The notes under the pieces: model-generated
Databases searched by the model: none
The model's input: only the letters and a program-made list of their open reading frames with translations
What the model was told of the DNA's origin: nothing
Made by a program: the position numbers and the translations under genes
Origin: Ramlibacter tataouinensis TTB310
Lineage (GTDB): Bacteria > Pseudomonadota > Gammaproteobacteria > Burkholderiales > Burkholderiaceae_C
DNA: 64,000 nt
Direction of reading: 5' to 3'
Assembly: GCF_000215705.1 (NCBI RefSeq)
Contig: NC_015677.1
Location: 3,360,001 to 3,424,000, forward strand
Part shown: piece by piece, positions 1 through 64,000 of the stretch
Layout of the letters: each line of letters starts with the position of its first letter
Numbering within the stretch: position 1 is the stretch's first letter

Positions 1-1830
1 CGCCTGGCCGGCCACATCGGCGAGGCGTTCGGCCACACCGTGGTGGACACCGTCCACCGGGAGCTGTACGCGCGGGCCGCCGTCTTGACCGGGGTGCCGC
101 AGGATGCGGTCACGGCACAGCTTCAGGTCGGCCGCGGCTGCACGGCGCCGGGAGCGCGGGCTGCTACGGGCCGCCACGCCAACGCAACGCCCGAGGACAT
201 GCCCGAATATGCGGCGCTGACGCAGTACCTGGCCCAGGCCGAGGCGCTGGACCGGGCGGTGCAGGCGCTGACGCGGCTGCAGAGTCCCGCCACGGCCAAG
301 CCCGAGGACGTGCAGATGCTGGTGCGCTATGCGCTGCAGGCCGAGCTTCCCGGCGAGGTCTCGCGCAGCATCGCGCTGTTCCATTCGATGGCCGGTCGCG
401 AGGGCCGCGCCGCACACGACCTGGCGACCCGCATCCAGTGGGCGACGCGCTGCAGCCTGGGCAGCGGCATGGCGGCCCTGCATGCGCGCCTGATGACGGG
501 CAACGAGCTGCTGTCGCTGGAGACCGAGCTGGCGCAGGCCGGCGCGGGCCTGTTCGATCCCGCGCACCGCGCCGCCCCGGCGTCGCCCGAGGCCGTGCTG
601 GTGCGCTACCACCAGGTGTCGGCGCTGCTGCAGCGGCAGGAGGCCCTGCTCGCCCAGGGCCGGCACGAGTGGATGCAGCAGGACGCGATGCAGCTGGGGC
701 CGGGCTACCAGCGGCTGGTCGAGCGCATAGCCGCCATCGGCCTGCTGGGTCCGCAGGCGGCGGCCCAGGTGCAGGCCGAGGCCGACCGCGCCTTCGTGCA
801 GTTCCGCCAGCGGTTCAACGCGCTGTTCGGCCGGCCCGGCAGCGGCATCGTGTGGCTGCCGGGCGAGCGCCGGTTCGCCCTGTCGCCCGAGCGCCAGGCG
901 CTGCGCGAAGGGTTCTCGGTGCTGCTTCGCGAACCTTCCATGGCCCTGCCCCGGGGCGCGGCGCCGGGCACCGAACCGCGGCGCACAACGGTGGCGGCCA
1001 CCGTCGCCGTCGCCGCGCCGTCCGCTTTCGGGCCGGGCGACGTGCAGGAGATGCTGGAGGCGCGCAAACGCCTGCTGCGCGAGGCCCTGCCGGTGTTCCC
1101 GCCGCGCGCCCGGGCGTCCGTGGCACGGTTCGTCAACGCGCGCGTCGCGCAGGTGGCCTACGAGCGGGCCGCCCTGGCCCTGGCGCCGCCGGCCGGAGAG
1201 GCCGCCCTGGGGCCGTTGGATTCTTCTGCCGTGGCCATGCAGCGCGACCGGGCCGCCGCCCTGCAGGCCCTGTTGCAGGAGCTGGGCGCGCCAGGGCTGG
1301 CGCAGCAGCTGCGCGATACGCTGGGCCGCGAGCAGCTGCGCCGCATCGCCTCGGCTGAGGACAGCCTGCGCGGCCTGCCGCTGTTCAATGCGCGCTCGTT
1401 CGACTTCAGTTGGTGGCAGGGCGAGTCCGGGCCCTTGCTGCGGGTGTTCAACGCACCCAATGGCGAGGCGCTGCAGCGCTTCGTGCCCGAACAGGTGGGC
1501 CGGCTGGAGCGGCTGGGCGGGCAGGCCGCGCAGATGCTGGCCTCCACCGATCCTTCCATGGCCGCCGACCCGGCGGCCCAGCGCTGGGCGCCCCTGCTGG
1601 GCGAGCTGCAGCGCTACCGCAACCGGCAGGCCGACAGCAGCCTGGTGGCACTGGAGAGCTACCTGGCCGCGGTGGGCGGCGACCTGCGGCGCGACAACTG
1701 CCTGGAACGGCTGGTAGCCCAGCCGGCGCCGCAGCCGCGCGACGAGATCGGGCGCCGGCACGCTCAGCTGCATCGCGGCCTGGTCGCGCGTTGCCTGCAG
1801 CTGCGCCAGTCGGGCACGCCTGCGCTCTAG
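1..1830 (+). CDS. Unrecognised helical protein, 5' end cut by window
   Basis: I do not recognise this protein. The frame is open from base 1, so the true start may lie upstream; the first in-window candidate is a GTG at 40, giving 596 residues. The sequence is rich in Ala, Leu, Gln, Arg and Glu with long helix-forming stretches and a Pro/Ala-rich linker near residues 295-330. I see no signal peptide, membrane segment or catalytic motif. Its stop codon TAG (1828-1830) shares the palindrome CTAG with the stop of the convergent SDR gene. Codon use and GC match the neighbours, so it does not look recently acquired. A large secreted or effector-like protein is possible, but nothing here proves it. 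Confidence 0.7.
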   Translation, partial: RLAGHIGEAFGHTVVDTVHRELYARAAVLTGVPQDAVTAQLQVGRGCTAPGARAATGRHANATPEDMPEYAALTQYLAQAEALDRAVQALTRLQSPATAKPEDVQMLVRYALQAELPGEVSRSIALFHSMAGREGRAAHDLATRIQWATRCSLGSGMAALHARLMTGNELLSLETELAQAGAGLFDPAHRAAPASPEAVLVRYHQVSALLQRQEALLAQGRHEWMQQDAMQLGPGYQRLVERIAAIGLLGPQAAAQVQAEADRAFVQFRQRFNALFGRPGSGIVWLPGERRFALSPERQALREGFSVLLREPSMALPRGAAPGTEPRRTTVAATVAVAAPSAFGPGDVQEMLEARKRLLREALPVFPPRARASVARFVNARVAQVAYERAALALAPPAGEAALGPLDSSAVAMQRDRAAALQALLQELGAPGLAQQLRDTLGREQLRRIASAEDSLRGLPLFNARSFDFSWWQGESGPLLRVFNAPNGEALQRFVPEQVGRLERLGGQAAQMLASTDPSMAADPAAQRWAPLLGELQRYRNRQADSSLVALESYLAAVGGDLRRDNCLERLVAQPAPQPRDEIGRRHAQLHRGLVARCLQLRQSGTPAL

Positions 1831-2753
1831 GCCCGCAAGCCCTGCGCCACCGTGGGATAGCGCAGCCGCAGGCCCAGCTCGCGCTTGAGCCGGCCGTTCA
1901 GCAGCCGTCGCGACTCGCTCATGAAACTGAGCAGCATCAGGGGCAGTTCGTCGTGCGCAGTGCCGCGGGCCACCCGGGGCGGCCGCGGCAGGCCGTAGAG
2001 ATCGGCCGCCAGGTCGAAGTAGTCGCCCATGCGCAGCTCGGTGTCGTCGCTGGCGTTGTAGACGCGCTGGGACTGGCCGCGCCACAGCGCTGCCGCCACC
2101 GCGCGTGCCAGGTCGTCCGCATGGATGTGGTTGGTGTAGACGTCGTCCTCGGCCTGCAGCACCGGCGTGCCGCGCAGCAACCGCTCGCGCGGCGTGCCGC
2201 CGGCGCGGTCGGGCGCATAGATGCCGGGGATGCGCAGGATGGCGGCGCGCACGCCGGTGGCCCGGCCGTAGTGGCGCACCGCCGCCTCGGCATGGGCCCG
2301 CCGCTGGGCTCGGGGGGTGGCGGGCGCCGGCGGCCGCGTCTCGGCAACCCAGGCGCCGCCGCAGTCGCCGTACACGCCGCTGGTCGACCCGTACACCAGC
2401 GACCGCGGCGGCGAGCGCCGGCGCAGCACGCGCAGCAGCGCCAGGGTCCGAGGGTCGCGCCACCAGGCGGGCCCGCCCTCGCCGGGCGGCGGCGCCAGAT
2501 GCACCACGCGCGTGGCCAGGCCGGCCAGCCGGCCCAGGGTGGCGGGCCGGTCCAGGTCGCCCACCAGCGGCGTGATGCCCCGCGCACGCAGGGTGCCCAC
2601 ACGCTGCGGGGTGGAGGTAAGGGCAAGCAGGCGGGTGTGCGGCGCCAGCACGCGGGCCAGGCGCTGCCCCACGTCGCCGCAGCCGACGATGAGCACGCGC
2701 TCGCGCCGGAAGCGGGCCGGCCGCGCGCCGATGGGGTTGTGGTTTGCGGGCAA
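1827..2753 (-). CDS. NAD(P)-binding SDR/epimerase family protein (YeeZ-like)
   Basis: Extended short-chain dehydrogenase of 308 residues. The N-terminal Rossmann motif GCGDVGQR (about residues 24-31) binds the dinucleotide; a Ser-rich strand followed by SGVYGD (about 124-129) fits the family's substrate region. The YxxxK signature is poor: a His-Ala-Glu stretch stands where Tyr/Lys would be, as in YeeZ-like members whose substrate is unknown. It converges on the unknown gene upstream, sharing CTAG at the stops, and is divergent from the ferredoxin-reductase gene, with starts only about 45 bases apart. Family is certain; substrate is not. Confidence 0.8.
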   Translation of the reverse strand: MPANHNPIGARPARFRRERVLIVGCGDVGQRLARVLAPHTRLLALTSTPQRVGTLRARGITPLVGDLDRPATLGRLAGLATRVVHLAPPPGEGGPAWWRDPRTLALLRVLRRRSPPRSLVYGSTSGVYGDCGGAWVAETRPPAPATPRAQRRAHAEAAVRHYGRATGVRAAILRIPGIYAPDRAGGTPRERLLRGTPVLQAEDDVYTNHIHADDLARAVAAALWRGQSQRVYNASDDTELRMGDYFDLAADLYGLPRPPRVARGTAHDELPLMLLSFMSESRRLLNGRLKRELGLRLRYPTVAQGLRA

Positions 2754-2798
2754 AATCGGGCGCAGTCACTGCAACACGAGAGCCCGAGGATACCCAAC

Positions 2799-3881
2799 AT
2801 GACGAGCGCGACGGCCGCGGCAGGCCCCTTCCAGGTCACGGTGCAGCCCAGCGGCCGCAGCTTCGGCGCTACCGGCGGCGAGACCCTGCTGGCCGCCGCC
2901 ATCCGCCAGGGCATAGGCCTGCCCTATGGCTGCAAGGACGGTGCCTGCGGCTCGTGCAAGTGCCGCAAGCTGGAAGGCCAGGTGGTGCACGGGCCGCACC
3001 AGAGCAAGGCCCTGAGCGCGCAGGAAGAGGCTGCCGGCTTCATCCTGACCTGCAGCGCCACCGCATTGACCGACGTGGTGCTGGAGTCGCGCCAGGTCAC
3101 CGACGAGAGCGCCTTCCCGATCAAGAAGATGCCGGCGCGCGTGCTGTCGCTGGAGAAGAAGTCCCATGACGTGATGATCGTGCGGCTGCAGCTGCCGGCC
3201 AACGAGCCGATGCGCTACCACGCCGGCCAGTACATCGAGTTCATCCTGCGCGACGGCGACCGCCGCAGCTACTCCATGGCCAACGCGCCGCACACCCTGG
3301 TGCGCACCGATGCCGGCGCGCCCAGCGGGCCGGCGGTGGAACTGCACATCCGCCACATGGCGGGCGGAAAGTTCACCAGCCACGTGTTCACCGCCATGAA
3401 GGAAAAGGAGATCCTGCGCGTGGAAGGGCCCTACGGCAGCTTCTTCCTGCGCGAGGACTCGCCCAAGCCCCTGGTGCTGCTGGCCTCGGGCACCGGCTTC
3501 GCACCGATCAAGGCGGTGATCGAGCACATGCGGTTCAAGGGCATCCGGCGGCCGGCCACGCTGTACTGGGGCGGCCGCCGGCCGGCCGACCTGTACCTGG
3601 ACGAGTGGGTGCGCGAGCGCTGTGCCGAGATGCCGCACCTCACTTATGTGCCGGTGGTCTCCAACGCCCTGCCCGAGGACGACTGGACGGGCCGCACCGG
3701 CTTCGTGCACAAGGCGGTGCTGGAGGACTTTCCCGACCTGTCCGGCCACCAGGTCTACGCCTGCGGCGCGCCCGTCGTGGTCGATTCGGCGCGCAGCGAG
3801 TACACCGGCCTGGCCCGGCTGCCGGCCGAGGAGTTCTATGCCGACTCGTTCACCACCGAGGCGGACAAGCACAAGGGCTGA
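2799..3881 (+). CDS. [2Fe-2S]/FAD NAD(P)H reductase, CDP-6-deoxy-delta-3,4-glucoseen reductase-like
   Basis: Single-chain electron-transfer reductase of 360 residues. An N-terminal plant-type ferredoxin domain (about 10-95) has cluster ligands Cys45, Cys50, Cys53 and Cys85. It is followed by an FAD domain with RSYSMAN (156-162) and an NAD(P)H domain with GTGFAP (about 225). This is the domain order of AscD/E3 and of oxygenase reductase components. No CDP-sugar genes lie nearby, so the usual name is probably historical; in Burkholderiales this gene is often an orphan. The start ATG at 2799 gives a complete ferredoxin domain; a much longer open frame upstream is antisense to the SDR gene and was not used. 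The Bug-type gene follows after 10 bases, suggesting cotranscription. Confidence 0.9.
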   Translation: MTSATAAAGPFQVTVQPSGRSFGATGGETLLAAAIRQGIGLPYGCKDGACGSCKCRKLEGQVVHGPHQSKALSAQEEAAGFILTCSATALTDVVLESRQVTDESAFPIKKMPARVLSLEKKSHDVMIVRLQLPANEPMRYHAGQYIEFILRDGDRRSYSMANAPHTLVRTDAGAPSGPAVELHIRHMAGGKFTSHVFTAMKEKEILRVEGPYGSFFLREDSPKPLVLLASGTGFAPIKAVIEHMRFKGIRRPATLYWGGRRPADLYLDEWVRERCAEMPHLTYVPVVSNALPEDDWTGRTGFVHKAVLEDFPDLSGHQVYACGAPVVVDSARSEYTGLARLPAEEFYADSFTTEADKHKG

Positions 3882-3891
3882 GGCCAGGCAC

Positions 3892-4860
3892 ATGAAGCGA
3901 AGAAACCTTCTGCTGGTCCCCGCGGCCGCCGCCCTCGCCGCCCCTTTGCCCGGCTGGGCACAGCCCCGGCCCCTGCGCATCATCGTGCCCTATGCCGCCG
4001 GCGGGCCGATCGACGTGACGGCGCGGGTGCTGGCCGAGGGGGTCAAGGACAGCCTGGGCCCGGTCATCATCGAGAACCGGCCGGGCGGCGGCGGCAACAT
4101 CGGCGCCGACGTGGTCGCCAAGGCTGCCCCGGATGGGCTGACCCTGGGCATCTCGGCGGTAGCCACGCACGCCATCAATCCCTGGCTGTTCAGCAAGATG
4201 CCGTACGACGCGGCCCGTGACTTCACCCCCATCACCCAGATGGTGCGCGTGCCCAATGTGCTGGTGATGAACGCCGACACCGCCGTGCGGCTGAAGATCA
4301 ACACCTTGCCCGACCTGATCGCCTATGCCAAGGCCAACCCCGGCAAGCTCAACTACGGCTCGGGCGGCAATGGCAGCGCGGGCCACCTGGCGGGCGAGAT
4401 GTTCAAGCGGGACGCCGGCATCTTCGCCGTCCACATCCCCTACAACGGCGGCAATCCGGCGCAGCTGGCGCTGCTGTCGGGCCAGGTCGACTTCAACTTC
4501 GACAACCTGGCGACTGCCGCGCCGAACATCCGCTCGGGCCGCCTCAAGGCCCTGGCCGTGACCACCCTGCAGCGCTCAACCAGCCTGCCCGAGGTGCCGC
4601 CGGTGGCCCAGACGCTGCCCGGTTTCGCCATCGATACCTGGTGGGGACTGGTGGGTCCGGCCGGGCTGGCGCGCGACACCGTGCAGCGGCTCAACCAGGC
4701 TTTCGTTGCTGCGCTGCAGGCGCCTGAGACGCGCTCGCGCTTCGCCCAGCTGCTGGCGGAGCCGGTGTCCACCTCGCCCGAAGAGTTCGGCGCCTTCATG
4801 CAGGCCGAGCTCGTCAGGTACGAAAAAATAGTCAAGGCCTCTGGCGCCAAGGTAGACTGA
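3892..4860 (+). CDS. Bug/TctC-family periplasmic solute-binding protein
   Basis: Extracytoplasmic receptor of the tripartite tricarboxylate transporter (Bug) family, 322 residues. A Tat-like/Sec signal (MKRRNLLLV then a hydrophobic stretch ending PGWAQ) precedes the mature PRPLRIIVPYAAGG, the family's first strand and ligand loop; IENRPGGGGNIGADVVAKAAPDG is the second hallmark (about 58-80). Bug proteins bind carboxylates or amides for TctAB permeases. The only tctAB pair in the window is 34 kb away, so this is one of the many orphan Bug proteins of Burkholderiales; its ligand cannot be predicted. It follows the reductase closely on the same strand. Confidence 0.93.
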   Translation: MKRRNLLLVPAAAALAAPLPGWAQPRPLRIIVPYAAGGPIDVTARVLAEGVKDSLGPVIIENRPGGGGNIGADVVAKAAPDGLTLGISAVATHAINPWLFSKMPYDAARDFTPITQMVRVPNVLVMNADTAVRLKINTLPDLIAYAKANPGKLNYGSGGNGSAGHLAGEMFKRDAGIFAVHIPYNGGNPAQLALLSGQVDFNFDNLATAAPNIRSGRLKALAVTTLQRSTSLPEVPPVAQTLPGFAIDTWWGLVGPAGLARDTVQRLNQAFVAALQAPETRSRFAQLLAEPVSTSPEEFGAFMQAELVRYEKIVKASGAKVD

Positions 4861-5043
4861 CCGGACGCTTTTCCGGACGTTTTCTGCACTGCAACATGGC
4901 GTAGGCTGGACAGCCTGCTCCTGTTTTCGGAGTGCCGAAAAGTCGCGTCCTACGAGGGTGTGCGGCTTATCTGACAGCCAGCTCGACGGCAGGAGGCTAG
5001 ATTTGTTCCCATTGGAAACAGAACCTCGCCGGGAGATACAAAA
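4861..5043 (+). promoter_or_regulatory. Leader with nested inverted repeats before the outer-membrane protein gene
   Basis: A 183-base gene-free stretch. An outer arm pair cgtagg/cctacg (4900-4905 and 4949-4954) encloses ttttcgg/ccgaaaa (4924-4930 and 4935-4941), so the transcript could fold into a branched structure. No T-run follows, so it is not an obvious terminator. GGGAGA (5032-5037) lies just before the ATG at 5044 and may serve as ribosome binding site. No clear sigma-70 hexamers were found. Whether the fold regulates anything is unknown. Confidence 0.35.
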
Positions 5044-5661
5044 ATGCCAACCCTCAAACCCTTTCCGTCGGCTGCCGCGGTCGCAGCTGCGCTGCTGGTC
5101 CTGCTCGTGGCAGTGCCGGTATGGGCCCAGCCTTCCTCGTCGCCCGGCGGCTCCGGCACGTCCCTGAGCGGCGGCCGCGGCGGTTACCTCGGCCTGAACG
5201 TGGGCCGCTCCAGCTACCGCCTCCCTTGCGGCCCCTCGTCGCTGACCTGCGACACCGACGACGAGTCGCTGAACCTGTATGCCGGCACCCTGCTGGGCAG
5301 CTTCTGGGGTGCCGAGGTCGGCTTGCTCGACATGGGCCGGGTGGAACGCGCGGGCGGACGCACGCGGGCGCGGGGCCTGAATCTCAGCCTGGTCGCGCGC
5401 GCGCCGGTGTGGCAATCGGCCGGCGTGTTCGGCAAGCTGGGGACCACTTACGGCCGCACCGACACCTCGGTCCAGACGGGCGGCGACATCCCCGGAGGCA
5501 GCGAGAACGGCTTCGGCCTGTCCTTCGGCGCCGGCATCAGCTGGGACTTCACCCCGCGGCTGTCGGCGGTGCTGGAATGGGACAGCCACGACTTCCGCTT
5601 CGCCGGCGGCGGGCGCGATCCCGTGCGCTCGACCAGCCTTGGCCTGCAATACCGGTACTGA
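5044..5661 (+). CDS. Small outer-membrane beta-barrel protein (OmpA-like transmembrane domain)
   Basis: A 205-residue exported protein. A signal peptide (about 1-28, hydrophobic core then VWAQ) is followed by a Ser/Gly linker and alternating amphipathic strands of the 8-stranded barrel type (GGYLGLNVGRSSY, LNLYAGTLLGSFWGAEVGLLDM). It ends in aromatic Tyr after LGLQYR, the C-terminal recognition signature of outer-membrane barrels. Two cysteines (about 60 and 69) may form a loop disulfide. No peptidoglycan-binding OmpA C-terminal domain is present. Likely a porin-like or structural surface protein; exact role unknown. A strong hairpin follows. Confidence 0.75.
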   Translation: MPTLKPFPSAAAVAAALLVLLVAVPVWAQPSSSPGGSGTSLSGGRGGYLGLNVGRSSYRLPCGPSSLTCDTDDESLNLYAGTLLGSFWGAEVGLLDMGRVERAGGRTRARGLNLSLVARAPVWQSAGVFGKLGTTYGRTDTSVQTGGDIPGGSENGFGLSFGAGISWDFTPRLSAVLEWDSHDFRFAGGGRDPVRSTSLGLQYRY

Positions 5662-5694
5662 ACGAAGAAGCTCAGGGAAAGCGGAAGCCCAAGA

Positions 5695-5722
5695 CGCCCA
5701 CCGGCCGCCAGGCCGGTGGGCG
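5695..5722. terminator. Bidirectional terminator between the barrel gene and livF
   Basis: Perfect 12-bp inverted repeat: cgcccaccggcc (5695-5706), loop gcca, ggccggtgggcg (5711-5722). A T-rich tail (atcttctt) follows on the plus strand. It sits between two convergent stops, 33 bases after the barrel gene and 7 bases after livF, so it can serve both. Confidence 0.85.
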
Positions 5723-5728
5723 ATCTTC

Positions 5729-6445
5729 TTACTCGCCCAGGTAGGCAGCGCGCACCTTGGGATCACTGAGCATCTGCCGGGCTTCGCCCGTCATGGTGAT
5801 CAGGCCCGACTCCATCACGTAGCCGCGATCGGCGATCTGCAGCGCGCGGCTGGCGTTCTGCTCGACCAGCAGCACGGTGACGCCCTGGGCGTAGACCTCG
5901 CGCACCACCTCGAAAATCTTGTCCACCATGAGGGGCGACAGGCCCATGGAGGGTTCGTCCAGCAGCAGCACCTTGGGCCGGCTCATCAGCGCCCGGCCCA
6001 TGGCCAGCATCTGCTGCTCGCCGCCGGACATGGTGCCGGCCAGCTGGTCGCGCCGCTCCTTCAGCCGCGGGAAGATGGTGAACACCTTGTCCATGTCGGA
6101 GGCGATGCCGGCCCGGTCGTTGCGGATGTGCGCGCCCATCTGCAGGTTCTCGGTGATGGTCATGCGGGTGAACACGCCGCGGCCCTCCGGCACCATGGCC
6201 AGGCCCTGCCTGACCAGGTCCCAGGCGCCCTTGCCCTTGATGCTGCGGCCCAGGTACTCGATGTCCCCGCCGGCCAGCGGCAAGGTGCCGGTGATGGCCT
6301 TCATGGTGGTGGTCTTGCCCGCGCCGTTGGAGCCGATCAGCGTGACCAGCTCGCCCTCGCGCACCTCGAAATCCACGCCCTTGACGGCCTGGATGCCGCC
6401 GTAGGCGACCTTCAGGCCGCTGACCTTCAGCAGTGTCTGCGCCAT
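5729..6445 (-). CDS. livF: Branched-chain amino acid ABC transporter ATP-binding protein LivF
   Basis: One of the two ATPases of the high-affinity branched-chain amino acid importer, 238 residues. Walker A GSNGAGKTT (about 38-46), signature MSGGEQQ, Walker B VLLLDEPS followed by the LivF-typical MGLSP, and a switch His replaced by VEQN as usual in LivF. Start chosen at ATG 6445 (MAQTLLKV): one base separates it from the livG stop (TGAGATG), so translation is probably coupled. It is the last gene of the minus-strand livH-livM-livG-livF operon and is closed by the hairpin at 5695-5722. Confidence 0.95.
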   Translation of the reverse strand: MAQTLLKVSGLKVAYGGIQAVKGVDFEVREGELVTLIGSNGAGKTTTMKAITGTLPLAGGDIEYLGRSIKGKGAWDLVRQGLAMVPEGRGVFTRMTITENLQMGAHIRNDRAGIASDMDKVFTIFPRLKERRDQLAGTMSGGEQQMLAMGRALMSRPKVLLLDEPSMGLSPLMVDKIFEVVREVYAQGVTVLLVEQNASRALQIADRGYVMESGLITMTGEARQMLSDPKVRAAYLGE

Positions 6446-6446
6446 C

Positions 6447-7250
6447 TCAATGCCCTCCGCCCTGCGCCGCGGCGGCACCCGTGCCGTGCCCGTGACCGAG
6501 GTAGGCCTCGATCACCTTCTCGTTCCTCTGCACGTCGGCCGGCGTGCCCTCGGCGATTTGCTTGCCGTAGTCCAGCACCGTGACGCGGTCGCACAGACCC
6601 ATCACCAGCTTGACGTCGTGCTCGATCAGCAGGATGGTGCGCCCGTCGTGGCGGATGCGGTTGATCAGCTCGCGCAGCTGCACTTTCTCGGTGGCGTTCA
6701 TGCCGGCCGCCGGCTCGTCCAGCGCGATCAGCTGCGGGTCGGTGGCCAGGGCGCGGGCGATCTCCAGCCGGCGCTGGTCGCCGTAGGACAGCGTGCGGGC
6801 CTTGTAGTCGGCGTACCGGCCGATGCCGACGTAGTCGAGCAGCTCCTGCGCGCGCCGGGCGATGGCGTCCTCCTCGGCCCTGAACTTGCGGGTGCGCAGG
6901 ATGGCGCCCAGCAGGCCGGAGCCGGTGCGGATGTGCCGGCCCACCATCACGTTCTCCAGTGCCGTCATGTCGGCGAACAGGCGGATGTTCTGGAAGGTGC
7001 GCGCGATGCCGGCCTTGGCCACCTCGTGCACCGCGGTGGGCCGGTAGGGCTTGCCGGCCAGCTCGAAGCTGCCGCCGTCGGGCGTGTACAGGCCGGTGAT
7101 CACGTTGAAGAACGTGGTCTTGCCCGCGCCGTTGGGGCCGATCAGGCCGTAGACCTGGCCGCGCTCGATGGTCACCCCCACGTCCGACAGGGCCTGCAGG
7201 CCGCCGAAGCGCTTGGAGATGCCGGCTACCCGGAGAACCGTTTCTGCCAT
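6447..7250 (-). CDS. livG: Branched-chain amino acid ABC transporter ATP-binding protein LivG
   Basis: Second ATPase of the Liv importer, 267 residues. Walker A GPNGAGKTTF (about 38-47), signature LSYGDQRRLEIARAL, Walker B LIALDEPAAGMN and switch LIEHDVKLVM are all present, with the LivG-type C-terminal tail. The open frame extends upstream, but ATG 7250 (MAETVLRV) fits the family N-terminus and lies 11 bases after the livM stop. It pairs with LivF on the cytoplasmic face of LivHM. The tail after EAYLGHG is Gly/Ala/His-rich and variable. Confidence 0.95.
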   Translation of the reverse strand: MAETVLRVAGISKRFGGLQALSDVGVTIERGQVYGLIGPNGAGKTTFFNVITGLYTPDGGSFELAGKPYRPTAVHEVAKAGIARTFQNIRLFADMTALENVMVGRHIRTGSGLLGAILRTRKFRAEEDAIARRAQELLDYVGIGRYADYKARTLSYGDQRRLEIARALATDPQLIALDEPAAGMNATEKVQLRELINRIRHDGRTILLIEHDVKLVMGLCDRVTVLDYGKQIAEGTPADVQRNEKVIEAYLGHGHGTGAAAAQGGGH

Positions 7251-7261
7251 GGTGCCGCTCC

Positions 7262-8359
7262 TCACTTGCCGCCGTTGCCCGGCACCTTGCCGTGCTCCCG
7301 CGTGGGCCACAGGCCGCGCGGGCGCAGCAGCATGATGATGATCATGGCCAGCGCGATCAGCAGCTGGCGCAGGATGGAGGCGTCCAGCCGGCCCTCGGTC
7401 AGGCGCTGCAGGTCGAACACGCCCGACACCCAGCGCAGCACCTCCGGCATCGCCGACAGCAGCACGGCGCCCAGGATCACGCCGGGCAGGTGGCCGATGC
7501 CGCCCAGCACCACCATGGCGACGATCATCACCGACTCCATCAGGCTGAACGACTCGGGCGAGACGAAGCCCTGGAAGGCCGCGAACATGGAGCCCGAGAC
7601 GCCGCCGAAGGTGGCGCCCATGCCGAAGGCTAGCAGCTTCATGTTGCGCGTGTTGATGCCCATGGCCTTGGCCGCGATCTCGTCCTCGCGGATGGCCATC
7701 CAGGCGCGGCCGATGCGCGAGAGCTCCAGCCGGTGGCAGATCACCACGCTGATCACCACCAGGATGAGGAACAGGTAGTAGTAGAGCGTGACCGCCGACA
7801 GCGTGAAGCCGCCGATCTCCAGCGGACGCCCCAGGTTCAGCCCCAGGATGCGGATGGAATCGATCTGGCCCAGGCCCTTGGGGCCGTTGGTGATGTTGAC
7901 CGGGTGGTCCAGGTTGTTCAGGAACACGCGGATGATCTCGCCGAAGCCCAGCGTGACGATGGCCAGGTAGTCGCCGCGCAGCTTGAGCGTGGGCGCGCCC
8001 AGCAGGATGCCCAGGATGCCGGCCAGGAAGGCGCCCAGCGGGACCACCAGCCAGATCGAGGTGTGCAGCCCGGTGGGGAACATCTTCGCGAACCAGGCGA
8101 AGGTCTCGGACAGGTGCGGCGAGGCCATCAGCCCGTACATGTAGGCGCCGATGGCGAAGAAGGCGACGAAGCCCAGGTCCAGCAGGCCGGCGTAGCCGAC
8201 CACGATGTTCAGGCCCAGGGCCAGCAGCACGTATAGCAGCGCCATGTCGGCGATGCGCACCCAGAAATTGCCCATGCCTTGCAGCAGCAGCGGCAGCACC
8301 AGCAGCACCACCGCCGAGACGGCGTAGACCACGATCTTTTTATTCGGCTTGCCTGCCAT
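7262..8359 (-). CDS. livM: Branched-chain amino acid ABC transporter permease LivM
   Basis: Inner-membrane permease of the Liv system, 365 residues. About ten hydrophobic segments, with the family motif LALGLNIVVGYAGLLDLGFVAFFAIGAY near residues 43-70 and the cytoplasmic coupling loop around ELSRIGRAWMAIREDEIAAKAMGIN. A short basic N-terminus (MAGKPNKKIV) precedes the first helix. The gene lies 10 bases after livH and 11 before livG, in one operon. Confidence 0.95.
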   Translation of the reverse strand: MAGKPNKKIVVYAVSAVVLLVLPLLLQGMGNFWVRIADMALLYVLLALGLNIVVGYAGLLDLGFVAFFAIGAYMYGLMASPHLSETFAWFAKMFPTGLHTSIWLVVPLGAFLAGILGILLGAPTLKLRGDYLAIVTLGFGEIIRVFLNNLDHPVNITNGPKGLGQIDSIRILGLNLGRPLEIGGFTLSAVTLYYYLFLILVVISVVICHRLELSRIGRAWMAIREDEIAAKAMGINTRNMKLLAFGMGATFGGVSGSMFAAFQGFVSPESFSLMESVMIVAMVVLGGIGHLPGVILGAVLLSAMPEVLRWVSGVFDLQRLTEGRLDASILRQLLIALAMIIIMLLRPRGLWPTREHGKVPGNGGK

Positions 8360-8369
8360 GGTCCCTCCC

Positions 8370-9299
8370 TTAGGCGCGGTCCGCCACCCGCTCGCCGAGC
8401 AGGCCCGAGGGCCGCAGCGTGAGCATGATGATCAGCACGATGAAGGCGAAGATGTCCGAGTAGTGGCTGCCCAGCACGCCGCCGGTGACCACGCCGATGT
8501 AGCCCGAGCCGATGGACTCGATCAGCCCGAGCAGCAGGCCGCCCACCACCGCGCCGGCCAGGTTGCCGATGCCGCCGAACACCGCCGCCGTGAACGCCTT
8601 GAGCCCCGGCAGGAAGCCCATGGTGTGCTGCACCGTGCCGTAGTTGGACGCGTACATGATGCCGGCGATGGTGGCCAGCACCGCGCCGATGATGAAGGTG
8701 GCCGAGATCACGGTGTCGGGCTTGACGCCCATGAGGGCCGCCACCCGCGGGTTCTCCGCGGTGGCGCGCATGGCGCGTCCCAGCCGGGTGTAGTTCACCA
8801 GGTACATCAGCACCGCCAGCGACAGCGCCGTGAGGCCCAGGATCATGATCTGCGTGGGCGTGATCACCGCGCCGCCGACCTGGATGGGCGCGGCCGGCAG
8901 CAGCGTGGGATAGGGCTTGTAGTTCGGCTTGAAGATGATCATCGCCAGCGTCTGCAGCAGGATGGACATGCCGATGGCGGTGATCAGGGGCGCCAGCTTG
9001 GGGCTGTTGCGCAGGGGGCGGTAGGCGATCTTCTCGATGGCGAAATTCAGGACCGCGGCCACCACGCAGGAGATCAGCATCGCCAGGATCAGGATGATCC
9101 AGCCGGGCGTGCCGGGCATGGACTCCTGCATGGTCACGATGATGGCCCAGCTGGTCAGGGCCCCCACCATCAGCACCTCGCCGTGGGCGAAGTTGATCAG
9201 GTTGATGATGCCGTAGACCATGGTGTAGCCCAGGGCCACCAGGGCATACATGCTGCCGAGGACCAGACCATTGATGATCTGCTGCAGCAGGATTTCCAT
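8370..9299 (-). CDS. livH: Branched-chain amino acid ABC transporter permease LivH
   Basis: First gene of the liv operon; 309-residue permease partner of LivM. Typical opening MEILLQQIINGLVLGSMYALVALGYTMVYGIINLINFAHG, then about eight membrane segments and the coupling loop TRLGRAMRATAENPRVAALMGV. The frame is open further upstream, but the ATG at 9299 gives the canonical LivH N-terminus. No livK binding-protein gene is in the window. The leader contains a terminator-like hairpin (9355-9384) directly downstream of a likely -10, so expression may be attenuated. Confidence 0.95.
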   Translation of the reverse strand: MEILLQQIINGLVLGSMYALVALGYTMVYGIINLINFAHGEVLMVGALTSWAIIVTMQESMPGTPGWIILILAMLISCVVAAVLNFAIEKIAYRPLRNSPKLAPLITAIGMSILLQTLAMIIFKPNYKPYPTLLPAAPIQVGGAVITPTQIMILGLTALSLAVLMYLVNYTRLGRAMRATAENPRVAALMGVKPDTVISATFIIGAVLATIAGIMYASNYGTVQHTMGFLPGLKAFTAAVFGGIGNLAGAVVGGLLLGLIESIGSGYIGVVTGGVLGSHYSDIFAFIVLIIMLTLRPSGLLGERVADRA

Positions 9300-9354
9300 A
9301 GACAGTTCCCCGTTGGTGATGGGTGGCGCCTTGTGGGCCGGCCAGCCATCTAGC

Positions 9355-9384
9355 AAAAAACCCGCCAAGTCCTTGAGCGGGTTT
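9355..9384 (-). terminator. Terminator-like hairpin between rarA and livH (rarA terminator or liv attenuator)
   Basis: On the minus strand AAACCCGC (9384-9377) pairs with GCGGGTTT (9365-9358) around an 11-base loop that can itself pair (AAGG/CTTG-like), then U residues continue to 9355. It can end rarA transcripts, 89 bases after the rarA stop. However, a good -10 (TACAAT, 9400-9395) lies just upstream, which would put the hairpin at the very 5' end of a liv transcript. Confidence 0.7.
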
Positions 9385-9394
9385 ACGGAGCGCG

Positions 9395-9400
9395 ATTGTA
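9395..9400 (-). promoter_or_regulatory. livH: Candidate -10 box for livHMGF
   Basis: TACAAT on the minus strand matches the sigma-70 -10 at five of six positions. A weak TTCTTA lies 17 bases upstream as a possible -35. No other plausible promoter was seen in the 50 bases between the hairpin and the livH start. Similar ACAATCGC boxes occur before trxB (15117-15122) and tctB. Confidence 0.4.
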
Positions 9401-9472
9401 GCGATGCGGCACAGCGGTAAGAATCGGTGCGCGCCGGGGTTTACCCTGCCGGCGCCTGCAGCGGCGGGCCGA

Positions 9473-10795
9473 TCAGGCCTGCTGATCCGCGTCCGGGTCC
9501 TGGCCGTTCAGCCGGCGCAGCTCGCGCAGCTTCTCGCCGATGCGGATCTCCAGGCCGCGGTCCACCGGACGGTAGAAGCGCGGCGGCTGCAGGCCTTCGG
9601 GAAAGTAGCTCTCGCCCGCCGCGAAGCCGCCGGCCTCGTCGTGCGCATAGCGGTAGCCCTTGCCGTATTCGAGCTGCTTCATGAGCTGGGTCGGCGCGTT
9701 GCGAAGGTGCAGGGGCACCGGCCGCGTGCCGTCCTTCCTGACCAGCGCCTTGGCCTCGTTGAAGGCGGCGTAGATCGCGTTGGACTTGGGCGCCACGGCA
9801 AGGTAGACCACGCATTCGGCCAGCGCCAATTCGCCCTCGGGCGAGCCCAGGCGCTCGTAGGTCTCGGCGGCGTCCAGCGCCAGGCGCAGCGCGCGCGGGT
9901 CCGCCAGGCCGATGTCCTCGCTGGCCATGCGCACCAGGCGGCGCGCCATGTAGCGCGGGTCGGCCCCGCCGTCGAGCATGCGCACGAACCAGTACAGCGA
10001 GGCGTCCGGGTCCGAGCCGCGCACGCTCTTGTGCAGGGCGCTGATGGTGTCGTAGAACTGCTCGCCGCCCTTGTCGTAGCGCCGCATGCGCTCGCCCAGC
10101 ACCTTGAGCAGCCAGTCGTCGGTGATCTGCGCGCGCCCTTCCTGGGTCGCGGCGACGGCCAGCGTCTCCAGCGTGTTGAGCAGCCGGCGGGCGTCGCCGT
10201 CGGCATAGGCGATCAGGCGGCCCTGCGCCGTGTCCTCCAGCGCCGGGACGGCGCCTATCGCCTGCGCCTTGGCCACCAGCTTCGCCAGGTCGTCCTCGGT
10301 CAGCGGCTGCAGCACGTAGACCGCGGCGCGCGACAGCAGCGCCGAGTTGACCTCGAACGAGGGGTTCTCGGTGGTGGCGCCGATGAAGGTGAACAGGCCC
10401 GACTCCACGTGCGGCAGGAAGGCGTCCTGCTGGCTCTTGTTGAAGCGGTGCACCTCGTCGACGAAGACGATGGTGCTGCGCTGCTCCAGGCCGCCCCGGG
10501 CGCGCTGCGCGGCCTCCACCGCCTCGCGGATGTCCTTGACGCCGCCCAGCACCGCGCTGATGGTGATGAACTGCGCGTCGAAGGCGTCGGCCATCAGCCG
10601 CGCGATGGTGGTCTTGCCCACGCCGGGCGGGCCCCACAGGATGCAGCTGTGCGGCTGTCCGGACTCGAAGGCGATGCGCAGCGGCATGCCCTCGCCCAGC
10701 AGGTGCTGCTGGCCGATCACCTCGCCCAGGCTTCGCGGGCGCAGGCGCTCGGCCAGCGGCTGGGACGGTGGGGTCGGGGTCTTGGCGGCGGCCAT
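9473..10795 (-). CDS. rarA: Replication-associated recombination protein A (AAA+ ATPase)
   Basis: RarA/MgsA, a clamp-loader-like AAA+ ATPase that acts at stalled replication forks with SSB. It has 440 residues, near the family's usual size. Walker A GPPGVGKTT (about 54-62), Walker B IVFVDEVHRFNKSQQDAFLP, sensor I ATTENPSFEVNSALLSR, and the RarA-specific C-terminal tetramerisation region (YDKGGEQFYDTISALHKSVRGSDPDASLYW). In many proteobacteria rarA follows lolA; here lolA and ftsK lie just upstream but are separated by a small divergent membrane-protein gene. The start is 36 bases from that divergent gene. Confidence 0.96.
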   Translation of the reverse strand: MAAAKTPTPPSQPLAERLRPRSLGEVIGQQHLLGEGMPLRIAFESGQPHSCILWGPPGVGKTTIARLMADAFDAQFITISAVLGGVKDIREAVEAAQRARGGLEQRSTIVFVDEVHRFNKSQQDAFLPHVESGLFTFIGATTENPSFEVNSALLSRAAVYVLQPLTEDDLAKLVAKAQAIGAVPALEDTAQGRLIAYADGDARRLLNTLETLAVAATQEGRAQITDDWLLKVLGERMRRYDKGGEQFYDTISALHKSVRGSDPDASLYWFVRMLDGGADPRYMARRLVRMASEDIGLADPRALRLALDAAETYERLGSPEGELALAECVVYLAVAPKSNAIYAAFNEAKALVRKDGTRPVPLHLRNAPTQLMKQLEYGKGYRYAHDEAGGFAAGESYFPEGLQPPRFYRPVDRGLEIRIGEKLRELRRLNGQDPDADQQA

Positions 10796-10830
10796 GGGCG
10801 GGGAGGCTGGAGTTTATAGTCCGCCCCAGC

Positions 10831-11229
10831 ATGAACGCGGCACTGTGGTCCACCGTCTCCGCCCTGCTCGGCGCCCTGGTGGGCGGCGCCATCAGCTGGC
10901 TGCTCAACCGTCAGCAGTTCCAGCACCAGTTGCGCATGCAGCGCGAGCTGCACAAGACCGAGTTCATGGCCGAGGAGACCGCCCGCCTGTTCCTCAGCCA
11001 CAAGGGCTTCACCGATCGCTCGTTCGAGACGCTGCGCCGGCACCTGGGCGGCTTCGAGGACGACGAGCTGCGCAAGATCCTGGTGCGCGCCGGTGCCATG
11101 CGGGTCTACCGCGAGGACGGCTCGGAATGGTGGCGCCTGATCTCGCGCATGGACGAGTTCATCGAGCGCAAGGCGCTGGGCCGGATCGCACGCGAGATCG
11201 AGCCGGCCGACCAGGGCCGGCCGTCTTGA
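10831..11229 (+). CDS. Small membrane-anchored protein of unknown function
   Basis: A 132-residue protein I cannot name. The start at ATG 10831 gives an N-terminal membrane helix (about 6-24, STVSALLGALVGGAISWLL), then a charged, helical cytoplasmic part containing FMAEETARLFLSHKGFTDRSFETLRRHLGGFEDDELRKILVRAGA and an acidic/basic tail. The pattern (one anchor plus an HTH-like or coiled helical domain) resembles small Comamonadaceae proteins of no known role. It is divergent from rarA with only 35 bases between starts, and convergent with lolA. Confidence 0.65.
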   Translation: MNAALWSTVSALLGALVGGAISWLLNRQQFQHQLRMQRELHKTEFMAEETARLFLSHKGFTDRSFETLRRHLGGFEDDELRKILVRAGAMRVYREDGSEWWRLISRMDEFIERKALGRIAREIEPADQGRPS

Positions 11230-11235
11230 GGCCGG

Positions 11236-11868
11236 CTACTGGCGCAGCACGTCCGCGCCTGCCGGCGGCTTGAACTGGAAGGTGCCCGCCGGCAGGGGCA
11301 CGTTGGGCTGCATGCCGGTGAAGGTCATGACCGAACGCTGGCCGAAGCTGTCCAGGATCTCCAGCGCCGCCAGTTCCTTGCCGCGAAAGCCCACCAGCAC
11401 GCTGCGCAGCTGGCCGTCGCGTGCGCGGGGCGTGGCCTGCACCCACTGCAGGCCGTCGCGCTGCGGCGCCTCCTGCAGCTCGAAGTCCTTGCGCAATGCG
11501 GCCAGGTCGGGCGCGGCGGCCACCAGGGCGGCCGGCGTGGCGCCCAGCACCTGGGACTGGCTGCGCGCCGTCACCTGGTTCAGGTCCAGGTCGTGCAGCC
11601 ACAGCGTCTGGCCGTCGGCCACGATGACCTGCTCGAACGGCTTCTGGTAGTGGAAGCGGAAGCGGTTGGGCCGCTGGAACTCGAAGGTGCCGCTGGAGGT
11701 CTTGCTGCGCGCCTGCTGGCCTTCGCGCGCCGGCGCGGTCACCACCTGGGTAAAGTCGGCACTGCCGCTGTGCGCCGAGCGGACGAAGTTCTCCAGGCTT
11801 TCCAGCCCTGCGGCCTGCGCGGAGAGGGCGCACAGCGCTGTCGAAACGGAAGCGATCCAGGTTTTCAT
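11236..11868 (-). CDS. lolA: Outer-membrane lipoprotein carrier protein LolA
   Basis: Periplasmic chaperone that takes mature lipoproteins from LolCDE to LolB. It has 210 residues: a signal peptide (MKTWIASVSTALCALSAQA), then the LolA fold with the hallmark GTFEFQRPNRFRFHYQKPFEQVIVADGQTLWLHDLDLNQV (about 65-105). Start set at ATG 11868, because upstream in-frame codons would only add a charged extension before the signal. It follows ftsK by 69 bases on the same strand, the usual beta/gamma-proteobacterial order. LolD and a LolC/E permease are encoded at 53.0-54.9 kb. Confidence 0.95.
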   Translation of the reverse strand: MKTWIASVSTALCALSAQAAGLESLENFVRSAHSGSADFTQVVTAPAREGQQARSKTSSGTFEFQRPNRFRFHYQKPFEQVIVADGQTLWLHDLDLNQVTARSQSQVLGATPAALVAAAPDLAALRKDFELQEAPQRDGLQWVQATPRARDGQLRSVLVGFRGKELAALEILDSFGQRSVMTFTGMQPNVPLPAGTFQFKPPAGADVLRQ

Positions 11869-11937
11869 GGCGGTGGCGATGATGCTTGCGGTTGGGTTCG
11901 TCCGGCGGCGCGAAGTTCGCAACCGGATGTAGGCGGG

Positions 11938-14274
11938 CTACTCGGCGCGGCTGGGCACCAGGATCTCGCGCTGGCCCTGGCCGTTCATCGCGCTGACCAG
12001 GCCGGCGTTCTCCATGTCCTCCACCAGGCGGGCCGCGCGGTTGTAGCCGATCTTCAGGTGGCGCTGCACCAGCGAGATGCTGGCCTTGCGGTTCTTCAGC
12101 ACGATCTCCACCGCCTGGTCGTACATCGGGTCCTTCTCGCCGCCGCCACCGCCGCCCGGCAGGTCGCCGCCGGCGCCGTCCTCGTCCACCGTGCCGCCTT
12201 CCAGCACGCCCTCGATGTAGTTCGGCTCGCCGCCCTGCTCCTTCAGGTAGGCCACCACGCGGTGCACCTCCTCGTCGCTGACGAAGGCGCCGTGCACCCG
12301 CACCGGCAGGCCGGTGCCCGAGGCCATGTACAGCATGTCGCCCATGCCCAGCAGGGCTTCGGCGCCCATCTGGTCCAGGATGGTGCGGCTGTCGATCTTG
12401 CTGGAGACCTGGAACGCGATGCGGGTCGGGATGTTGGCCTTGATCAGGCCGGTGATCACGTCCACCGAGGGCCGCTGCGTGGCCAGGATCAGGTGGATGC
12501 CGGCGGCGCGCGCCTTCTGCGCCAGGCGCGCGATCAGCTCCTCGATCTTCTTGCCCACCACCATCATCAGGTCGGCCAGTTCGTCGATCACCACCACGAT
12601 GTGCGGCAGCCGCTCCAATGGCTCCGGCTGTTCGGGCGTGAGGCTGAACGGGTTGTAGATGAACTCGCCCCTGCCCTTGGCCTCGTCGATCTTGACGTTG
12701 TAGCCCGCCAGGTTGCGCACGCCCAGCTTGCTCATCAGCTTGTAGCGGCGCTCCATCTCGGCCACGCACCAGTTCAGGCCGTGCGCCGCCTGGCGCATGT
12801 CGGTGACCACCGGCGCCAGCAGGTGCGGGATGCCCTCGTAGACCGACATTTCCAGCATCTTGGGGTCTATCATCAGCAGGCGCACGTCCCGGGCCTCGGC
12901 CTTGTACAACAGGCTGAGGATCATGGCGTTGATGCCCACCGACTTGCCCGAGCCGGTGGTGCCGGCCACCAGCACGTGCGGCATCCTGGCCAGGTCGGCC
13001 ACGACCGGGTTGCCGACGATGTCCTTGCCCAGGCCCATGGTCAGCATGGACCGGGCTTCGTTGTAGACCTGCGAGCCCAGGATCTCGCTGAGCTTGATGG
13101 ACTGGCGCTTGGCGTTGGGCAGCTCCAGCGCCATGTAGTTCTTGCCCGGGATGGTCTCGATGACGCGGATGGACACCAGCGACAGCGAGCGCGCCAGGTC
13201 CTTGGCCAGGTTGACGATCTGCGAGCCCTTGACGCCGGTGGCCGGCTCGATCTCGTAGCGCGTGATCACCGGGCCGGGCTGGGCCAGCACCACGCGCACC
13301 TCGACGCCGAAATCCTTGAGCTTTTTCTCGATCAGCCGGCTGGTCATCTCCAGCGTCTCGGCCGACACCGTCTCCTGCCGCGCCTGGGCGCTGTCCAGCA
13401 GGTCGACTTGGGGCAGCTTGCTGTCGGGCATCTCGGTGAACAGCGGCTTCTGGCGCTCCTTGACCACCCGCTCGCTCTTGGGCACCTCCGCCACCACCGG
13501 CTCGATCAGCACCGGCGTGGGATGGTGCTCCTCGATCTCCACGCGCTCGACCTGCACGGTCTCCTCGCGCTCGCGGGCCGCGCGCTGGCCCAGGGCCAGG
13601 TCCTGCGCGATCTCGCGCTTCTCACGGCGCGCGGCGACGAACTCGTCCACGCGCGCGCCGATGCGCTCGGCCAGCTGGCCCCAGGAGAAACGGAACACCA
13701 CCGAGGCGGCGACCACCACCAGCGCGACGAACACCAGGCCGGAGCCGGTGAATCCCAGCCACTGCACGCCCAGCGGCCCGGTCAGATAGCCCAGCGCCCC
13801 GCCGGCATGGTCCGGCAGGCGGGCTTCGAAGCGGTACAGGCGCGACCACTCCAGCCCGGTGCTGGCGCACAGCAGCACGGCCAGCGCCAGCCAGAACGCC
13901 AGGCGGGTGAGCGAGAAACGGGGCCGGTCCATGGGCTCGCCGGTGCCGCCGCGCATCCAGCGTGCCAGCGTGGCCAGCCAGGCGCGTACCGCGGCGGCGA
14001 AGCCCCACCAGACCGAGAAACCGAGCAGGAAGTAGCTGCCGTCGGCCAGCCAGGCGCCCAGCCGGCCGCCCCAGTTCGCCACCGGCGCCCCGGAACCGGA
14101 CGTGGAGAACGCGGGATCCTGCGGCGAGTAGCTGAGCAGGGAGAGCAGCCAGAAAGTCAGGGCTGCCAGCCCCAGCACCAGCACGAATTCATGGGCGAAG
14201 CGCGCCGCACCTGCGCGCGGCGTGGCGCGGCGCTGGCCAGGAGGAGGGGCGAGAGTGTGGAGGGAATAGGTCAT
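11938..14274 (-). CDS. ftsK: DNA translocase FtsK
   Basis: Septum-located DNA pump that clears chromosome termini and activates XerCD at dif. It has 778 residues. Four N-terminal membrane helices (about 30-170) anchor it; a linker rich in Glu/Arg/Val (about 190-300, shorter than in E. coli) follows; then the alpha/beta motor with Walker [12 protein letters not shown] and Walker [14 protein letters not shown]; and the C-terminal gamma winged helix ([33 protein letters not shown]) that reads KOPS sites. A Gly/Asp-rich loop ([16 protein letters not shown]) separates motor and gamma. Start at ATG 14274. It is cotranscribed with lolA. Confidence 0.96.
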
Positions 14275-14382
14275 GCGAAGCTCAAGCTTAGCGCTGCGGG
14301 GAGGGTCTTCGACACCGCCGCTGCGGGGCATGCGCAGGCGGCTGGTTTCCCGTGGTGCCGCGGCGACACGCTGCGCGGTGGA

Positions 14383-15057
14383 TCAGCCCAGCGTGTTGAG
14401 CCGGTCCTTGATCAGCATGGAGCCGTCGGCGCGCGTCTCGATGAAGCCGCGGTCCTCCAGGTCCTTCATCACCCGGCTGACCATCTCGCGCGAGGCCCCC
14501 ACCATCTTGGCGATGTCCTGGCGCGAGATGCGCTCGCGGATCGTCATGTTGCCTTCGCGGTCCGGCGCGGCGAATTCCAGCAGGGCCCGGGCGACCCGGC
14601 CGTACACGTCCATCAGGGCCAGCGATTCGATCTTGCGGTCGGCCTGGCGCAGGCGCTGCACCAGCCCGCGCATGACGGCATAGGCCATGGAGCTGTTCTC
14701 GGGCAGGCAGCGCGCGAACTCGGCGCGGCCCAGGGCCAGCATGTCGGTCTGAACCTCGGCGCGCACGGTGGCGGAGTGGGCTTCGTTGTCGATCAGGCTC
14801 ATCTCGCCGATGTAGTCGCCGGGCTGCAGCGTGGCCAGGATGACCTCGCGGCCGCGCTTGTCGGAGGTGACCACGCGCACGCGCCCGGTCAGGATGATGA
14901 ACAGGGTGTTGGACTTCTCCCCCTGCTCCACGATCACCTCGCCGCGCTTGAAGCGGCGCTTGGCGACCGCGTCGGCCACCGACTCCGCCTGGGCCGACGT
15001 CAGCAGCGCGAACAGCGGCACGCGGCGGATCAGCTCCAGGTTGGACAGCATCGACAT
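14383..15057 (-). CDS. Crp/Fnr-family transcriptional regulator
   Basis: A 224-residue regulator with an N-terminal cyclic-nucleotide-binding-like beta-roll (about 15-135, LFIILTGRVRVVTSDKRGREVILATLQPGDYIGEMSLID) and a C-terminal winged helix whose recognition motif is ISRQDIAKMVGASREMVSRVMKDLEDRG (about 175-202). No N-terminal cysteine cluster is present, so it is not an oxygen-sensing FNR; cAMP or another ligand is possible. The beta-roll keeps the GEMSLID phosphate-loop pattern, but Ala replaces the usual Arg of RSAT (HSATVR). Divergent from trxB; its own 5' leader holds a 9-bp hairpin (15077-15097). Confidence 0.9.
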   Translation of the reverse strand: MSMLSNLELIRRVPLFALLTSAQAESVADAVAKRRFKRGEVIVEQGEKSNTLFIILTGRVRVVTSDKRGREVILATLQPGDYIGEMSLIDNEAHSATVRAEVQTDMLALGRAEFARCLPENSSMAYAVMRGLVQRLRQADRKIESLALMDVYGRVARALLEFAAPDREGNMTIRERISRQDIAKMVGASREMVSRVMKDLEDRGFIETRADGSMLIKDRLNTLG

Positions 15058-16187
<1,130 letters not shown>

Positions 16188-16214
16188 CTGGCAGGCGCCT
16201 TACCGGCATCTCGC

Positions 16215-16220
16215 TATAAT
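16215..16220 (+). promoter_or_regulatory. rpmB: Candidate -10 box for rpmB-rpmG
   Basis: A perfect TATAAT 28 bases after the trxB stop and 122 bases before rpmB. No -35 of quality lies 16-18 bases upstream, so it may depend on flanking elements. The leader between it and rpmB has a small inverted repeat (cgcca/tggcg, about 16274-16289) and a T-run at 16318-16325. Confidence 0.5.
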
Positions 16221-16341
16221 CGCGGGCTTTGCTGCATTTAGGCCTGGGAAGGCGCTGGCAGCGGATGGGTTACCGCCACCCTACTTGGCGAGGTGAGGCG
16301 CTCGTGACAACGACCGCCGTTTTTTGACTTTGGAGTGCTTC

Positions 16342-16575
16342 ATGGCACGCGTGTGCGACGTCACGGGCAAGGGCCCGATGGTCGGGAACAACGTTTCCCA
16401 CGCCAACAACAAAACCAAGCGCCGGTTCATGCCGAACCTGCAATACCGCCGTTTCTGGGTCGAGAGCGAGAACCGCTGGGTGCGCCTGCGCGTCTCCAGC
16501 GCCGCGCTGCGCTTGATCGACAAGAACGGCATCGACAGCGTGCTGGCGGACCTGCGGGCCCGCGGCCAGGCCTAA
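16342..16575 (+). CDS. rpmB: 50S ribosomal protein L28
   Basis: Small basic large-subunit protein of 77 residues, matching the proteobacterial L28 length. Opens [29 protein letters not shown] and contains the conserved PNLQ and RVS segments. The ATG at 16342 lies after a purine-rich ggag (16332-16335). It is followed after 13 bases by rpmG, the conserved rpmB-rpmG pair. Confidence 0.98.
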
Positions 16576-16588
16576 GGAGCAAGTCACC

Positions 16589-16759
16589 ATGGCAAGCAAA
16601 GGCGGACGCGAAAAGATCAAGCTGGAGTCCACCGCGGGCACCGGCCATTTCTACACCACGAGCAAGAACAAGAAGACCATGCCCGAGAAGATCTCGATCA
16701 TGAAGTTCGACCCCAAGGCTCGCAAGCACGTCGAGTACAAGGAAACCAAGCTCAAGTGA
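16589..16759 (+). CDS. rpmG: 50S ribosomal protein L33
   Basis: A 56-residue ribosomal protein read directly from the sequence. It opens [20 protein letters not shown] and ends [10 protein letters not shown]. It lacks the CxxC pairs of zinc-binding L33, so it is the zinc-independent form, as in E. coli. An AAGGAG (16574-16579) provides the ribosome binding site. Two hairpins follow immediately, the second a strong terminator. Confidence 0.97.
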
Positions 16760-16765
16760 TCCCGG

Positions 16766-16785
16766 CCTCCCGCAAGCGCGGGAGG
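16766..16785 (+). other. Small hairpin after rpmG
   Basis: cctcccgc (16766-16773), loop aagc, gcgggagg (16778-16785): a perfect 8-bp stem just before the main terminator. No T-run follows it directly; it may stabilise the 3' end of the rpmBG mRNA. Confidence 0.55.
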
Positions 16786-16792
16786 TGCCATG

Positions 16793-16821
16793 AAAAAAGC
16801 CCCGCCGTGCGGGGCTTTTTT
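16793..16821 (+). terminator. Rho-independent terminator of rpmB-rpmG
   Basis: Perfect 13-bp stem aaaaaagccccgc (16793-16805), loop cgt, gcggggctttttt (16809-16821). The A/U flanks make it bidirectional in form. A near-identical copy lies at 17382-17410. Confidence 0.93.
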
Positions 16822-16925
16822 CATGGGCCGCAGCCGGCGAAAGCGCCACCGTCCCACAAGCCGGAGGCCTGGTGCGTGTCCATCATCGCTGCGGCAATCC
16901 TGCCTTGCCCTGGAGAACAGACACC

Positions 16926-17369
16926 ATGAGCATCCTCGGAAAGATCTTCGGCCGCATCTTCCCCAAAGCCAATGCCGCACAAGCGCCGGCGGCCTCCCCC
17001 ACGCCTGCGGCGGCAGCCTCGCAGCCCAATCCGGCCGTCGTGCCGCCGCAGCAGCAGCCCGCCACGAACGCGGCCGCCGCCGGTGCGGGCCCGGCCACCG
17101 CCACCATCGAGCGGGTGGACATCGAGCAGGTGCTGGAAGGCTTGGCCGCGAAGAACCCGCAAAAGCTCAATTGGCGCAATTCCATCGTTGATCTGATGAA
17201 GCTGGTCGGCATGGACAGCACGCTGCAGGAACGCCGGGAACTCGCCGACGAGCTGGGCTATACCGGTGACAAGGGCGACAGTGCGGCCATGAACATCTGG
17301 CTGCACAAGCAGGTGATGCGCCGCCTGGCGGAGAACGGCGGCAAGGTGCCGGCCGACCTCATGGATTGA
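16926..17369 (+). CDS. DUF3597 domain-containing protein
   Basis: A 147-residue protein. An N-terminal MSILGKIFGRIFPK segment is followed by an Ala/Pro/Gln-rich linker (about 18-68), then a compact conserved domain (VDIEQVLEGLAAKNPQKLNWRNSIVDLMKLVGMDSTLQERRELADELGY, ending in MNIWLHKQVMRRLAENGGKVP). This is the DUF3597 pattern; the function of the family is unknown and the fold resembles LysM-adjacent helical domains. Start at ATG 16926. It stands alone between two near-identical terminators, hence a monocistronic unit. Confidence 0.88.
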   Translation: MSILGKIFGRIFPKANAAQAPAASPTPAAAASQPNPAVVPPQQQPATNAAAAGAGPATATIERVDIEQVLEGLAAKNPQKLNWRNSIVDLMKLVGMDSTLQERRELADELGYTGDKGDSAAMNIWLHKQVMRRLAENGGKVPADLMD

Positions 17370-17381
17370 GGCGGCACCCAG

Positions 17382-17410
17382 AAAAAAGCCCCGCATCGCG
17401 GGGCTTTTTT
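17382..17410. terminator. Terminator after the DUF3597 gene
   Basis: aaaaaagccccgc (17382-17394), loop atc, gcggggctttttt (17398-17410). Perfect 13-bp stem with A and T flanks. It lies between convergent stops (17369 and 17433) and can serve both strands. The arms are identical to those of 16793-16821. Confidence 0.92.
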
Positions 17411-17432
17411 TCATCTGCGGCCGTCAGGGCCG

Positions 17433-18647
17433 TTACGCGTGTGCGGCGCGCAGCCGCATGGAGAACTGCTGCAGCTGGGCGATGCCGCTTTCCTCGGCCC
17501 GGCGGCACCAGGCCTGCAGCTCGGCGGCCAGCTGCTCGCGCGAGCGGGAGGTGTTCATCCACATCTGGCGCAGTTCCTCGCGCATGGTGGCCATGGTGTC
17601 CAGCACCGGGTGGGCGGCGCGTGCCTGCGCCAGGTGCGGGCGGGCGGCGGCCGGCACCCGGTCGTCGTCGCGGTGCAGCCAGCGCTTGGCGGCCTTGAGC
17701 ACCGACAGGTCGTGGCCCTTTTCCTTGAGCAGGACGATCTCCGCCTTGCAGGCCCCGCGCATCTCGCGGCCGTAGCGGGCCATCACCTCGTAGCGGTTGG
17801 CGATCACCGCCTCCAGCGTCTTCTCGTCGGCCACCGGCTTGATGGCGCCCAGGCGCAGCTTGGGCGGCACCTTCTTGACCTTGGCCAGGCCGATCCTGCT
17901 CATCAGGCTGATGTAGACCCAGCCGATGTCGAACTCGTACTTCTTGACCGAGAACTTGGCCGACGTGGGATAGGTGTGGTGGTTGTTGTGCAACTCCTCG
18001 CCGCCGATGATGATCCCCCACGGCGAGATGTTGGTGCTGGCGTCCGGCGCCTCGAAGTTGCGGTAGCCCCAGTAGTGGCCGATGCCGTTGATCACGCCGG
18101 CGGCCGACACCGGGATCCAGAGCATCTGCACCGCCCACACCGCCAGGCCCAGGGCGCCGAACAGCGCCAGGTCCAGGATCAGCATCAGGCCCACGCCCTG
18201 CCAGGTGAAGCGCGAATACAGGTTGCGCTCCAGCCAGTCGTCGGGCGTGCCGTGGCCGAACTTGACCATGGTCTCCTTGTTCTTGGCTTCGGCCTTGTAC
18301 AGCTCGGCACCCTGCCAGAACACGGTGTCGATGCCGCGCGTCTGCGGGCTGTGGGGGTCTTCCTCCGTCTCGCACTTGGCGTGGTGCTTGCGGTGGATGG
18401 CGACCCATTCCTTGGTCACCATGCCGGTGCCTATCCACAGCCAGAAGCGGAAGAAGTGCGAGGGGATGGCGTGCAGGTCCATGGCCCGGTGGGCCTGGGT
18501 GCGGTGCAGGAAGATGGTCACGCTGGCGATGGTGATGTGGGTGGTCACCAGCGTGTACAGCACGATCTGCCACCAGGACAGATCCCACAGGCCGTGGCCC
18601 AACCACTCGATCGCAGCGTTCAGCACGGCCCAGTCAGGAAGCAGCAT
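17433..18647 (-). CDS. Acyl-CoA (delta-9 type) fatty acid desaturase
   Basis: Membrane di-iron desaturase of 404 residues. Three His boxes are present: HRTQAH (48-53), HRKHH (85-89) and HNNHH (220-224), separated by two pairs of membrane helices as in the stearoyl-CoA desaturase/DesC class. The C-terminal 120 residues are a charged helical extension not needed for catalysis. I chose ATG 18647, which has the purine-rich GGAAAGAGAA upstream; a TTG at 18668 would place the ribosome site inside the gene. It makes unsaturated fatty acids for membrane fluidity. The start is about 100 bases from the preceding methyltransferase stop, so an own promoter is possible (TTGACA is present in this gap). Confidence 0.9.
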   Translation of the reverse strand: MLLPDWAVLNAAIEWLGHGLWDLSWWQIVLYTLVTTHITIASVTIFLHRTQAHRAMDLHAIPSHFFRFWLWIGTGMVTKEWVAIHRKHHAKCETEEDPHSPQTRGIDTVFWQGAELYKAEAKNKETMVKFGHGTPDDWLERNLYSRFTWQGVGLMLILDLALFGALGLAVWAVQMLWIPVSAAGVINGIGHYWGYRNFEAPDASTNISPWGIIIGGEELHNNHHTYPTSAKFSVKKYEFDIGWVYISLMSRIGLAKVKKVPPKLRLGAIKPVADEKTLEAVIANRYEVMARYGREMRGACKAEIVLLKEKGHDLSVLKAAKRWLHRDDDRVPAAARPHLAQARAAHPVLDTMATMREELRQMWMNTSRSREQLAAELQAWCRRAEESGIAQLQQFSMRLRAAHA

Positions 18648-18752
18648 CAAAATGGATTCTCTTTCCAAAGAAGGGTATGACTGATTTTACGGGTGGGGGT
18701 TCTGACCAGGGGCGTTAAATGTCAAGGTCAGCCGCCACTTTGCAACGGATGA

Positions 18753-20018
18753 CTACTTTCTGGTCCAGATCGCCGCGAAAAAGCCGTCCGTGCCATGGCG
18801 GTGGGGCCACAGTCTGAGGAATTCCCCGGCTTTGCCGCTGCAGAGGCTGTCGGCCTGCGGCACCTTCAGCCCCGCCAGCACCTGCGCTGCGGCCAGGGGC
18901 GAGAAGCCGGCATCCTCGGCCGTGAAGGCCTGGGCGATGGCCTCGTTCTCGTCCGGCAGCAGGCTGCAGGTGGCATAGACCAGCCGCCCGCCCGGCTTGA
19001 GCAGGCGCGCCGCGCTGCGCAGGATGGCGGCCTGTTTCACGGTCATCTCCTGCACCGCCTGGGGCGACTGGCGCCATTTCAGGTCGGGGTTGCGGCGCAG
19101 CGTGCCCAGGCCGGAGCACGGCGCATCCACGATGACCCGGTCGATCTTGCCGGCCAGCCGCTTGATGCGCTCGTCGCGCTCGTGCGCGATGGCCGCCGGG
19201 TGCACGTTGGACAGCCCGCTGCGGGCCAGCCGCGGCTTGAGCGCGTCCAGCCGGTGCGCCGAGGTGTCGAAGGCGTACAGGCGGCCGGTGCTGCGCATGG
19301 CCGCGCCCAGCGCCAGGGTCTTGCCGCCGGCGCCGGCGCAGAAGTCCACCACCATCTCGCCGCGCCTGGCCTCCAGCAGCAGCGCCAGCAGCTGGGAACC
19401 CTCGTCCTGCACCTCGATCGCGCCGCGGCTGAAGGCATCCAGCCGGGTCAGCGCCGGCTTGTCGGCCAGGCGCAGGCCCCAGGGCGAATACGGCGTGGGC
19501 TCGGCCGCGATGCCGGCCTGCCGCAGCTCCTGGCGCACCTCGTCGCGCTTGGCGCTGAGCGTGTTCACGCGCAGGTCCAGCGGCGCCGGCCGGTGGAGCG
19601 CGTCCACCAGCGCCCAGAACTCGTCGCCCAGCTGCTGCTTGAGCGGCTGCACCAGCCACTCGGGCAGGTTGTGGCGGTGCCGCTCCAGCAGGTCTTCGGT
19701 GCGTACCGCATCGCATTGGTCGAGCCAGCGCTTCTCCGGGTCCGACAGCGCGCTCTTGAGGAAGTCGCGCGGGCCGGCAAAGCCCAGGATGGCCAGGCGG
19801 CGCTCCTTGGGGCCGCTGCCCGAGGGCGCGAGATGGTCGAACAGCAGCTTCCTGCGCAGCACCGCGTAGGCCGTCTCGGCCAGGGTGGCGCGCTCGCGCG
19901 GCCCGAGCGAACGGTGGTCGCGGAAGTAGCGCGAGACCACGGCGTCGGCGGGGTGGTCGAATTTCAGGACCAGCCGGACCAGGTCGGCGCAGGCGTCCAG
20001 CAGGGCTTTGGGGTGCAT
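18753..20018 (-). CDS. RsmB/NOP-family rRNA cytosine-C5 methyltransferase
   Basis: SAM-dependent RNA m5C methyltransferase of 421 residues. The N-terminal NusB-like helical region is followed by the Rossmann core with VDFCAGAGGKTLALGA (SAM motif I), the releasing-cysteine motif APCSGLGTLRRNPD and the catalytic ATCSLLPDENEA. The N-terminus MHPKALLDACADLVRLVLKFDHPADAVVSRYFRDH is typical of a beta-proteobacterial branch distinct from true RsmB, so the exact rRNA site is open. Start at ATG 20018, 12 bases after the purN stop on the same strand, suggesting cotranscription. Confidence 0.92.
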   Translation of the reverse strand: MHPKALLDACADLVRLVLKFDHPADAVVSRYFRDHRSLGPRERATLAETAYAVLRRKLLFDHLAPSGSGPKERRLAILGFAGPRDFLKSALSDPEKRWLDQCDAVRTEDLLERHRHNLPEWLVQPLKQQLGDEFWALVDALHRPAPLDLRVNTLSAKRDEVRQELRQAGIAAEPTPYSPWGLRLADKPALTRLDAFSRGAIEVQDEGSQLLALLLEARRGEMVVDFCAGAGGKTLALGAAMRSTGRLYAFDTSAHRLDALKPRLARSGLSNVHPAAIAHERDERIKRLAGKIDRVIVDAPCSGLGTLRRNPDLKWRQSPQAVQEMTVKQAAILRSAARLLKPGGRLVYATCSLLPDENEAIAQAFTAEDAGFSPLAAAQVLAGLKVPQADSLCSGKAGEFLRLWPHRHGTDGFFAAIWTRK

Positions 20019-20029
20019 GAAGAAGATAC

Positions 20030-20620
20030 CTACAGGCGGGGCAGCAGGCGGGCGATGGCCCGCGGGTAGAGCAGGTGCTCCTGGGTGAGCACCCGGGCCG
20101 CCAGCGTCTCGGCCGTGTCGCCGGGCAGGACCGGCACCACCGCCTGGTCCAGGATGGGCCCATGGTCCAGCTCCGCCGTGACCTGGTGCACCGTGGTCCC
20201 GGCGAAGCGGCAGCCGGCCTCCAGCGCGCGCCGGTGCGTGTGCAGGCCCGGGAAGGCCGGCAGCAGCGAGGGATGGATGTTGAGCAGCCGGCCCGCGTAG
20301 CGCGCCACGAAGCCCGGCGTCAGGATGCGCATGAACCCGGCCAGCACCACCAGGGCCGGCCGGTGCGCATCGATCACCCGGGCCAGCTCGGCGTCGAACA
20401 GCTCCCGGGATTCGAAGCGCTGGTGGTCCACCACCGCGGCCGCGATGCCCTGCTCGCGCGCGAAGGCCAGGCCCTTCGCATCGGCCTTGTTGCTGACCAC
20501 GGCCGCGACCCGCGCGCCGAACCGCTGCCGCCAGTCCTCCTGCTGGGCCGCGCGCACGATGGCTGCCATGTTGGAGCCGGTGCCCGAGATGAGGATGACG
20601 ATGTTCTTGTCGCTGGCCAT
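20030..20620 (-). CDS. purN: Phosphoribosylglycinamide formyltransferase 1
   Basis: Third step of de novo purine synthesis: transfers formyl from 10-formyl-THF to GAR. It has 196 residues, normal for the family. N-terminal phosphate loop SGTGSNM (12-18), folate-site MRILTPGFV, catalytic Asn/His in LLNIHPSLLPAFPG and catalytic Asp in TVHQVTAELDHGPI. Start ATG 20620. Upstream of the methyltransferase gene and divergent from the acyl-CoA dehydrogenase pair. Confidence 0.97.
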   Translation of the reverse strand: MASDKNIVILISGTGSNMAAIVRAAQQEDWRQRFGARVAAVVSNKADAKGLAFAREQGIAAAVVDHQRFESRELFDAELARVIDAHRPALVVLAGFMRILTPGFVARYAGRLLNIHPSLLPAFPGLHTHRRALEAGCRFAGTTVHQVTAELDHGPILDQAVVPVLPGDTAETLAARVLTQEHLLYPRAIARLLPRL

Positions 20621-20714
20621 GCTGGGCCGGGATTATCCCCGTCATGTCACAACCTGGACACGCGGAAAAGAACGCCCGTGCGGATAATCCGCCGACGCAT
20701 TGGAGACACGCCCC

Positions 20715-21896
20715 ATGGATTTGGCATTCACACCCGAAGAGCAGAAGTTCCGCGAGGACATCCGCGCCTGGGTGCGCGAGAACCTTCCCAAGGACATCGC
20801 GCACAAGGTCCACAACAGCCTGCACCTGACGCGCGACGACATGCAGCGCTGGGCCAAGATCCTGGGCAAGAAGGGCTGGCTGGGCTACGGCTGGCCCAAG
20901 CAGTTCGGCGGCCCCGGCTGGAACGCGGTGCAGAAGCACCTGTTCGAGGAGGAGACCGCCCTGGCCGGCGCGCCGCGCATCGTGCCCTTCGGGCCGGTGA
21001 TGGTGGCGCCGGTGATCATGGCCTTCGGCAACGCCGAGCAGCACAAGCGCTTCCTGCCCGGCATCGCCTCCGGCGAGGTGTGGTGGAGCCAGGGCTATTC
21101 GGAGCCGGGCGCCGGCTCCGACCTGGCCTCCCTCAAGACCCGGGCCGAACGCAGGGGCGACAAGTACATCGTCAACGGCCAGAAGACCTGGACCACGCTG
21201 GGTCAGTACGGCGAGTGGATCTTCTGCCTGGTGCGCACCTCCACCGAGGGCAAGCCGCAGACCGGCATCTCCTTCCTGCTGATCGACATGAAGTCGCCCG
21301 GCATCCAGGTGCGGCCCATCGTCATGCTGGACGGCGGCCACGAGGTGAACGAGGTGTTCTTCGATAACGTCGAGGTGCCGGCCGAGAACCTGGTCGGCGA
21401 GGAGAACAAGGGCTGGACCTACGCCAAGCACCTGCTGTCGCACGAGCGCACCAACATCGCCGACGTCAACCGCGCCAAGCGCGAACTCGAGCGGCTCAAG
21501 CGCATCGCCAAGGCCGAGGGCGTGTGGGAGGACATTCGCTTTCGCGACGAGATCGCCAAGCTGGAAGTGAACGTGGTGGCGCTGGAGATGCTGGTGCTGC
21601 GCGTCCTGTCGGCCGAGAAGTCGGGCAAGAACTCGCTGGACATCGCCGGCCTGCTGAAGATCCGCGGCAGCGAGATCCAGCAGCGCTATTCCGAGCTGAT
21701 GATGCTGGCCGGCGGCGCCTTCAGCGTGCCGTTCATCCTGGAGGCCATGGAAGCCGGCTGGCAGGGCGACTTCCCGGGCGGCGCCGTGGGCCTGGCCCCG
21801 CTGGCCGCCACCTATTTCAACCTGCGCAAGACGACGATCTACGGCGGCTCCAACGAGGTGCAGCGCAACATCGTCGCCCAAACGGTCCTGGGCTGA
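20715..21896 (+). CDS. Acyl-CoA dehydrogenase (large subunit type)
   Basis: FAD-dependent acyl-CoA dehydrogenase, 393 residues. FAD/substrate motif YSEPGAGSDLASLKTRA, then TWTTLGQYGEWIFCLVRT, and the C-terminal ACAD signature IYGGSNEVQRNIVAQTVLG. Start ATG 20715; a TTG at 20700 is less likely. A second, shorter dehydrogenase follows after 12 bases. Such pairs (about 390 plus 370 residues) often form heteromers that oxidise unusual acyl-CoAs such as sterol side chains or cyclic acids; the substrate here is unknown. Electrons would pass to ETF, which is not encoded nearby. Confidence 0.93.
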   Translation: MDLAFTPEEQKFREDIRAWVRENLPKDIAHKVHNSLHLTRDDMQRWAKILGKKGWLGYGWPKQFGGPGWNAVQKHLFEEETALAGAPRIVPFGPVMVAPVIMAFGNAEQHKRFLPGIASGEVWWSQGYSEPGAGSDLASLKTRAERRGDKYIVNGQKTWTTLGQYGEWIFCLVRTSTEGKPQTGISFLLIDMKSPGIQVRPIVMLDGGHEVNEVFFDNVEVPAENLVGEENKGWTYAKHLLSHERTNIADVNRAKRELERLKRIAKAEGVWEDIRFRDEIAKLEVNVVALEMLVLRVLSAEKSGKNSLDIAGLLKIRGSEIQQRYSELMMLAGGAFSVPFILEAMEAGWQGDFPGGAVGLAPLAATYFNLRKTTIYGGSNEVQRNIVAQTVLG

Positions 21897-21908
21897 AGGA
21901 GCAAGAAC

Positions 21909-23024
21909 ATGGATTTCGATTTTTCCGACGACCAGGAACAGCTGCGCGACGCGGTGCGCAAGTGGGTGGACCGCAGCTACGACTTTGACCGCCGCCGCGC
22001 GGCCGTGAAGGCAGGCGGCTTCGACCGCGCCACCTACGGCGAGCTGGCCGAACTCGGCCTGGCCGGCCTGTACATCCCCGAGGAGCACGGCGGCATGGGC
22101 ATGGGCCCGGTCGAAGGCATGGTGGTGATGGAGGAACTGGGCCGCGGCATCGTGCTGGAACCGCTGGGCCAGGCCCTGGTGGCCGGCGGCGTGCTCAGCG
22201 GCTACGCGCCCGACGCCGTCAAGTCGGCCTGGCTGCCCAAGATCGCCGCGGGCGAGGCCCTGGTGGTGCTGGCCCATCAGGAGCGCAAGGCGCGCTGGCG
22301 CCTGGACGTGTGCGCGGCCCAGGCGGCGCAACAGGGTGGCGGCTGGGCCGTCAGCGGCACCAAGAGCATCGTGCCGGCCGGCGACCACGCCGATGCCTTC
22401 CTCGTGCCGGCCACGGCGGGCGGCAGGATCGCCCTGTTCCTGGTCGAGCGCGCCGCGTCGGGCGTGAAGGCCCAGGGCTACAACACCATGGACGGCGGCC
22501 GGGCGGCCGAGGTGGCCTTCAGCAATGCACCCGCCACCCTGGTCACCCAGGACGGCCTCACGGCGCTGGAGCACGCGGTGGACGTCGGCATCGCCGCCGC
22601 CTGCGCCGAGGGCGTCGGCGTGATCGACAAGACCATGGCGCTCACCGCCGAGTACATGAACACGCGCAAGCAGTTCGGCGTGCCCATCGCCAGCTTCCAG
22701 GCGCTGCGCCATCGCATGGCCGACATGAAGATGCAGCAGGAGCTGGCCCGCTCCATGAGCTACTACGCCTCGCTCAAGCTCAATGCGCCGGCCGACGAGC
22801 GCCGCCGCGCGCTGGCCCGCGCCAAGTACCAGCTGGGCGTGGCCATGCGATTCGTCGGCCAGAACTCGGTGCAGCTGCACGGCGGCATCGGGGTGACCGA
22901 CGAGTACATCGGCAGCCATTACTTCAAGAAGCTCACACAGCTGGAGCTGACCTACGGCGACACGTTGCACCACCTGGGCGAGGTGTCGGCGCGCATGCAG
23001 GACACGGCCGGGGTATTCGCCTGA
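21909..23024 (+). CDS. Acyl-CoA dehydrogenase (small partner)
   Basis: Second dehydrogenase of the pair, 371 residues. The N-terminal ACAD domain (MDFDFSDDQEQLRDAVRKWV) and a C-terminal four-helix domain with LHGGIGVTDEYIGSHYFKKL are clear. The middle FAD-binding region is weaker than in its neighbour: the SEPGAG-type motif is replaced by AHQERKARW, typical of the smaller subunits in alpha2-beta2 acyl-CoA dehydrogenases. The tail carries the catalytic-region helix GDTLHHLGE. Same operon as its partner; the next gene begins one base after its TGA. Confidence 0.92.
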   Translation: MDFDFSDDQEQLRDAVRKWVDRSYDFDRRRAAVKAGGFDRATYGELAELGLAGLYIPEEHGGMGMGPVEGMVVMEELGRGIVLEPLGQALVAGGVLSGYAPDAVKSAWLPKIAAGEALVVLAHQERKARWRLDVCAAQAAQQGGGWAVSGTKSIVPAGDHADAFLVPATAGGRIALFLVERAASGVKAQGYNTMDGGRAAEVAFSNAPATLVTQDGLTALEHAVDVGIAAACAEGVGVIDKTMALTAEYMNTRKQFGVPIASFQALRHRMADMKMQQELARSMSYYASLKLNAPADERRRALARAKYQLGVAMRFVGQNSVQLHGGIGVTDEYIGSHYFKKLTQLELTYGDTLHHLGEVSARMQDTAGVFA

Positions 23025-23025
23025 C

Positions 23026-24399
23026 ATGATCGCCCGCCGCCTGTTCCTGGGACTGCTTCCCGCGCTGCTTGCGGCGGGTTGCGCCACCTCCCCCTCCCCC
23101 GCCGAGGCGCCGCCGGTCGTCTTCGTCCATGGCAACGGCGACAGCGCCGCGCTGTGGCAGACCACGCTCTGGCGCTTCGAGTCCAATGGCTGGCCGCGCC
23201 AGCGCCTGCATGCCATCGACCTGCCCTACCCGCTGGCGCGCGACGACGACGCCAGGCCGCAGCCGGGCCGCAGCGGGACCGCCGACCACATGGCCTTCCT
23301 GAAGGCCGAGGTGGACAAGGTGCTGGCCGCCACCGGCGCCAGGCAGGTGGTGCTGGTGGGCAATTCGCGCGGCGGCAACGCCATCCGCAACTACGTCCAG
23401 AACGGCGGCGGCGAGCGGACCGTGAGCCACGCCATCCTGGGCGGCACGCCCAACCATGGCGTGCACGCGATCAAGGGCTACAACGAAGGCAGCGAATTCT
23501 CCGGCGTGGGCCCCTTCCTCACCGGCCTGAACGCGCCCAAGAACGCGGCCGGCGACGAGGTCGCCGGCCCGGTGAAGTGGATGACCCTGCGCTCCGACAG
23601 CAATGACAAGTTCGCACAGCCCGAGGGCCAGTGGGTGGGCCTGCGCGGCAAGCCCACCAACGTCAGCTACGCCGGCCCCGAGCTCAAGGGCGCGACCAAT
23701 GTGGTGATCCCGCGCATCGACCACCGCGAGACCTCCTACTCGCCGCAGGCTTTCGAGGCCACGTACCGCTTCATCACCGGCCAGGCACCGGCGCGCGGCG
23801 GCATCGCCACCGAATCGCCGGCGCGCCTTGCAGGCAAGGTGACGGGCCTGGGCCTGTCCTCCACCGACCCGAAGTCCGGCAACTTCAGCAACAACCTGCC
23901 CTTGCCTGGCGCCAGGCTGGAGGTCTATGCCGTGGACGCCGACACCGGCGAGCGCCGCGGTCCCGCGGCCTACACCACCACCGTCGGCGCGGACGGACGC
24001 TGGGGCCCGTTCGCGGCGCAGACCGGCCAGCCCTACGAGTTCGTGGTCAGCGCGCCCGGCTACGCCACCACCCACCTCTACCGCAGCGGCTTCCCGCGCG
24101 GCAGTGACCTGGTCCACCTGCGCCCCGAGCGCATCGCCGAGGCCGACAAGGACGCCGCGGCCCTGGTGAGCATGACGCGCCCGCGCGGCTACTTCGATCC
24201 GGCGCGCGACAAGATGAGCTTCGACGGCACCAGCCCGCCGCCCGGCGCGCTGCCGGGGGCCGGCGTCGCCAGCTCCAGGATCAAGCCGGCCAGCGCCACG
24301 GCGCGGCCGGTGGTGGCCGAGTTCAACGGCGAGCGCGTGGTCGGCCGCGTCTGGCCGGCGGCCGAGAACCGGGTGACGGTGCTGGAGCTGACGTACTGA
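23026..24399 (+). CDS. Exported alpha/beta-hydrolase lipoprotein (lipase/esterase-like)
   Basis: A 457-residue predicted lipoprotein. N-terminus IARRLFLGLLPALLAAGC has both a twin-Arg look and a lipobox (Cys19). The hydrolase domain shows the oxyanion HGNGD and a nucleophile elbow GNSRG (Ser114), with a later HR region (DHRETSYS) as the likely catalytic His. Residues about 275-460 form beta-rich modules resembling a carbohydrate- or polyester-binding, transthyretin-like fold. It starts one base after the acyl-CoA dehydrogenase stop, so it is in the same operon: a surface esterase releasing acids that the two dehydrogenases could then degrade is a reasonable but unproven reading. Confidence 0.8.
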   Translation: MIARRLFLGLLPALLAAGCATSPSPAEAPPVVFVHGNGDSAALWQTTLWRFESNGWPRQRLHAIDLPYPLARDDDARPQPGRSGTADHMAFLKAEVDKVLAATGARQVVLVGNSRGGNAIRNYVQNGGGERTVSHAILGGTPNHGVHAIKGYNEGSEFSGVGPFLTGLNAPKNAAGDEVAGPVKWMTLRSDSNDKFAQPEGQWVGLRGKPTNVSYAGPELKGATNVVIPRIDHRETSYSPQAFEATYRFITGQAPARGGIATESPARLAGKVTGLGLSSTDPKSGNFSNNLPLPGARLEVYAVDADTGERRGPAAYTTTVGADGRWGPFAAQTGQPYEFVVSAPGYATTHLYRSGFPRGSDLVHLRPERIAEADKDAAALVSMTRPRGYFDPARDKMSFDGTSPPPGALPGAGVASSRIKPASATARPVVAEFNGERVVGRVWPAAENRVTVLELTY

Positions 24400-24417
24400 G
24401 CGCGACGGCGCCCGGAG

Positions 24418-24439
24418 CGTCACGCGTGAAGGCGTGACG
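24418..24439. terminator. Inverted repeat between convergent hydrolase and HNH genes
   Basis: cgtcacgc (24418-24425) and gcgtgacg (24432-24439) form a perfect 8-bp stem with a 6-base loop, overlapping the stop of the HNH gene. No T-run follows, so terminator function is only a suggestion based on the convergent setting. Confidence 0.4.
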
Positions 24440-24977
24440 ACTTGGGCAGGTGCGCCATCAGGAACTCCATCTGGTCCGCCAGGATGCGGCGGTTGCGCAG
24501 GATGAAGTCCTCCCACAGGCTGGGCACGTAGGGGGCATACAGCAGGGGCATGCGCGCCTGCTCGGGCGTGCGGCTGCTCTTGCGGTGGTTGCAGGCGCGG
24601 CAGGCCGTCACCACGTTCATCCAGTGGTCCTTGCCGTTCTGGGCGAAGGGGATGATGTGCTCGCGCGTCAGGTCGCACTCGTCGAAATGCCCGCCGCAGT
24701 AGGCGCAGACGTTGCGGTCGCGCGCGAACAGCTTGCCGTTGGTCAGACCGGGCTTGAGGTCGAACGGGTTGATGTTGGGCACGCCCTTGGTGCCGATGAT
24801 GCTGTTGACCGCGATGACGGACTGCCCGCCCGTGACGGCGTTGTGCCCGCCGCGGAACACCGCGACCCGCGCGCCGACCTCCCAGCGCACCTCGTCGGCC
24901 GCGTAGTGCAGCACGGCCTGCTCCAGGGAGATCCAGGACTGGGGCAGTCCCTGGGCCGACAGCTTCAGGACTTTCAA
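24420..24977 (-). CDS. HNH endonuclease family protein
   Basis: A 185-residue HNH protein. The metal-finger core reads CAYCGG ... LTREHIIPFAQNGKDHWMNVVTACRACNHRKSSRTPEQA: two Cys pairs hold zinc, and the His-Asn-His positions are intact. The start is TTG at 24977, chosen because a strong AAGGAGG lies 7 bases upstream and no ATG is available. Such single HNH genes are common in Burkholderiales, next to housekeeping genes and without a methylase; the biological target is unknown. It is divergent from ribF with 130 bases between. Confidence 0.85.
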   Translation of the reverse strand: MKVLKLSAQGLPQSWISLEQAVLHYAADEVRWEVGARVAVFRGGHNAVTGGQSVIAVNSIIGTKGVPNINPFDLKPGLTNGKLFARDRNVCAYCGGHFDECDLTREHIIPFAQNGKDHWMNVVTACRACNHRKSSRTPEQARMPLLYAPYVPSLWEDFILRNRRILADQMEFLMAHLPKSSRLHA

Positions 24978-25107
24978 GAAAAAGCCTCCTTCAACGCAAC
25001 AGCAAGCACAATATAACCCTGTTTCCCACGGCACACCCGGCCCGCAGCGCTTTTGCAACAAGCCTGGGCTGCTATCAAAAAGATATCGACCTGAGGCCCC
25101 ACGCGCG

Positions 25108-26106
25108 ATGCAGATCTTCCGCGGCTTCCACCATCCCGGCATCGCACCGGCCTGCGCGCTCACCATCGGCAACTTCGACGGCGTGCACCGCGGCCACCAG
25201 GCCATGCTGGCCCTGCTGAACAGCGAGGCGCGGCATCGCGGCGTGCCCAGCTGCGTCCTGACCTTCGAGCCGCACCCGCGGGACTATTTCGCCCGGGTCC
25301 AGCGCAGGCCGGAACTCGCGCCCGCCCGCATCGCCACCCTGCGCGACAAGCTCACCGAGCTGGCCGCCTGCGGCGTCGACCAGTGCGTGGTCCTGCCGTT
25401 CGACTCGCGTCTGTCCAGCCAGGTTCCCGAGGCCTTCATCGACCAAGTCCTGGTACGAGGCCTGGGCGCCCGGTACGTGCTGGTGGGCGACGACTTCCGC
25501 TTCGGCGCGCGCCGCGCGGGCGACTACGCCATGCTGGACGCCGCCGGCCAGCACCGGGGCTTCGACGTGGCCCGCATGAACAGCTATGAAGTCCACGGCC
25601 TGCGCGTGTCCAGCTCGGCGGTGCGCGAGGCGCTGGCGCGCGGCGACATGGAGGCCACGGCGGCCCTGCTGGGCCGTCCCTACAGCATCAGCGGCCACGT
25701 GGTGCACGGCCGCAAGCTCGGCCGGGAACTGGGCTTCAAGACCCTGAACTTGCGCTTTTCCCACTGGAAGCCCGCGGCCAGCGGCATCTTCGTGGTGGAG
25801 GTGCACGGCCTGGGCGACCCGCCCCTGCCCGGCGTGGCCAACCTGGGCATCCGGCCCTCGCTCGATCCGAACGACGTCAACGGCGGGCGCGTGCTGCTGG
25901 AGACGCACTGCCTGCAATGGCCCGCCCACCTGGGTGCCGAGGGGGCCTACGGTAAAATCATCCGTGTGGACCTGTTGCACAAACTGCACGACGAGCTGAA
26001 ATACCCGTCGCTCGACGCGCTCACGGCCGGCATCGCGCGCGACTGCGACGACGCCCGGGCGTTCTTCGCGTCCACCCGCCGCCAGACCACGCGCGACCGA
26101 ATTTAG
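25108..26106 (+). CDS. ribF: Bifunctional riboflavin kinase/FAD synthetase
   Basis: Makes FMN from riboflavin and then FAD; 332 residues. N-terminal adenylyltransferase domain with TIGNFDGVHRGHQ (about 17-29) and FRFGARRAGD; the linker SSSAVREALARGD; then the C-terminal kinase domain GHVVHGRKLGRELGFKTLNLRF. The usual PTAN metal motif appears as KTLN: Thr and Asn are kept, while the Pro is Lys. ATG 25108 gives a complete first strand. It precedes ileS-lspA, the conserved proteobacterial order ribF-ileS-lspA, with a repeat element inserted between. Confidence 0.96.
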   Translation: MQIFRGFHHPGIAPACALTIGNFDGVHRGHQAMLALLNSEARHRGVPSCVLTFEPHPRDYFARVQRRPELAPARIATLRDKLTELAACGVDQCVVLPFDSRLSSQVPEAFIDQVLVRGLGARYVLVGDDFRFGARRAGDYAMLDAAGQHRGFDVARMNSYEVHGLRVSSSAVREALARGDMEATAALLGRPYSISGHVVHGRKLGRELGFKTLNLRFSHWKPAASGIFVVEVHGLGDPPLPGVANLGIRPSLDPNDVNGGRVLLETHCLQWPAHLGAEGAYGKIIRVDLLHKLHDELKYPSLDALTAGIARDCDDARAFFASTRRQTTRDRI

Positions 26107-26129
26107 CTGCCGGGAACCGTCCGTTCGCC

Positions 26130-26219
26130 GCCTTCGACAGGCTCAGGGCGAACGGCCTCCCGACCAGCGCCGCACCCGATCCCTGCTTGCGCACCGTTCG
26201 GGCTGAGCTTGTCGAAGCC
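26130..26219. repeat. Inverted pair of dispersed TTCGACAGGCTCAG-type repeats
   Basis: Left arm 26130-26155 (core ttcgacaggctcag ... gaacgg) and right arm 26194-26219 (ccgttc ... ctgagcttgtcgaa) are imperfect inverted copies, about 22 of 26 matching. This word (TTCGACAAGCTCAG/CTGAGCTTGTCGAA next to CCGTTCG) is a widely dispersed intergenic repeat of GC-rich proteobacteria. It sits between ribF and ileS and could form a long hairpin in the transcript. Confidence 0.8.
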
Positions 26220-26235
26220 CCGAGAAAGCTTTGCC

Positions 26236-29106
26236 ATGTCCGAAACGAAGACCGATTACCGCGCCACGCTCAACCTGCCCGACACGCCCTTTCCCATGCG
26301 CGGCGACCTGCCCAAGCGCGAGCCGGGCTGGGTCAAGGAGTGGGAGGACAAGGGTCTGTACAAGCGCCTGCGCGAGGCGCGCTGCGGGCACGAGAAGTTC
26401 GTGCTGCACGACGGCCCGCCGTATGCCAATGGCCAGATCCACATGGGCCACGCCGTCAACAAGATCCTCAAGGACATGATCGTCAAGTCGCGCCAGCTCA
26501 AGGGGCTGGACGCCGCCTACATCCCGGGCTGGGACTGCCACGGCCTGCCGATCGAGAACGCGATCGAGAAGAAGCACGGCCGCAACCTGCCGCGGGACGA
26601 GATGCAGGCCAGAAGCCGCGCCTTCGCCACCGAGCAGATCGACATCCAGCGCGCCGACTTCAAGCGCCTGGGCGTGCTGGGCGACTGGGACCATCCCTAT
26701 CGCACCATGGATTTCCGCAACGAGGCCGACGAGATCCGCGCCTTCAAGCGGGTAATCGAGCGCGGCTTCGTCTACCGCGGCCTGAAGCCGGTGTACTGGT
26801 GCTTCGACTGCGGCTCCTCGCTGGCGGAGTTCGAGATCGAGTACGCCGACAAGAAGTCGCAGACGCTGGACGTGGGCTTCCGGAGCGCCGAGCCGGACAG
26901 GCTGGCGGCGGCCTTCGGCGTCGGCCGGCTGGCCAAGGACGCGTTCATCGTCATCTGGACCACCACCGCCTGGACCCTGCCGGCCAACCAGGCGCTGAAC
27001 CTGAACCCGGAACTGGACTACTCGCTGGTCGACACCGAACGCGGCCTGCTGGTGCTGGCCTCGGTGCTGGTGGAGGACTGCCTGCAGCGCTACGGCCTGC
27101 AGGGCGGCACGGTGCTGGCCACCGTCAAGGGGGAGAAGCTGGGCGGGCTGGAGTTCCAGCACCCCCTGTACGACGTGGACCCCGGCTACCGGCGGCTGTC
27201 GCCCGTCTACCTGGCCGAGTACGCCACCGCCGAGGACGGCACGGGCATCGTGCACTCCTCGCCCGCCTACGGCATCGAGGACTTCAACTCCTGCGTCGCG
27301 CATGGCGTGAAGTACGACGACATCCTCAACCCGGTGCAGGGCAACGGCGCCTACGCGCCCGAGCTGCCGCTGTTCGGCGGCCAGAACATCTGGAAGGCGG
27401 CGCCGCAGATCATCGACACGCTGCGCCAGGCGGGGCGCCTGTTCGCCACCGAGACCATCACCCACAGCTATCCCCATTGCTGGCGCCACAAGACGCCGGT
27501 GATCTACCGCGCGGCCGCGCAGTGGTTTATCCGGATGGACCAGGGCGAAGGCGTGTTCACCCGGGACAAGGCCCCCGCCACGCTGCGCCAGATGGCGCTG
27601 GCCGCCATCGAGGAGACGTCCTTCTACCCCGAGAACGGCAAGGCCCGCCTGCGCGACATGATCGCCGGCCGGCCCGACTGGTGCATCAGCCGGCAGCGCA
27701 GCTGGGGCGTGCCTCTGCCCTTCTTCCTGCACAAGGACACGCACGAGCTGCATCCGCGCACCATGGAGATCCTGGACATCGCCGCCGACATGGTGCAGGC
27801 CGGCGGCATCGAGGCCTGGAGCAAGGCGTCGCCGGAGGAGATCCTGGCCAAGGTCGGGGCCGCGGCCGACGCGGCCGCCTACGCCAGGAGCACCGACATC
27901 CTGGAGGTCTGGTTCGACTCCGGCACCACGCACACTACGGTGCTCAAGGGCTCGCACCAGGGCAGCGGGCACGAGAGCGGCCCGGAGGCCGACCTGTACC
28001 TGGAAGGCCATGACCAGCACCGCGGCTGGTTCCACTCCTCGCTGCTGACGGCCTGCGCCATGTACGGCCGCGCGCCCTACCGCGGCCTGCTGACCCACGG
28101 CTTCACCGTGGACAGCCAGGGCCGCAAGATGAGCAAGTCGCTGGGCAACGGCGTGGACCCGCAGCAGACCACCCAGAAGCTGGGCGCCGAGATCATCCGC
28201 CTGTGGGTGGCCGCTTCCGACTACTCGGGCGACATCGCCGGCGACGACAAGATCCTGGCCCGGGTGGTGGACGCCTACCGGCGCATCCGCAACACGCTGC
28301 GCTTCCTGCTGGCCAACGTGAGCGACTTCGACCCGGCCCGGGACGCCGTGCCGCTGGCCGGGATGCTGGAGATCGACCGCTGGGCCATGAACCGCGCCGC
28401 GCAGTTCCAGGCGGAGGTGCTGGCGCACTACGAGGTCTACGAGTTCCACCCGGTGGTGGCCAAGCTGCAGGTCTACTGCTCGGAGGACCTGGGCGCTTTC
28501 TACCTGGACATCCTCAAGGACCGGCTCTACACCACAGCGCCCAGGTCGCATGCCCGCCGCAGCGCCCAGACGGCGCTGTGGAACATCACCCACGCCATGC
28601 TGCGCTGGATGGCGCCTTTCCTCAGCTTCACCGCGGAGGAGGCGTGGAAGGTGTTCGGCACCTCCGACTCCATCTTCTTCGAGACCTACGCCGAGATCGG
28701 CGCGCCGGACCCGGAGCTGCTGGCCAAGTGGAGCCGCATCCGCGAGATCCGCGATTTCGTGAACCAGGCGATCGAAAGCGAACGGGCGGCAGGCCGCCTG
28801 GGTTCCTCGTTGCAGGCCAATCTGTCGCTGCGCCTCGGTCAGCAGGATGTGGAGCTCCTGCGCTCCCTCGGTGATGACCTGAAGTTCGTGTTCATCGTCT
28901 CCAAGGTCACGGTGGAGCCGGCTTCCCCTGCCGACGATGTGCAGCCTGGTGAAGGTCGCTTCATCGCAGTGCCCTCGTCCGACCCCAAGTGCGAGCGCTG
29001 CTGGCACTGGCGGGCCGACGTCGGGCGGGACCCAGCGCACCCCACGATCTGCGGCCGCTGCGTCAGCAACCTGTTCGGCGCCGGCGAAGACCGGAGGCAC
29101 GCCTGA
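26236..29106 (+). CDS. ileS: Isoleucyl-tRNA synthetase
   Basis: Class I aminoacyl-tRNA synthetase, 956 residues, bacterial (type I) form. HIGH-like motif [16 protein letters not shown] (about 58-73), editing domain with [15 protein letters not shown] and the Thr-rich active site, KMSKS at about 632, anticodon-binding helical domain, and a C-terminal zinc finger CERCWHW ... CGRC. Start ATG 26236; an in-frame codon 27 bases upstream lies inside the repeat arm. The stop overlaps the lspA start (TGATG), so the two are translationally coupled. Confidence 0.97.
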
Positions 29107-29615
29107 TGGCCCGGGCCGCCACCGCCGCCGCCGCGCCCGCCAGCGGCCGCATGCTGCCCTGGCTGGGCCTGGCATTGCTGATCGTCATCGCCGACCAGCT
29201 CACCAAGGTGCTGATCCTGGGCGCCTACCAGCTGGGCGACAGCACCACCATCACCTCCTTCTTCAACATCGTGCGGGCGCACAACACCGGCGCGGCCTTC
29301 TCCTTCCTGGCCGGCGCCTCGGGCTGGCAGCGCTGGTTCTTCACCGCCATCGGCGTCGCCGCCACGGTGTTCATCGTCTGGCTGCTGCGCTCGCACGGCG
29401 GGCAGAAGCTGTTCGCCTTCTCGCTGGCCTGCATCCTGGGCGGCGCGGTGGGCAACGTGGTCGACCGGCTGCTGCACGGCTATGTGGTGGACTTCCTGCA
29501 GTTCCACTACGGGGGCTGGTACTTTCCGGCCTTCAACGTGGCCGACAGCGCCATCACCGCCGGCGCCGTGGGGCTGATCCTGGACGAACTGCTGCGGATG
29601 CGCCGTGGCCGCTGA
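29106..29615 (+). CDS. lspA: Lipoprotein signal peptidase (signal peptidase II)
   Basis: Inner-membrane aspartic protease that cleaves prolipoproteins ahead of the lipid-modified Cys. It has 169 residues and four membrane helices. Catalytic aspartates lie in [16 protein letters not shown] and FNVADSAI; the N-terminal conserved ADQLTKVL and the [10 protein letters not shown] loop are present. Its start ATG overlaps the ileS stop. Processing by LspA fits the many predicted lipoproteins in this window. Confidence 0.97.
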
Positions 29616-29657
29616 ACGCCCATTGCTCAGCCGGGCGTATCATCGGATGCTTCAGGC

Positions 29658-31325
29658 ATGAAGCATCTTCTGAATCTGCTGGCGGCCGTCGCGCTGCTGG
29701 TCTGGGGCACCCACCTGGTCCGCACCGGCATCCTGCGGGTGTTCGGCGCCAACCTGCGGCAGGTCCTGGCGCGCAGCACCAGCAACCGCGCCAAGGCGGC
29801 GGTGGCGGGCCTGGGCGTCACCGCCGTCCTGCAGTCCAGCACCGCCACTGCGCTGATCGTTTCCTCCTTCGTCGGCCAGGGCCTGATTGCGCTGCCGCTG
29901 GCGCTGGCCGTGATGCTGGGCGCGGACGTGGGCACCAGCCTGATGGCGGTGGTGTTCTCGTTCGACCTGTCCTGGCTCTCGCCGCTGCTGATCCTGTCCG
30001 GCGTGGTGCTGTTCCTCTCGCGCCAGACCAACAACCTGGGCCGCTTCGGCCGGGTGCTGATCGGCCTGGGCCTGATGCTGCTGGCGCTGCGCCTGGTGTC
30101 CGAGTCGGCCCAGGTGATGACGCAGTCCCCGGCGGTCAAGCTGCTGCTGGCCTCCATCTCCAGCGACCTGCTGCTGGAGATCACCGTGGGCGCGCTGCTG
30201 GCGGTGCTGGCCTATTCCAGCCTGGCCATCGTGCTGCTGGTGGCCACCATGGCCGCCTCGGGCATCGTGCCGCTGGATCTGGCCCTGGGCCTGGTGCTGG
30301 GCGCCAACCTGGGCAGCGGCCTGCTGGGCGTGCTGACCACGATGCGCTCCACGGTGGAGGTGCGCCAGGTCCCGCTGGGCAATTTCCTGTTCAAGGCCGT
30401 GGGCGTGCTGATGGCCGCGCCGTTCGCCGGCCTGTGGCTGCGGCACGCACGGCCCTACGTGCCGGACGCGGCCACGGCCGTGGTGCTGTTCCACCTGAGC
30501 TTCAACATCGTGATGGGCCTGCTGTTCATCGCGTTCACCCACGTGGCCGCCCGGCTGGTGAGCGTCTGGCTGCCCAAGGCCGACAAGTCGCTGGTGGCCG
30601 GCCGGCCGCACCACCTCGACCCGTCCGCCCTGGCCACGCCGTCGCTGGCCATCTCCTGCGCCGCGCGCGAGGCACTGCACCAGGCCGACGTGGTGGAAAC
30701 CATGCTGCTGGGCATCCTGCCCGTGATCCGCAACAACGACCTGCGCCTGGCCGAGGAGCTGCGCAAGCTGGACGACTCGGTGGACGAGCTGTACTCGGCC
30801 ATCAAGTACTACCTCACCAAGATCTCGCGCGAGGCCCTGGGCGAGGAGGAAAGCCGCCGCTGGACCGACATCATCAGCTTCACCATCAACATGGAGCAGG
30901 TCGGCGACATCATCGAGCGCGTCCTCCTCGACATCGAGGACAAGAAGATCCGCAAGGGCCGCAGCTTCTCCGATGCCGGCATGGCCGAGATCTGCGAGCT
31001 GCACGCCCGCCTGATCGACAACCTGCGCCTGGGCATGAGCGTGTTCCTCAACGGCTCGGTGCGCGATGCGCAGAAGCTGCTGGAGGAGAAGATGCGCTTT
31101 CGCGACCTGGAGCGCGCCTACGCCTCCACCCACCTGTCGCGCCTGTCGGGCAACACCGTGCAGAGCATAGAGACCAGCTCGCTGCACATCGACCTGATCA
31201 GCGACTTGAAGCGCATCAACTCTCACATCTGCTCGATCGCCTACCCCATCCTGGACTCGGCGGGCGCGCTGGCGCCCACCCGCCTGCGCGAGCGCAACGT
31301 GCCCGAGATGCCCGACGCGTCCTGA
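29658..31325 (+). CDS. Na/Pi-cotransporter II family protein with PhoU-like domain
   Basis: A 555-residue membrane protein. The N-terminal half has about eight to nine hydrophobic segments with the diagnostic QSSTAT (about 55-60) of NptA/YjbB-type sodium-phosphate carriers; the second internal repeat is degenerate (AYSSLAIVL). Residues about 335-550 form a helical PhoU-like cytoplasmic domain. Phosphate import or export by this class is sodium-linked; direction here is not determined. It stands alone between lspA and the response regulator, with a short inverted repeat at its stop. Confidence 0.9.
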   Translation: MKHLLNLLAAVALLVWGTHLVRTGILRVFGANLRQVLARSTSNRAKAAVAGLGVTAVLQSSTATALIVSSFVGQGLIALPLALAVMLGADVGTSLMAVVFSFDLSWLSPLLILSGVVLFLSRQTNNLGRFGRVLIGLGLMLLALRLVSESAQVMTQSPAVKLLLASISSDLLLEITVGALLAVLAYSSLAIVLLVATMAASGIVPLDLALGLVLGANLGSGLLGVLTTMRSTVEVRQVPLGNFLFKAVGVLMAAPFAGLWLRHARPYVPDAATAVVLFHLSFNIVMGLLFIAFTHVAARLVSVWLPKADKSLVAGRPHHLDPSALATPSLAISCAAREALHQADVVETMLLGILPVIRNNDLRLAEELRKLDDSVDELYSAIKYYLTKISREALGEEESRRWTDIISFTINMEQVGDIIERVLLDIEDKKIRKGRSFSDAGMAEICELHARLIDNLRLGMSVFLNGSVRDAQKLLEEKMRFRDLERAYASTHLSRLSGNTVQSIETSSLHIDLISDLKRINSHICSIAYPILDSAGALAPTRLRERNVPEMPDAS

Positions 31326-31334
31326 GCGGCGCGC

Positions 31335-31721
31335 TCAGCCGGCCGGCGCGGTGGTGCGCGCCTTCACGCAGTACTCGACCAGCGCGTCGATCTCGGTGGA
31401 CTTGTCGAACACGGCGTCGGCACCCAGCTGGGCGCAGCGCCAGCGCACGTCGTTGGTCGCGTGGTTGGACAGCACCACCAGCTTCTGCGTGGGACGGCGG
31501 CTGCGGCAGGCCTCGATGATGTTGAGGCCGCTGCCCTCGCGCAGGAACAGGTCGATGATGGCGATGTCCCAGCGGCCGCCGTTGTGCTCCAGCCAATGCC
31601 TGCCCTCGTGCTCGGTCTCGGCCACGCCCACCGGCTCGACCTCGGCCAGCTCCTGCAGGGTCTCGATCAGGTTCTCGCGGATCGTCGGGCTGTCCTCGAC
31701 GATGTAGGCTCGAAACGCCAT
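31335..31721 (-). CDS. Single-domain response regulator
   Basis: A 128-residue receiver domain only. Acidic pocket Glu9/Asp10 (IVEDSP), phosphoacceptor Asp57 (IIDLFL), switch Ser in LVVLSNHAT and the conserved Lys107 (FDKS). There is no output domain, so it works by protein contact or as a phosphorelay shuttle; no histidine kinase is encoded in the window. Start ATG 31721. A short GC-rich inverted repeat (31734-31759) lies in its 5' leader. Confidence 0.9.
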   Translation of the reverse strand: MAFRAYIVEDSPTIRENLIETLQELAEVEPVGVAETEHEGRHWLEHNGGRWDIAIIDLFLREGSGLNIIEACRSRRPTQKLVVLSNHATNDVRWRCAQLGADAVFDKSTEIDALVEYCVKARTTAPAG

Positions 31722-31828
31722 GGCTTTCTCCCTGCCCCGCTCGGGCCTCCGGGCGGGGCCATCGATTCGTTGCCACCCACTCTAGGCAGGCGCCCTGCTC
31801 ACCCATGCAAGCCCGCGGGCCAAACGAC

Positions 31829-31877
31829 TGTAGGAAAGCCCGCGTAGGCGCCGTCGGCCATCGCGGGCGCCGCTACA
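31829..31877. repeat. REP-like inverted repeat overlapping the Nudix stop
   Basis: tgtag (31829-31833) and gcccgcg (31838-31844) pair with cgcgggc (31862-31868) and ctaca (31873-31877). The TGTAG ... CTACA ends around GC-rich arms resemble the dispersed TGTAGG-type REP elements of xanthomonads and relatives. The right end overlaps the stop codon of the Nudix gene; it may act as its terminator or mRNA-stabilising hairpin. Confidence 0.5.
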
Positions 31878-32676
31878 ACCCGGCGGCCGCCAGCAGCAGC
31901 GCCGCCTCGGTGGTGAATTCGCCCGCCAGCAGCCGGGCCACCACCTCGTCAGCGGGCATGAGGCGGAATTCGTCCACCTCGCCGTCCTGGTTGGCCGGCC
32001 ACACGCCGTCCGGCACCACGCAGGTCCACCAATCGATGTGCTCGACCACGTAACCACCCCCGCCCCGGCTCTCGGCGCGGGGCCGCCGGCTGGCCAGGCG
32101 TCCGCCCCAGGCCAGGCCCCGCAGCTGCTCCAGCCGCAGGCCGGCCTCCTCCCAGGTCTCGCGCGCCAGCGCCTGCTCCGGCGTGTCGGTGGCCGGCACC
32201 ATGCCGCCCATCAGCGTGTCCCACAGGCCCGGGTCGTTGGCCTTGGTCAGCGCGCGCCGCTGCACCCAGTGCTCGCCATGAGGCGCCAGGGCCAGCAGGT
32301 GGACCGCCGAGGTGGCGATGCCCAGGGGGCGCACCACCGCGCGCTCCACGGTGCCCAGCATCCGGCCCTGCGCGTCGCGCACCGCCAGCTGCTCGTCGCG
32401 CCAGGCATGGGCCAGGCCGGCCTCGCGCAAGGCCAGGGCCAGCCGGCCCAGCGTGGCCGTGAGCTCGCCTCCCAGGTGCCAGCCCTGCCCGGTCCGCCAG
32501 AGCAGCGGGCCCGCGGTATCCGACGCCAGGCCGATCCGGTCCAGGAACTCCGGCTCCACCGAGCCGATGGCCGCGTCCCGCCACCACAGGGGCACGCGCG
32601 GCCGCGCCGGCGGCTGCTGCGCGCCGGCGCGCAGCTGGGCGAGCCAGTCGGCATGCCGGGCGGCGAGCAGGCCCAC
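31873..32676 (-). CDS. Nudix hydrolase with DUF4743 domain (Tnr3-like)
   Basis: A 267-residue protein: an N-terminal DUF4743-like domain (about 1-125) and a C-terminal Nudix fold. The Nudix box reads GMVPATDTPEQALARETWEEAGL, with Asp in place of the first Glu and Thr at the hydrophobic position, while REx2EEAG is intact. Tnr3-type proteins resemble thiamine pyrophosphokinase partners and may hydrolyse oxidised thiamine diphosphates. Start is GTG 32676, four bases after the quinone oxidoreductase stop, so the two are cotranscribed. Confidence 0.87.
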   Translation of the reverse strand: MGLLAARHADWLAQLRAGAQQPPARPRVPLWWRDAAIGSVEPEFLDRIGLASDTAGPLLWRTGQGWHLGGELTATLGRLALALREAGLAHAWRDEQLAVRDAQGRMLGTVERAVVRPLGIATSAVHLLALAPHGEHWVQRRALTKANDPGLWDTLMGGMVPATDTPEQALARETWEEAGLRLEQLRGLAWGGRLASRRPRAESRGGGGYVVEHIDWWTCVVPDGVWPANQDGEVDEFRLMPADEVVARLLAGEFTTEAALLLAAAGL

Positions 32677-32680
32677 CGGC

Positions 32681-33670
32681 TCAGAGGGTGAGGATGGTGC
32701 AGCCGGTGGTCTTGCGCGCCTCGAGGTCGCGGTGCGCCTGCTGCACCTGCGCCAGCGGATAGCGCTGGTCGATGCGGATCTTCACCTGGCCGCCGGTGAC
32801 GGCCCGGAACAGGTCGTCTGCCATCTCCTGCGTGGCCTCGCGCGTGGCGATGTGCGTGAACAGGGTCTGGCGCGTCATGTAGATTGAGCCCTTGGGGCCC
32901 AGGATGCCCGGCGCGAACGGCGGCACCGGCCCCGAGGCGTTGCCGAAGCTGGCCATCAGGCCGAAGGGCTGCAGGCAGTCCAGCGACTTGTCCCAGGTGT
33001 CCTTGCCCACCGAGTCGTACACCACCTTCACGCCGCGCCCGCCGGTGATGTCCTTGACGCGGGCCAGGAAGTCCTCCTTGGCGTAGTTGATGACATGGGC
33101 GGCGCCGTGCTCCCGGGCGAGCTGGCACTTGGCGTCCGAGCCGGCCGTGCCGATCAGCTGCAGTCCCATGGCGCGCGCCCACTGGCAGGCGATCAGGCCG
33201 ACACCGCCGGCGGCAGCGTGGAACAGCACGAAGTCGCCCTCCTTGAGGCCGCCCTGGGGCAGCGTGCGCTTGAGCAGGTACTGCGCCGTGAGGCCCTTGA
33301 GCATCATGGCCGCGCCGGTGTCGAAATCGATGGCGTCGGGCAGCTTGCACACGGTCTTGGCCGGCATCACCCGCAGCTCGCAGTACGAGCCCGGGGGCTG
33401 GCTGGCGTAGGCCGCGCGGTCGCCCGGCTTGAGGTGGGTGACGCCCGGGCCCACCGCCTCCACCACGCCCGCGCCCTCCATGCCCAGGGCCGCCGGCATG
33501 GGCAGCTGGTACAGGCCGGTGCGGTGGTAGACGTCGATGAAGTTCAGGCCCACGGCCCGGTGCCGGATGCGGATCTCGCCGGCGCCGGGCTCGCCGACCT
33601 CGACCTCGTCGATCGCCATCTGCTCCGGGCCGCCGTGCTGGCGGATGCGCACTGCCTTGCTCTTGGTCAT
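32681..33670 (-). CDS. NADPH:quinone oxidoreductase, zinc-independent MDR family
   Basis: A 329-residue medium-chain reductase. GroES-like N-terminal domain with VGLNFIDVYHRTGLY, then the Rossmann motif AAAGGVGLIACQWA (about 150-163). The catalytic zinc cysteines of alcohol dehydrogenases are absent, as in QorA/zeta-crystallin. It reduces quinones or enones with NADPH. Start ATG 33670, with a purine-rich GAGACGAGC upstream. Cotranscribed with the Nudix gene and divergent from an EamA transporter. Confidence 0.93.
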   Translation of the reverse strand: MTKSKAVRIRQHGGPEQMAIDEVEVGEPGAGEIRIRHRAVGLNFIDVYHRTGLYQLPMPAALGMEGAGVVEAVGPGVTHLKPGDRAAYASQPPGSYCELRVMPAKTVCKLPDAIDFDTGAAMMLKGLTAQYLLKRTLPQGGLKEGDFVLFHAAAGGVGLIACQWARAMGLQLIGTAGSDAKCQLAREHGAAHVINYAKEDFLARVKDITGGRGVKVVYDSVGKDTWDKSLDCLQPFGLMASFGNASGPVPPFAPGILGPKGSIYMTRQTLFTHIATREATQEMADDLFRAVTGGQVKIRIDQRYPLAQVQQAHRDLEARKTTGCTILTL

Positions 33671-33761
33671 GCTCGTCTCCTTCGAAGGGGCGCATGGTGC
33701 CACGAATCCGACGGGACCGTGCCAGCGCGGCGGTGCCCGCTGGGCTACAGTCGACGGCCCC

Positions 33762-34661
33762 ATGCAGCACCGCCTGACGTTCCGCACCGCCGTCCTGCTC
33801 ACCGTGCCGCCGCTGCTGTGGGCCGGCAACGCGGTGGTGGGCCGGCTGGTCAGCGGGCTGGTGCCGCCCCTCACGCTGAACTTCCTGCGCTGGGCCCTGG
33901 CCTTCGTCCTGCTGCTGCCGGCGGCGGCCTGGATCCTGCGCGCCGACAGCGGCCTGTGGTCGCATTGGCGGCGCTACGCGGTGCTGGGCCTGCTGGGCGT
34001 GGGCTGCTACAACGCGCTGCAGTACCTGGCGCTCAAGACCTCCACCCCGCTGAACGTGACCCTGGTGGCCGCGAGCATGCCGATCTTCATGCTGGCCATC
34101 GGGGCCCTGTTCTTCGGCCAGCGCATTACCGGCCGCCAGGTGGGCGGCGCCGCGCTGTCCGTCGCCGGCGTGCTGCTGGTGCTGGCGCGCGGCGACTGGG
34201 CGGTGCTGGCCCAGGTGCGCCTGGTGCCGGGTGACGTCTACATCCTGCTGGCGACGGCGGCCTGGGCGTTCTACAGCTGGCTGCTGGCCCAGCCGGGCGA
34301 CCCGCCGGCCATCCGCGCCGACTGGGCCGCCTTCGTGCTGGCCCAGATGGTGCCCGGGCTGGCCTGGTCCGGCCTGTTCGCCGCCGGCGAATGGGCGCTC
34401 ACGGACGCGCGCATCTCCTGGGGCTGGCCGCTGGCGGCCGCCCTGGCCTACGTGGCGGTGGGCCCGGCCATCGTCGCCTATCGCTGCTGGGGCCTGGGCG
34501 TGCAGCGCGTGGGTCCCAACATCGCCGGCTTCTTCGGCAACCTCACGCCCCTGTTCGCGGCCGTGCTGTCGGCCGCCTTCCTGGGCGAGCTGCCGCGGGC
34601 GTACCACGCGGCGGCCTTCGTGCTGATCGTCGGCGGGATCCTGGCGGCGTCGCGGCGCTAG
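33762..34661 (+). CDS. EamA/DMT-family transporter
   Basis: A 299-residue inner-membrane protein with about ten hydrophobic helices in two EamA repeats (about 10-140 and 155-295). The family Glu/Pro motifs are seen in FFGQRITGRQVGGAALSVAGVLLV and FLGELPRAYHAAAFVLIVGGI. Likely exports amino acids or other metabolites; substrate cannot be told. The ATG at 33762 is chosen; the longer upstream frame is antisense to the oxidoreductase gene. Confidence 0.92.
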   Translation: MQHRLTFRTAVLLTVPPLLWAGNAVVGRLVSGLVPPLTLNFLRWALAFVLLLPAAAWILRADSGLWSHWRRYAVLGLLGVGCYNALQYLALKTSTPLNVTLVAASMPIFMLAIGALFFGQRITGRQVGGAALSVAGVLLVLARGDWAVLAQVRLVPGDVYILLATAAWAFYSWLLAQPGDPPAIRADWAAFVLAQMVPGLAWSGLFAAGEWALTDARISWGWPLAAALAYVAVGPAIVAYRCWGLGVQRVGPNIAGFFGNLTPLFAAVLSAAFLGELPRAYHAAAFVLIVGGILAASRR

Positions 34662-34725
34662 GTCCGTTGGCAGATACCACCGGCATGGGCTAGCATGCCC
34701 ATCCGTCAATGACGCTGCCATCTCG

Positions 34726-35235
34726 ATGAGCGCCGATGCTGAGCACCTTCGCAGGCTGATGCACTACTCGGCCTGGGCCAACAATGTGCTCTACGCGGCC
34801 CTTTCCGGTGTCGATGAGAGTGTCCTGGCGCGACCGCGCCCGGGGCGCCCTGCCGGCGCGATCGGCGTGCTTGGCCATATCTACGTGGTCGGCATGATCT
34901 GGAAGGCCCATCTCACCCGGCAAGCACACGGACTCAGAACCAGGAGCCTGGAAGCGCCTCCTCCACTCTCCACCTTGCAGGCGTGGCAGGCTGACTTGGA
35001 TCAGTGGTATCTCCAGTTCGCCAGCAACCTGCCGGCGGATTGGCGAAGCACCTCCATCGGCTTCCATTTCGTTGATGGCGGCACGGGCAGCATGACGGCC
35101 GAAGAGATGCTGTTGCACGTAGCCAATCACGGCACCTACCACAGAGGGTACGTGGCCGACATGCTGTACGAAGCGGGCCTGAAACCACCGACGATGGACC
35201 TGCCAGTCTTTATCCGTGAGGCGGCACCACGTTGA
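34726..35235 (+). CDS. DinB-family protein
   Basis: A 169-residue four-helix-bundle protein. The metal-binding His triad of DinB/YfiT folds is visible: an early His in GHIYVVGMIWKAH and the late LLHVANHGTYHRGYV. Such proteins are often thiol-dependent transferases (bacillithiol, mycothiol or glutathione analogues) or damage-linked, but for proteobacterial members the role is mostly unknown. GC and codon use are lower than the surroundings, as for the next two genes, suggesting a small acquired islet. Confidence 0.85.
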   Translation: MSADAEHLRRLMHYSAWANNVLYAALSGVDESVLARPRPGRPAGAIGVLGHIYVVGMIWKAHLTRQAHGLRTRSLEAPPPLSTLQAWQADLDQWYLQFASNLPADWRSTSIGFHFVDGGTGSMTAEEMLLHVANHGTYHRGYVADMLYEAGLKPPTMDLPVFIREAAPR

Positions 35236-35244
35236 AAGCGCGCC

Positions 35245-35424
35245 TCAGGCGCGCGTGTTGAGGTAAGCGCGGACTTTGTCGGGGTCGTTCCCTACCTCAA
35301 CGATGATGCGCTTGAGTTCGGCCGGACTCACTCCCAGGCTGTTCGACCAGATTCGTAGCTGTTCGGGATCGTCAGCCTGGATCCTGTCTGGGGTGGGTCT
35401 TCCCGTATGTGGCACTTCCTTCAT
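35245..35424 (-). CDS. DUF3606 domain-containing small protein
   Basis: A 59-residue protein: MKEVPHTGRPTPDRIQADDPEQ, then LRIWSNSLGVSPAELKRIIVEVGNDPDKVRAYL. This is the DUF3606 pattern, a helix-turn-helix-like small domain found mainly in soil and plant-associated proteobacteria, often on accessory DNA; function unknown. The ATG at 35424 has AGGAGC seven bases upstream. It converges on the DinB gene, nine bases apart. Confidence 0.82.
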   Translation of the reverse strand: MKEVPHTGRPTPDRIQADDPEQLRIWSNSLGVSPAELKRIIVEVGNDPDKVRAYLNTRA

Positions 35425-35580
35425 GAGCTGCTCCTGTGGGTCTTGAGTCTTTGCAGTGTGCTTTGAAGTGCGCGCTTTCGGTGAAAACATCCTTGAGGCA
35501 GGTGCGCCCGCTTCCCGGCCGCCCGCTACCGTCCCGGCCGACGACATGATCGACCCGGCCCTGGCCTGCCGCTTCCTACA

Positions 35581-36036
35581 ATGGCTCCCGTGAAAACGCC
35601 GGTCGCCCCCCATGCCGACAAAGACGTTGTGGCACTCCTGACGGACCGTCGCGAGCACCTGGCCGGATGGACCTTGATGGCCTTATCGGGGGTCCTGGCC
35701 GGATGCTCCACGGCACCGGACCGCGTCCGCCCAAGATCGCCGGGCGCCGAGTTCGCCAGCGGCAAGGCCTCCTGGTACGGGCCGGGCTTTGACGGCAGGC
35801 GCACGGCCAGCGGCGAGCGTTTCGACATGAGCGCCTTGACTGCGGCTCACCGGACCCTTCCGTTTGGCACCCGCGTGCGCGTGCGCAACACCCGAAATGG
35901 CCGGGAGGTGATCGTACGCATCAACGACCGCGGCCCTTACATCCGTGATCGGATCATCGACCTGAGCAAGGCGGCGGCTGCAGCGCTCGACCTGTTGCAA
36001 GCCGGCGAAGCCCCAGTCGTCCTCATCGAGCCTTGA
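35581..36036 (+). CDS. RlpA-like septal ring lytic transglycosylase (short form)
   Basis: A 151-residue predicted lipoprotein. A charged N-terminus leads to the hydrophobic stretch and lipobox LSGVLAGC (Cys42), followed by a double-psi beta-barrel: [52 protein letters not shown]. The catalytic-region Asp and the FG/R residues of RlpA are present, but the SPOR domain of full RlpA is missing. It may cleave naked glycan strands at the septum. The start is uncertain: ATG 35581 is used, while ATG 35677 would leave a very short signal. Confidence 0.8.
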
Positions 36037-36111
36037 CGGGAGACGGTGCAAGGCACCTGGGCTTCGTTCGCCTGCTTGCCGGGCGCCCGACGCCAGCTGC
36101 AGCGGGGGGCT

Positions 36112-36903
36112 TCAGTACGTCCCCGGATACGCCCCGCCATCCGCCAGCACGTTCTGCCCCGTCATGTAGCCGGCGTGCCGGCTGCACAGGAAGGCGCAGA
36201 TGGCGCCGAACTCCTCGGGCTCGCCGAAGCGCTGCGCCGGGATGGCCTTGCGGCGCGTGTCCGACACGGCCTCCAGGCTCTGGCCGGTGCGCTGGGCCAT
36301 GCCGGCCAGGGTGCCCCTGAGGCGGTCGGTGGCGAAGGCGCCCGGCAGCAGGTTGTTGATGGTGACGTTGGCCGCGACCAGCTTGGGGTTGCGGGCAACG
36401 CCGGCCACGAAGCCGGTCAGGCCGCTGCGCGCGCCGTTGGACAGGCCCAGCACCTCCAGCGGCGCCTTCACCGCGCTGGAGGTGATGTTGACGATGCGGC
36501 CGAAGCCGCGCGCCGCCATGCCGTCCACGGTGGCCTTGATCAGCTCGATGGGCGTGAGCATGTTGGCATCCACGGCGCGGATCCAGGCCTCGCGGTCCCA
36601 GTCGCGGAAATCGCCGGGCGGCGGGCCGCCGGCGTTGGTGACGACGATGTCGTAGTCGCGTCGCGCCGCGAAGACCGCGTCACGGCCGGCGACCGTGGTG
36701 ATGTCGGCGGCGACCGCCTGCACCTGCACGCCCGGCTGCGCATCGCCGCGCAGCCGCTCGGCCGCGGCCGACAGCGCCTCGGCGCCGCGCGCCACGACCA
36801 CCAGGTTCACGCCTTCACGGGCCAGCGCCTGCGCGCAGCCGTAGCCCAGCCCCTTGCTCGCGCCGCACACCAGCGCCCATTTGCCCGCAATGCCGAGGTC
36901 CAT
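36112..36903 (-). CDS. SDR-family oxidoreductase lacking the YxxxK motif
   Basis: A FabG-like short-chain dehydrogenase of 263 residues. The cofactor loop GASKGLGYG (14-22) and NAG at 90-92 are present, and the catalytic-Ser strand reads NITSS (Ser143). At the expected Tyr155/156 and Lys159/160 the protein has Ser-Asn and Arg-Ser (LSNGARSG), so the classical catalytic dyad is missing. Similar proteins occur in Burkholderiales. Start ATG 36903; the frame is open upstream, but MDLGIAGKWALV fits the family. The convergent EamA gene at 36971 belongs to another unit on the same strand. Confidence 0.88.
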   Translation of the reverse strand: MDLGIAGKWALVCGASKGLGYGCAQALAREGVNLVVVARGAEALSAAAERLRGDAQPGVQVQAVAADITTVAGRDAVFAARRDYDIVVTNAGGPPPGDFRDWDREAWIRAVDANMLTPIELIKATVDGMAARGFGRIVNITSSAVKAPLEVLGLSNGARSGLTGFVAGVARNPKLVAANVTINNLLPGAFATDRLRGTLAGMAQRTGQSLEAVSDTRRKAIPAQRFGEPEEFGAICAFLCSRHAGYMTGQNVLADGGAYPGTY

Positions 36904-36970
36904 AAATTCCTGCCGTGTCTGTGGATTGGAAGAAGCGGGCCATGATAAGTGCAGCCCGCTCTCCACGTCG

Positions 36971-37885
36971 TCAGCGCCCGGCGCGGCTGAAGACGTAGAT
37001 GCCCGCGATCACCAGCACGGTGCCGGCGGCGATCCAGCCGGTGAACGGCTCGCCCAGGATCAGCACGCCCATCAGGATGGTAGACATCGGCCCGATCATG
37101 CCGGTCTGCGCCGACATCGCAGCGCCTATGCGCTCGATGGCCATCATCACCAGCAGCACCGGCAGCGCGGTGCACAGGGTCGCGTTGAGCACGGACAGCC
37201 AGATCACCTCGGGGGCGACGGCCAGCGCCGCCTCGACCGGGCGCAGCAGGGCGAACTGCAGCAGGCAGCACAGGCAGGCCACGCTGGTGGCCAGGCCCAC
37301 CAGCCGCAGCGAGCCCAGGCGCTGCACCAGCTGGCCGCTGTAGACCAGGTAGACGGCGTAGCTCACGGCGCTGGCGAACACCAGCAGCGTGCCCAGGGCC
37401 ACGTCGCCGCCCTGCACGCCGGCTTCCTGGCCGAACACCAGCAGCACGCCGGCATAGCTGAGCGCCATGCCCGCCAGGTGGATGCGCGTGAACGGCTTGC
37501 CGTAGACCAGCCAGCCCAGCAGCATCACCAGCGTCGGGTTGAGGTAGAGGATCAGCCGTTCCAGCGACGCGCTGATGTACTGCAGGCCGGCGAAGTCCAG
37601 GAAGCTGGCCAGGTAGTAGCCGGTCACGCCCAGCCCCAGCACGCCCCACCAGTCGCGCCCGGCCAGCGGCGGCTTGCCCCGGCTGGCCCACCACGCCATG
37701 CCGGCGAAGATGGGCAGGGCGAACAGCATGCGGTACATGATCAGCGTGACCGCGTCCACGCCGTAACGGTAGGCCAGCTTGACGATGATGGCCTTGCCGC
37801 TGAAGGCGATGGCGCCGACGGCCGCCAGCGCGACGCCGGTGGCCAGCTGCGGCTTGTGGCGGGGGGAGGCGAAGGGGGAGGTCAT
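36971..37885 (-). CDS. EamA/DMT-family transporter
   Basis: Second DMT transporter of the window, 304 residues, about ten membrane helices. The two EamA repeats are clear: GAIAFSGKAIIVKLAYRYGVDAVTLIMYR and, in the second half, GAAMSAQTGMIGPMSTILMGVLILGEPFTGWI. Start ATG 37885 (MTSPFASP). It lies upstream of the SDR gene on the same strand with a 67-base gap, so cotranscription is possible. Substrate unknown. Confidence 0.92.
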   Translation of the reverse strand: MTSPFASPRHKPQLATGVALAAVGAIAFSGKAIIVKLAYRYGVDAVTLIMYRMLFALPIFAGMAWWASRGKPPLAGRDWWGVLGLGVTGYYLASFLDFAGLQYISASLERLILYLNPTLVMLLGWLVYGKPFTRIHLAGMALSYAGVLLVFGQEAGVQGGDVALGTLLVFASAVSYAVYLVYSGQLVQRLGSLRLVGLATSVACLCCLLQFALLRPVEAALAVAPEVIWLSVLNATLCTALPVLLVMMAIERIGAAMSAQTGMIGPMSTILMGVLILGEPFTGWIAAGTVLVIAGIYVFSRAGR

Positions 37886-37910
37886 GCGCTGGCCGCGATT
37901 GTCGCAGCGC

Positions 37911-37942
37911 AAAAAAGAAGCGGCACCCGCAGGTGCCGCTTC
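37911..37942 (-). terminator. Terminator of the tctBA operon
   Basis: gaagcggcacc (37917-37927), loop cgca, ggtgccgcttc (37932-37942): perfect 11-bp stem. Read on the minus strand it is followed by six U residues (37916-37911), 22 bases after the tctA stop. Confidence 0.93.
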
Positions 37943-37963
37943 GTCATGCCGGATCGCGACGGG

Positions 37964-39484
37964 CTATGCCTCTTCCTCGTGGAAGACGTCCTCGCGGCGG
38001 CGCTTGACCGAGGGCAGCAGCACGATGATCAGCAGCAGCGCCGCGGCGGCGAGCAGGCTGGCCGACAGGCCGCGGGTGATGAACACGCTCCAGTCGCCGC
38101 GCGAGAGCAGCAGCGCCCGGCGCAGGTTCTCCTCCATCATCGGCCCCAGGATCAGGCCCAGCAGCAGCGGCGCCGGCTCGCAGCCGAGCTTGATGAAGGT
38201 GTAGCCGATCACGCCGAACATGGCCACCATCCAGATGTCCCAGGTGTTGTTGTTGGTCGAGTACACGCCGATCGCGCAGAACAGCACGATGGCCGGGAAC
38301 AGCCAGCGGTAGGGGATGGTGAGGAACTTGATCCACACCCCGATCAGCGGCAGGTTCAGGATGACCAGCATGGCGTTGCCGATCCACATCGACACGATCA
38401 GGCCCCAGAACAGCTGCGGGTTGCTGGTCATCACCTGCGGGCCGGGCTGGATGTTGTGGATGGTCATCGCGCCGACCATCAGCGCCATCACGGCGTTGGG
38501 CGGGATGCCCAGCGTCAGCAGCGGGATGAACGAGGTCTGCGCGCCGGCGTTGTTGGCCGACTCCGGGCCGGCCACGCCGCGGATGTTGCCCTTGCCGAAC
38601 GGCACCTCGCCGGGCTTGAGCTTGATCTTCTTCTCGATGGTGTAGGCAGCGAAGGCCGACAGCAGCGCGCCGCCGCCCGGCAGGATGCCCAGGGCCGAGC
38701 CCAGGGCCGTGCCGCGCAGCATGGCCGGCGCCATGCGCTTGAAGTCCTCCTTGGTCGGGAACAGGCCCTGCACCTTGGCGGTGAAGACCTCGCGCTCGCT
38801 CTCCGGCTTGGACAGGTTGCTGATGATCTCGCCATAGCCGAACACGCCCATCGCGATGACGATGAAGCCGATGCCGTCGGTCAGCTCGGGGATGTCGAAG
38901 GAGTAGCGGGCGACGCCGGAGTTGACATCGGTGCCGATCAGCCCGATCAGCAGCCCCAGCAGGATCATCGCCACCGCCTTGAGCAGCGAGCCCGAGGCCA
39001 GCACCACGGCGCCGATCAGGCCCAGCACCATCAGCGAGAAGTACTCGGCCGGCCCGAACTTGAAGGCCACCTCGGTCAGCGGCGGCGCGAAGGCCGCCAG
39101 GATCAGCGTGCCCACGCAGCCGGCGAAGAACGAGCCGATGCCGGCGGCCGCCAGCGCCGGCCCGGCCCGGCCCTGGCGCGCCATCTGGTAGCCGTCGATC
39201 ACGGTGACCACCGAGGACGATTCGCCCGGCAGGTTGACCAGGATGGCGGTGGTCGAGCCACCGTACTGCGAGCCGTAGTAGATGCCGGCCAGCATGATCA
39301 GCGCGGCCACCGGGGGCAGCGCATAGGTGGCCGGCAGCAGCATCGCGATGGTGGCCACCGGCCCGATGCCCGGCAGCACGCCGACCAGGGTGCCCAACAG
39401 GCAGCCGATGAAGGCATAGGCCAGGTTCTGCAGCGTGAAGGCCGCGCCGAAGCCGATGGAAAGGTTGTTGATCAGATCGCCCAT
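37964..39484 (-). CDS. tctA: Tripartite tricarboxylate transporter large permease TctA
   Basis: A 506-residue membrane protein with about 11-12 helices. Family hallmarks: LLGTLVGVLPGIGPVATIAMLLP near the N-terminus and ALGILPGGGALLSAFAAYTIEKK in the second half, the paired Pro-Gly loops of TctA. It is the main channel of a sodium- or proton-driven carboxylate importer. ATG 39484 is used. tctB lies directly upstream; no tctC receptor gene adjoins, so it probably serves receptors encoded elsewhere, such as Bug proteins. Confidence 0.95.
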   Translation of the reverse strand: MGDLINNLSIGFGAAFTLQNLAYAFIGCLLGTLVGVLPGIGPVATIAMLLPATYALPPVAALIMLAGIYYGSQYGGSTTAILVNLPGESSSVVTVIDGYQMARQGRAGPALAAAGIGSFFAGCVGTLILAAFAPPLTEVAFKFGPAEYFSLMVLGLIGAVVLASGSLLKAVAMILLGLLIGLIGTDVNSGVARYSFDIPELTDGIGFIVIAMGVFGYGEIISNLSKPESEREVFTAKVQGLFPTKEDFKRMAPAMLRGTALGSALGILPGGGALLSAFAAYTIEKKIKLKPGEVPFGKGNIRGVAGPESANNAGAQTSFIPLLTLGIPPNAVMALMVGAMTIHNIQPGPQVMTSNPQLFWGLIVSMWIGNAMLVILNLPLIGVWIKFLTIPYRWLFPAIVLFCAIGVYSTNNNTWDIWMVAMFGVIGYTFIKLGCEPAPLLLGLILGPMMEENLRRALLLSRGDWSVFITRGLSASLLAAAALLLIIVLLPSVKRRREDVFHEEEA

Positions 39485-39494
39485 GGTGCCGGCC

Positions 39495-39983
39495 TCAGCG
39501 TGTCAGGAAGGAAGGCCACACCGGGAACTGCAGGTTGAGCAGCCAGATGAAGGCGAAGTAACTGAAGATCGCCAGGATGGTCGCCAGGATGGCGACTTCC
39601 TTGGGGCGGAAGCGGTCGCCCGCCAGGCTGGCCACGAACACCAGGCCGTAGATCGCCACCATCAGGCCCATGGCCGGGATGCCCAGCTTGGGCAGGCCAC
39701 CCAGCAGCAGGCCGAACAGCAGGTTGGCGCCGATGATGAAGCCCAGCGGTTTCCAGGCGATGGCGCCGATCTTGTGGCCGTCCTCGGTCTCGACCACCAG
39801 GGACTGGAAGGTGATCATCACCCCCAGCACCGCCAGCAGGATGCCCAGCAGCAGCGGGAAGTAGCCCGGGCCCATGCGCGCCGCGTCGCCCACGGAGTAG
39901 GTGGTGGCGCCCCAGGCGAAGGCGGCCCCCACGACCAGGAACATGAGCCCGGCGGCGAAGTCCTTCTGGCTCTTTATTTTCAC
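39495..39983 (-). CDS. tctB: Tripartite tricarboxylate transporter small permease TctB
   Basis: A 162-residue membrane protein with four helices, the usual TctB size. It contains the family pattern GAAFAWGATTYSVGDAARMGPGYFPLLLGILLAVLG. Start is GTG 39983 (MKIKSQKDF), with GAGGAGACACCC immediately upstream providing the ribosome binding site. First gene of the tctBA operon; an 8-bp inverted repeat overlaps its likely promoter. Confidence 0.93.
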   Translation of the reverse strand: MKIKSQKDFAAGLMFLVVGAAFAWGATTYSVGDAARMGPGYFPLLLGILLAVLGVMITFQSLVVETEDGHKIGAIAWKPLGFIIGANLLFGLLLGGLPKLGIPAMGLMVAIYGLVFVASLAGDRFRPKEVAILATILAIFSYFAFIWLLNLQFPVWPSFLTR

Positions 39984-40174
39984 GGGTGTCTCCTCGAAAC
40001 GGAATGCAAACGCGCGATTGTGGGCGCATTCCGGGGGGCACCCGATGTGGGTTTCACCTATGCGAAAGCACCGGCCCGTGTCGCCGCGCCGCCACTGGCG
40101 GGCCTTGCGTCTATTGGCGACACCACGGCTCAGCAGATAAATTGCGGCTTTGCAACTGATGAGGAGTAGGAGCG
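39984..40174. promoter_or_regulatory. Divergent control region between tctB and the lipoprotein pair
   Basis: For tctB, the arms cggaatgc (40000-40007) and gcattccg (40026-40033) flank a minus-strand -10-like CACAAT, so a bound repressor could block it. For the plus strand, TTGGCG (40114-40119) and GATAAA (40136-40141) are spaced by 16 bases, a plausible sigma-70 promoter about 34 bases before the first lipoprotein gene, whose GAGGAGTAGGAG is a strong ribosome site. Confidence 0.4.
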
Positions 40175-40735
40175 ATGGACCGCAGAACCGCAGTTATTAC
40201 GATGGCCTCGGCTGCCATGGCCACCTTGGGCGCAGGCTGCGCTTCTTCCACCCCCGCCGACCCGAACGACACCACCCTGTCCCTGGTGTACGGCTACATC
40301 GACGGCAAGGACGCCAAGATCGACTGGGTGGAGATCAAGCAGTATGGGGAAGGCGCGGGCTACTATCAGATACCCTACAACCGCAAAACCGGCGTGTTCT
40401 TCTCGGTCAGCATCGAGCAGGGCGCCCACCAGGTGTTCAAGTTCGGCAACAGCGACACGCACTATATGTGGAGCGCCAACGGGCGCAACGCCACTGCCCT
40501 CAAGGTCGACAAGCCGGGCGCCTACTTCATGGGCTCGTACAAGTTCGTGCGGCACGACCAGGGCTTCTTCAAGGCCGACAAGTTCGAGATGCGGCCGGCG
40601 CAGCAGCCGACCGAGGCCGAGGTGCTGGCCATCGTGATGCGTGAGTTGGAAACCGATGCCGAGTTGACGTCCTACGTACACCAGCGCGGCTACGCGAAAG
40701 CGCGCCTGGCGCAGCTGGGAGGCCGCCGTGCTTGA
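40175..40735 (+). CDS. Lipoprotein of unknown function (first of a pair)
   Basis: A 186-residue predicted lipoprotein. Signal MDRRTAVITMASAAMATLGAGC with lipid-attachment Cys22. The mature part is beta-rich with many Tyr/Phe/Gly (LVYGYIDGKDAKIDWVEIKQYG, KPGAYFMGSYKFV), a PEGA-like or carboxypeptidase-regulatory-like fold, then a helical tail. I do not recognise the family. The downstream gene overlaps its stop by eight bases, so the two are made together. GC is slightly lower than in the flanks. Confidence 0.75.
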   Translation: MDRRTAVITMASAAMATLGAGCASSTPADPNDTTLSLVYGYIDGKDAKIDWVEIKQYGEGAGYYQIPYNRKTGVFFSVSIEQGAHQVFKFGNSDTHYMWSANGRNATALKVDKPGAYFMGSYKFVRHDQGFFKADKFEMRPAQQPTEAEVLAIVMRELETDAELTSYVHQRGYAKARLAQLGGRRA

Positions 40736-41399
40736 ACGCCGCTCACTGCTCCAGGCCGCTGCCGCCTTCGGCGCCGCTGCCGTGCTGCCCGCCTGCCACA
40801 CCGTGCAGGAAAACGCGTCGACCGAGCTGCCGGCGCCCGGCACCGGCAAGGTGATGCTGGTCGGTCGCATCGAGGTGGTACCGCGCATCTCGCCGCGCGA
40901 GCAGAACGTCGCGGTGCAGAACGACATCTTCAACACCAAGCGCCACTTCATGGGGCGCGCTGTCATCCGTCTGGCTGACCGGCGCGACCCCGGCGACTTC
41001 CATCAACTGGGCGCCCTGTTCCTGAACCCGAACCTGGAAGAGACGTTCTTCTATTCCGTGCCGCGCACCGAGCGTTTCGTGGCAGACGCCAGCATCGCCA
41101 TGGAGTGGCAAGACCTCACGCCGGCCTCGAAGAACCTGACGCTGCAGAAGGTCGAACTGAAGCTTCCGGTGCCGCTGGAGTTGGACATCCAGCCGGCCGA
41201 CCAGGCGCTCTACTTGGGCACGGTCCGCATGCACCGCGACGTCTATCACACCCTGCTGCGCGTGGAAGTGCTGGACCAGCAGTCGCAGGCCCAGGAGGAG
41301 TTCAGCCGCCGCTTCGGCCCGCAGGCGCGCATGCGCAAGGCGCTGCTCAAGGTGCCGGGCGCGGTGACGCCGGCCGTACCGCGTCCGCGCGCGGCGTGA
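40728..41399 (+). CDS. Lipoprotein of unknown function (second of a pair)
   Basis: A 223-residue protein that starts at GTG 40728, inside the end of the preceding gene. N-terminus LERRSLLQAAAAFGAAAVLPAC is both twin-Arg-like and a lipobox (Cys23). The mature part is beta-rich, with GTGKVMLVGRIEVVPRI, a repeat of LEET/LPVPLELDI and a basic C-terminal tail. No catalytic motif is visible and the family is not recognised. It shares with its partner the themes 'VGRIEV' and 'YGYIDG', so they may be distantly related paralogues forming one envelope complex. Confidence 0.75.
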   Translation: MLERRSLLQAAAAFGAAAVLPACHTVQENASTELPAPGTGKVMLVGRIEVVPRISPREQNVAVQNDIFNTKRHFMGRAVIRLADRRDPGDFHQLGALFLNPNLEETFFYSVPRTERFVADASIAMEWQDLTPASKNLTLQKVELKLPVPLELDIQPADQALYLGTVRMHRDVYHTLLRVEVLDQQSQAQEEFSRRFGPQARMRKALLKVPGAVTPAVPRPRAA

Positions 41400-41420
41400 C
41401 CCGGGCCGCAACGCCGTCCG

Positions 41421-43214
41421 TCACGCCTCCAGCGGCGGCGTGGCAGTGAGCACCTCCTCCAGGGTCGTGAGGCCCTCCGCCACCCGCAGGGCGCCGGCCA
41501 GCCGCAGCGGCCGCATGCCGTCGGCCACGGCCTGGCGGCGCAAGGCCTCCAGGCCGGGCGCCTGGGTGACCTGCGCCTTGAAGCCCTCGCTCACGGTGAG
41601 CAGCTCGTACAGGCCCATGCGCCCCATGAAGCCGGTCATGCGGCAGTCGACGCAGCCCACCGGCTTGAACGGGCGGTACTCGCCGGACAGCTTCCAGGGC
41701 CTGACGACCTCGTCCAGCGCCGCCCGGGAGGGCTGCTCTTCCGCCTGCTTGCATTGCGGGCACAGCGTGCGCACCAGGCGCTGGGCCAGCACGCCCAGCA
41801 CCGTGGCGTTGAGCAGGTAGGACGGCACGCCCAGCTCCATCAGCCGGGTGAGGGCCGAGGGCGCGTCGTTGGTGTGCAGGGTGGAGAACACCAGGTGGCC
41901 GGTCAGCGCCGCCTGCACCGCCATCTCGGCCGTGGCCAGGTCGCGGATCTCGCCCACCATGATGATGTCCGGGTCCTGGCGCATCAGCGCACGCAGGCCG
42001 TCGGTGAAGCCGAAGTCCAGCTGCGGCTGCACCTGGGTCTGGTTGAAGGCCGGCTCGATCATCTCGATCGGGTCCTCCACCGTGCTGACGTTGACCTCCT
42101 CGGTCGCCACCCGCTTGAGCGTGGAGTACAGCGTGGTGGTCTTGCCCGAGCCGGTCGGGCCGGTCACCAGGATGATGCCGTGCGGCCGGCGCACCAGCGC
42201 CTCCCAGCGCTGCGCGTCGTGCGGCGAGAAGCCCAGCGCGTCCAGGTCCTTGACCGCGGTGTCGGGGTCGAAGATGCGCATCACCATCTTCTCGCCGAAG
42301 GCGGTGGGCAGCGTCGACAGGCGCATCTCGACCTCGTCGCCGCGCGGGTTTCGCGTCTTGATGCGGCCGTCCTGCGGGCGGCGCTTCTCCACCACGTCCA
42401 TGCGCCCGAGCAGCTTGATGCGCGCCGTCATGGCGTTGAGCACGCCCATGGGCATCTGGTAGACCGGGTGCAGCACGCCGTCGATGCGGAAGCGGATCAC
42501 GCCCTGCTCGCGCCGCGGCTCCAGGTGGATGTCGCTGGCGCGCTGGTCGAAGGCGTAGGTCCACAGCCAGTCCACCACCTGCACCACGCCCTGGTCGTTG
42601 GCGTCCAGCTGCTTGTTGCTCCTGCCCAGCTCCACCAGCTGCTCGAAGCTGCCCGCGCCGTTGTTGCCGCCGGACTTCTGGGCCGCGCGCACCGACTTGG
42701 CCAGGGCGAAGAACTCCGCCGTGTAGCGGTGGATGTCCTGCGGGTTGGCGACCACGCGGCGCACGGTGCGGCGCGACTGGCGCTCGACCTCGTCCACCCA
42801 ATCGGCGAGGAAGGGTTCGGCGGTGGCCACCACCACCTCGGTGCCGGTCACCTGCACCGGCAGCACGCGGTGGCGCTCGGCATAGGCGGCGCTCATGGTG
42901 TCGGCCACCTTGCCCACGTCCACCCTCAACGGGTCGATGCGCAGGTACTCCAGCGCGGCGCGGCCGGCCAGGTACTGCGTGAGGGCCTCGATGTCCAGCG
43001 GCTTGCCGTCGGAGGCGCGCGCCATGGCCACCGCCGCCAGCCGCACCAGCGGATGCTGCGCGCTCTGGGCCTGCGAGCAGCGGGCGATGGTGCGCCGGGC
43101 CTCCTCGCGCGAGATCACGCCGTCCTCGCTCAGCCACTCGACCAGGTGGCGCCAGTCCAGCGGGCCGCGGTGCGGGGTGCGGGCGGAGACGGGCGACTGG
43201 GGGATTGCGCTCAT
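41421..43214 (-). CDS. GspE/PulE-type secretion ATPase, orphan
   Basis: A 597-residue traffic ATPase. An N-terminal MshEN/GspE-N helical domain (about 20-170), then N2 with DIHLEPRREQGVIRFRIDG, Walker A GPTGSGKT (352-359), Asp box LSTLPTAFGEKMVMRI, Walker B ALMRQDPDIIMVGEIRD, His box, and the zinc tetracysteine CPQC ... CVDC. All motifs for activity are present. No other type II secretion or type IV pilus gene is nearby, so it either powers a system encoded elsewhere or works alone. It follows the spermidine-synthase-like gene after 10 bases. Confidence 0.9.
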   Translation of the reverse strand: MSAIPQSPVSARTPHRGPLDWRHLVEWLSEDGVISREEARRTIARCSQAQSAQHPLVRLAAVAMARASDGKPLDIEALTQYLAGRAALEYLRIDPLRVDVGKVADTMSAAYAERHRVLPVQVTGTEVVVATAEPFLADWVDEVERQSRRTVRRVVANPQDIHRYTAEFFALAKSVRAAQKSGGNNGAGSFEQLVELGRSNKQLDANDQGVVQVVDWLWTYAFDQRASDIHLEPRREQGVIRFRIDGVLHPVYQMPMGVLNAMTARIKLLGRMDVVEKRRPQDGRIKTRNPRGDEVEMRLSTLPTAFGEKMVMRIFDPDTAVKDLDALGFSPHDAQRWEALVRRPHGIILVTGPTGSGKTTTLYSTLKRVATEEVNVSTVEDPIEMIEPAFNQTQVQPQLDFGFTDGLRALMRQDPDIIMVGEIRDLATAEMAVQAALTGHLVFSTLHTNDAPSALTRLMELGVPSYLLNATVLGVLAQRLVRTLCPQCKQAEEQPSRAALDEVVRPWKLSGEYRPFKPVGCVDCRMTGFMGRMGLYELLTVSEGFKAQVTQAPGLEALRRQAVADGMRPLRLAGALRVAEGLTTLEEVLTATPPLEA

Positions 43215-43224
43215 GGACGGCAGC

Positions 43225-43977
43225 TCACGCGAAGGGCTTGAAGACGCGCAGCCACTTGGGGGCCGGCAGGCCCCAGCGAGTGTGGATGGTTTCCGCCCGC
43301 TCGGCAAGCGTGGCCCGGTCGGGGCGCTGCGGCATGCGCTGGGCCAGCACCACGGTGTTGCCCTCCCGCGTCGGCTTGAAGGCCCAGAGCGCCTGCGGGC
43401 CGAAGGCGGCGGCGATCTTGGCGGCGCTGCGCTCGAAGCTGGACGAGCGGCCGAACAGGTTGACCGTCATGCAGCCGTCGTCGGTGAGCAGCCGCCGGCA
43501 GTCGGCGTAGAAGGCCTCGCTGTCCAGCACCGGCGCCGCGGCCTCGTGGTCGTACAGGTCCACCTGCAGCGCGTCGATGCGGCCGCGCCAGTGGGCGTGC
43601 GAGGCCACCTCGGCGGCGTCGCCCAGGACCACCGACAGCCGCGCGTCGTCGGGCGGCAGCTTGAACCACAGGCGGCAGGCGGCGACCACCTGCGGATTCA
43701 GCTCGATCGCGGTGGTCGCCATGCGCAGCCGCTTGTGGCAGAACTTGGTCAGGGCCGCGGCGCCCAGCCCCAGCTGCATGGCATGCCGTTTCGCCACCGA
43801 GGCCGGCGGCACGAACAGCAGCCAGGCCATCATGCGCTGCACGTACTCCAGGTGGATGTCGAAGGGCTCGTCGATGCGCATCGAGCCCTGCACCCATTCG
43901 GTGCCCAGGTGCAGGTAGCGCACGTCGCCCAGGTCGGAGACGTTGACGTCGGGCAGGGGTTCGGGTCGTTTCTTCAA
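43225..43977 (-). CDS. Spermidine-synthase-like SAM-fold protein
   Basis: A 250-residue Rossmann protein of the spermidine synthase/methyltransferase superfamily. The nucleotide loop reads AMQLGLGAAALTKF, followed by AIELNPQVVAACRLWF; the D/E pair of the polyamine site appears as LQVDLYDHEA. The N-terminal tetramerisation domain of SpeE is mostly missing, and so are the aminopropyl-acceptor Tyr motifs, so it may be a methyltransferase instead. Start is TTG 43977 without a clear ribosome site; an internal GTG is possible. Upstream of gspE in the same unit. Confidence 0.78.
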   Translation of the reverse strand: MKKRPEPLPDVNVSDLGDVRYLHLGTEWVQGSMRIDEPFDIHLEYVQRMMAWLLFVPPASVAKRHAMQLGLGAAALTKFCHKRLRMATTAIELNPQVVAACRLWFKLPPDDARLSVVLGDAAEVASHAHWRGRIDALQVDLYDHEAAAPVLDSEAFYADCRRLLTDDGCMTVNLFGRSSSFERSAAKIAAAFGPQALWAFKPTREGNTVVLAQRMPQRPDRATLAERAETIHTRWGLPAPKWLRVFKPFA

Positions 43978-44008
43978 GCCGGCCGATTATCCGCGCCCGT
44001 CCCGGCGC

Positions 44009-45295
44009 TCACTTCTCCATCGCGGCGTACACCATGTTGCGCAGCATGGAGCGGTAAGGCACGCGCTGCTTGGGCGACTGCATCATGAACAACACGAACA
44101 GGTTGTTGCGCGGGTCCACCCACATGTAGGTGCCGCCGGCGCCGCCCCAGTTGTATTCGCCCGCCGGGCTCACGTAGGGCGCCTCGCCGTTCACCTTGCG
44201 CACGGCAAAGCCCAGGCCGAAGCCGTAGCCGGCGCCCGGCAAATACAGCGGCGTGGTCGCGACCGAGGTGCCCAGGTGGTCGGAGGTCATGTACTCCAGG
44301 GTCCGGGGGCTGAGGTAGCGGCGGCCGTCCAGCGTGCCGCCGTTGGCCAGCATCTGCAGGAAGCGGGCGTAGTCGTCCGCGGTCGACATCAGGCCGCCGC
44401 CGCCGGACTCGAACTTGCGCACCACGCGCGGGTCGCCCATGGCCGCGCCGGCGCCGAAGGAACGGTCTTCCGGGAAGGGCTCGGCGATGCGCGCCTGCCG
44501 TGCCGGCTCCGGCACGTAGAAGCTGGTGTCCTTCATGCCCAGCGGCTCGAACAGCCGGCTGCGCAGCAGGCTGCCCAGGCTCTGTCCGGTGGCCACCTCG
44601 AGCACCCGGCCCAGCACGTCGGTCGAGTAGCTGTAGTCCCAGGTGCTGCCCGGCTGGTAGTGCAGCGGCAGCCCGGCGAGCTTCTCCACGAACTCGGCCG
44701 AGGTGAAGTCCCCGGCGCCGACGCCGGCTTCCAGGTAGGCCTTCTTGACCAGCGAGTCGCCGAAGAAGCCGTAGGTCAGGCCCGAGGTATGCCGCAGCAG
44801 GTCCTGCACCGTCATCTGGCGGCGCATGGGCACCAGCTCCAGGCTCCTGGCGCCGGACGCGTCCACCTTCTCCACGCCCACCTTCAGGTTGGCGTAGCTG
44901 GGGATGTAGCGAGACACCGGCGTCTCCAGCAGCAGCCTGCCCTCCTCCACCAGCATCATGGCCGCCACGGACACCACCGGCTTGGTCATGGAATAGATGC
45001 GGAAGATGCTGTCCTTGGCCATGGGACGGCCGGTGCCCGGGTCCTGCTGGCCGAAGGACTGGTAGTAGGCGGTCTTGCCGTTGCGCGCGACCATGATCAC
45101 CGCGCCCGGCACCTTCTTGGCCGCGATCTCCGCTTCCATCCACTGGCCCAGGCGGTTCAGCCGTTCGCTGGAAAAGCCCAGCTGCTCGGGCCGGGCGGCC
45201 GGAAGGTTCTGCGCCAGCAGCGCGGGCGCGGCGGCAACGAAGCTGGCCGCAAGCAGCCAGGAACGCCAGTGGCGGGCGAAGCCGAGGGAACGCAT
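44009..45295 (-). CDS. Serine hydrolase, beta-lactamase/esterase EstB-like
   Basis: A 428-residue exported class C beta-lactamase-fold protein. Signal peptide MRSLGFARHWRSWLLAASFVAAAPALLAQ (about 1-29); catalytic SMTK (Ser102, Lys105); the second motif as YSY in TWDYSYSTDVLG (about 218-228); the third KTG-like motif is replaced by GGAGGTYMWVDP (about 392-403), as in esterases rather than true beta-lactamases. It probably hydrolyses esters or D-amino-acid bonds in the periplasm. Start ATG 45295. The next gene, tatD, is 70 bases away on the same strand. Confidence 0.9.
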   Translation of the reverse strand: MRSLGFARHWRSWLLAASFVAAAPALLAQNLPAARPEQLGFSSERLNRLGQWMEAEIAAKKVPGAVIMVARNGKTAYYQSFGQQDPGTGRPMAKDSIFRIYSMTKPVVSVAAMMLVEEGRLLLETPVSRYIPSYANLKVGVEKVDASGARSLELVPMRRQMTVQDLLRHTSGLTYGFFGDSLVKKAYLEAGVGAGDFTSAEFVEKLAGLPLHYQPGSTWDYSYSTDVLGRVLEVATGQSLGSLLRSRLFEPLGMKDTSFYVPEPARQARIAEPFPEDRSFGAGAAMGDPRVVRKFESGGGGLMSTADDYARFLQMLANGGTLDGRRYLSPRTLEYMTSDHLGTSVATTPLYLPGAGYGFGLGFAVRKVNGEAPYVSPAGEYNWGGAGGTYMWVDPRNNLFVLFMMQSPKQRVPYRSMLRNMVYAAMEK

Positions 45296-45364
45296 GGGTT
45301 TGTCTCCTGTCGTCGGGATGCGTGCTTATCGCATGCGTGCGCGCTTGGCGCAGTCGCGTGCATG

Positions 45365-46189
45365 TCAGCCGGGCAGCAGGGCCCGCAGGCGCGGCAGCGC
45401 CTCGCCGGCATTGCGGCAGGTCGCGGCGGCGAGCTCGTCGGCCGGCATCCCGCGAAGCTGGGCCAGCACCTCGCCCATCCTGGGCAGCTCGGCCGGTTCA
45501 TTGCGCCCTTGCGGCTGGCCCTGGGCGCGCTCCTGCGCCGTACGGTAGAGCCAGTGCGGCGGGATGTCGGGCGCGTCGGTCTCCAGCACCAGCGCCGACA
45601 GTGGCAGCTCGGCCGCGAGCCGGCGGATCTGCAGGGCACGCTCGTAGGTCAGCGTGCCGCCGAAGCCCAACCGGAAGCCCAGCCGCACGAACTCCCGGGC
45701 CTGCTGCAGGCTGCCGTTGAAGGCATGGGCGATGCCGCGCACGGGAATGCGGCGCAGCTGCCGCAGCAGCGGGTCCGCCGAACGGCGTACATGCAGCAGC
45801 ACCGGCAGGCCATGCCGGTGCGCCAGCCGCAGCTGCTCGCGATAGAACCATTCCTGCCGCGGGCCGTCCAGCCCGGGCACGAAGTAGTCCAGGCCGATCT
45901 CCCCCACGGCGACCAGATGGGGGTCGGCGGCATGGGCATCGAGCGCCCGCTCGAGCGCGGCCAGGTCGTGCTCCCCGCATTGGGGCGTGCACAGGGGATG
46001 GATGCCCAGCGCATAGCTGTCGCCCCAGCGGTGCGCCAGCTCGCGCACCAGCGCGAAGTTGGCCGGCGAGACCGCCGGCAGCACGCAATGCACGACCCCG
46101 GCGGCGGCAGCCCGCTCCCGCACCGCCTGCGCATCGGCGGCGAACTCAGCCGCATCCAGGTGGCAGTGCGTATCGATCCATACCGGCAT
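45365..46189 (-). CDS. TatD-family metal-dependent hydrolase
   Basis: A 274-residue TIM-barrel nuclease/hydrolase. Metal ligands appear as DTHCHLD, GEIGLDY, VLLHVRRS, GIAHAF and LETDAPDIPPH, in family order. TatD enzymes are 3'-5' exonucleases or deoxyribonucleases linked to DNA repair. I start at ATG 46189 (MPVWIDTHCHLD); upstream in-frame codons would add a basic extension not seen in the family. It is divergent from the trypsin-like protease gene. Confidence 0.93.
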   Translation of the reverse strand: MPVWIDTHCHLDAAEFAADAQAVRERAAAAGVVHCVLPAVSPANFALVRELAHRWGDSYALGIHPLCTPQCGEHDLAALERALDAHAADPHLVAVGEIGLDYFVPGLDGPRQEWFYREQLRLAHRHGLPVLLHVRRSADPLLRQLRRIPVRGIAHAFNGSLQQAREFVRLGFRLGFGGTLTYERALQIRRLAAELPLSALVLETDAPDIPPHWLYRTAQERAQGQPQGRNEPAELPRMGEVLAQLRGMPADELAAATCRNAGEALPRLRALLPG

Positions 46190-46289
46190 GCATTGATGAT
46201 GCCGTAAACCTCGTGCAGGGCCGATGGAACCGTGATACCGTGTGTTTTCGCTTTTCCTTCCTCCCCGAAGTCTCACCCAAGGTGAACGG

Positions 46290-47297
46290 ATGCGCAGGTC
46301 CGCCCTCTACAGCTCAAGCCGCACGGTGCGCGCGGCGGAAGAAGTAACCCCCTCCGGCACCGCTGATGCCGCCGCGCCCGAGGCGGCCGGCGCCCCGGCG
46401 CCTGCCAAGGCGGGCCGCCGCCTGCGGCCCAGTTCCAACCAGATGCTGTGGGCCGCCATCCTGGTGCTGGCGGCGCTGCTGGCATGGAGCCTGAGCCTGG
46501 GCCTGCAGCCCGGCCAGCGGCGCCTGACGCAGGACGACATCAACGCCGCCGTGCTCAAGACGCTGGAGACGCAGCAGCTGCCCTCCGAGTACGCCAAGGC
46601 CTACGAGAACATCCGCCCCTCGGTGGTGCGCGTCATCAGCTACGTCAAGAAAAGCCGCCTGGAGGAAAAGGCCGACCGGCTGGCCCGCACCACGCCCAGG
46701 CCCAAGCCGCTCGGGCCCGCGCTGGGCGACCAGACCCAGGCCGCGGAGGAGGAAGAGATCGAGCACGGCGTGGGCACCGGCGTGGTCATCGTCGACAAGG
46801 GCGTGATCCTGACCAACCTGCACGTGGTGTCCGGCTCCGACCGGGTGAAGGTGGTGTTCCACGACGGCCTGGAGGCCACGGCGTCCATCACCGGCGCGCA
46901 ACCCGAGAACGACCTCGCGGTGCTGCAGGCGCACCGCATCCCGGACGACATGATCGCGGCCACCATGCGCTCCACCGCCGACCTGGCGCCCGGCGACAAG
47001 GTGCTGGCCGTGGGCTTCCCCTTCGGCATCGGGCCCTCGGCCTCGGGCGGCATCGTCTCCGGCCTCAAGCGGGTGTTCCGCTCGCCCGAGGGCAAGCAGG
47101 AGATGAGCAACCTGATCCAGTTCGACGCCGCCGCCAACCCGGGCAACTCGGGCGGGCCGCTGGTCACCATGGACGGCGAGGTGGTGGGCATCGTCACCGC
47201 CATCCTCAACCCGACGCCGGCCCGCACCTTCCTGGGCATCGGTTTTGCCGTGCCGATCGAGAACGCGGCCTCGGCCGCCGGCCTGCCTCCCTTCTGA
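46290..47297 (+). CDS. Membrane-anchored trypsin-like serine protease without PDZ domain
   Basis: A 335-residue protein with a cytoplasmic N-terminus rich in Ala/Pro, one membrane helix (about 53-70) and a periplasmic chymotrypsin-fold protease. The triad is His178 (LTNLHVV), Asp208 (ENDLAVL) and Ser287 (GNSGGP). It stops just after the protease fold, so the PDZ domains of HtrA/DegP are absent. Start ATG 46290 follows AAGGTGA; an alternative at 46242 is less likely. It is directly upstream of a MoxR/DUF58/VWA cluster, which suggests a shared envelope-quality-control role. Confidence 0.88.
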   Translation: MRRSALYSSSRTVRAAEEVTPSGTADAAAPEAAGAPAPAKAGRRLRPSSNQMLWAAILVLAALLAWSLSLGLQPGQRRLTQDDINAAVLKTLETQQLPSEYAKAYENIRPSVVRVISYVKKSRLEEKADRLARTTPRPKPLGPALGDQTQAAEEEEIEHGVGTGVVIVDKGVILTNLHVVSGSDRVKVVFHDGLEATASITGAQPENDLAVLQAHRIPDDMIAATMRSTADLAPGDKVLAVGFPFGIGPSASGGIVSGLKRVFRSPEGKQEMSNLIQFDAAANPGNSGGPLVTMDGEVVGIVTAILNPTPARTFLGIGFAVPIENAASAAGLPPF

Positions 47298-47320
47298 CCT
47301 CTACGCAGCAGCACACCCGG

Positions 47321-48323
<1,003 letters not shown>

Positions 48324-48343
<20 letters not shown>

Positions 48344-49397
48344 AGGGACGCCCCCCGAAGCGCCTGCGGCGCCCGGTGCCGGCAGCCAGAGGCTGCCGCT
48401 CTTCGGGCCGTCCAAGCCGGCGCAGGCCGGCTCGGAGCCGCGGCCCTCAGCCCCCACTGGGGGCGGGACTGCCACTGGCGCAGCCGAGCACGTGCTGCGC
48501 CGGCTGGAGTGGACCGTCATCCGCCGGCTCGACGGCCTGCTGCAGGGCGACTACCGCACGCTGATGCGCGGCGCCGGACTGGACCTGGCGGACCTGCGCG
48601 AGTACCAGCACCACGACGACGTGCGGCACATCGACTGGAACGTCACCGCGCGCCAGGGCACGCCGCACGTGCGGGTGTTCACCGAGGACCGCGAGATGGC
48701 GGCCTGGTTCCTGCTGGACCTCAGCCCGTCGGTGGACTTCGGCTCGGGCGAGCAGCGCAAGCGCAACGTCTCCTCCGAGTTCGTCACCGTGCTGGCGCGC
48801 ATGCTGACGCGGCACGGCAACCGCGTCGGCGCCATGCTCTACGGCAGCGGCGTGGACGCGGTCATCCCCGCGCGCGGCGGCCGCCGCCACGTGCTGCACC
48901 TGCTGCACAGCATGCAGGCGCGGCCGGTGGCCACCGAAGGCCGCATCACGCGCCTGAGCGACCTGCTGCATTCCGGCGCCAGCCTGATCAAGCGCCGCTC
49001 CACCGTGTTCGTGGTGTCCGACTTCATCAGCGAGCCGGGCTGGGAGCGCCCGCTGGCGCTGCTGGCCCAGCGGCACGAGGTGGTGGCCGTTCGCCTGCTC
49101 GACCCGCTGGAGCTGCAGCTGCCCGACCTGGGGCTGCTGACCCTGCGCGACGCCGAGACCGGCGAGCAGGTCCTGGTGGACACGCACGACCCGGGCTTTC
49201 GCAAGCGCTTCGCCCGCATCGCGGCCCAGCGCGAGGCTGAGCTGCGCGAAGGGCTGGTCAAGGCCGGCGTGGACGCGCTCGAGCTGTCCACCGACGCCGA
49301 CCTGGTCGACGCCATCGTGCGCTTCACCGAGATGCGCAAGCGCCGCGCCCGGCTGTCCTCGGGCAGCCTGCCGGCGCACCTGAAACACGCCGCCTGA
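48324..49397 (+). CDS. DUF58 domain protein with unusual N-terminal extension
   Basis: A 357-residue DUF58 protein, VWA-like, partner of MoxR ATPases. The conserved core is RTLMRGAGLDLADLREYQHHDDVRHIDWNVTARQGTPHVRVFTEDREM, then LLDLSPSVDFGSG. I start at ATG 48324 (MRSWWRKG), which overlaps the MoxR stop. Residues about 9-55, coded by 48344-48490, are low-complexity and derive from a hairpin-rich element, so the start may instead be GTG 48492, just before the conserved LRRLEWTVIRRLDGLLQGDY. No membrane helix is present, so it is cytosolic. Confidence 0.85.
48354..48464. repeat. Hairpin-rich intergenic-type element read through by the DUF58 gene
   Basis: Four inverted repeats in tandem: cccgaag/cttcggg (48354-48360 with 48401-48407) enclosing gcgcc/ggcgc (48360-48364 with 48368-48372) and cggcagcc/ggctgccg (48380-48387 with 48391-48398); then agccggc/gccggct (48415-48421 with 48426-48432) and gcccccactgggggc (48450-48464). 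The pattern resembles dispersed spacer repeats of Comamonadaceae rather than coding sequence. Confidence 0.6.
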
Positions 49398-49410
49398 AGA
49401 GGGTTCCCCC

Positions 49411-50451
49411 ATGCACTTCCTCTGGCCCCAATACCTCTGGCTCCTGCTGGCCCTGCCGCTGCTGGTGCTGCTCTACACCTGGCTGCTGCGCCGCAAGAAG
49501 AAGATGGCGCTGCGCTATGCCTCGCTGTCCATCGTCAAGGAGGCGATGAACACCGGGCAGACGGTGCGGCGCCACATCCCGCCGCTGCTGTTCCTGCTGG
49601 CCTTCGCCGCCATGCTGCTGGCGTCGGCGCGGCCGGTGTCCACCATCACCCTGCCCTCGGCGCAGCAGACCATCATCCTGGCGATGGACGTGTCGGGCAG
49701 CATGCGCGCGGCCGACGTGGAGCCCAACCGCTTGGTGGCCGCGCAGAACGCCGCCAAGTCCTTCATCGCCGAGCTGCCGCGGCACGTCAAGGTGGGCATC
49801 GTCGCGTTCGCGGGCTCGGCCCAGGTGGCGCAGCTGCCCACCACCAACCGCGAGGACCTGGTGACGGCCATCGACCGTTTCCAGCTGCAGCGCGCCACCG
49901 CGACCGGCAACGCCATCGTGATCTCGCTGGCCACGCTGTTCCCGGACCAGGGCATCGACCTGCAGGCCATGCAGACCGGGCGCGAGCGCCAGCGCGGCTT
50001 CGCCATCGACGGCGAGCGCAAGGAGAAGAAGGAGATCACGCCGGTGGCGCCGGGCTCCTACACCTCGGCCGCCATCATCATGCTGACCGACGGCCAGCGC
50101 ACCACCGGCGTGGACCCGATCGAGGCGGCCAAGATGGCGGCCGACCGGGGGGTGCGCGTCTACACGGTGGGCATAGGCACGGTGGACGGCGAGACCATAG
50201 GCTTCGAGGGCTGGTCCATGCGGGTGCGCCTGGACGAGGAGGCGCTCAAGGCCGTGGCCCAGAAAACCGCCGCCGAGTACTACTACGCCGGCACGGCGCA
50301 GGACCTCAAGAAGGTCTACAACAACCTGAGCTCCAAACTCACGGTCGAGAAGAAGGAAACCGAGATCTCGGCCCTGTTCGCGCTGGCTGCCGCGGCCCTG
50401 GCCTTGCTGTCGGCCGGCCTGTCGCTGCTCTGGTTCAACCGGATCCTGTAG
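49411..50451 (+). CDS. VWA domain-containing membrane protein (BatA-like)
   Basis: A 346-residue protein with an N-terminal pair of membrane helices (about 10-26 and 56-73), a periplasmic or cytoplasmic von Willebrand A domain with complete MIDAS DVSGSM (Asp93, Ser95, Ser97), the Thr loop and LTDGQRTTG, and a C-terminal helix (about 320-342). This BatA/YehP-like design pairs with MoxR and DUF58 proteins. A loop of about 25 charged residues (GRERQRGFAIDGERKEKKE) interrupts the VWA fold. Last gene of the cluster; a perfect 11-bp inverted repeat follows. Confidence 0.92.
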   Translation: MHFLWPQYLWLLLALPLLVLLYTWLLRRKKKMALRYASLSIVKEAMNTGQTVRRHIPPLLFLLAFAAMLLASARPVSTITLPSAQQTIILAMDVSGSMRAADVEPNRLVAAQNAAKSFIAELPRHVKVGIVAFAGSAQVAQLPTTNREDLVTAIDRFQLQRATATGNAIVISLATLFPDQGIDLQAMQTGRERQRGFAIDGERKEKKEITPVAPGSYTSAAIIMLTDGQRTTGVDPIEAAKMAADRGVRVYTVGIGTVDGETIGFEGWSMRVRLDEEALKAVAQKTAAEYYYAGTAQDLKKVYNNLSSKLTVEKKETEISALFALAAAALALLSAGLSLLWFNRIL

Positions 50452-50475
50452 CAGCAGCCGCACCGGCAGCGGCGC

Positions 50476-50507
50476 GCTGCTGCCCGTTCAGGAAGGCGGG
50501 CAGCAGC
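50476..50507. terminator. Inverted repeat between convergent VWA and PLP-protein genes
   Basis: gctgctgcccg (50476-50486), 10-base loop, cgggcagcagc (50497-50507): perfect 11-bp stem in the 77-base gap between convergent stops. A pyrimidine-rich tail (tccttcctttcctc) follows at 50518-50531. Probably a bidirectional terminator. Confidence 0.6.
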
Positions 50508-50528
50508 AGCGCTGCATCCTTCCTTTCC

Positions 50529-52163
50529 TCAGGTGGCGGAGGCCGCGATCTCGACGGCGAGGGCGCGGACGGCTTCCAGCATGCGATCGACGTCGTTCGG
50601 GTCGTGCCACAGATGGGTCGAGATGCGCAGCGGGAACTCGTTCACCGTGGTGTCGGCCGAGACCAGGCGCGGCACCGTGGTGTTGCGGATCACGATGTTG
50701 CGTTCGGTGCCCAGGCGGGTGACCAGCCTGCTGGAGGGCGACGCTGGCGTCGACGCATTGGTGGCCGTCGAGCGTCGGATCAGGTTCCTGCCCCCGTCGA
50801 TGCCGTAGAACGGGTTGAACGAGGTCAGCGCCGAGCCCAGCGCCATGTCGCGCGGCGCGTGCAAGGCCTCGGCCGACCCCCAGATCTCGACGATGCGCGC
50901 CTTGGTGTACGCCGCCATGGTGGTGACATAGGTCTCGATGTTCTTGCGGCCGATCGCGTCCCAGTCGGCACACGACGCGGCCAGCGCCTGGAACAGCGGC
51001 ACGTGCATGCTGCCGATGCTCTGGATGGCCGAGCCGATGTCATAGTCGCCGCGCTGCGTCCAGGGCACCGTGGCCGTGTTGTTCGAGCCGGTCAGGTAGG
51101 GGCGCGCGCCGGCCTGCCGGGTGGTGTTCGCGCTGCTGCTGACCACGGGGTAGTAAGGCGGCAGCGTGGAGGCAGCGTTCGGGCGGGCGCGGTTGCGCAC
51201 GATCAGGATGCCCGTGGAACCCGGGCCGCACTGCCACTTGTGGCCCGCGCCTGACATGAAGTCCACGCCGAGGTCGCCGTAGTTGTAGGCCATCATCCCC
51301 GGCAGGTGCGCGCCGTCGCAGATGGAGATCAGGTTGAACTCCCTGCAGACCGAGACGATCTCCCGGATCGGCAGCATGATGCCCGTGAGATAGGTGGGCG
51401 AGGACCACATGATGGCGCGCACGCGCTGGCCCGCCCCCTGCGCCGCCACCACCTCGTTGCGAAACAGGGTGCGGTAGAGCTCGGCGTTGTGGGTGGCCAT
51501 GGTGCCGTCGGCCAGCATGACCTGCCCGTCGCCCACCGGCAGCTTGATCCGCCGCACGACCACGCCGTAGCGCTCGACGGCGATGCCCAGCGGAACGTCG
51601 CCGCCGGGATGCTCGTGGTTGGTGGTGATGATCACGTCGCCCTGCTGCCAGGGGATGCCCAGGATGCTCTTGGACATGCCGTCCGAGGTGTTGTAGCTCA
51701 TCACCAGCTCGTCGGGCTCGACCCCGAAACCCCGGCCCTCCAGGGTTCCGGTGCCGCGGGCAATGGCGGTTCTCTCGGTGAGGAAGTTGCTGTAGCCGCT
51801 CTTGGATTCCACCGCGTAGGCGACGTTTTCCGCGTTGAACTTCTCTACCGTGGTCGTGGGCATCGCGCCTGCGGTGCCGATGTTCATGAACAGCTTCTGC
51901 GGGTTGAGCATGAACCGGGCCTGGACCGAGGACCAGAAGGCCTCGTTGGCCATCAGCTGGGCGCGCAGGGTCTCGGCGGTGGTGGGCACGGACTGGGCCG
52001 ACGCGCCGCCGCAGCCGGCCAGCCCGAAGGCGCCGGCGCTGCCCGCCAGCGCGCCCATGGCCTTGAGGAACATGCGCCGGTGCGGAACCCACTGCGCGGC
52101 GGGATCGAGGGCGGGCGCCTGGTCGGCGACCGGGCGGAGAGACGAAGAAGTGCTGGGGAACAT
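50529..52163 (-). CDS. Tat-exported class V aminotransferase-fold lipoprotein
   Basis: A 544-residue PLP-fold type I protein of the isopenicillin-N-epimerase/cysteine-desulfurase branch. Unusually it has an export signal: twin-Arg HRRMFLK (28-34), a hydrophobic stretch, and a lipobox GLAGC (Cys51). The catalytic core keeps the PLP Asp (CDGAHLPG, Asp283) and Schiff-base Lys309 (GAGHKWQCGPGSTG). Export through Tat fits a protein that folds around its cofactor in the cytoplasm. Its neighbour upstream is a RidA-family lipoprotein, 37 bases away on the same strand. Reaction and substrate are unknown. Confidence 0.88.
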   Translation of the reverse strand: MFPSTSSSLRPVADQAPALDPAAQWVPHRRMFLKAMGALAGSAGAFGLAGCGGASAQSVPTTAETLRAQLMANEAFWSSVQARFMLNPQKLFMNIGTAGAMPTTTVEKFNAENVAYAVESKSGYSNFLTERTAIARGTGTLEGRGFGVEPDELVMSYNTSDGMSKSILGIPWQQGDVIITTNHEHPGGDVPLGIAVERYGVVVRRIKLPVGDGQVMLADGTMATHNAELYRTLFRNEVVAAQGAGQRVRAIMWSSPTYLTGIMLPIREIVSVCREFNLISICDGAHLPGMMAYNYGDLGVDFMSGAGHKWQCGPGSTGILIVRNRARPNAASTLPPYYPVVSSSANTTRQAGARPYLTGSNNTATVPWTQRGDYDIGSAIQSIGSMHVPLFQALAASCADWDAIGRKNIETYVTTMAAYTKARIVEIWGSAEALHAPRDMALGSALTSFNPFYGIDGGRNLIRRSTATNASTPASPSSRLVTRLGTERNIVIRNTTVPRLVSADTTVNEFPLRISTHLWHDPNDVDRMLEAVRALAVEIAASAT

Positions 52164-52200
52164 GATTGACTACCTCATGGCTCAGGGTGGAAAGGATGGA

Positions 52201-52698
52201 TCACTTGTGCGCGATCACGGCGATCTCGATCTTGGCGTCGCGGGGCACGCGGGCCACCTCGACGGTGGCGCGGGCGGGCGCCTGGGTCTTGAAGTACTCG
52301 CCGTACACCTTGTTCATGGCGGCGAATTCATTCAAGTCCTTCATGTAGACGTGCGACATGACGACGTTGTCGTAGGTCATGCCCTGGGAACGCAGCTTCA
52401 CGCCGATGTGGTCCAGCACCGCACGGGTCTGCTCTTCGATGGTCGTGCCTGCCATGGCCGTGCCCGCCTTGTTGAGCGGCAGTACGCCGGAGATGTAGTA
52501 GGTGCGCCCGGCTTGCACGATCTGGGAATAAGGGCCGATCGCGGGATAGACGTCCGGCGTCGAATGGATGGTTTTCGATGCCGAGTTCGCGCCGCCTCCC
52601 GTGGAGCCCGCCATGCCGGTGGCGCACCCGGCCGACCCCAGGGCCAGAAAAAGCGCCGCACCTGTGCTCATCAATCTGCCCACAACTTGGCTGTTCAT
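52201..52698 (-). CDS. RidA-family lipoprotein
   Basis: A 165-residue RidA/YjgF-fold protein with a lipoprotein signal: MNSQVVGRLMSTGAALFLALGSAGC (Cys25), then a Gly/Ser linker and the chorismate-mutase-like RidA domain (about 45-165). Conserved PYSQ (56-59), the carboxylate-binding Arg143 (PARATVEVARVP) and Glu157 are present. RidA hydrolyses reactive enamine/imine products of PLP enzymes; cytosolic proteins are about 125-130 residues without a signal. Start ATG 52698 has AAGGAAC upstream; the GTG at 52809 would bury the signal. It leads the two-gene unit with the PLP protein. Confidence 0.9.
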   Translation of the reverse strand: MNSQVVGRLMSTGAALFLALGSAGCATGMAGSTGGGANSASKTIHSTPDVYPAIGPYSQIVQAGRTYYISGVLPLNKAGTAMAGTTIEEQTRAVLDHIGVKLRSQGMTYDNVVMSHVYMKDLNEFAAMNKVYGEYFKTQAPARATVEVARVPRDAKIEIAVIAHK

Positions 52699-53009
52699 TC
52701 GATAGTTCCTTGTTGACGTTAAAAAGATGTTTCTCTCCCTGACAACAAGGTCATTCAACTGCCGTGATTGCGCTTGAACAACTAGGCTAAACACGTAGTG
52801 GTCACTCACTTAATGATGAGCCACACCAAGGCTACGAATGCCAAATACCTCTCTTCATCTCATCATTAATGAGAAGTTCCAAGAAGAAGGTATTCACAAA
52901 CGCCTGGAGCGCGCGCGCAAGCGCACAGCGTTTTCTTGTGAGGATTTGTTTAGCGCGACAAGCGCGCCGAGGCGCGCCGTCGGTGGCGGCGCTTCGGCCG
53001 CGGGCGTGA
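52699..53009. promoter_or_regulatory. AT-richer region upstream of the ridA-like gene with an 11-bp inverted repeat
   Basis: A 311-base gap of lower GC than its surroundings. ttaatgatgag (52810-52820) and ctcatcattaa (52859-52869) are perfect inverted copies with 38 bases between, and attaatgag recurs next to the right arm; this looks like an operator. A plus-strand frame (52838-53080) begins plausibly, with MPNTSLHLIINEKFQEEGIHKRLERARKR, but turns into low-complexity sequence over lolD. It may be a gene relic. No promoter of quality was identified. Confidence 0.4.
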
Positions 53010-53080
53010 CTAGGTCAGCTGGCCAGCCGTCAGCCGCAGCTGGCGGCCGCAGCGCGCCGCCAGGGCCTGGTCGTGCGTGA
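52838..53080 (+). pseudogene. Possible small gene or gene remnant
   Basis: An 80-codon frame whose first 40 residues look protein-like and whose DNA is AT-rich compared with the flanks. The last 40 residues are Ala/Gly/Pro-rich and antisense to the end of lolD. No ribosome site or family recognised. It may be the decayed start of a lost regulator of the ridA unit, or noise. Confidence 0.2.
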
Positions 53081-53690
53081 CCAGCACGAACGCGGTGCCG
53101 CGTTCGCGCGCCAGCTGCAGCATCAGGTCGAACACGCCGTCGGCCGTGCTGCGGTCCAGGTTGCCGGTGGGCTCGTCGGCCAGCACGCAGGCTGGCTGCG
53201 TGACCAGGGCACGGGCGATCGCCACGCGCTGGCGCTCGCCGCCCGACAGCTCGGCCGGGCGGTGCCTGACCCGCTCGGCCAGGCCGACGGCGGCCAGCGT
53301 CTGCCGCGCCACCTCGCGGCAGCGCTCCAGGGGCTCGCGCCGGATGCGCAGCGGCATGGCCACGTTGTCCAGCGCGCTGAACTCGGGCAGCAGGTGGTGG
53401 AACTGGTAGACGAAGCCCAGGTGCCGGTTGCGCAGCCGCCCCTGCTCGGCCGCGCCCAATGCCGAGAGCTGCTGCCCCATCAGGCGCACCGTGCCCGCGC
53501 TGGGCGCGTCCAGGCCGCCCAGCAGGTGCAGCAGGGTGCTCTTGCCCGAACCCGAAGCCCCGACGATGGCCACGGTCTCGCCGGCGCGCACCTCGAAATC
53601 CACCGCGCGCAGCACCTCCACGTCCAGGCCGCCTTCGCTGAAGCGCTTGGCCAGCTGCTCGGCCTTCAGGACCGGATCCGGATCACTCAT
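53010..53690 (-). CDS. lolD: Lipoprotein-releasing ABC transporter ATPase LolD
   Basis: The 226-residue ATPase of the LolCDE complex. Walker [10 protein letters not shown] (about 43-51), signature [15 protein letters not shown], Walker [12 protein letters not shown], and the LolD-specific [28 protein letters not shown]. It drives transfer of outer-membrane lipoproteins to LolA. Start ATG 53690 overlaps the end of the permease gene by eight bases. Together with lolA (11.2 kb) and lspA (29.1 kb), much of the lipoprotein pathway lies in this window. Confidence 0.96.
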
Positions 53691-54939
53691 AACGCAGGGC
53701 CTCGGCCGGGTTGACGCGGCTGGCGCGCCAGCTGGGGTAGAGGGTGGCCATGAAGGACAGCACCAGCGAGATCAGCGCCACCGGCAGGATGTCGGCGCTG
53801 CGCGGGTCGCTGGGCATGCGGCTGATCAGGTAGATGTCCTTGGGCAGGAAGCTGGCGCCCAGCGCCTGCTCCAGCGCCGGCACGAGCACGTCGATGTTCA
53901 GCGCCACCCCCAGCCCCAGCAGCAGGCCGGCCAGCGTGCCGATCACGCCCACCAGCGCGCCCTGCACCACGAAGATGCCCATGACGCTGCCCGGGCTGGC
54001 GCCCAGCGTGCGCAGGATGGCGATGTCGGCGCGCTTGTCGGTGACGGTCATCACCAGCGTGCTGACTAGGTTGAAGGCGGCCACCGCCACGATCAAGGTC
54101 AGGATGATGAACATCATGCGTTTTTCCAGCTGCACGGCCGCGAACCAGGTGCGGTTCTGCCGCGTCCAGTCGCGGATCAGGAACTGGCCGCTCAGCGAGG
54201 TGGCCAGGTCGGCCGCCACCTCGCGCGCCTGGTGCAGGTCCGCCAGCTTGAGCCGCAGGCCGGTCGGGCCTTCCAGCCGGAAGATGCGAGCCGCATCCTC
54301 CATGTGCAGCAGCACCAGGCCGCTGTCGTACTCGTAATGGCCCGAATCGAAGCTGCCCACCACCGTCATCTGCTTCAGGCGCGGCACGATGCCGGCCGGC
54401 GTCACCTGCCCGCTGGGCGCGATCAGCGTCACGGCGTCCCCCTCGCGCACGCCCAGGCTGCGCGCCAGCTCGCCGCCCAGCACGATGCCGAACTCCCCCG
54501 GCACCAGCTGCTTGAGCGCGGTGTCGCGCAGCTGCACCCCCAGGTCGGTGATCTCCGGCTCGCGCGCCGGGTCGATGCCGCGCACCAGGGTACCGCGCAT
54601 GTCCTCGCCGCGCGCCAGCAGCGCCTGCGCGGCGACGAAGGGCGCGGCGCCCACCACCTGCGGATGCCGTCCCGCCTCGGCCAGCGTGCGCTGCGGATCC
54701 GGCAGCACGCCGCCGCCGGGGCCGTAGATCTCGATGTGCGACACCACGCTGAGCATGCGGTCGCGCACCTCCTTCTGGAAGCCGTTCATCACCGACAGCA
54801 CGATGATCAGCGCGGCGACGCCCAGCGAGATGCCCAGCATGGACACGCCGGAGATGAAGGAGATGAAGCCGTTGCGGCGGGTGGCGCGGCCGGCCCGGGT
54901 GTAACGCCAACCCAGCAGCAGTTCGTAAGGGATTCGCAT
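53683..54939 (-). CDS. Lipoprotein-releasing ABC transporter permease LolC/LolE
   Basis: A 418-residue permease of the LolC/E family. One N-terminal helix (about 25-50, [32 protein letters not shown]), a large periplasmic domain (about 50-265), and three C-terminal helices with FtsX-fold motif [28 protein letters not shown]. It ends with the typical [18 protein letters not shown]. Many betaproteobacteria have a single permease forming a homodimer; only one is seen here. Start ATG 54939; the frame is open further upstream but antisense to rpfE. Confidence 0.95.
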
Positions 54940-55023
54940 GGGCGCGTAGCTTCGCCTTCGGATGCGCCGTGGCCGGGCGCGGTTATTGTCGGGCGCCATT
55001 GTGGCATCCGGGACAATAGCCCC

Positions 55024-55977
55024 ATGACGGACGGTGCCCACCTGCTCATCCCCTTTGCCGCCTCGCGGGACCAGGGCTGCCGCCAGGTGCTGGGCGCGCT
55101 CAGGCTGCCGGCGCTGCAGCGGCTGCTGGCGCGCCTGGAAGGCTCCGAGCCCGACACCGGCGACGAGCACACCCTGACGATGCCGCACGAGCGCGCGCTC
55201 GCGCGCGCCTGCGGCCTGTTCGCAGGCGACGGCCAGGTGCCCTGGGCGGCCTGGCAGCTGGCCCAGGCCGGGCAGGACCCCGGCGGCGACGCCTGGGCCT
55301 GGCTGACGCCCTGCCACTGGCAGGTCGGCCGCGACCGCATCGTGATGGAGCCGCCGCCACTGCTGCAGCTGGACGCCGCCGACTCGCAGGCGCTGCTGGA
55401 CGCCATGCAGCCCTATTTCGAGCAGGACGGCATCACGCTGTCCTACGAGGCGCCCACGCTGTGGCGCGCGCGCGGCGAGCCGCTGCGCCACCTGCCCTGC
55501 GCCTCGCTGGACCGCGTCACCGGCCGCACGGTGGACGACTGGCTGCCGCGCACGGCCGAGGCGCGCACCATCCGCCGGCTGCAGCAGGAGATGCAGATGC
55601 TGCTGTACACGCACGAGATCAACGAGGCCCGCCTGCGCGGCGGCCTGCGCCCGGTCAACTCCTTCTGGGTCAGCGGCGCCGGCGCATTGCCGCCCGGCAC
55701 CTCCGCCGCGCCGCCGCCCGGGCTGCACATCACCCACTACCTGCGCGACGCCGCGCTGCGCGGCGACTGGGCCGCCTGGGCCGCCGCCTGGCAGCAGCTG
55801 GACCAGGGCGAGGTCGCGCGCCAGCTGCAGCGGCTGGACGAGGGCGAGCCGGTGCGCCTGACCCTGTGCGGCGAGCGCAGCGCCCGCACCTGGCGGCCCG
55901 GCGCGGCCGGCTGGTGGCGCCGCGTCTCCAGCGCCTGGCGGCCCCAGCCGCTGTCTCCCATTCTTGAACAGCTATGA
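55024..55977 (+). CDS. RpfE-like regulatory protein (phosphoglycerate-mutase-like family)
   Basis: A 317-residue protein of the family often labelled RpfE or cofactor-independent phosphoglycerate mutase. It opens AHLLIPFAASRDQGCRQVLGALRLPALQRLLARL and has LTPCHWQVGRDRIVMEPP and RPVNSFWVSGAGALP, the conserved landmarks; metal-binding residues of true iPGM are not all visible. In Xanthomonas rpfE also lies next to recJ, near DSF quorum-sensing genes. Here recJ follows with a four-base overlap (ATGA), but no rpfF/rpfC homologues are present, so the role is not tied to DSF in this window. Confidence 0.82.
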   Translation: MTDGAHLLIPFAASRDQGCRQVLGALRLPALQRLLARLEGSEPDTGDEHTLTMPHERALARACGLFAGDGQVPWAAWQLAQAGQDPGGDAWAWLTPCHWQVGRDRIVMEPPPLLQLDAADSQALLDAMQPYFEQDGITLSYEAPTLWRARGEPLRHLPCASLDRVTGRTVDDWLPRTAEARTIRRLQQEMQMLLYTHEINEARLRGGLRPVNSFWVSGAGALPPGTSAAPPPGLHITHYLRDAALRGDWAAWAAAWQQLDQGEVARQLQRLDEGEPVRLTLCGERSARTWRPGAAGWWRRVSSAWRPQPLSPILEQL

Positions 55978-57695
55978 AAATAATCGCCAGAGACATTCCT
56001 CCCCGCGCCGCCTGGGCGCTGGAGCAGGCCGGCATCCACCCGCTGCTGGCCCGCCTGTTCGCCGCCCGCGGCGTGCTGGCCAAGGAGGAGCTCGACGACG
56101 GACTGGCGCGCCTGCTGCCGCCGGCCGGCCTCAGGGGCGTGCAGGACGCCGCCGTGCTGCTGGCCGACGCGATCGCCGCGCGGCGGCGCCTGTGCATCGT
56201 GGCCGACTACGACTGCGACGGCGCTACCGCCTGCGCCGTGGGCGTGCGCGGCCTGCGCCTGCTGGGCGCGACGCAGGTGGACTACCTGGTGCCGGACCGC
56301 GTCGCCGACGGCTACGGCCTCACGCCCGCCATCGCCCGGCGCGTGCATGCGCGCGGCGCCGACCTGCTGATCACCGTGGACAACGGCATCGCCAGCGTGG
56401 AGGGCGTGGCGGCCGCCAACGCCCTGGGCTTGCAGGTGCTGGTGACCGATCACCACCTGCCCGGCGCGCAGCTGCCGCCGGCCGCCGTCATCGTCAACCC
56501 CAACCAGCCCGAATGCGGCTTCCCCAGCAAGTGCATCGCCGGCGTGGGCGTGATGTTCTACGTGCTGCTGGCGCTGCGCGCCGAGCTGCGCGCGCGCGGC
56601 GTGTTCACGAACGACAGCCAACCGAAGCTCGATGCGCTGCTGCCGCTGGTGGCCCTGGGCACGGTGGCCGACGTGGTCAAGCTGGACGCCAACAACCGCC
56701 GGCTGGTGGCGCAGGGGCTCAAGCGCATCCGCGCCGGGCAGATGCCCTGCGGCGTGGCGGCCCTGTTCCAGGCGGCCGGCCGCAGCGCGCAGGCCGCCAC
56801 CAGCTTCGACTTCGGCTTCGCGCTCGGGCCGCGCATCAACGCCGCCGGCCGTCTGGCCGACATGACGCTGGGCATCGAATGCCTGCTGACCGACGATGCG
56901 GCCCGCGCCGACGAGCTGGCGCGGCAGCTGGACGCGATCAACCGCGAGCGCCGCGACATCGAGGGCGGCATGCGCGAGCAGGCGATGGAGGTGGCGCAGG
57001 CGCTGTTCGACGAGGGCAGCATGGGCGAGGAAGGGCCGCCGGCGGCCATCTGCGTGTTCGACCCCGAGTTCCACGAGGGAGTGGTCGGCATCGTCGCCTC
57101 GCGCATCAAGGAGCGGCTGCACCGGCCGACCTTCGTCTTCGCGGCCAGCCAGGCGCCCGGCAAGGAGCACGAGCTCAAGGGCTCGGGCCGCTCCATCCCG
57201 GGCTTCCACCTGCGCGACGCGCTGGACCTGGTGGCCAAGCGGCACCCCGGCGTGCTGCTGCGCTTCGGCGGCCATGCGATGGCCGCGGGCTGCACGATCG
57301 CCGAGGAGCATTTCGACACCTTCGAGCAGGCACTGAACCAGGTGGCGCGCGAATGGCTGGATGCCGCCACGCTGCAGCGCCGGCTGCACACCGACGGTCC
57401 GCTGGCGCCCGAGTACCGCCGCGCCGACCTGGTGGACACGCTGCACCGCGAGGTCTGGGGCCAGGGCTTCGCGCCGCCGGTGTTCAGCGAGGAGGTGGAG
57501 ATCCTGTCGCAGCGCCTGGTGGGCGAGAAGCACCTGGCGCTGAAGATCCGCCACCAGGGCCAGCCGGTGGACGGCATCTGGTTCGGCCGCACCGAGCCCC
57601 TGCCGGCACGCGTGGTGCTGGCCTTCCGGCTGGACGCGGACGAGTGGCAGGGCACGCGCCGCGTGCGCTTCCTGGTCGAGGGTATCGAGGCCTAG
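55974..57695 (+). CDS. recJ: Single-stranded-DNA-specific exonuclease RecJ
   Basis: The 5'-3' ssDNA exonuclease of RecFOR repair and mismatch repair; 573 residues. DHH-family motifs are intact: ADYDCDGATA (motif I), VDNGIA (motif II), TDHHLPG (motif III), and NPNQPECGFPSKCIAGVGV. The DHHA1 domain carries GRSIPGFHLRDAL and GGHAMAAG; an OB-fold C-terminus follows. Start overlaps the rpfE stop. Its own stop TAG shares CTAG with the stop of the convergent small gene. Confidence 0.96.
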   Translation: MKIIARDIPPRAAWALEQAGIHPLLARLFAARGVLAKEELDDGLARLLPPAGLRGVQDAAVLLADAIAARRRLCIVADYDCDGATACAVGVRGLRLLGATQVDYLVPDRVADGYGLTPAIARRVHARGADLLITVDNGIASVEGVAAANALGLQVLVTDHHLPGAQLPPAAVIVNPNQPECGFPSKCIAGVGVMFYVLLALRAELRARGVFTNDSQPKLDALLPLVALGTVADVVKLDANNRRLVAQGLKRIRAGQMPCGVAALFQAAGRSAQAATSFDFGFALGPRINAAGRLADMTLGIECLLTDDAARADELARQLDAINRERRDIEGGMREQAMEVAQALFDEGSMGEEGPPAAICVFDPEFHEGVVGIVASRIKERLHRPTFVFAASQAPGKEHELKGSGRSIPGFHLRDALDLVAKRHPGVLLRFGGHAMAAGCTIAEEHFDTFEQALNQVAREWLDAATLQRRLHTDGPLAPEYRRADLVDTLHREVWGQGFAPPVFSEEVEILSQRLVGEKHLALKIRHQGQPVDGIWFGRTEPLPARVVLAFRLDADEWQGTRRVRFLVEGIEA

Positions 57696-58021
57696 GCGGC
57701 GTTCTCGGGCGGCGGCGCCGCGCCGTGCCGCTCGTCGAACCAGGCGAACAGCCGCGCCGCGATGGCGCGCAGCTGCGGGTCGTCCAGGGTGTGGGCGCGG
57801 GCCAGCTGCCACATCGCGTACTCGCGGTCGCCCAGCATCATGGCCGAGCTGACGCAGCGGCCGTGGCCGGCCATCAGCAGGGTGAAGCTTCCCAGCAGCT
57901 CGGTCGGGCAGTAGCGCGGCGGGGCGTCGGCGAACCCGTCGGCCCAGTCGTCCGAAGCGTCCAGGGACGCGTCGCCCGAGGGCTGCGGTTCCATCACGAA
58001 GGTCGGTGCGGCTGGCGGCAT
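57692..58021 (-). CDS. Small protein of unknown function
   Basis: A 109-residue soluble protein. Acidic N-terminus with Asp/Ala repeats (SLDASDDWADGFADAPP), then a helical part containing CPTELLGSFTLLMAGHGRCVSSAMMLGDREYAMWQLARAHTLDDPQLRAIAARLFAWF. Two Cys (about 38 and 56) and no transmembrane segment. Not recognised; conserved-looking small proteins next to recJ are common in Comamonadaceae. Its stop overlaps that of recJ by CTAG. Confidence 0.65.
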   Translation of the reverse strand: MPPAAPTFVMEPQPSGDASLDASDDWADGFADAPPRYCPTELLGSFTLLMAGHGRCVSSAMMLGDREYAMWQLARAHTLDDPQLRAIAARLFAWFDERHGAAPPPENAA

Positions 58022-58134
58022 GGTGATTCCATTCGTTACTGCCGCGACAATAGGCTTGCGCTACCGCCCGTGGCGTCGGCACGCAGTGCGATGCCTTGTC
58101 AGACGCAGGCTCAACGCCGGTGTCGGCGGGATGC

Positions 58135-58431
58135 TCAGCGGACGGCGATTTCCACCACCGAAGCGGGCACCGGCGCGGGGGCTTGCGCCCGCTGGGTCAT
58201 CCGGGTGGTGCAGCTGCCGATGGTGGAATTGGCCACGTACTGCAGGCAGTCGTGCAGGGCCATCCGCTCCACCTGGACCTGGGCGTCGCGTGCCTGCGCC
58301 TTGCGCACCTGGTGGCTGACCAGCATGTAGAAGGCCAGCAGCTGCAGTGCGACCAGCGAGCCCAGCACCGTCCACAGCAGCCTGCCGCGCGCGGCGATGG
58401 AGGTGGCGTCGGCGTTCGGCGTGGCGGGCAT
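58135..58431 (-). CDS. Small single-helix membrane protein of unknown function
   Basis: A 98-residue protein with a basic/Ala N-terminus, one membrane helix (about 19-41, LLWTVLGSLVALQLLAFYMLVSH), a short helical linker, and CLQYVANSTIGSCTT with two Cys that could pair in the periplasm, ending in a Pro/Ala tail. Not recognised. It lies 113 bases upstream of the preceding small gene on the same strand. Start ATG 58431. Confidence 0.6.
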   Translation of the reverse strand: MPATPNADATSIAARGRLLWTVLGSLVALQLLAFYMLVSHQVRKAQARDAQVQVERMALHDCLQYVANSTIGSCTTRMTQRAQAPAPVPASVVEIAVR

Positions 58432-58564
58432 GGGGGGCTCCTGGCGGATCGGCGGTCCAAGCGGTGTGCTGGTCCGATACTAGGAAGCGGGCCCTGGCCG
58501 CCCCACCCGTGTTTGGCGCTTCGTGCTGTAGGACAGAATCGAGGCCCCTTCCTGCCTCTGCACC

Positions 58565-59473
58565 ATGAGTCTTGCCCTGCTCGATGCCGCGGCGACGGCC
58601 GCGCGCCTGCCCTATCCCGCCCTGGTGCACGCCGTGCAGGCGGTGCTGCGCGATCCGGCGGTGCAGGTGCCGCTGCGGCTGGTGCAGCCACTGCCCGGCG
58701 GCGCCAGCCTGTTCGTGATGCCGGCGCTGGACGGGCGCATCGCCATCACCAAGCTGATCACCTTCACCCCGGCCAACGCGGGCAGCGCACGCCCCACCAT
58801 CCAGGGCGACGTGGTGGTGTTCGACATCGCCACCGGCGAGCGGCGCCTGGTGCTGGACGGGCCCACGGTCACGGCGCGCCGCACCGCCGCCGTATCGCTG
58901 CTGGCGGCGCAGCGCTTCGCGCCGCAGCCGGCGGGCCCGCTGCTGATCGTGGGCGCCGGCGCGCAGGGGCGCTCGCACCTGGAAGCCTTTGCGCAGGGCC
59001 TGCCGCTGGCCGAGGTCCGGATCGCCTCGCGCAGCGCCGCGAGTGCCGAGTCCCTGGCCGCGCGTGCGCGTGAACTGGGGCTGCGGACCCGCGTCGTGAG
59101 CGATCCCGACGCCGCCCTGGCCGAATGCCCGCTGGTGGTGACCTGCACGCCCGCCAGCAGCATCGTGCTGTCGGCCCTGCCGCGGCCCGATGCCTTCATC
59201 GCCGCCGTCGGTGCCTTCACGCCCGGCATGGTGGAACTGGCGCCCGACCTGGTGCGCCACTGCGCACGGCACGGCCGCGTGGTCCTGGACACCCCGGACG
59301 CGCGGCACGAGGCGGGGGACCTGCTGCAGGCGGGCCTGGACGTCGCGGGCCTTGCGGCCTTGGCCGACCTGCCCCGTGGTGATGGCAACGAGGCTCGCAC
59401 CGGCCCCGTGCTGTTCAAGAGCTGCGGCTGGGCCGGCTGGGATTTGGCCGCCGCGCGGGCGGCCATCGGCTGA
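58565..59473 (+). CDS. Ornithine cyclodeaminase / delta-1-pyrroline-2-carboxylate reductase family
   Basis: A 302-residue mu-crystallin-family enzyme. The catalytic Lys lies in ITKLITFTP (about 62), the dinucleotide loop in VGAGAQGRSHLEAFA (about 129-143), and the substrate Asp region in VVLDTPDARHEAGDL. The ALDG ... RTAA landmarks fit; sequence character is closer to 1-pyrroline-2-carboxylate reductases (proline racemate/hydroxyproline catabolism) than to ornithine cyclodeaminase, but this is not certain. It stands alone before dcd, convergent with it. Start ATG 58565. Confidence 0.85.
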   Translation: MSLALLDAAATAARLPYPALVHAVQAVLRDPAVQVPLRLVQPLPGGASLFVMPALDGRIAITKLITFTPANAGSARPTIQGDVVVFDIATGERRLVLDGPTVTARRTAAVSLLAAQRFAPQPAGPLLIVGAGAQGRSHLEAFAQGLPLAEVRIASRSAASAESLAARARELGLRTRVVSDPDAALAECPLVVTCTPASSIVLSALPRPDAFIAAVGAFTPGMVELAPDLVRHCARHGRVVLDTPDARHEAGDLLQAGLDVAGLAALADLPRGDGNEARTGPVLFKSCGWAGWDLAAARAAIG

Positions 59474-59503
59474 GGACGGAAGCGGGCAGCGCCGGGTCGG
59501 GGG

Positions 59504-60070
59504 TCAGGCCTTGGGCAGCGTCACGCCGTGCTGGCCCTGGTACTTGCCGCCGCGGTCCTTGTAGCTGGTCTCGCAGACCTCGTCGCTCTCGAAGAACAGC
59601 ACCTGGGCGCAGCCCTCGCCGGCGTAGATCTTGGCCGGCAGCGGCGTGGTGTTGGAGAACTCCAGCGTGACGTAGCCCTCCCACTCGGGCTCGAACGGGG
59701 TGACGTTGACGATGATGCCGCAGCGCGCGTAGGTGCTCTTGCCCAGGCAGATGGTCAGCACGTTGCGCGGGATGCGGAAGTACTCCACGGTGCGCGCCAG
59801 CGCGAAGCTGTTGGGCGGGATGATGCAGCAGTCGTCGTGGAAGTCGACGAAGCTCTTCTCGTCGAAGTTCTTCGGGTCCACCACCGTGCTGTGGATGTTG
59901 GTGAAGACCTTGAATTCCGGCGCGCAGCGGATGTCGTAGCCGTAGCTGGAGGTGCCGTAGCTGATGATCTTGCGCCCCTCGCTCTGCCGGACCTGGCGCG
60001 GCTCGAACGGCTCGATCATGCCGTGCTGCTCGGCCATCCGGCGGATCCACTTGTCGCTTTTGATCGTCAT
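59504..60070 (-). CDS. dcd: dCTP deaminase
   Basis: Converts dCTP to dUTP, supplying dTMP synthesis; 188 residues as in E. coli. Conserved [14 protein letters not shown], the Mg/active region [17 protein letters not shown], and [46 protein letters not shown]. Start ATG 60070; an upstream frame extension is not conserved. Divergent from the RDD cluster with 115 bases between. Confidence 0.96.
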
Positions 60071-60185
60071 CGGGCACTCCTGTGGCGCGCATTCTAGGAC
60101 GCACCAGCGCTGCGGCCGAGCTTGGCCCCTAGAATGGTCCGCAACAACAAGCACGACCGTAGGGGGCACCTTGGAGGGGGACTCT

Positions 60186-60683
60186 TTGCACGACCAGCGC
60201 TATGCGCCGCCCGCTGCCCACGTAGAAGACGTCGAGGCACCGGCCGTCGGCCCCGCCACGCGGGCCAGGCGCTTCTGGGCCGCGATGCTCGACACCGGGA
60301 TCGGGGTGTTCGCGCTGCTGCTCCTGGAAGCCGTGCTGCCCGAGGCCATATGGCCCGGCGATTCCGGCGAGGCCTGGTGGACCCTGCAGCCGGCGGACGC
60401 GGCCCGTGACTTCCTCCTCTTCCTGCTGCTGCATGGGGTGCTCCTGCTGCGGCGCGGCCAGACCATCGGCAAGGCGCTGCTGGGCATCCGCATCGTGCGC
60501 AGCGACGGCGGCACGCCTTCCGCATTCCAGCTCCTTGCCGTCCGGCACGGGCTGCTCTACGCCCTGATGATCGTGCCCGGCGTCGGCTTGTTCGTCGTCC
60601 TGGTCGACAGCCTGCTGATCTTCCGCAGCTCGCGCCGCTGTCTGCATGACACGCTGGCCGACACCATCGTGGTGAAGGCCTGA
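60186..60683 (+). CDS. RDD-family membrane protein (first)
   Basis: A 165-residue membrane protein. Start TTG 60186 is chosen since GGAGGGGG lies five bases upstream and no ATG fits. The RDD hallmark residues are [14 protein letters not shown] (Arg-Asp), then helices and [10 protein letters not shown] and [13 protein letters not shown] proteins are poorly understood membrane proteins, sometimes sodium-proton antiporters. It opens a tightly packed run of six genes; a second RDD gene follows after 10 bases. Confidence 0.87.
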
Positions 60684-60693
60684 TCGGCCGCCC

Positions 60694-61401
60694 ATGGCGC
60701 TGGACACCCTGTACCAGGCCGAGACGCCCGAGGGCATCGCCCTGGCCTTGCGACCGGCCGGCCTGGTGGCCCGGGCGCAGGCCTGGGCCATCGACTTCGG
60801 CATCCGGCTCGGCCTCTTTTTCGTCATCAGCCTGGTCGCCGGCATCGCCGGCGGTCTCGGCGCCGCCTTCCTGCTGATCGCCTACTTCCTGCTGGAGTGG
60901 TTCTACCCGGTCGTCTTCGAGCTCGGGCGCGGCGGCGCCACGCCCGGCAAGCAGGCCCTGGGCCTGCAGGTGGTGATGGACTCGGGCCTGCCGGTCACCG
61001 TCGCCGCTTCGGTGGTGCGCAACCTGCTTCGCGCCGCCGACTTCCTGCCCTTCCTCTACGCGGCCGGTGCCATGGCGCTGCTGCTGCGCCACGACTTCAA
61101 GCGCCTGGGCGACCTCGCCGCCGGCACCCTGGTGGTGTACCGCGAAACGGTGCGGCTGCACGGCGCGCTGCCCGAGGCGCCCCCGGTGGCCCCGGCCCGC
61201 CTCCTGTCCGGCGCCGAACAGGCCGCGATCGTGGCCTGGGCCGGCCGCGGCACCCGGCTCACGCCCGAGCGGTTCGAGGAGCTGGCCCAGCTCGCCCGCC
61301 CGGTCGCCGGCCTGCCGGCCGGCGCGCGCGGCGCCGACCTCACCCGGCGGCTGCTGGGCGTGGCCCACTGGGTGCTGGGGCACCGGGAGGCGCAACGATG
61401 A
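60694..61401 (+). CDS. RDD-family membrane protein (second)
   Basis: A 235-residue RDD protein. The core (about 18-150) has AQAWAIDFGIRLGLFFVIS, the G-K-loop GATPGKQALGLQVV and the Arg-Asp DFKRLGDLAAGTLVVY. A charged C-terminal extension (about 160-235, ELAQLARPVAGLPAGARG) is cytoplasmic. RDD genes beside SpoIIM-like, DUF4129 and MoxR/DUF58 genes are a known but uncharacterised bacterial membrane cluster. Its stop overlaps the next start (ATGA). Confidence 0.9.
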   Translation: MALDTLYQAETPEGIALALRPAGLVARAQAWAIDFGIRLGLFFVISLVAGIAGGLGAAFLLIAYFLLEWFYPVVFELGRGGATPGKQALGLQVVMDSGLPVTVAASVVRNLLRAADFLPFLYAAGAMALLLRHDFKRLGDLAAGTLVVYRETVRLHGALPEAPPVAPARLLSGAEQAAIVAWAGRGTRLTPERFEELAQLARPVAGLPAGARGADLTRRLLGVAHWVLGHREAQR

Positions 61402-62375
61402 CGACGGCGCGGCAGTTCGAGGCGATGTACGCCGCCACCTGGGCGGCACTGGAACGCCTGCTGGACGAGGCGGAAGGCGGAGCGAAGCACTACGACGGCG
61501 CGGCGCTGGCCACGCTGTACCGCCGCAGCTGCGAGCACCTCGCCCTGGCCCGGGCCCGAGCCTATCCGATCCACCTCACCCAGCGGCTGGAGTCGCTGAC
61601 GGAAAGGGCGCACCGCCAGATCTACCGGCCCCAGGGCTTCGCGCTCGGGCAGCTGCGGGATTTCGCGCTGGTCGACTTCCCGCAGGCGGTGCGCGCGCAC
61701 CGCGGTTACCTGCTGGTCGCCGCCGCGCTCTTCCTGCTGCCGATGCTGGCGCTGGCCTGGGCCAGCTGGCGCGATCCGGGATTCATCCTGCACCTGCTCG
61801 ACGCCCGGCAGGTCCGGCAGTTCGATGCGATGTACGGACCCGGCCCGGGGGGCATCGGGCGCGAGCGGCCAGCCGACACGGATTGGGAGATGTTCGGCTT
61901 CTACATCATGAACAACATCGGCATCGGCTTCCAGTGCTTTGCCGCCGGCATCTTCGCCGGGGTGGGCAGCGCCTTCTACCTGGTATTCAACGGCCTGTTC
62001 ATCGGTGCCGTGGGCGGCTACCTGATCACGCGCGGGCACGCAGAGAACTTCCTCTCGTTCGTCGCCACCCACAGCGCCTTCGAGCTCACGGCCATCGTGC
62101 TCGCGGGCGCCGCCGGGCTGCGCCTGGGCCACGCCGTGCTCGCACCCGGGCGGCTGGGTCGCCTGGCGGCCCTGCAGCACGGCGCCCGTGACGCCGTGGT
62201 CGTGGTCTACGGCGCGGCGGCGCTGCTGGTGGTGGCCGCGGCGGTCGAAGCCTTCTGGTCGTCGGCGCGCTGGGTCGCGCCCGCCGTCAAGTACGGCGTG
62301 GCGGCCGCCTGCTGGCTGCTGGTGATCGGCTATCTCGCCTGGCAGGGACGGCCGGAGGACGCGCGTGCGGGTTGA
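61398..62375 (+). CDS. SpoIIM-like (stage II sporulation protein M family) membrane protein
   Basis: A 325-residue protein with an N-terminal helical domain (about 1-110, FEAMYAATWAALERLLDEA) and a C-terminal membrane part with about six helices carrying FGFYIMNNIGIGFQCFAAGIFAGVGSAFYLVFNG, the hallmark of this family. The name comes from Bacillus sporulation; this organism shows no sporulation genes, so it is a different use. Start ATG 61398. The following gene begins inside its end. Confidence 0.88.
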   Translation: MTTARQFEAMYAATWAALERLLDEAEGGAKHYDGAALATLYRRSCEHLALARARAYPIHLTQRLESLTERAHRQIYRPQGFALGQLRDFALVDFPQAVRAHRGYLLVAAALFLLPMLALAWASWRDPGFILHLLDARQVRQFDAMYGPGPGGIGRERPADTDWEMFGFYIMNNIGIGFQCFAAGIFAGVGSAFYLVFNGLFIGAVGGYLITRGHAENFLSFVATHSAFELTAIVLAGAAGLRLGHAVLAPGRLGRLAALQHGARDAVVVVYGAAALLVVAAAVEAFWSSARWVAPAVKYGVAAACWLLVIGYLAWQGRPEDARAG

Positions 62376-63096
62376 TGCGATCGCCCTGCAGCTGCGGCCG
62401 CGGACCATGGCCGAAGCCGCGGACCTCGGCGTCTTGCTGGTGCAGCGGCATGTCCGCAGCCTCGCGCGCACCTGGGCGCCCGTGTATGCCGCGGTGGCGC
62501 TGCTCGCGTTGGCCACCATCGAGCTGGGCGCCTGGGTGCCCGGGCTGGTGATCTTCTGGTGCAAGCCCTGGCTGGACCGCACCATCCTGTTCGTGCTCTC
62601 GCGCGCCGTGTTCGGCGACGCGACCAGCGCGGCCGACCTCTGGCGGCAGCGCAGGAGCATCTGGCGGGGCGACCTCCTGCGGACCCTGACGCTGCGCCGG
62701 CTGTCGCCCTGGCGCTCCTACACCCAGCCCGTGGCCCAGCTGGAAGGCCAGTCGGGCGCGGCCCGCCGGCGCCGCCGCGCCCAGTTGCTGCGTGGCAGGC
62801 GCGGCGCCGCCGCCGGCGTCCATGCCGTCTATGCGCACGTCGAACTGGTGCTGGTCACCGGCGTGCTGGCGCTGGCGGTTTGGCTTGCCCCCGAAGGGTC
62901 GCACCGCAGTGTGCTGGCCTGGCTGGGCCGCGGTGGCACGCTGTCCAACGGACTCGTGATCTCCGCCACCTATGCCGCCATCGTGCTGGTGCTGGAGCCG
63001 TTCTACGTGGCCAGCGGCTTCGCGATGTACCTGAACCGGCGCGTCGAGCTCGAAGCCTGGGACGTCGAACAGGAGTTCCGCCGTGCGCTGGCCTGA
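62365..63096 (+). CDS. Membrane protein of the RDD/SpoIIM cluster, unknown family
   Basis: A 243-residue protein beginning at GTG 62365, 11 bases inside the preceding gene. About four hydrophobic segments (near 40-57, 157-174, 190-215), with a very basic loop in the middle (AARRRRRAQLLRGRRGA). It ends AFAMYLNRRVELEAWDVEQEFRRAL, a motif common to proteins encoded at this position in such clusters. Not recognised as a named family. The next gene starts 14 bases before its stop. Confidence 0.78.
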   Translation: MRVDAIALQLRPRTMAEAADLGVLLVQRHVRSLARTWAPVYAAVALLALATIELGAWVPGLVIFWCKPWLDRTILFVLSRAVFGDATSAADLWRQRRSIWRGDLLRTLTLRRLSPWRSYTQPVAQLEGQSGAARRRRRAQLLRGRRGAAAGVHAVYAHVELVLVTGVLALAVWLAPEGSHRSVLAWLGRGGTLSNGLVISATYAAIVLVLEPFYVASGFAMYLNRRVELEAWDVEQEFRRALA

Positions 63097-63808
63097 ACTG
63101 GTGCTGGCCGCCTGCCTCGGCCTGGGCGCGCCGGCCCAGCTGCTTGCCCAATCGCCCAGCCGGCAGGAGGTGCAGCAGGCCGCGGACGTGGTGCGCAGCC
63201 ATCCGGACCTCGGGGGCAGGAAGAAGGTCAAGACCCTGCGGCTGCGCGAACGCGACGATCCCTCCGAGAAGCAGCAGGATCCCGCTCAATGGCGCTGGGT
63301 GCTGGCGCTGTTCCGCTGGATGGCCGAAACTGCGCGGGTGCTGGTCTGGGTGGGCGGCGCGGTCCTGGTGGCGCTGTTGCTGGTGGGCCTGCGGCACTGG
63401 CTGCGGGTGCGCAGCCAGGCATTCCGCATGCCCGCGGGCGCTCCCCCGACGCACGTGCAAAGCCTGGACATACGCCCGGAGAGCCTGCCGCCGCAGGTGG
63501 GCGCCGCCGCGGCCGGACTGTGGCAGCGCGGCGAGCACGTGGCCGCGCTGTCGCTGCTGTACCGTGGCGCGCTGTCGCGTCTGGTGCACGGCCACGGCCT
63601 GCCGATCAAGGGTGCCAGCACCGAGGGTGAATGCCTGGCGCTGGCCCGCACGCGCCTCGACCCGGCCGGCGGCGCCTTCTTCTCCACCCTGGTCGCTGCG
63701 TGGCAGCTGGCGGTCTACGGCGCCCGCCTGCCCGACGGGACGCAGGTGCTCGCGCTGTGCCGCGAGTTCGACACCCAGCTTCCGGCACCTGCGCCGGGGC
63801 CCTCGTGA
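63083..63808 (+). CDS. DUF4129-type membrane protein
   Basis: A 241-residue protein: signal peptide (MRWPELVLAACLGLGAPAQLLAQ), a periplasmic charged part, one membrane helix (about 88-110) and a cytoplasmic helical domain (GLWQRGEHVAALSLLYRGALSRLV ... STEGECLALAR) typical of DUF4129. Start is GTG 63083. The family is linked to transglutaminase-like and MoxR-cluster proteins. The stop overlaps the following ATG (TGATG). Confidence 0.85.
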   Translation: MRWPELVLAACLGLGAPAQLLAQSPSRQEVQQAADVVRSHPDLGGRKKVKTLRLRERDDPSEKQQDPAQWRWVLALFRWMAETARVLVWVGGAVLVALLLVGLRHWLRVRSQAFRMPAGAPPTHVQSLDIRPESLPPQVGAAAAGLWQRGEHVAALSLLYRGALSRLVHGHGLPIKGASTEGECLALARTRLDPAGGAFFSTLVAAWQLAVYGARLPDGTQVLALCREFDTQLPAPAPGPS

Positions 63809-64000
63809 TGAGCCGCGCCGCCTGGGTCCGCGTCGGCGTGCTGGTCCTGCTGGTGCTGGCCGGCGCCTGGCTGGTACGCGCCACCGAGTGGGTGGAGCAG
63901 GAAGTCGACCAACCGGCGCGGGGCGAGGCCGCGCGCAACGACTTCTTCGCCTTCGAGCAGCTGATGCAGCGCCTGGGCGTGCCGCTGGAGCGGCGGCGGG
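63808..64000 (+). CDS. DUF4350-like membrane protein, 3' end cut by window
   Basis: The first 64 codons of a gene that leaves the window. It has a basic start, one membrane helix (MSRAAWVRVGVLVLLVLAGAWLV) and then ATEWVEQEVDQPARGEAARNDFFAFEQLMQRLGVPLERRR, the usual opening of DUF4350 proteins in this cluster. MoxR and DUF58 genes are expected just beyond the window. Confidence 0.7.
   Translation, partial: MSRAAWVRVGVLVLLVLAGAWLVRATEWVEQEVDQPARGEAARNDFFAFEQLMQRLGVPLERRR

Follow-up and report, generated by a model that had tools for sequence, protein, structure and literature searches.

Two adjoining minus-strand genes of Ramlibacter tataouinensis TTB310, one encoding a RidA-fold lipoprotein and the other a class V pyridoxal phosphate (PLP)-fold protein, make up a dedicated envelope pair that is well supported, because the two genes co-occur almost completely in other genomes and export-type N-termini are conserved on both products. 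Positions are given in the window, that is, the whole 64,000-nucleotide stretch of DNA that was analysed. We consider it probable that the two genes form a portable module whose products perform imine/enamine chemistry at the periplasmic face of the envelope. A sequence-only reading of the same DNA had suggested dedicated imine chemistry in the envelope; the envelope pair itself stands, on the strength of co-occurrence and N-termini, while the joint imine/enamine chemistry is something we infer.

The gene pair and its genomic site

The features of the locus are as follows:

49411-50451, plus strand: bat VWA gene, flanking the pair on one side
50452-53009, no strand assigned: stretch holding the pair, a clean gap between the bat VWA gene and lolD
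50529-52163, minus strand: class V (Aminotran_5) PLP-fold protein, 544 amino acids, from the open reading frame and PF00266
52164-52200, minus strand: 37 intergenic bases that include a GAGG-type ribosome site preceding the PLP gene
52201-52698, minus strand: RidA-fold lipoprotein, 165 amino acids, ATG at 52698 and stop codon ending at 52201
52600-52900, no strand assigned: start of the RidA gene and upstream DNA, GC 0.50, with about 0.67-0.77 in the DNA flanking the pair on either side
53010-53690, minus strand: lolD, flanking the pair on the other side, convergent with bat

The RidA and PLP genes are presumably read from a single transcript. An alternative, longer RidA frame with a GTG start would encode 202 amino acids. 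No match to a sigma-70 promoter was found between 50380 and 53080, and a scan of the surroundings of the pair for repeats was uninformative. In the window genome, 2564 bases, the pair among them, separate the matched stretches of bat and lolD, and in three genomes of the same genus, in which neither gene is present, these stretches are 44, 13, and 1 bases apart. Since the site is thus empty in all three same-genus genomes, the pair was either gained here without an adjoining regulator or transporter, or lost in the others. A plasmid-borne pair was considered and rejected, as a search of plasmids with the PLP protein (E <=1e-40) returned only four Streptomyces plasmids carrying relatives of 37-39% identity. 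For two of these plasmids (L153 and L154), no RidA is annotated near the PLP relative in a gene table that is incomplete, and a sigma factor gene lies close to the PLP relative.

Co-occurrence and adjacency in other genomes

Two draws of genomes were searched for both proteins. In an even sample of the order (349 genomes; limits of E <=1e-60 for the PLP protein and E <=1e-30 for RidA), each protein was detected in 3 genomes, the identical three, with the genes adjoining. In a draw from the family (299 genomes; RidA limit of E <=1e-25), each was detected in 22, again the identical genomes, with the matched PLP and RidA stretches less than 300 bases apart in all of them; the pair was spread over 17 of 141 genera, and 2 of the 22 PLP copies carry one TGA. 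These counts are to be taken together with the overlap between the draws, both of which include the window genome and the genome G133, and with the chosen limits, outside of which weaker relatives fall.

A scan of named genomes confirmed 90 PLP loci, 80 of which are listed and analysed here. These derive mostly from Burkholderiales, along with two Microvirga, several gammaproteobacteria, and metagenome-assembled genomes (MAGs), and they include a distant group to which Shewanella and Psychromonas belong. Where the PLP relative is at least 40% identical, RidA adjoins it in 52 of 56 listed loci, always on the same strand, upstream in 36 and downstream in 16, and 44 of these RidAs have a lipobox, the other 8 a Sec-like N-terminus. 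Of the four loci without RidA, two (L055 and L059) lie where the contig breaks off near the gene; a third (L024, PLP relative of 49%) has no RidA and just 1205 bases of downstream DNA; and for the last (L058, 43%), no RidA was found within 8 kb on either side. Among PLP relatives of 32-39% identity, RidA is present in 3 of 24 listed loci, and several of the others have little downstream DNA. Because these more distant relatives are mostly without RidA, this kind of PLP protein can apparently work without it.

The sequence-only reading had counted a lack of co-occurrence in relatives among the results that would refute it; co-occurrence is instead near complete and accompanied by adjacency (22 of 22 and 52 of 56). 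Chance neighbours were rejected as an explanation given the identical 22 genomes, the two gene orders, and the three genomes of the genus in which the site is empty. An excerpt of PMC4433059 describes genes that cluster in more than a single configuration as strong evidence for a functional link. Distances between PLP proteins and between RidAs were also correlated in a mirror-tree comparison that ignores kinship (r 0.438; 55 pairs, comprising 54 loci and the window; 0 of 2000 shuffles as high), although the shuffle and Fisher values overstate independence because the genomes are related. One locus, L070 of Paracidovorax konjaci, was dropped from this comparison for a broken frame: its PLP reading frame is apparently interrupted, and its RidA neighbour reads through.

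We also observed a recurrent setting for PLP relatives without RidA. In 14 of 25 such listed loci (L072-L075, L077-L085, and L088, from Shewanella and Psychromonas), the PLP relative is adjoined by a family 3 solute-binding protein and a GGDEF-EAL protein, identified by Pfam in L072 and by clustering in the rest.

The two proteins and their export signals

The RidA-fold protein scores above the cut-offs of both PF01042 in a profile search (E 4.9e-33, 114.1 bits, cut-off 27.3) and the Rid family hydrolase model TIGR00004 (122.3 bits, cut-off 106.25). The active-site positions, which we assign by way of E. coli RidA numbering, are present as Tyr57, Asn129, Arg143, and Glu158. Among the listed pair loci, the first three are kept in 55 of 55 RidAs and Glu158 in 53 of the 53 that are covered, 2 of the 55 being without coverage at this position. 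The residue that we take to match Cys107 of E. coli RidA is Thr145 in the window and is Thr in all 55. Some RidA proteins have chaperone roles, and the replacement of Cys107 by Thr in every copy could be read as pointing to a lipoprotein that shields the PLP enzyme by binding or as a chaperone and is not a deaminase; however, the complete retention of the other active-site residues and a score above the hydrolase cut-off argue against this, and we regard it as improbable.

RidA usually counts as a housekeeping enzyme of the cytoplasm or organelles. Export signals were judged by pattern, hydrophobicity, and conservation. Behind a signal-type N-terminus, the window RidA has the lipobox SAGC with Cys25, which is off consensus and weaker than the L/V-x-G-C found in most relatives, and of the three pair copies compared it has the least pronounced hydrophobic stretch. 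The lipobox pattern is nevertheless present in 119 of the 120 best-listed RidA relatives, the exception (P0138) having Tyr in place of Cys, and in 47 of 55 listed pair loci by pattern, the other 8 being Sec-like. As a control, 30 of the 48 RidA-domain places in 7 genomes were read. A hydrophobic run followed by a lipobox was seen in 3 of 3 pair copies compared to 0 of 27 other copies, so that a general habit of exporting RidA was not seen in these genomes. Two control RidAs (L194 and L195) have the four-letter lipobox pattern by chance, with weakly hydrophobic stretches, and another (L192) has a fairly hydrophobic stretch and no lipobox.

The PLP protein scores above the PF00266 cut-off (E 7.5e-14, 51.9 bits, cut-off 21.5) and is single-copy in its own genome in a protein search at E 0.001. 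Its N-terminus carries the twin-arginine motif HRRMFLK followed by the lipobox LAGC with Cys51, and further along are the Schiff-base residue Lys309 together with Asp283, His185, and Arg513, the last of which we take to be the carboxylate-binding position. Lys309 is kept in 80 of 80 listed loci and Arg513 in all 79 of these that are covered. Two cysteines, Cys312 (three residues past Lys309) and Cys398, are likewise kept in 80 of 80, and they might form a disulfide or take part in catalysis. The twin-arginine motif is found in 117 of the 120 best-listed PLP relatives, the remaining 3 being short (307-465 amino acids), and the lipobox pattern in 81 of the 120. Profile matches and motifs thus bear out the original description of both proteins, namely a RidA-fold lipoprotein with a Cys25 lipobox and intact Arg143 beside a class V PLP protein with a twin-arginine signal, a Cys51 lipobox, and Lys309, and the export-type N-termini ascribed to the two partners prove to be conserved on both, in the 120 best-listed relatives of each and in the pair loci.

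The identity of the PLP protein within class V was approached through its closest models and solved relatives. Among solved sequences, C-DES (a cystine C-S lyase) and PvdN rank first, joined in a family-profile search by the ergothioneine C-S lyase Egt2. The best NCBIfam match is also PvdN (NF051467), yet an identity as PvdN was rejected, since the 55.3 bits obtained compare with a cut-off of 650. An identity as a cysteine desulfurase (SufS/IscS/NifS) was rejected on two grounds: the scores of 20.4-41.6 bits against cut-offs of 377-661, and the lack of any Cys beyond residue 398 of 544. The catalytic Cys of desulfurases lies in the C-terminal part. Source names among the 120 best-listed relatives include selenocysteine lyase/cysteine desulfurase for 13 and isopenicillin-N epimerase for 16. 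The latter name would fit a periplasmic amino-acid racemase or epimerase whose side products are cleared by RidA, but it comes from one source, we saw no evidence for it, and no NCBIfam epimerase model matched, making this reading very improbable.

The resemblance to PvdN raises another alternative, in which the PLP protein would act in the periplasm on a siderophore or peptide, altering one of its amino-acid side groups, and RidA would clear a reactive by-product. PvdN, the best NCBIfam match and a top solved relative, and PtaA are both Tat-exported and periplasmic, as described in an excerpt of PMC6206403. Nonetheless, the score falls far below the PvdN cut-off, and the commonest neighbours of the pair in gene clustering are a kinase and a response regulator; we consider such tailoring unlikely.

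Export signals on the PLP protein were also compared between listed loci with and without RidA. The Tat motif is present in 54 of 55 pair loci and 24 of 25 loci without RidA. The lipobox is present in 47 of 55 pair loci compared to 1 of 25 loci without RidA, a count in which L055, cut by its contig end upstream, was entered as unread although its visible stretch is lipobox-like, and in which the single positive is L059, cut downstream. This pattern, in loci that are related by descent, suggests that the PLP protein may be held at the membrane where RidA is present. Co-anchoring does not appear to be universal, because 8 of the 55 pair RidAs are Sec-like and 7 of the 55 PLP proteins have a Tat motif but lack a lipobox; altogether, 13 of 55 pairs have a lipobox on one partner only or on neither, with L070 unread besides.

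A linked kinase, the proposed chemistry, and known systems

Beyond the pair itself, gene clustering identified a Cache histidine kinase and a response regulator as its commonest neighbours. Among the listed loci, the kinase is nearby in 35 of 55 pair loci compared to 0 of 25 loci without RidA, in three arrangements relative to the pair, and a LuxR-type response regulator is grouped in at least 20 pair loci, likely a lower bound because the calling of open reading frames was crude. In the one kinase run against Pfam (L016, 5479-6963), the domains are sCache_2, HisKA_3, and HATPase_c. In the family draw, 14 of the 22 genomes with the pair have the kinase next to it, and the other 8 have no kinase match at 1e-60; a kinase relative is found in 55 further genomes in which the pair is absent. 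The window genome has no such kinase at 1e-60, its matches being confined to the kinase part. In four Massilia loci (L015, L017, L047, and L057), inspection by eye found a different response-regulator-like gene beside the pair and a kinase-like gene further on. No report of a kinase linked with the pair was found in open-licence PubMed Central texts.

Among solved structures, the sensor domain of the L016 kinase comes closest to two Vibrio chemoreceptor-type entries, one from Anaeromyxobacter, and PscD; pockets of this kind contain pyruvate, acetate, and propionate according to excerpted text of PMC5062169 (4EXO, 4K08, and PscD). By alignment, the equivalents of Tyr90, Tyr143, Lys156, and Trp145 are kept in 35 of 35 kinases, a likeness to PscD and the single-Cache carboxylate sensors, and all 35 have Tyr where pyruvate-binding Tyr70 is found in the Vibrio domain. 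PscD is, however, a chemoreceptor, whereas the pair-linked protein is a histidine kinase in which the Trp92 equivalent is Phe. Moreover, three of the four hydrogen-bonding pocket residues of PscD are kept, short of the full set of a PscD-type carboxylate sensor, and PscD His103 is replaced by Asp in 24 of the 35 kinases and by Asn in the remaining 11. A reading of 20 of the 76 listed kinase matches in the family draw found Asp or Asn at this place in 13 of 13 pair-linked kinases, compared to His in 7 of 7 paralogues away from a pair. An acidic residue at this position would be well matched to a ligand carrying an amino group, and it is also possible that His103 was substituted across a clade while the ligand stayed unchanged.

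These results bear on the possibility that the pair makes or removes the ligand of the adjoining Cache kinase, with amino acids being sensed after periplasmic conversion. The presence of the kinase at pair loci alone among the listed loci and its frequent placement beside the pair in the family draw are consistent with such a role, as are the Asp/Asn substitution in the pair-linked kinases read (35 of 35 in listed loci, 13 of 13 in the family draw), against His in the paralogues, and the solute-binding and GGDEF-EAL genes beside PLP relatives without RidA. Given these neighbours, exported PLP proteins lie near envelope sensing genes in two settings, one with the kinase and one with the solute-binding and GGDEF-EAL proteins. 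On the other hand, the window genome has the pair and no such kinase, 8 of the 22 family pair genomes have none at 1e-60, and a kinase located by a catabolic pair may merely induce it. On balance, we judge this role somewhat unlikely for the pair as such. A related proposal, tentative and less likely than not, is an envelope route in which the anchored PLP enzyme and RidA would convert an extracellular amino acid through an enamine/imine to a periplasmic 2-oxo acid, and the Asp/Asn kinase would read the amino acid or the product, such that a converted signal is sensed.

Returning to the favoured reading of a two-gene module for imine/enamine chemistry, its steps can be outlined as follows. By the precedent of PvdN and PtaA and from its motifs, the class V enzyme would fold with PLP in the cytoplasm and then undergo Tat export and lipid anchoring, and RidA would be exported through Sec and likewise anchored. 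According to the rule in E. coli, the residue after the lipidated Cys decides sorting to the outer membrane; this residue is Gly in the PLP protein and Ala in RidA, and both proteins would be expected to reach the outer membrane. There, the PLP enzyme would act on an amino acid, most likely by C-S or beta elimination or a related deaminating reaction, and release a short-lived enamine or imine such as 2-aminoacrylate, which the co-anchored RidA would hydrolyse, giving ammonia and a 2-oxo acid and thereby protecting the PLP enzyme and whatever lies close to it. Where the Cache histidine kinase accompanies the pair, as it does in many relatives, its ligand may be a small carboxylate related to either the substrate or the product. 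Our first choice of reaction is elimination from an amino acid, because RidA genes cluster with PLP enzymes that form aminoacrylate, C-S lyases are among the nearest relatives, and Arg513 is conserved; alternatives would be oxidation, racemisation, or the tailoring of a compound that the cell secretes.

Several known systems share part of this arrangement. PvdN and PtaA, Tat-exported periplasmic PLP enzymes of pyoverdine tailoring that are loaded with cofactor in the cytoplasm, resemble the PLP protein in their type of export, and PvdN is among its best-scoring relatives; unlike them, the PLP protein has a lipobox in most pair loci, and no RidA partner is mentioned in the excerpt of PMC6206403 that describes them. 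RidA genes adjoining genes for aminoacrylate-forming PLP enzymes (dehydratase, lyase, and desulfurase) are described in excerpted text of PMC4433059, as in the pair, although the word "periplasm" is absent from the paper's main text; some of the cysteine desulfurase clusters in that paper could be this pair under an automatic name. A single cluster encodes OngC, a deaminase compared with PLP enzymes, and OngD, a 127-amino-acid RidA family protein whose role is given as unknown, and, in contrast with the exported pair, it serves the intracytoplasmic catabolism of an oxidised chitin sugar (PMC9537276, in excerpt). The excerpted account of the sphBCD operon has a periplasmic oxidoreductase and a cytochrome c and mentions no RidA (PMC11893366), and excerpts of secretome studies place an L-PSP protein among released proteins, with a table entry of "No" (PMC5183587, PMC12502724).

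C-DES and Egt2, the nearest solved sequences, share the class V fold with the PLP protein over 217 and 355 aligned profile positions, respectively, and we know of no export of either. No report of an exported RidA was found in open-licence PubMed Central texts. The original assertion that no such system has been described agrees with this search as regards the exported RidA and needs narrowing elsewhere, as Tat-exported PLP enzymes and RidA-PLP clusters are both known. Exported PLP enzymes and RidA-PLP clusters have been known separately, and the pairing in many bacteria points to an amino-acid reaction in the cell envelope that may be undescribed.

The source name cysteine desulfurase, carried by some relatives, is unsupported by the tests of score and C-terminal Cys, and the pair offers concrete genes with which to approach PLP reactions outside the cytoplasm, the delivery of their cofactor, and the ligands of Cache kinases. 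If the proposed reading is correct, a conserved exported RidA tied to one exported PLP enzyme would extend enamine/imine stress, or enamine/imine chemistry, to the periplasm as well.
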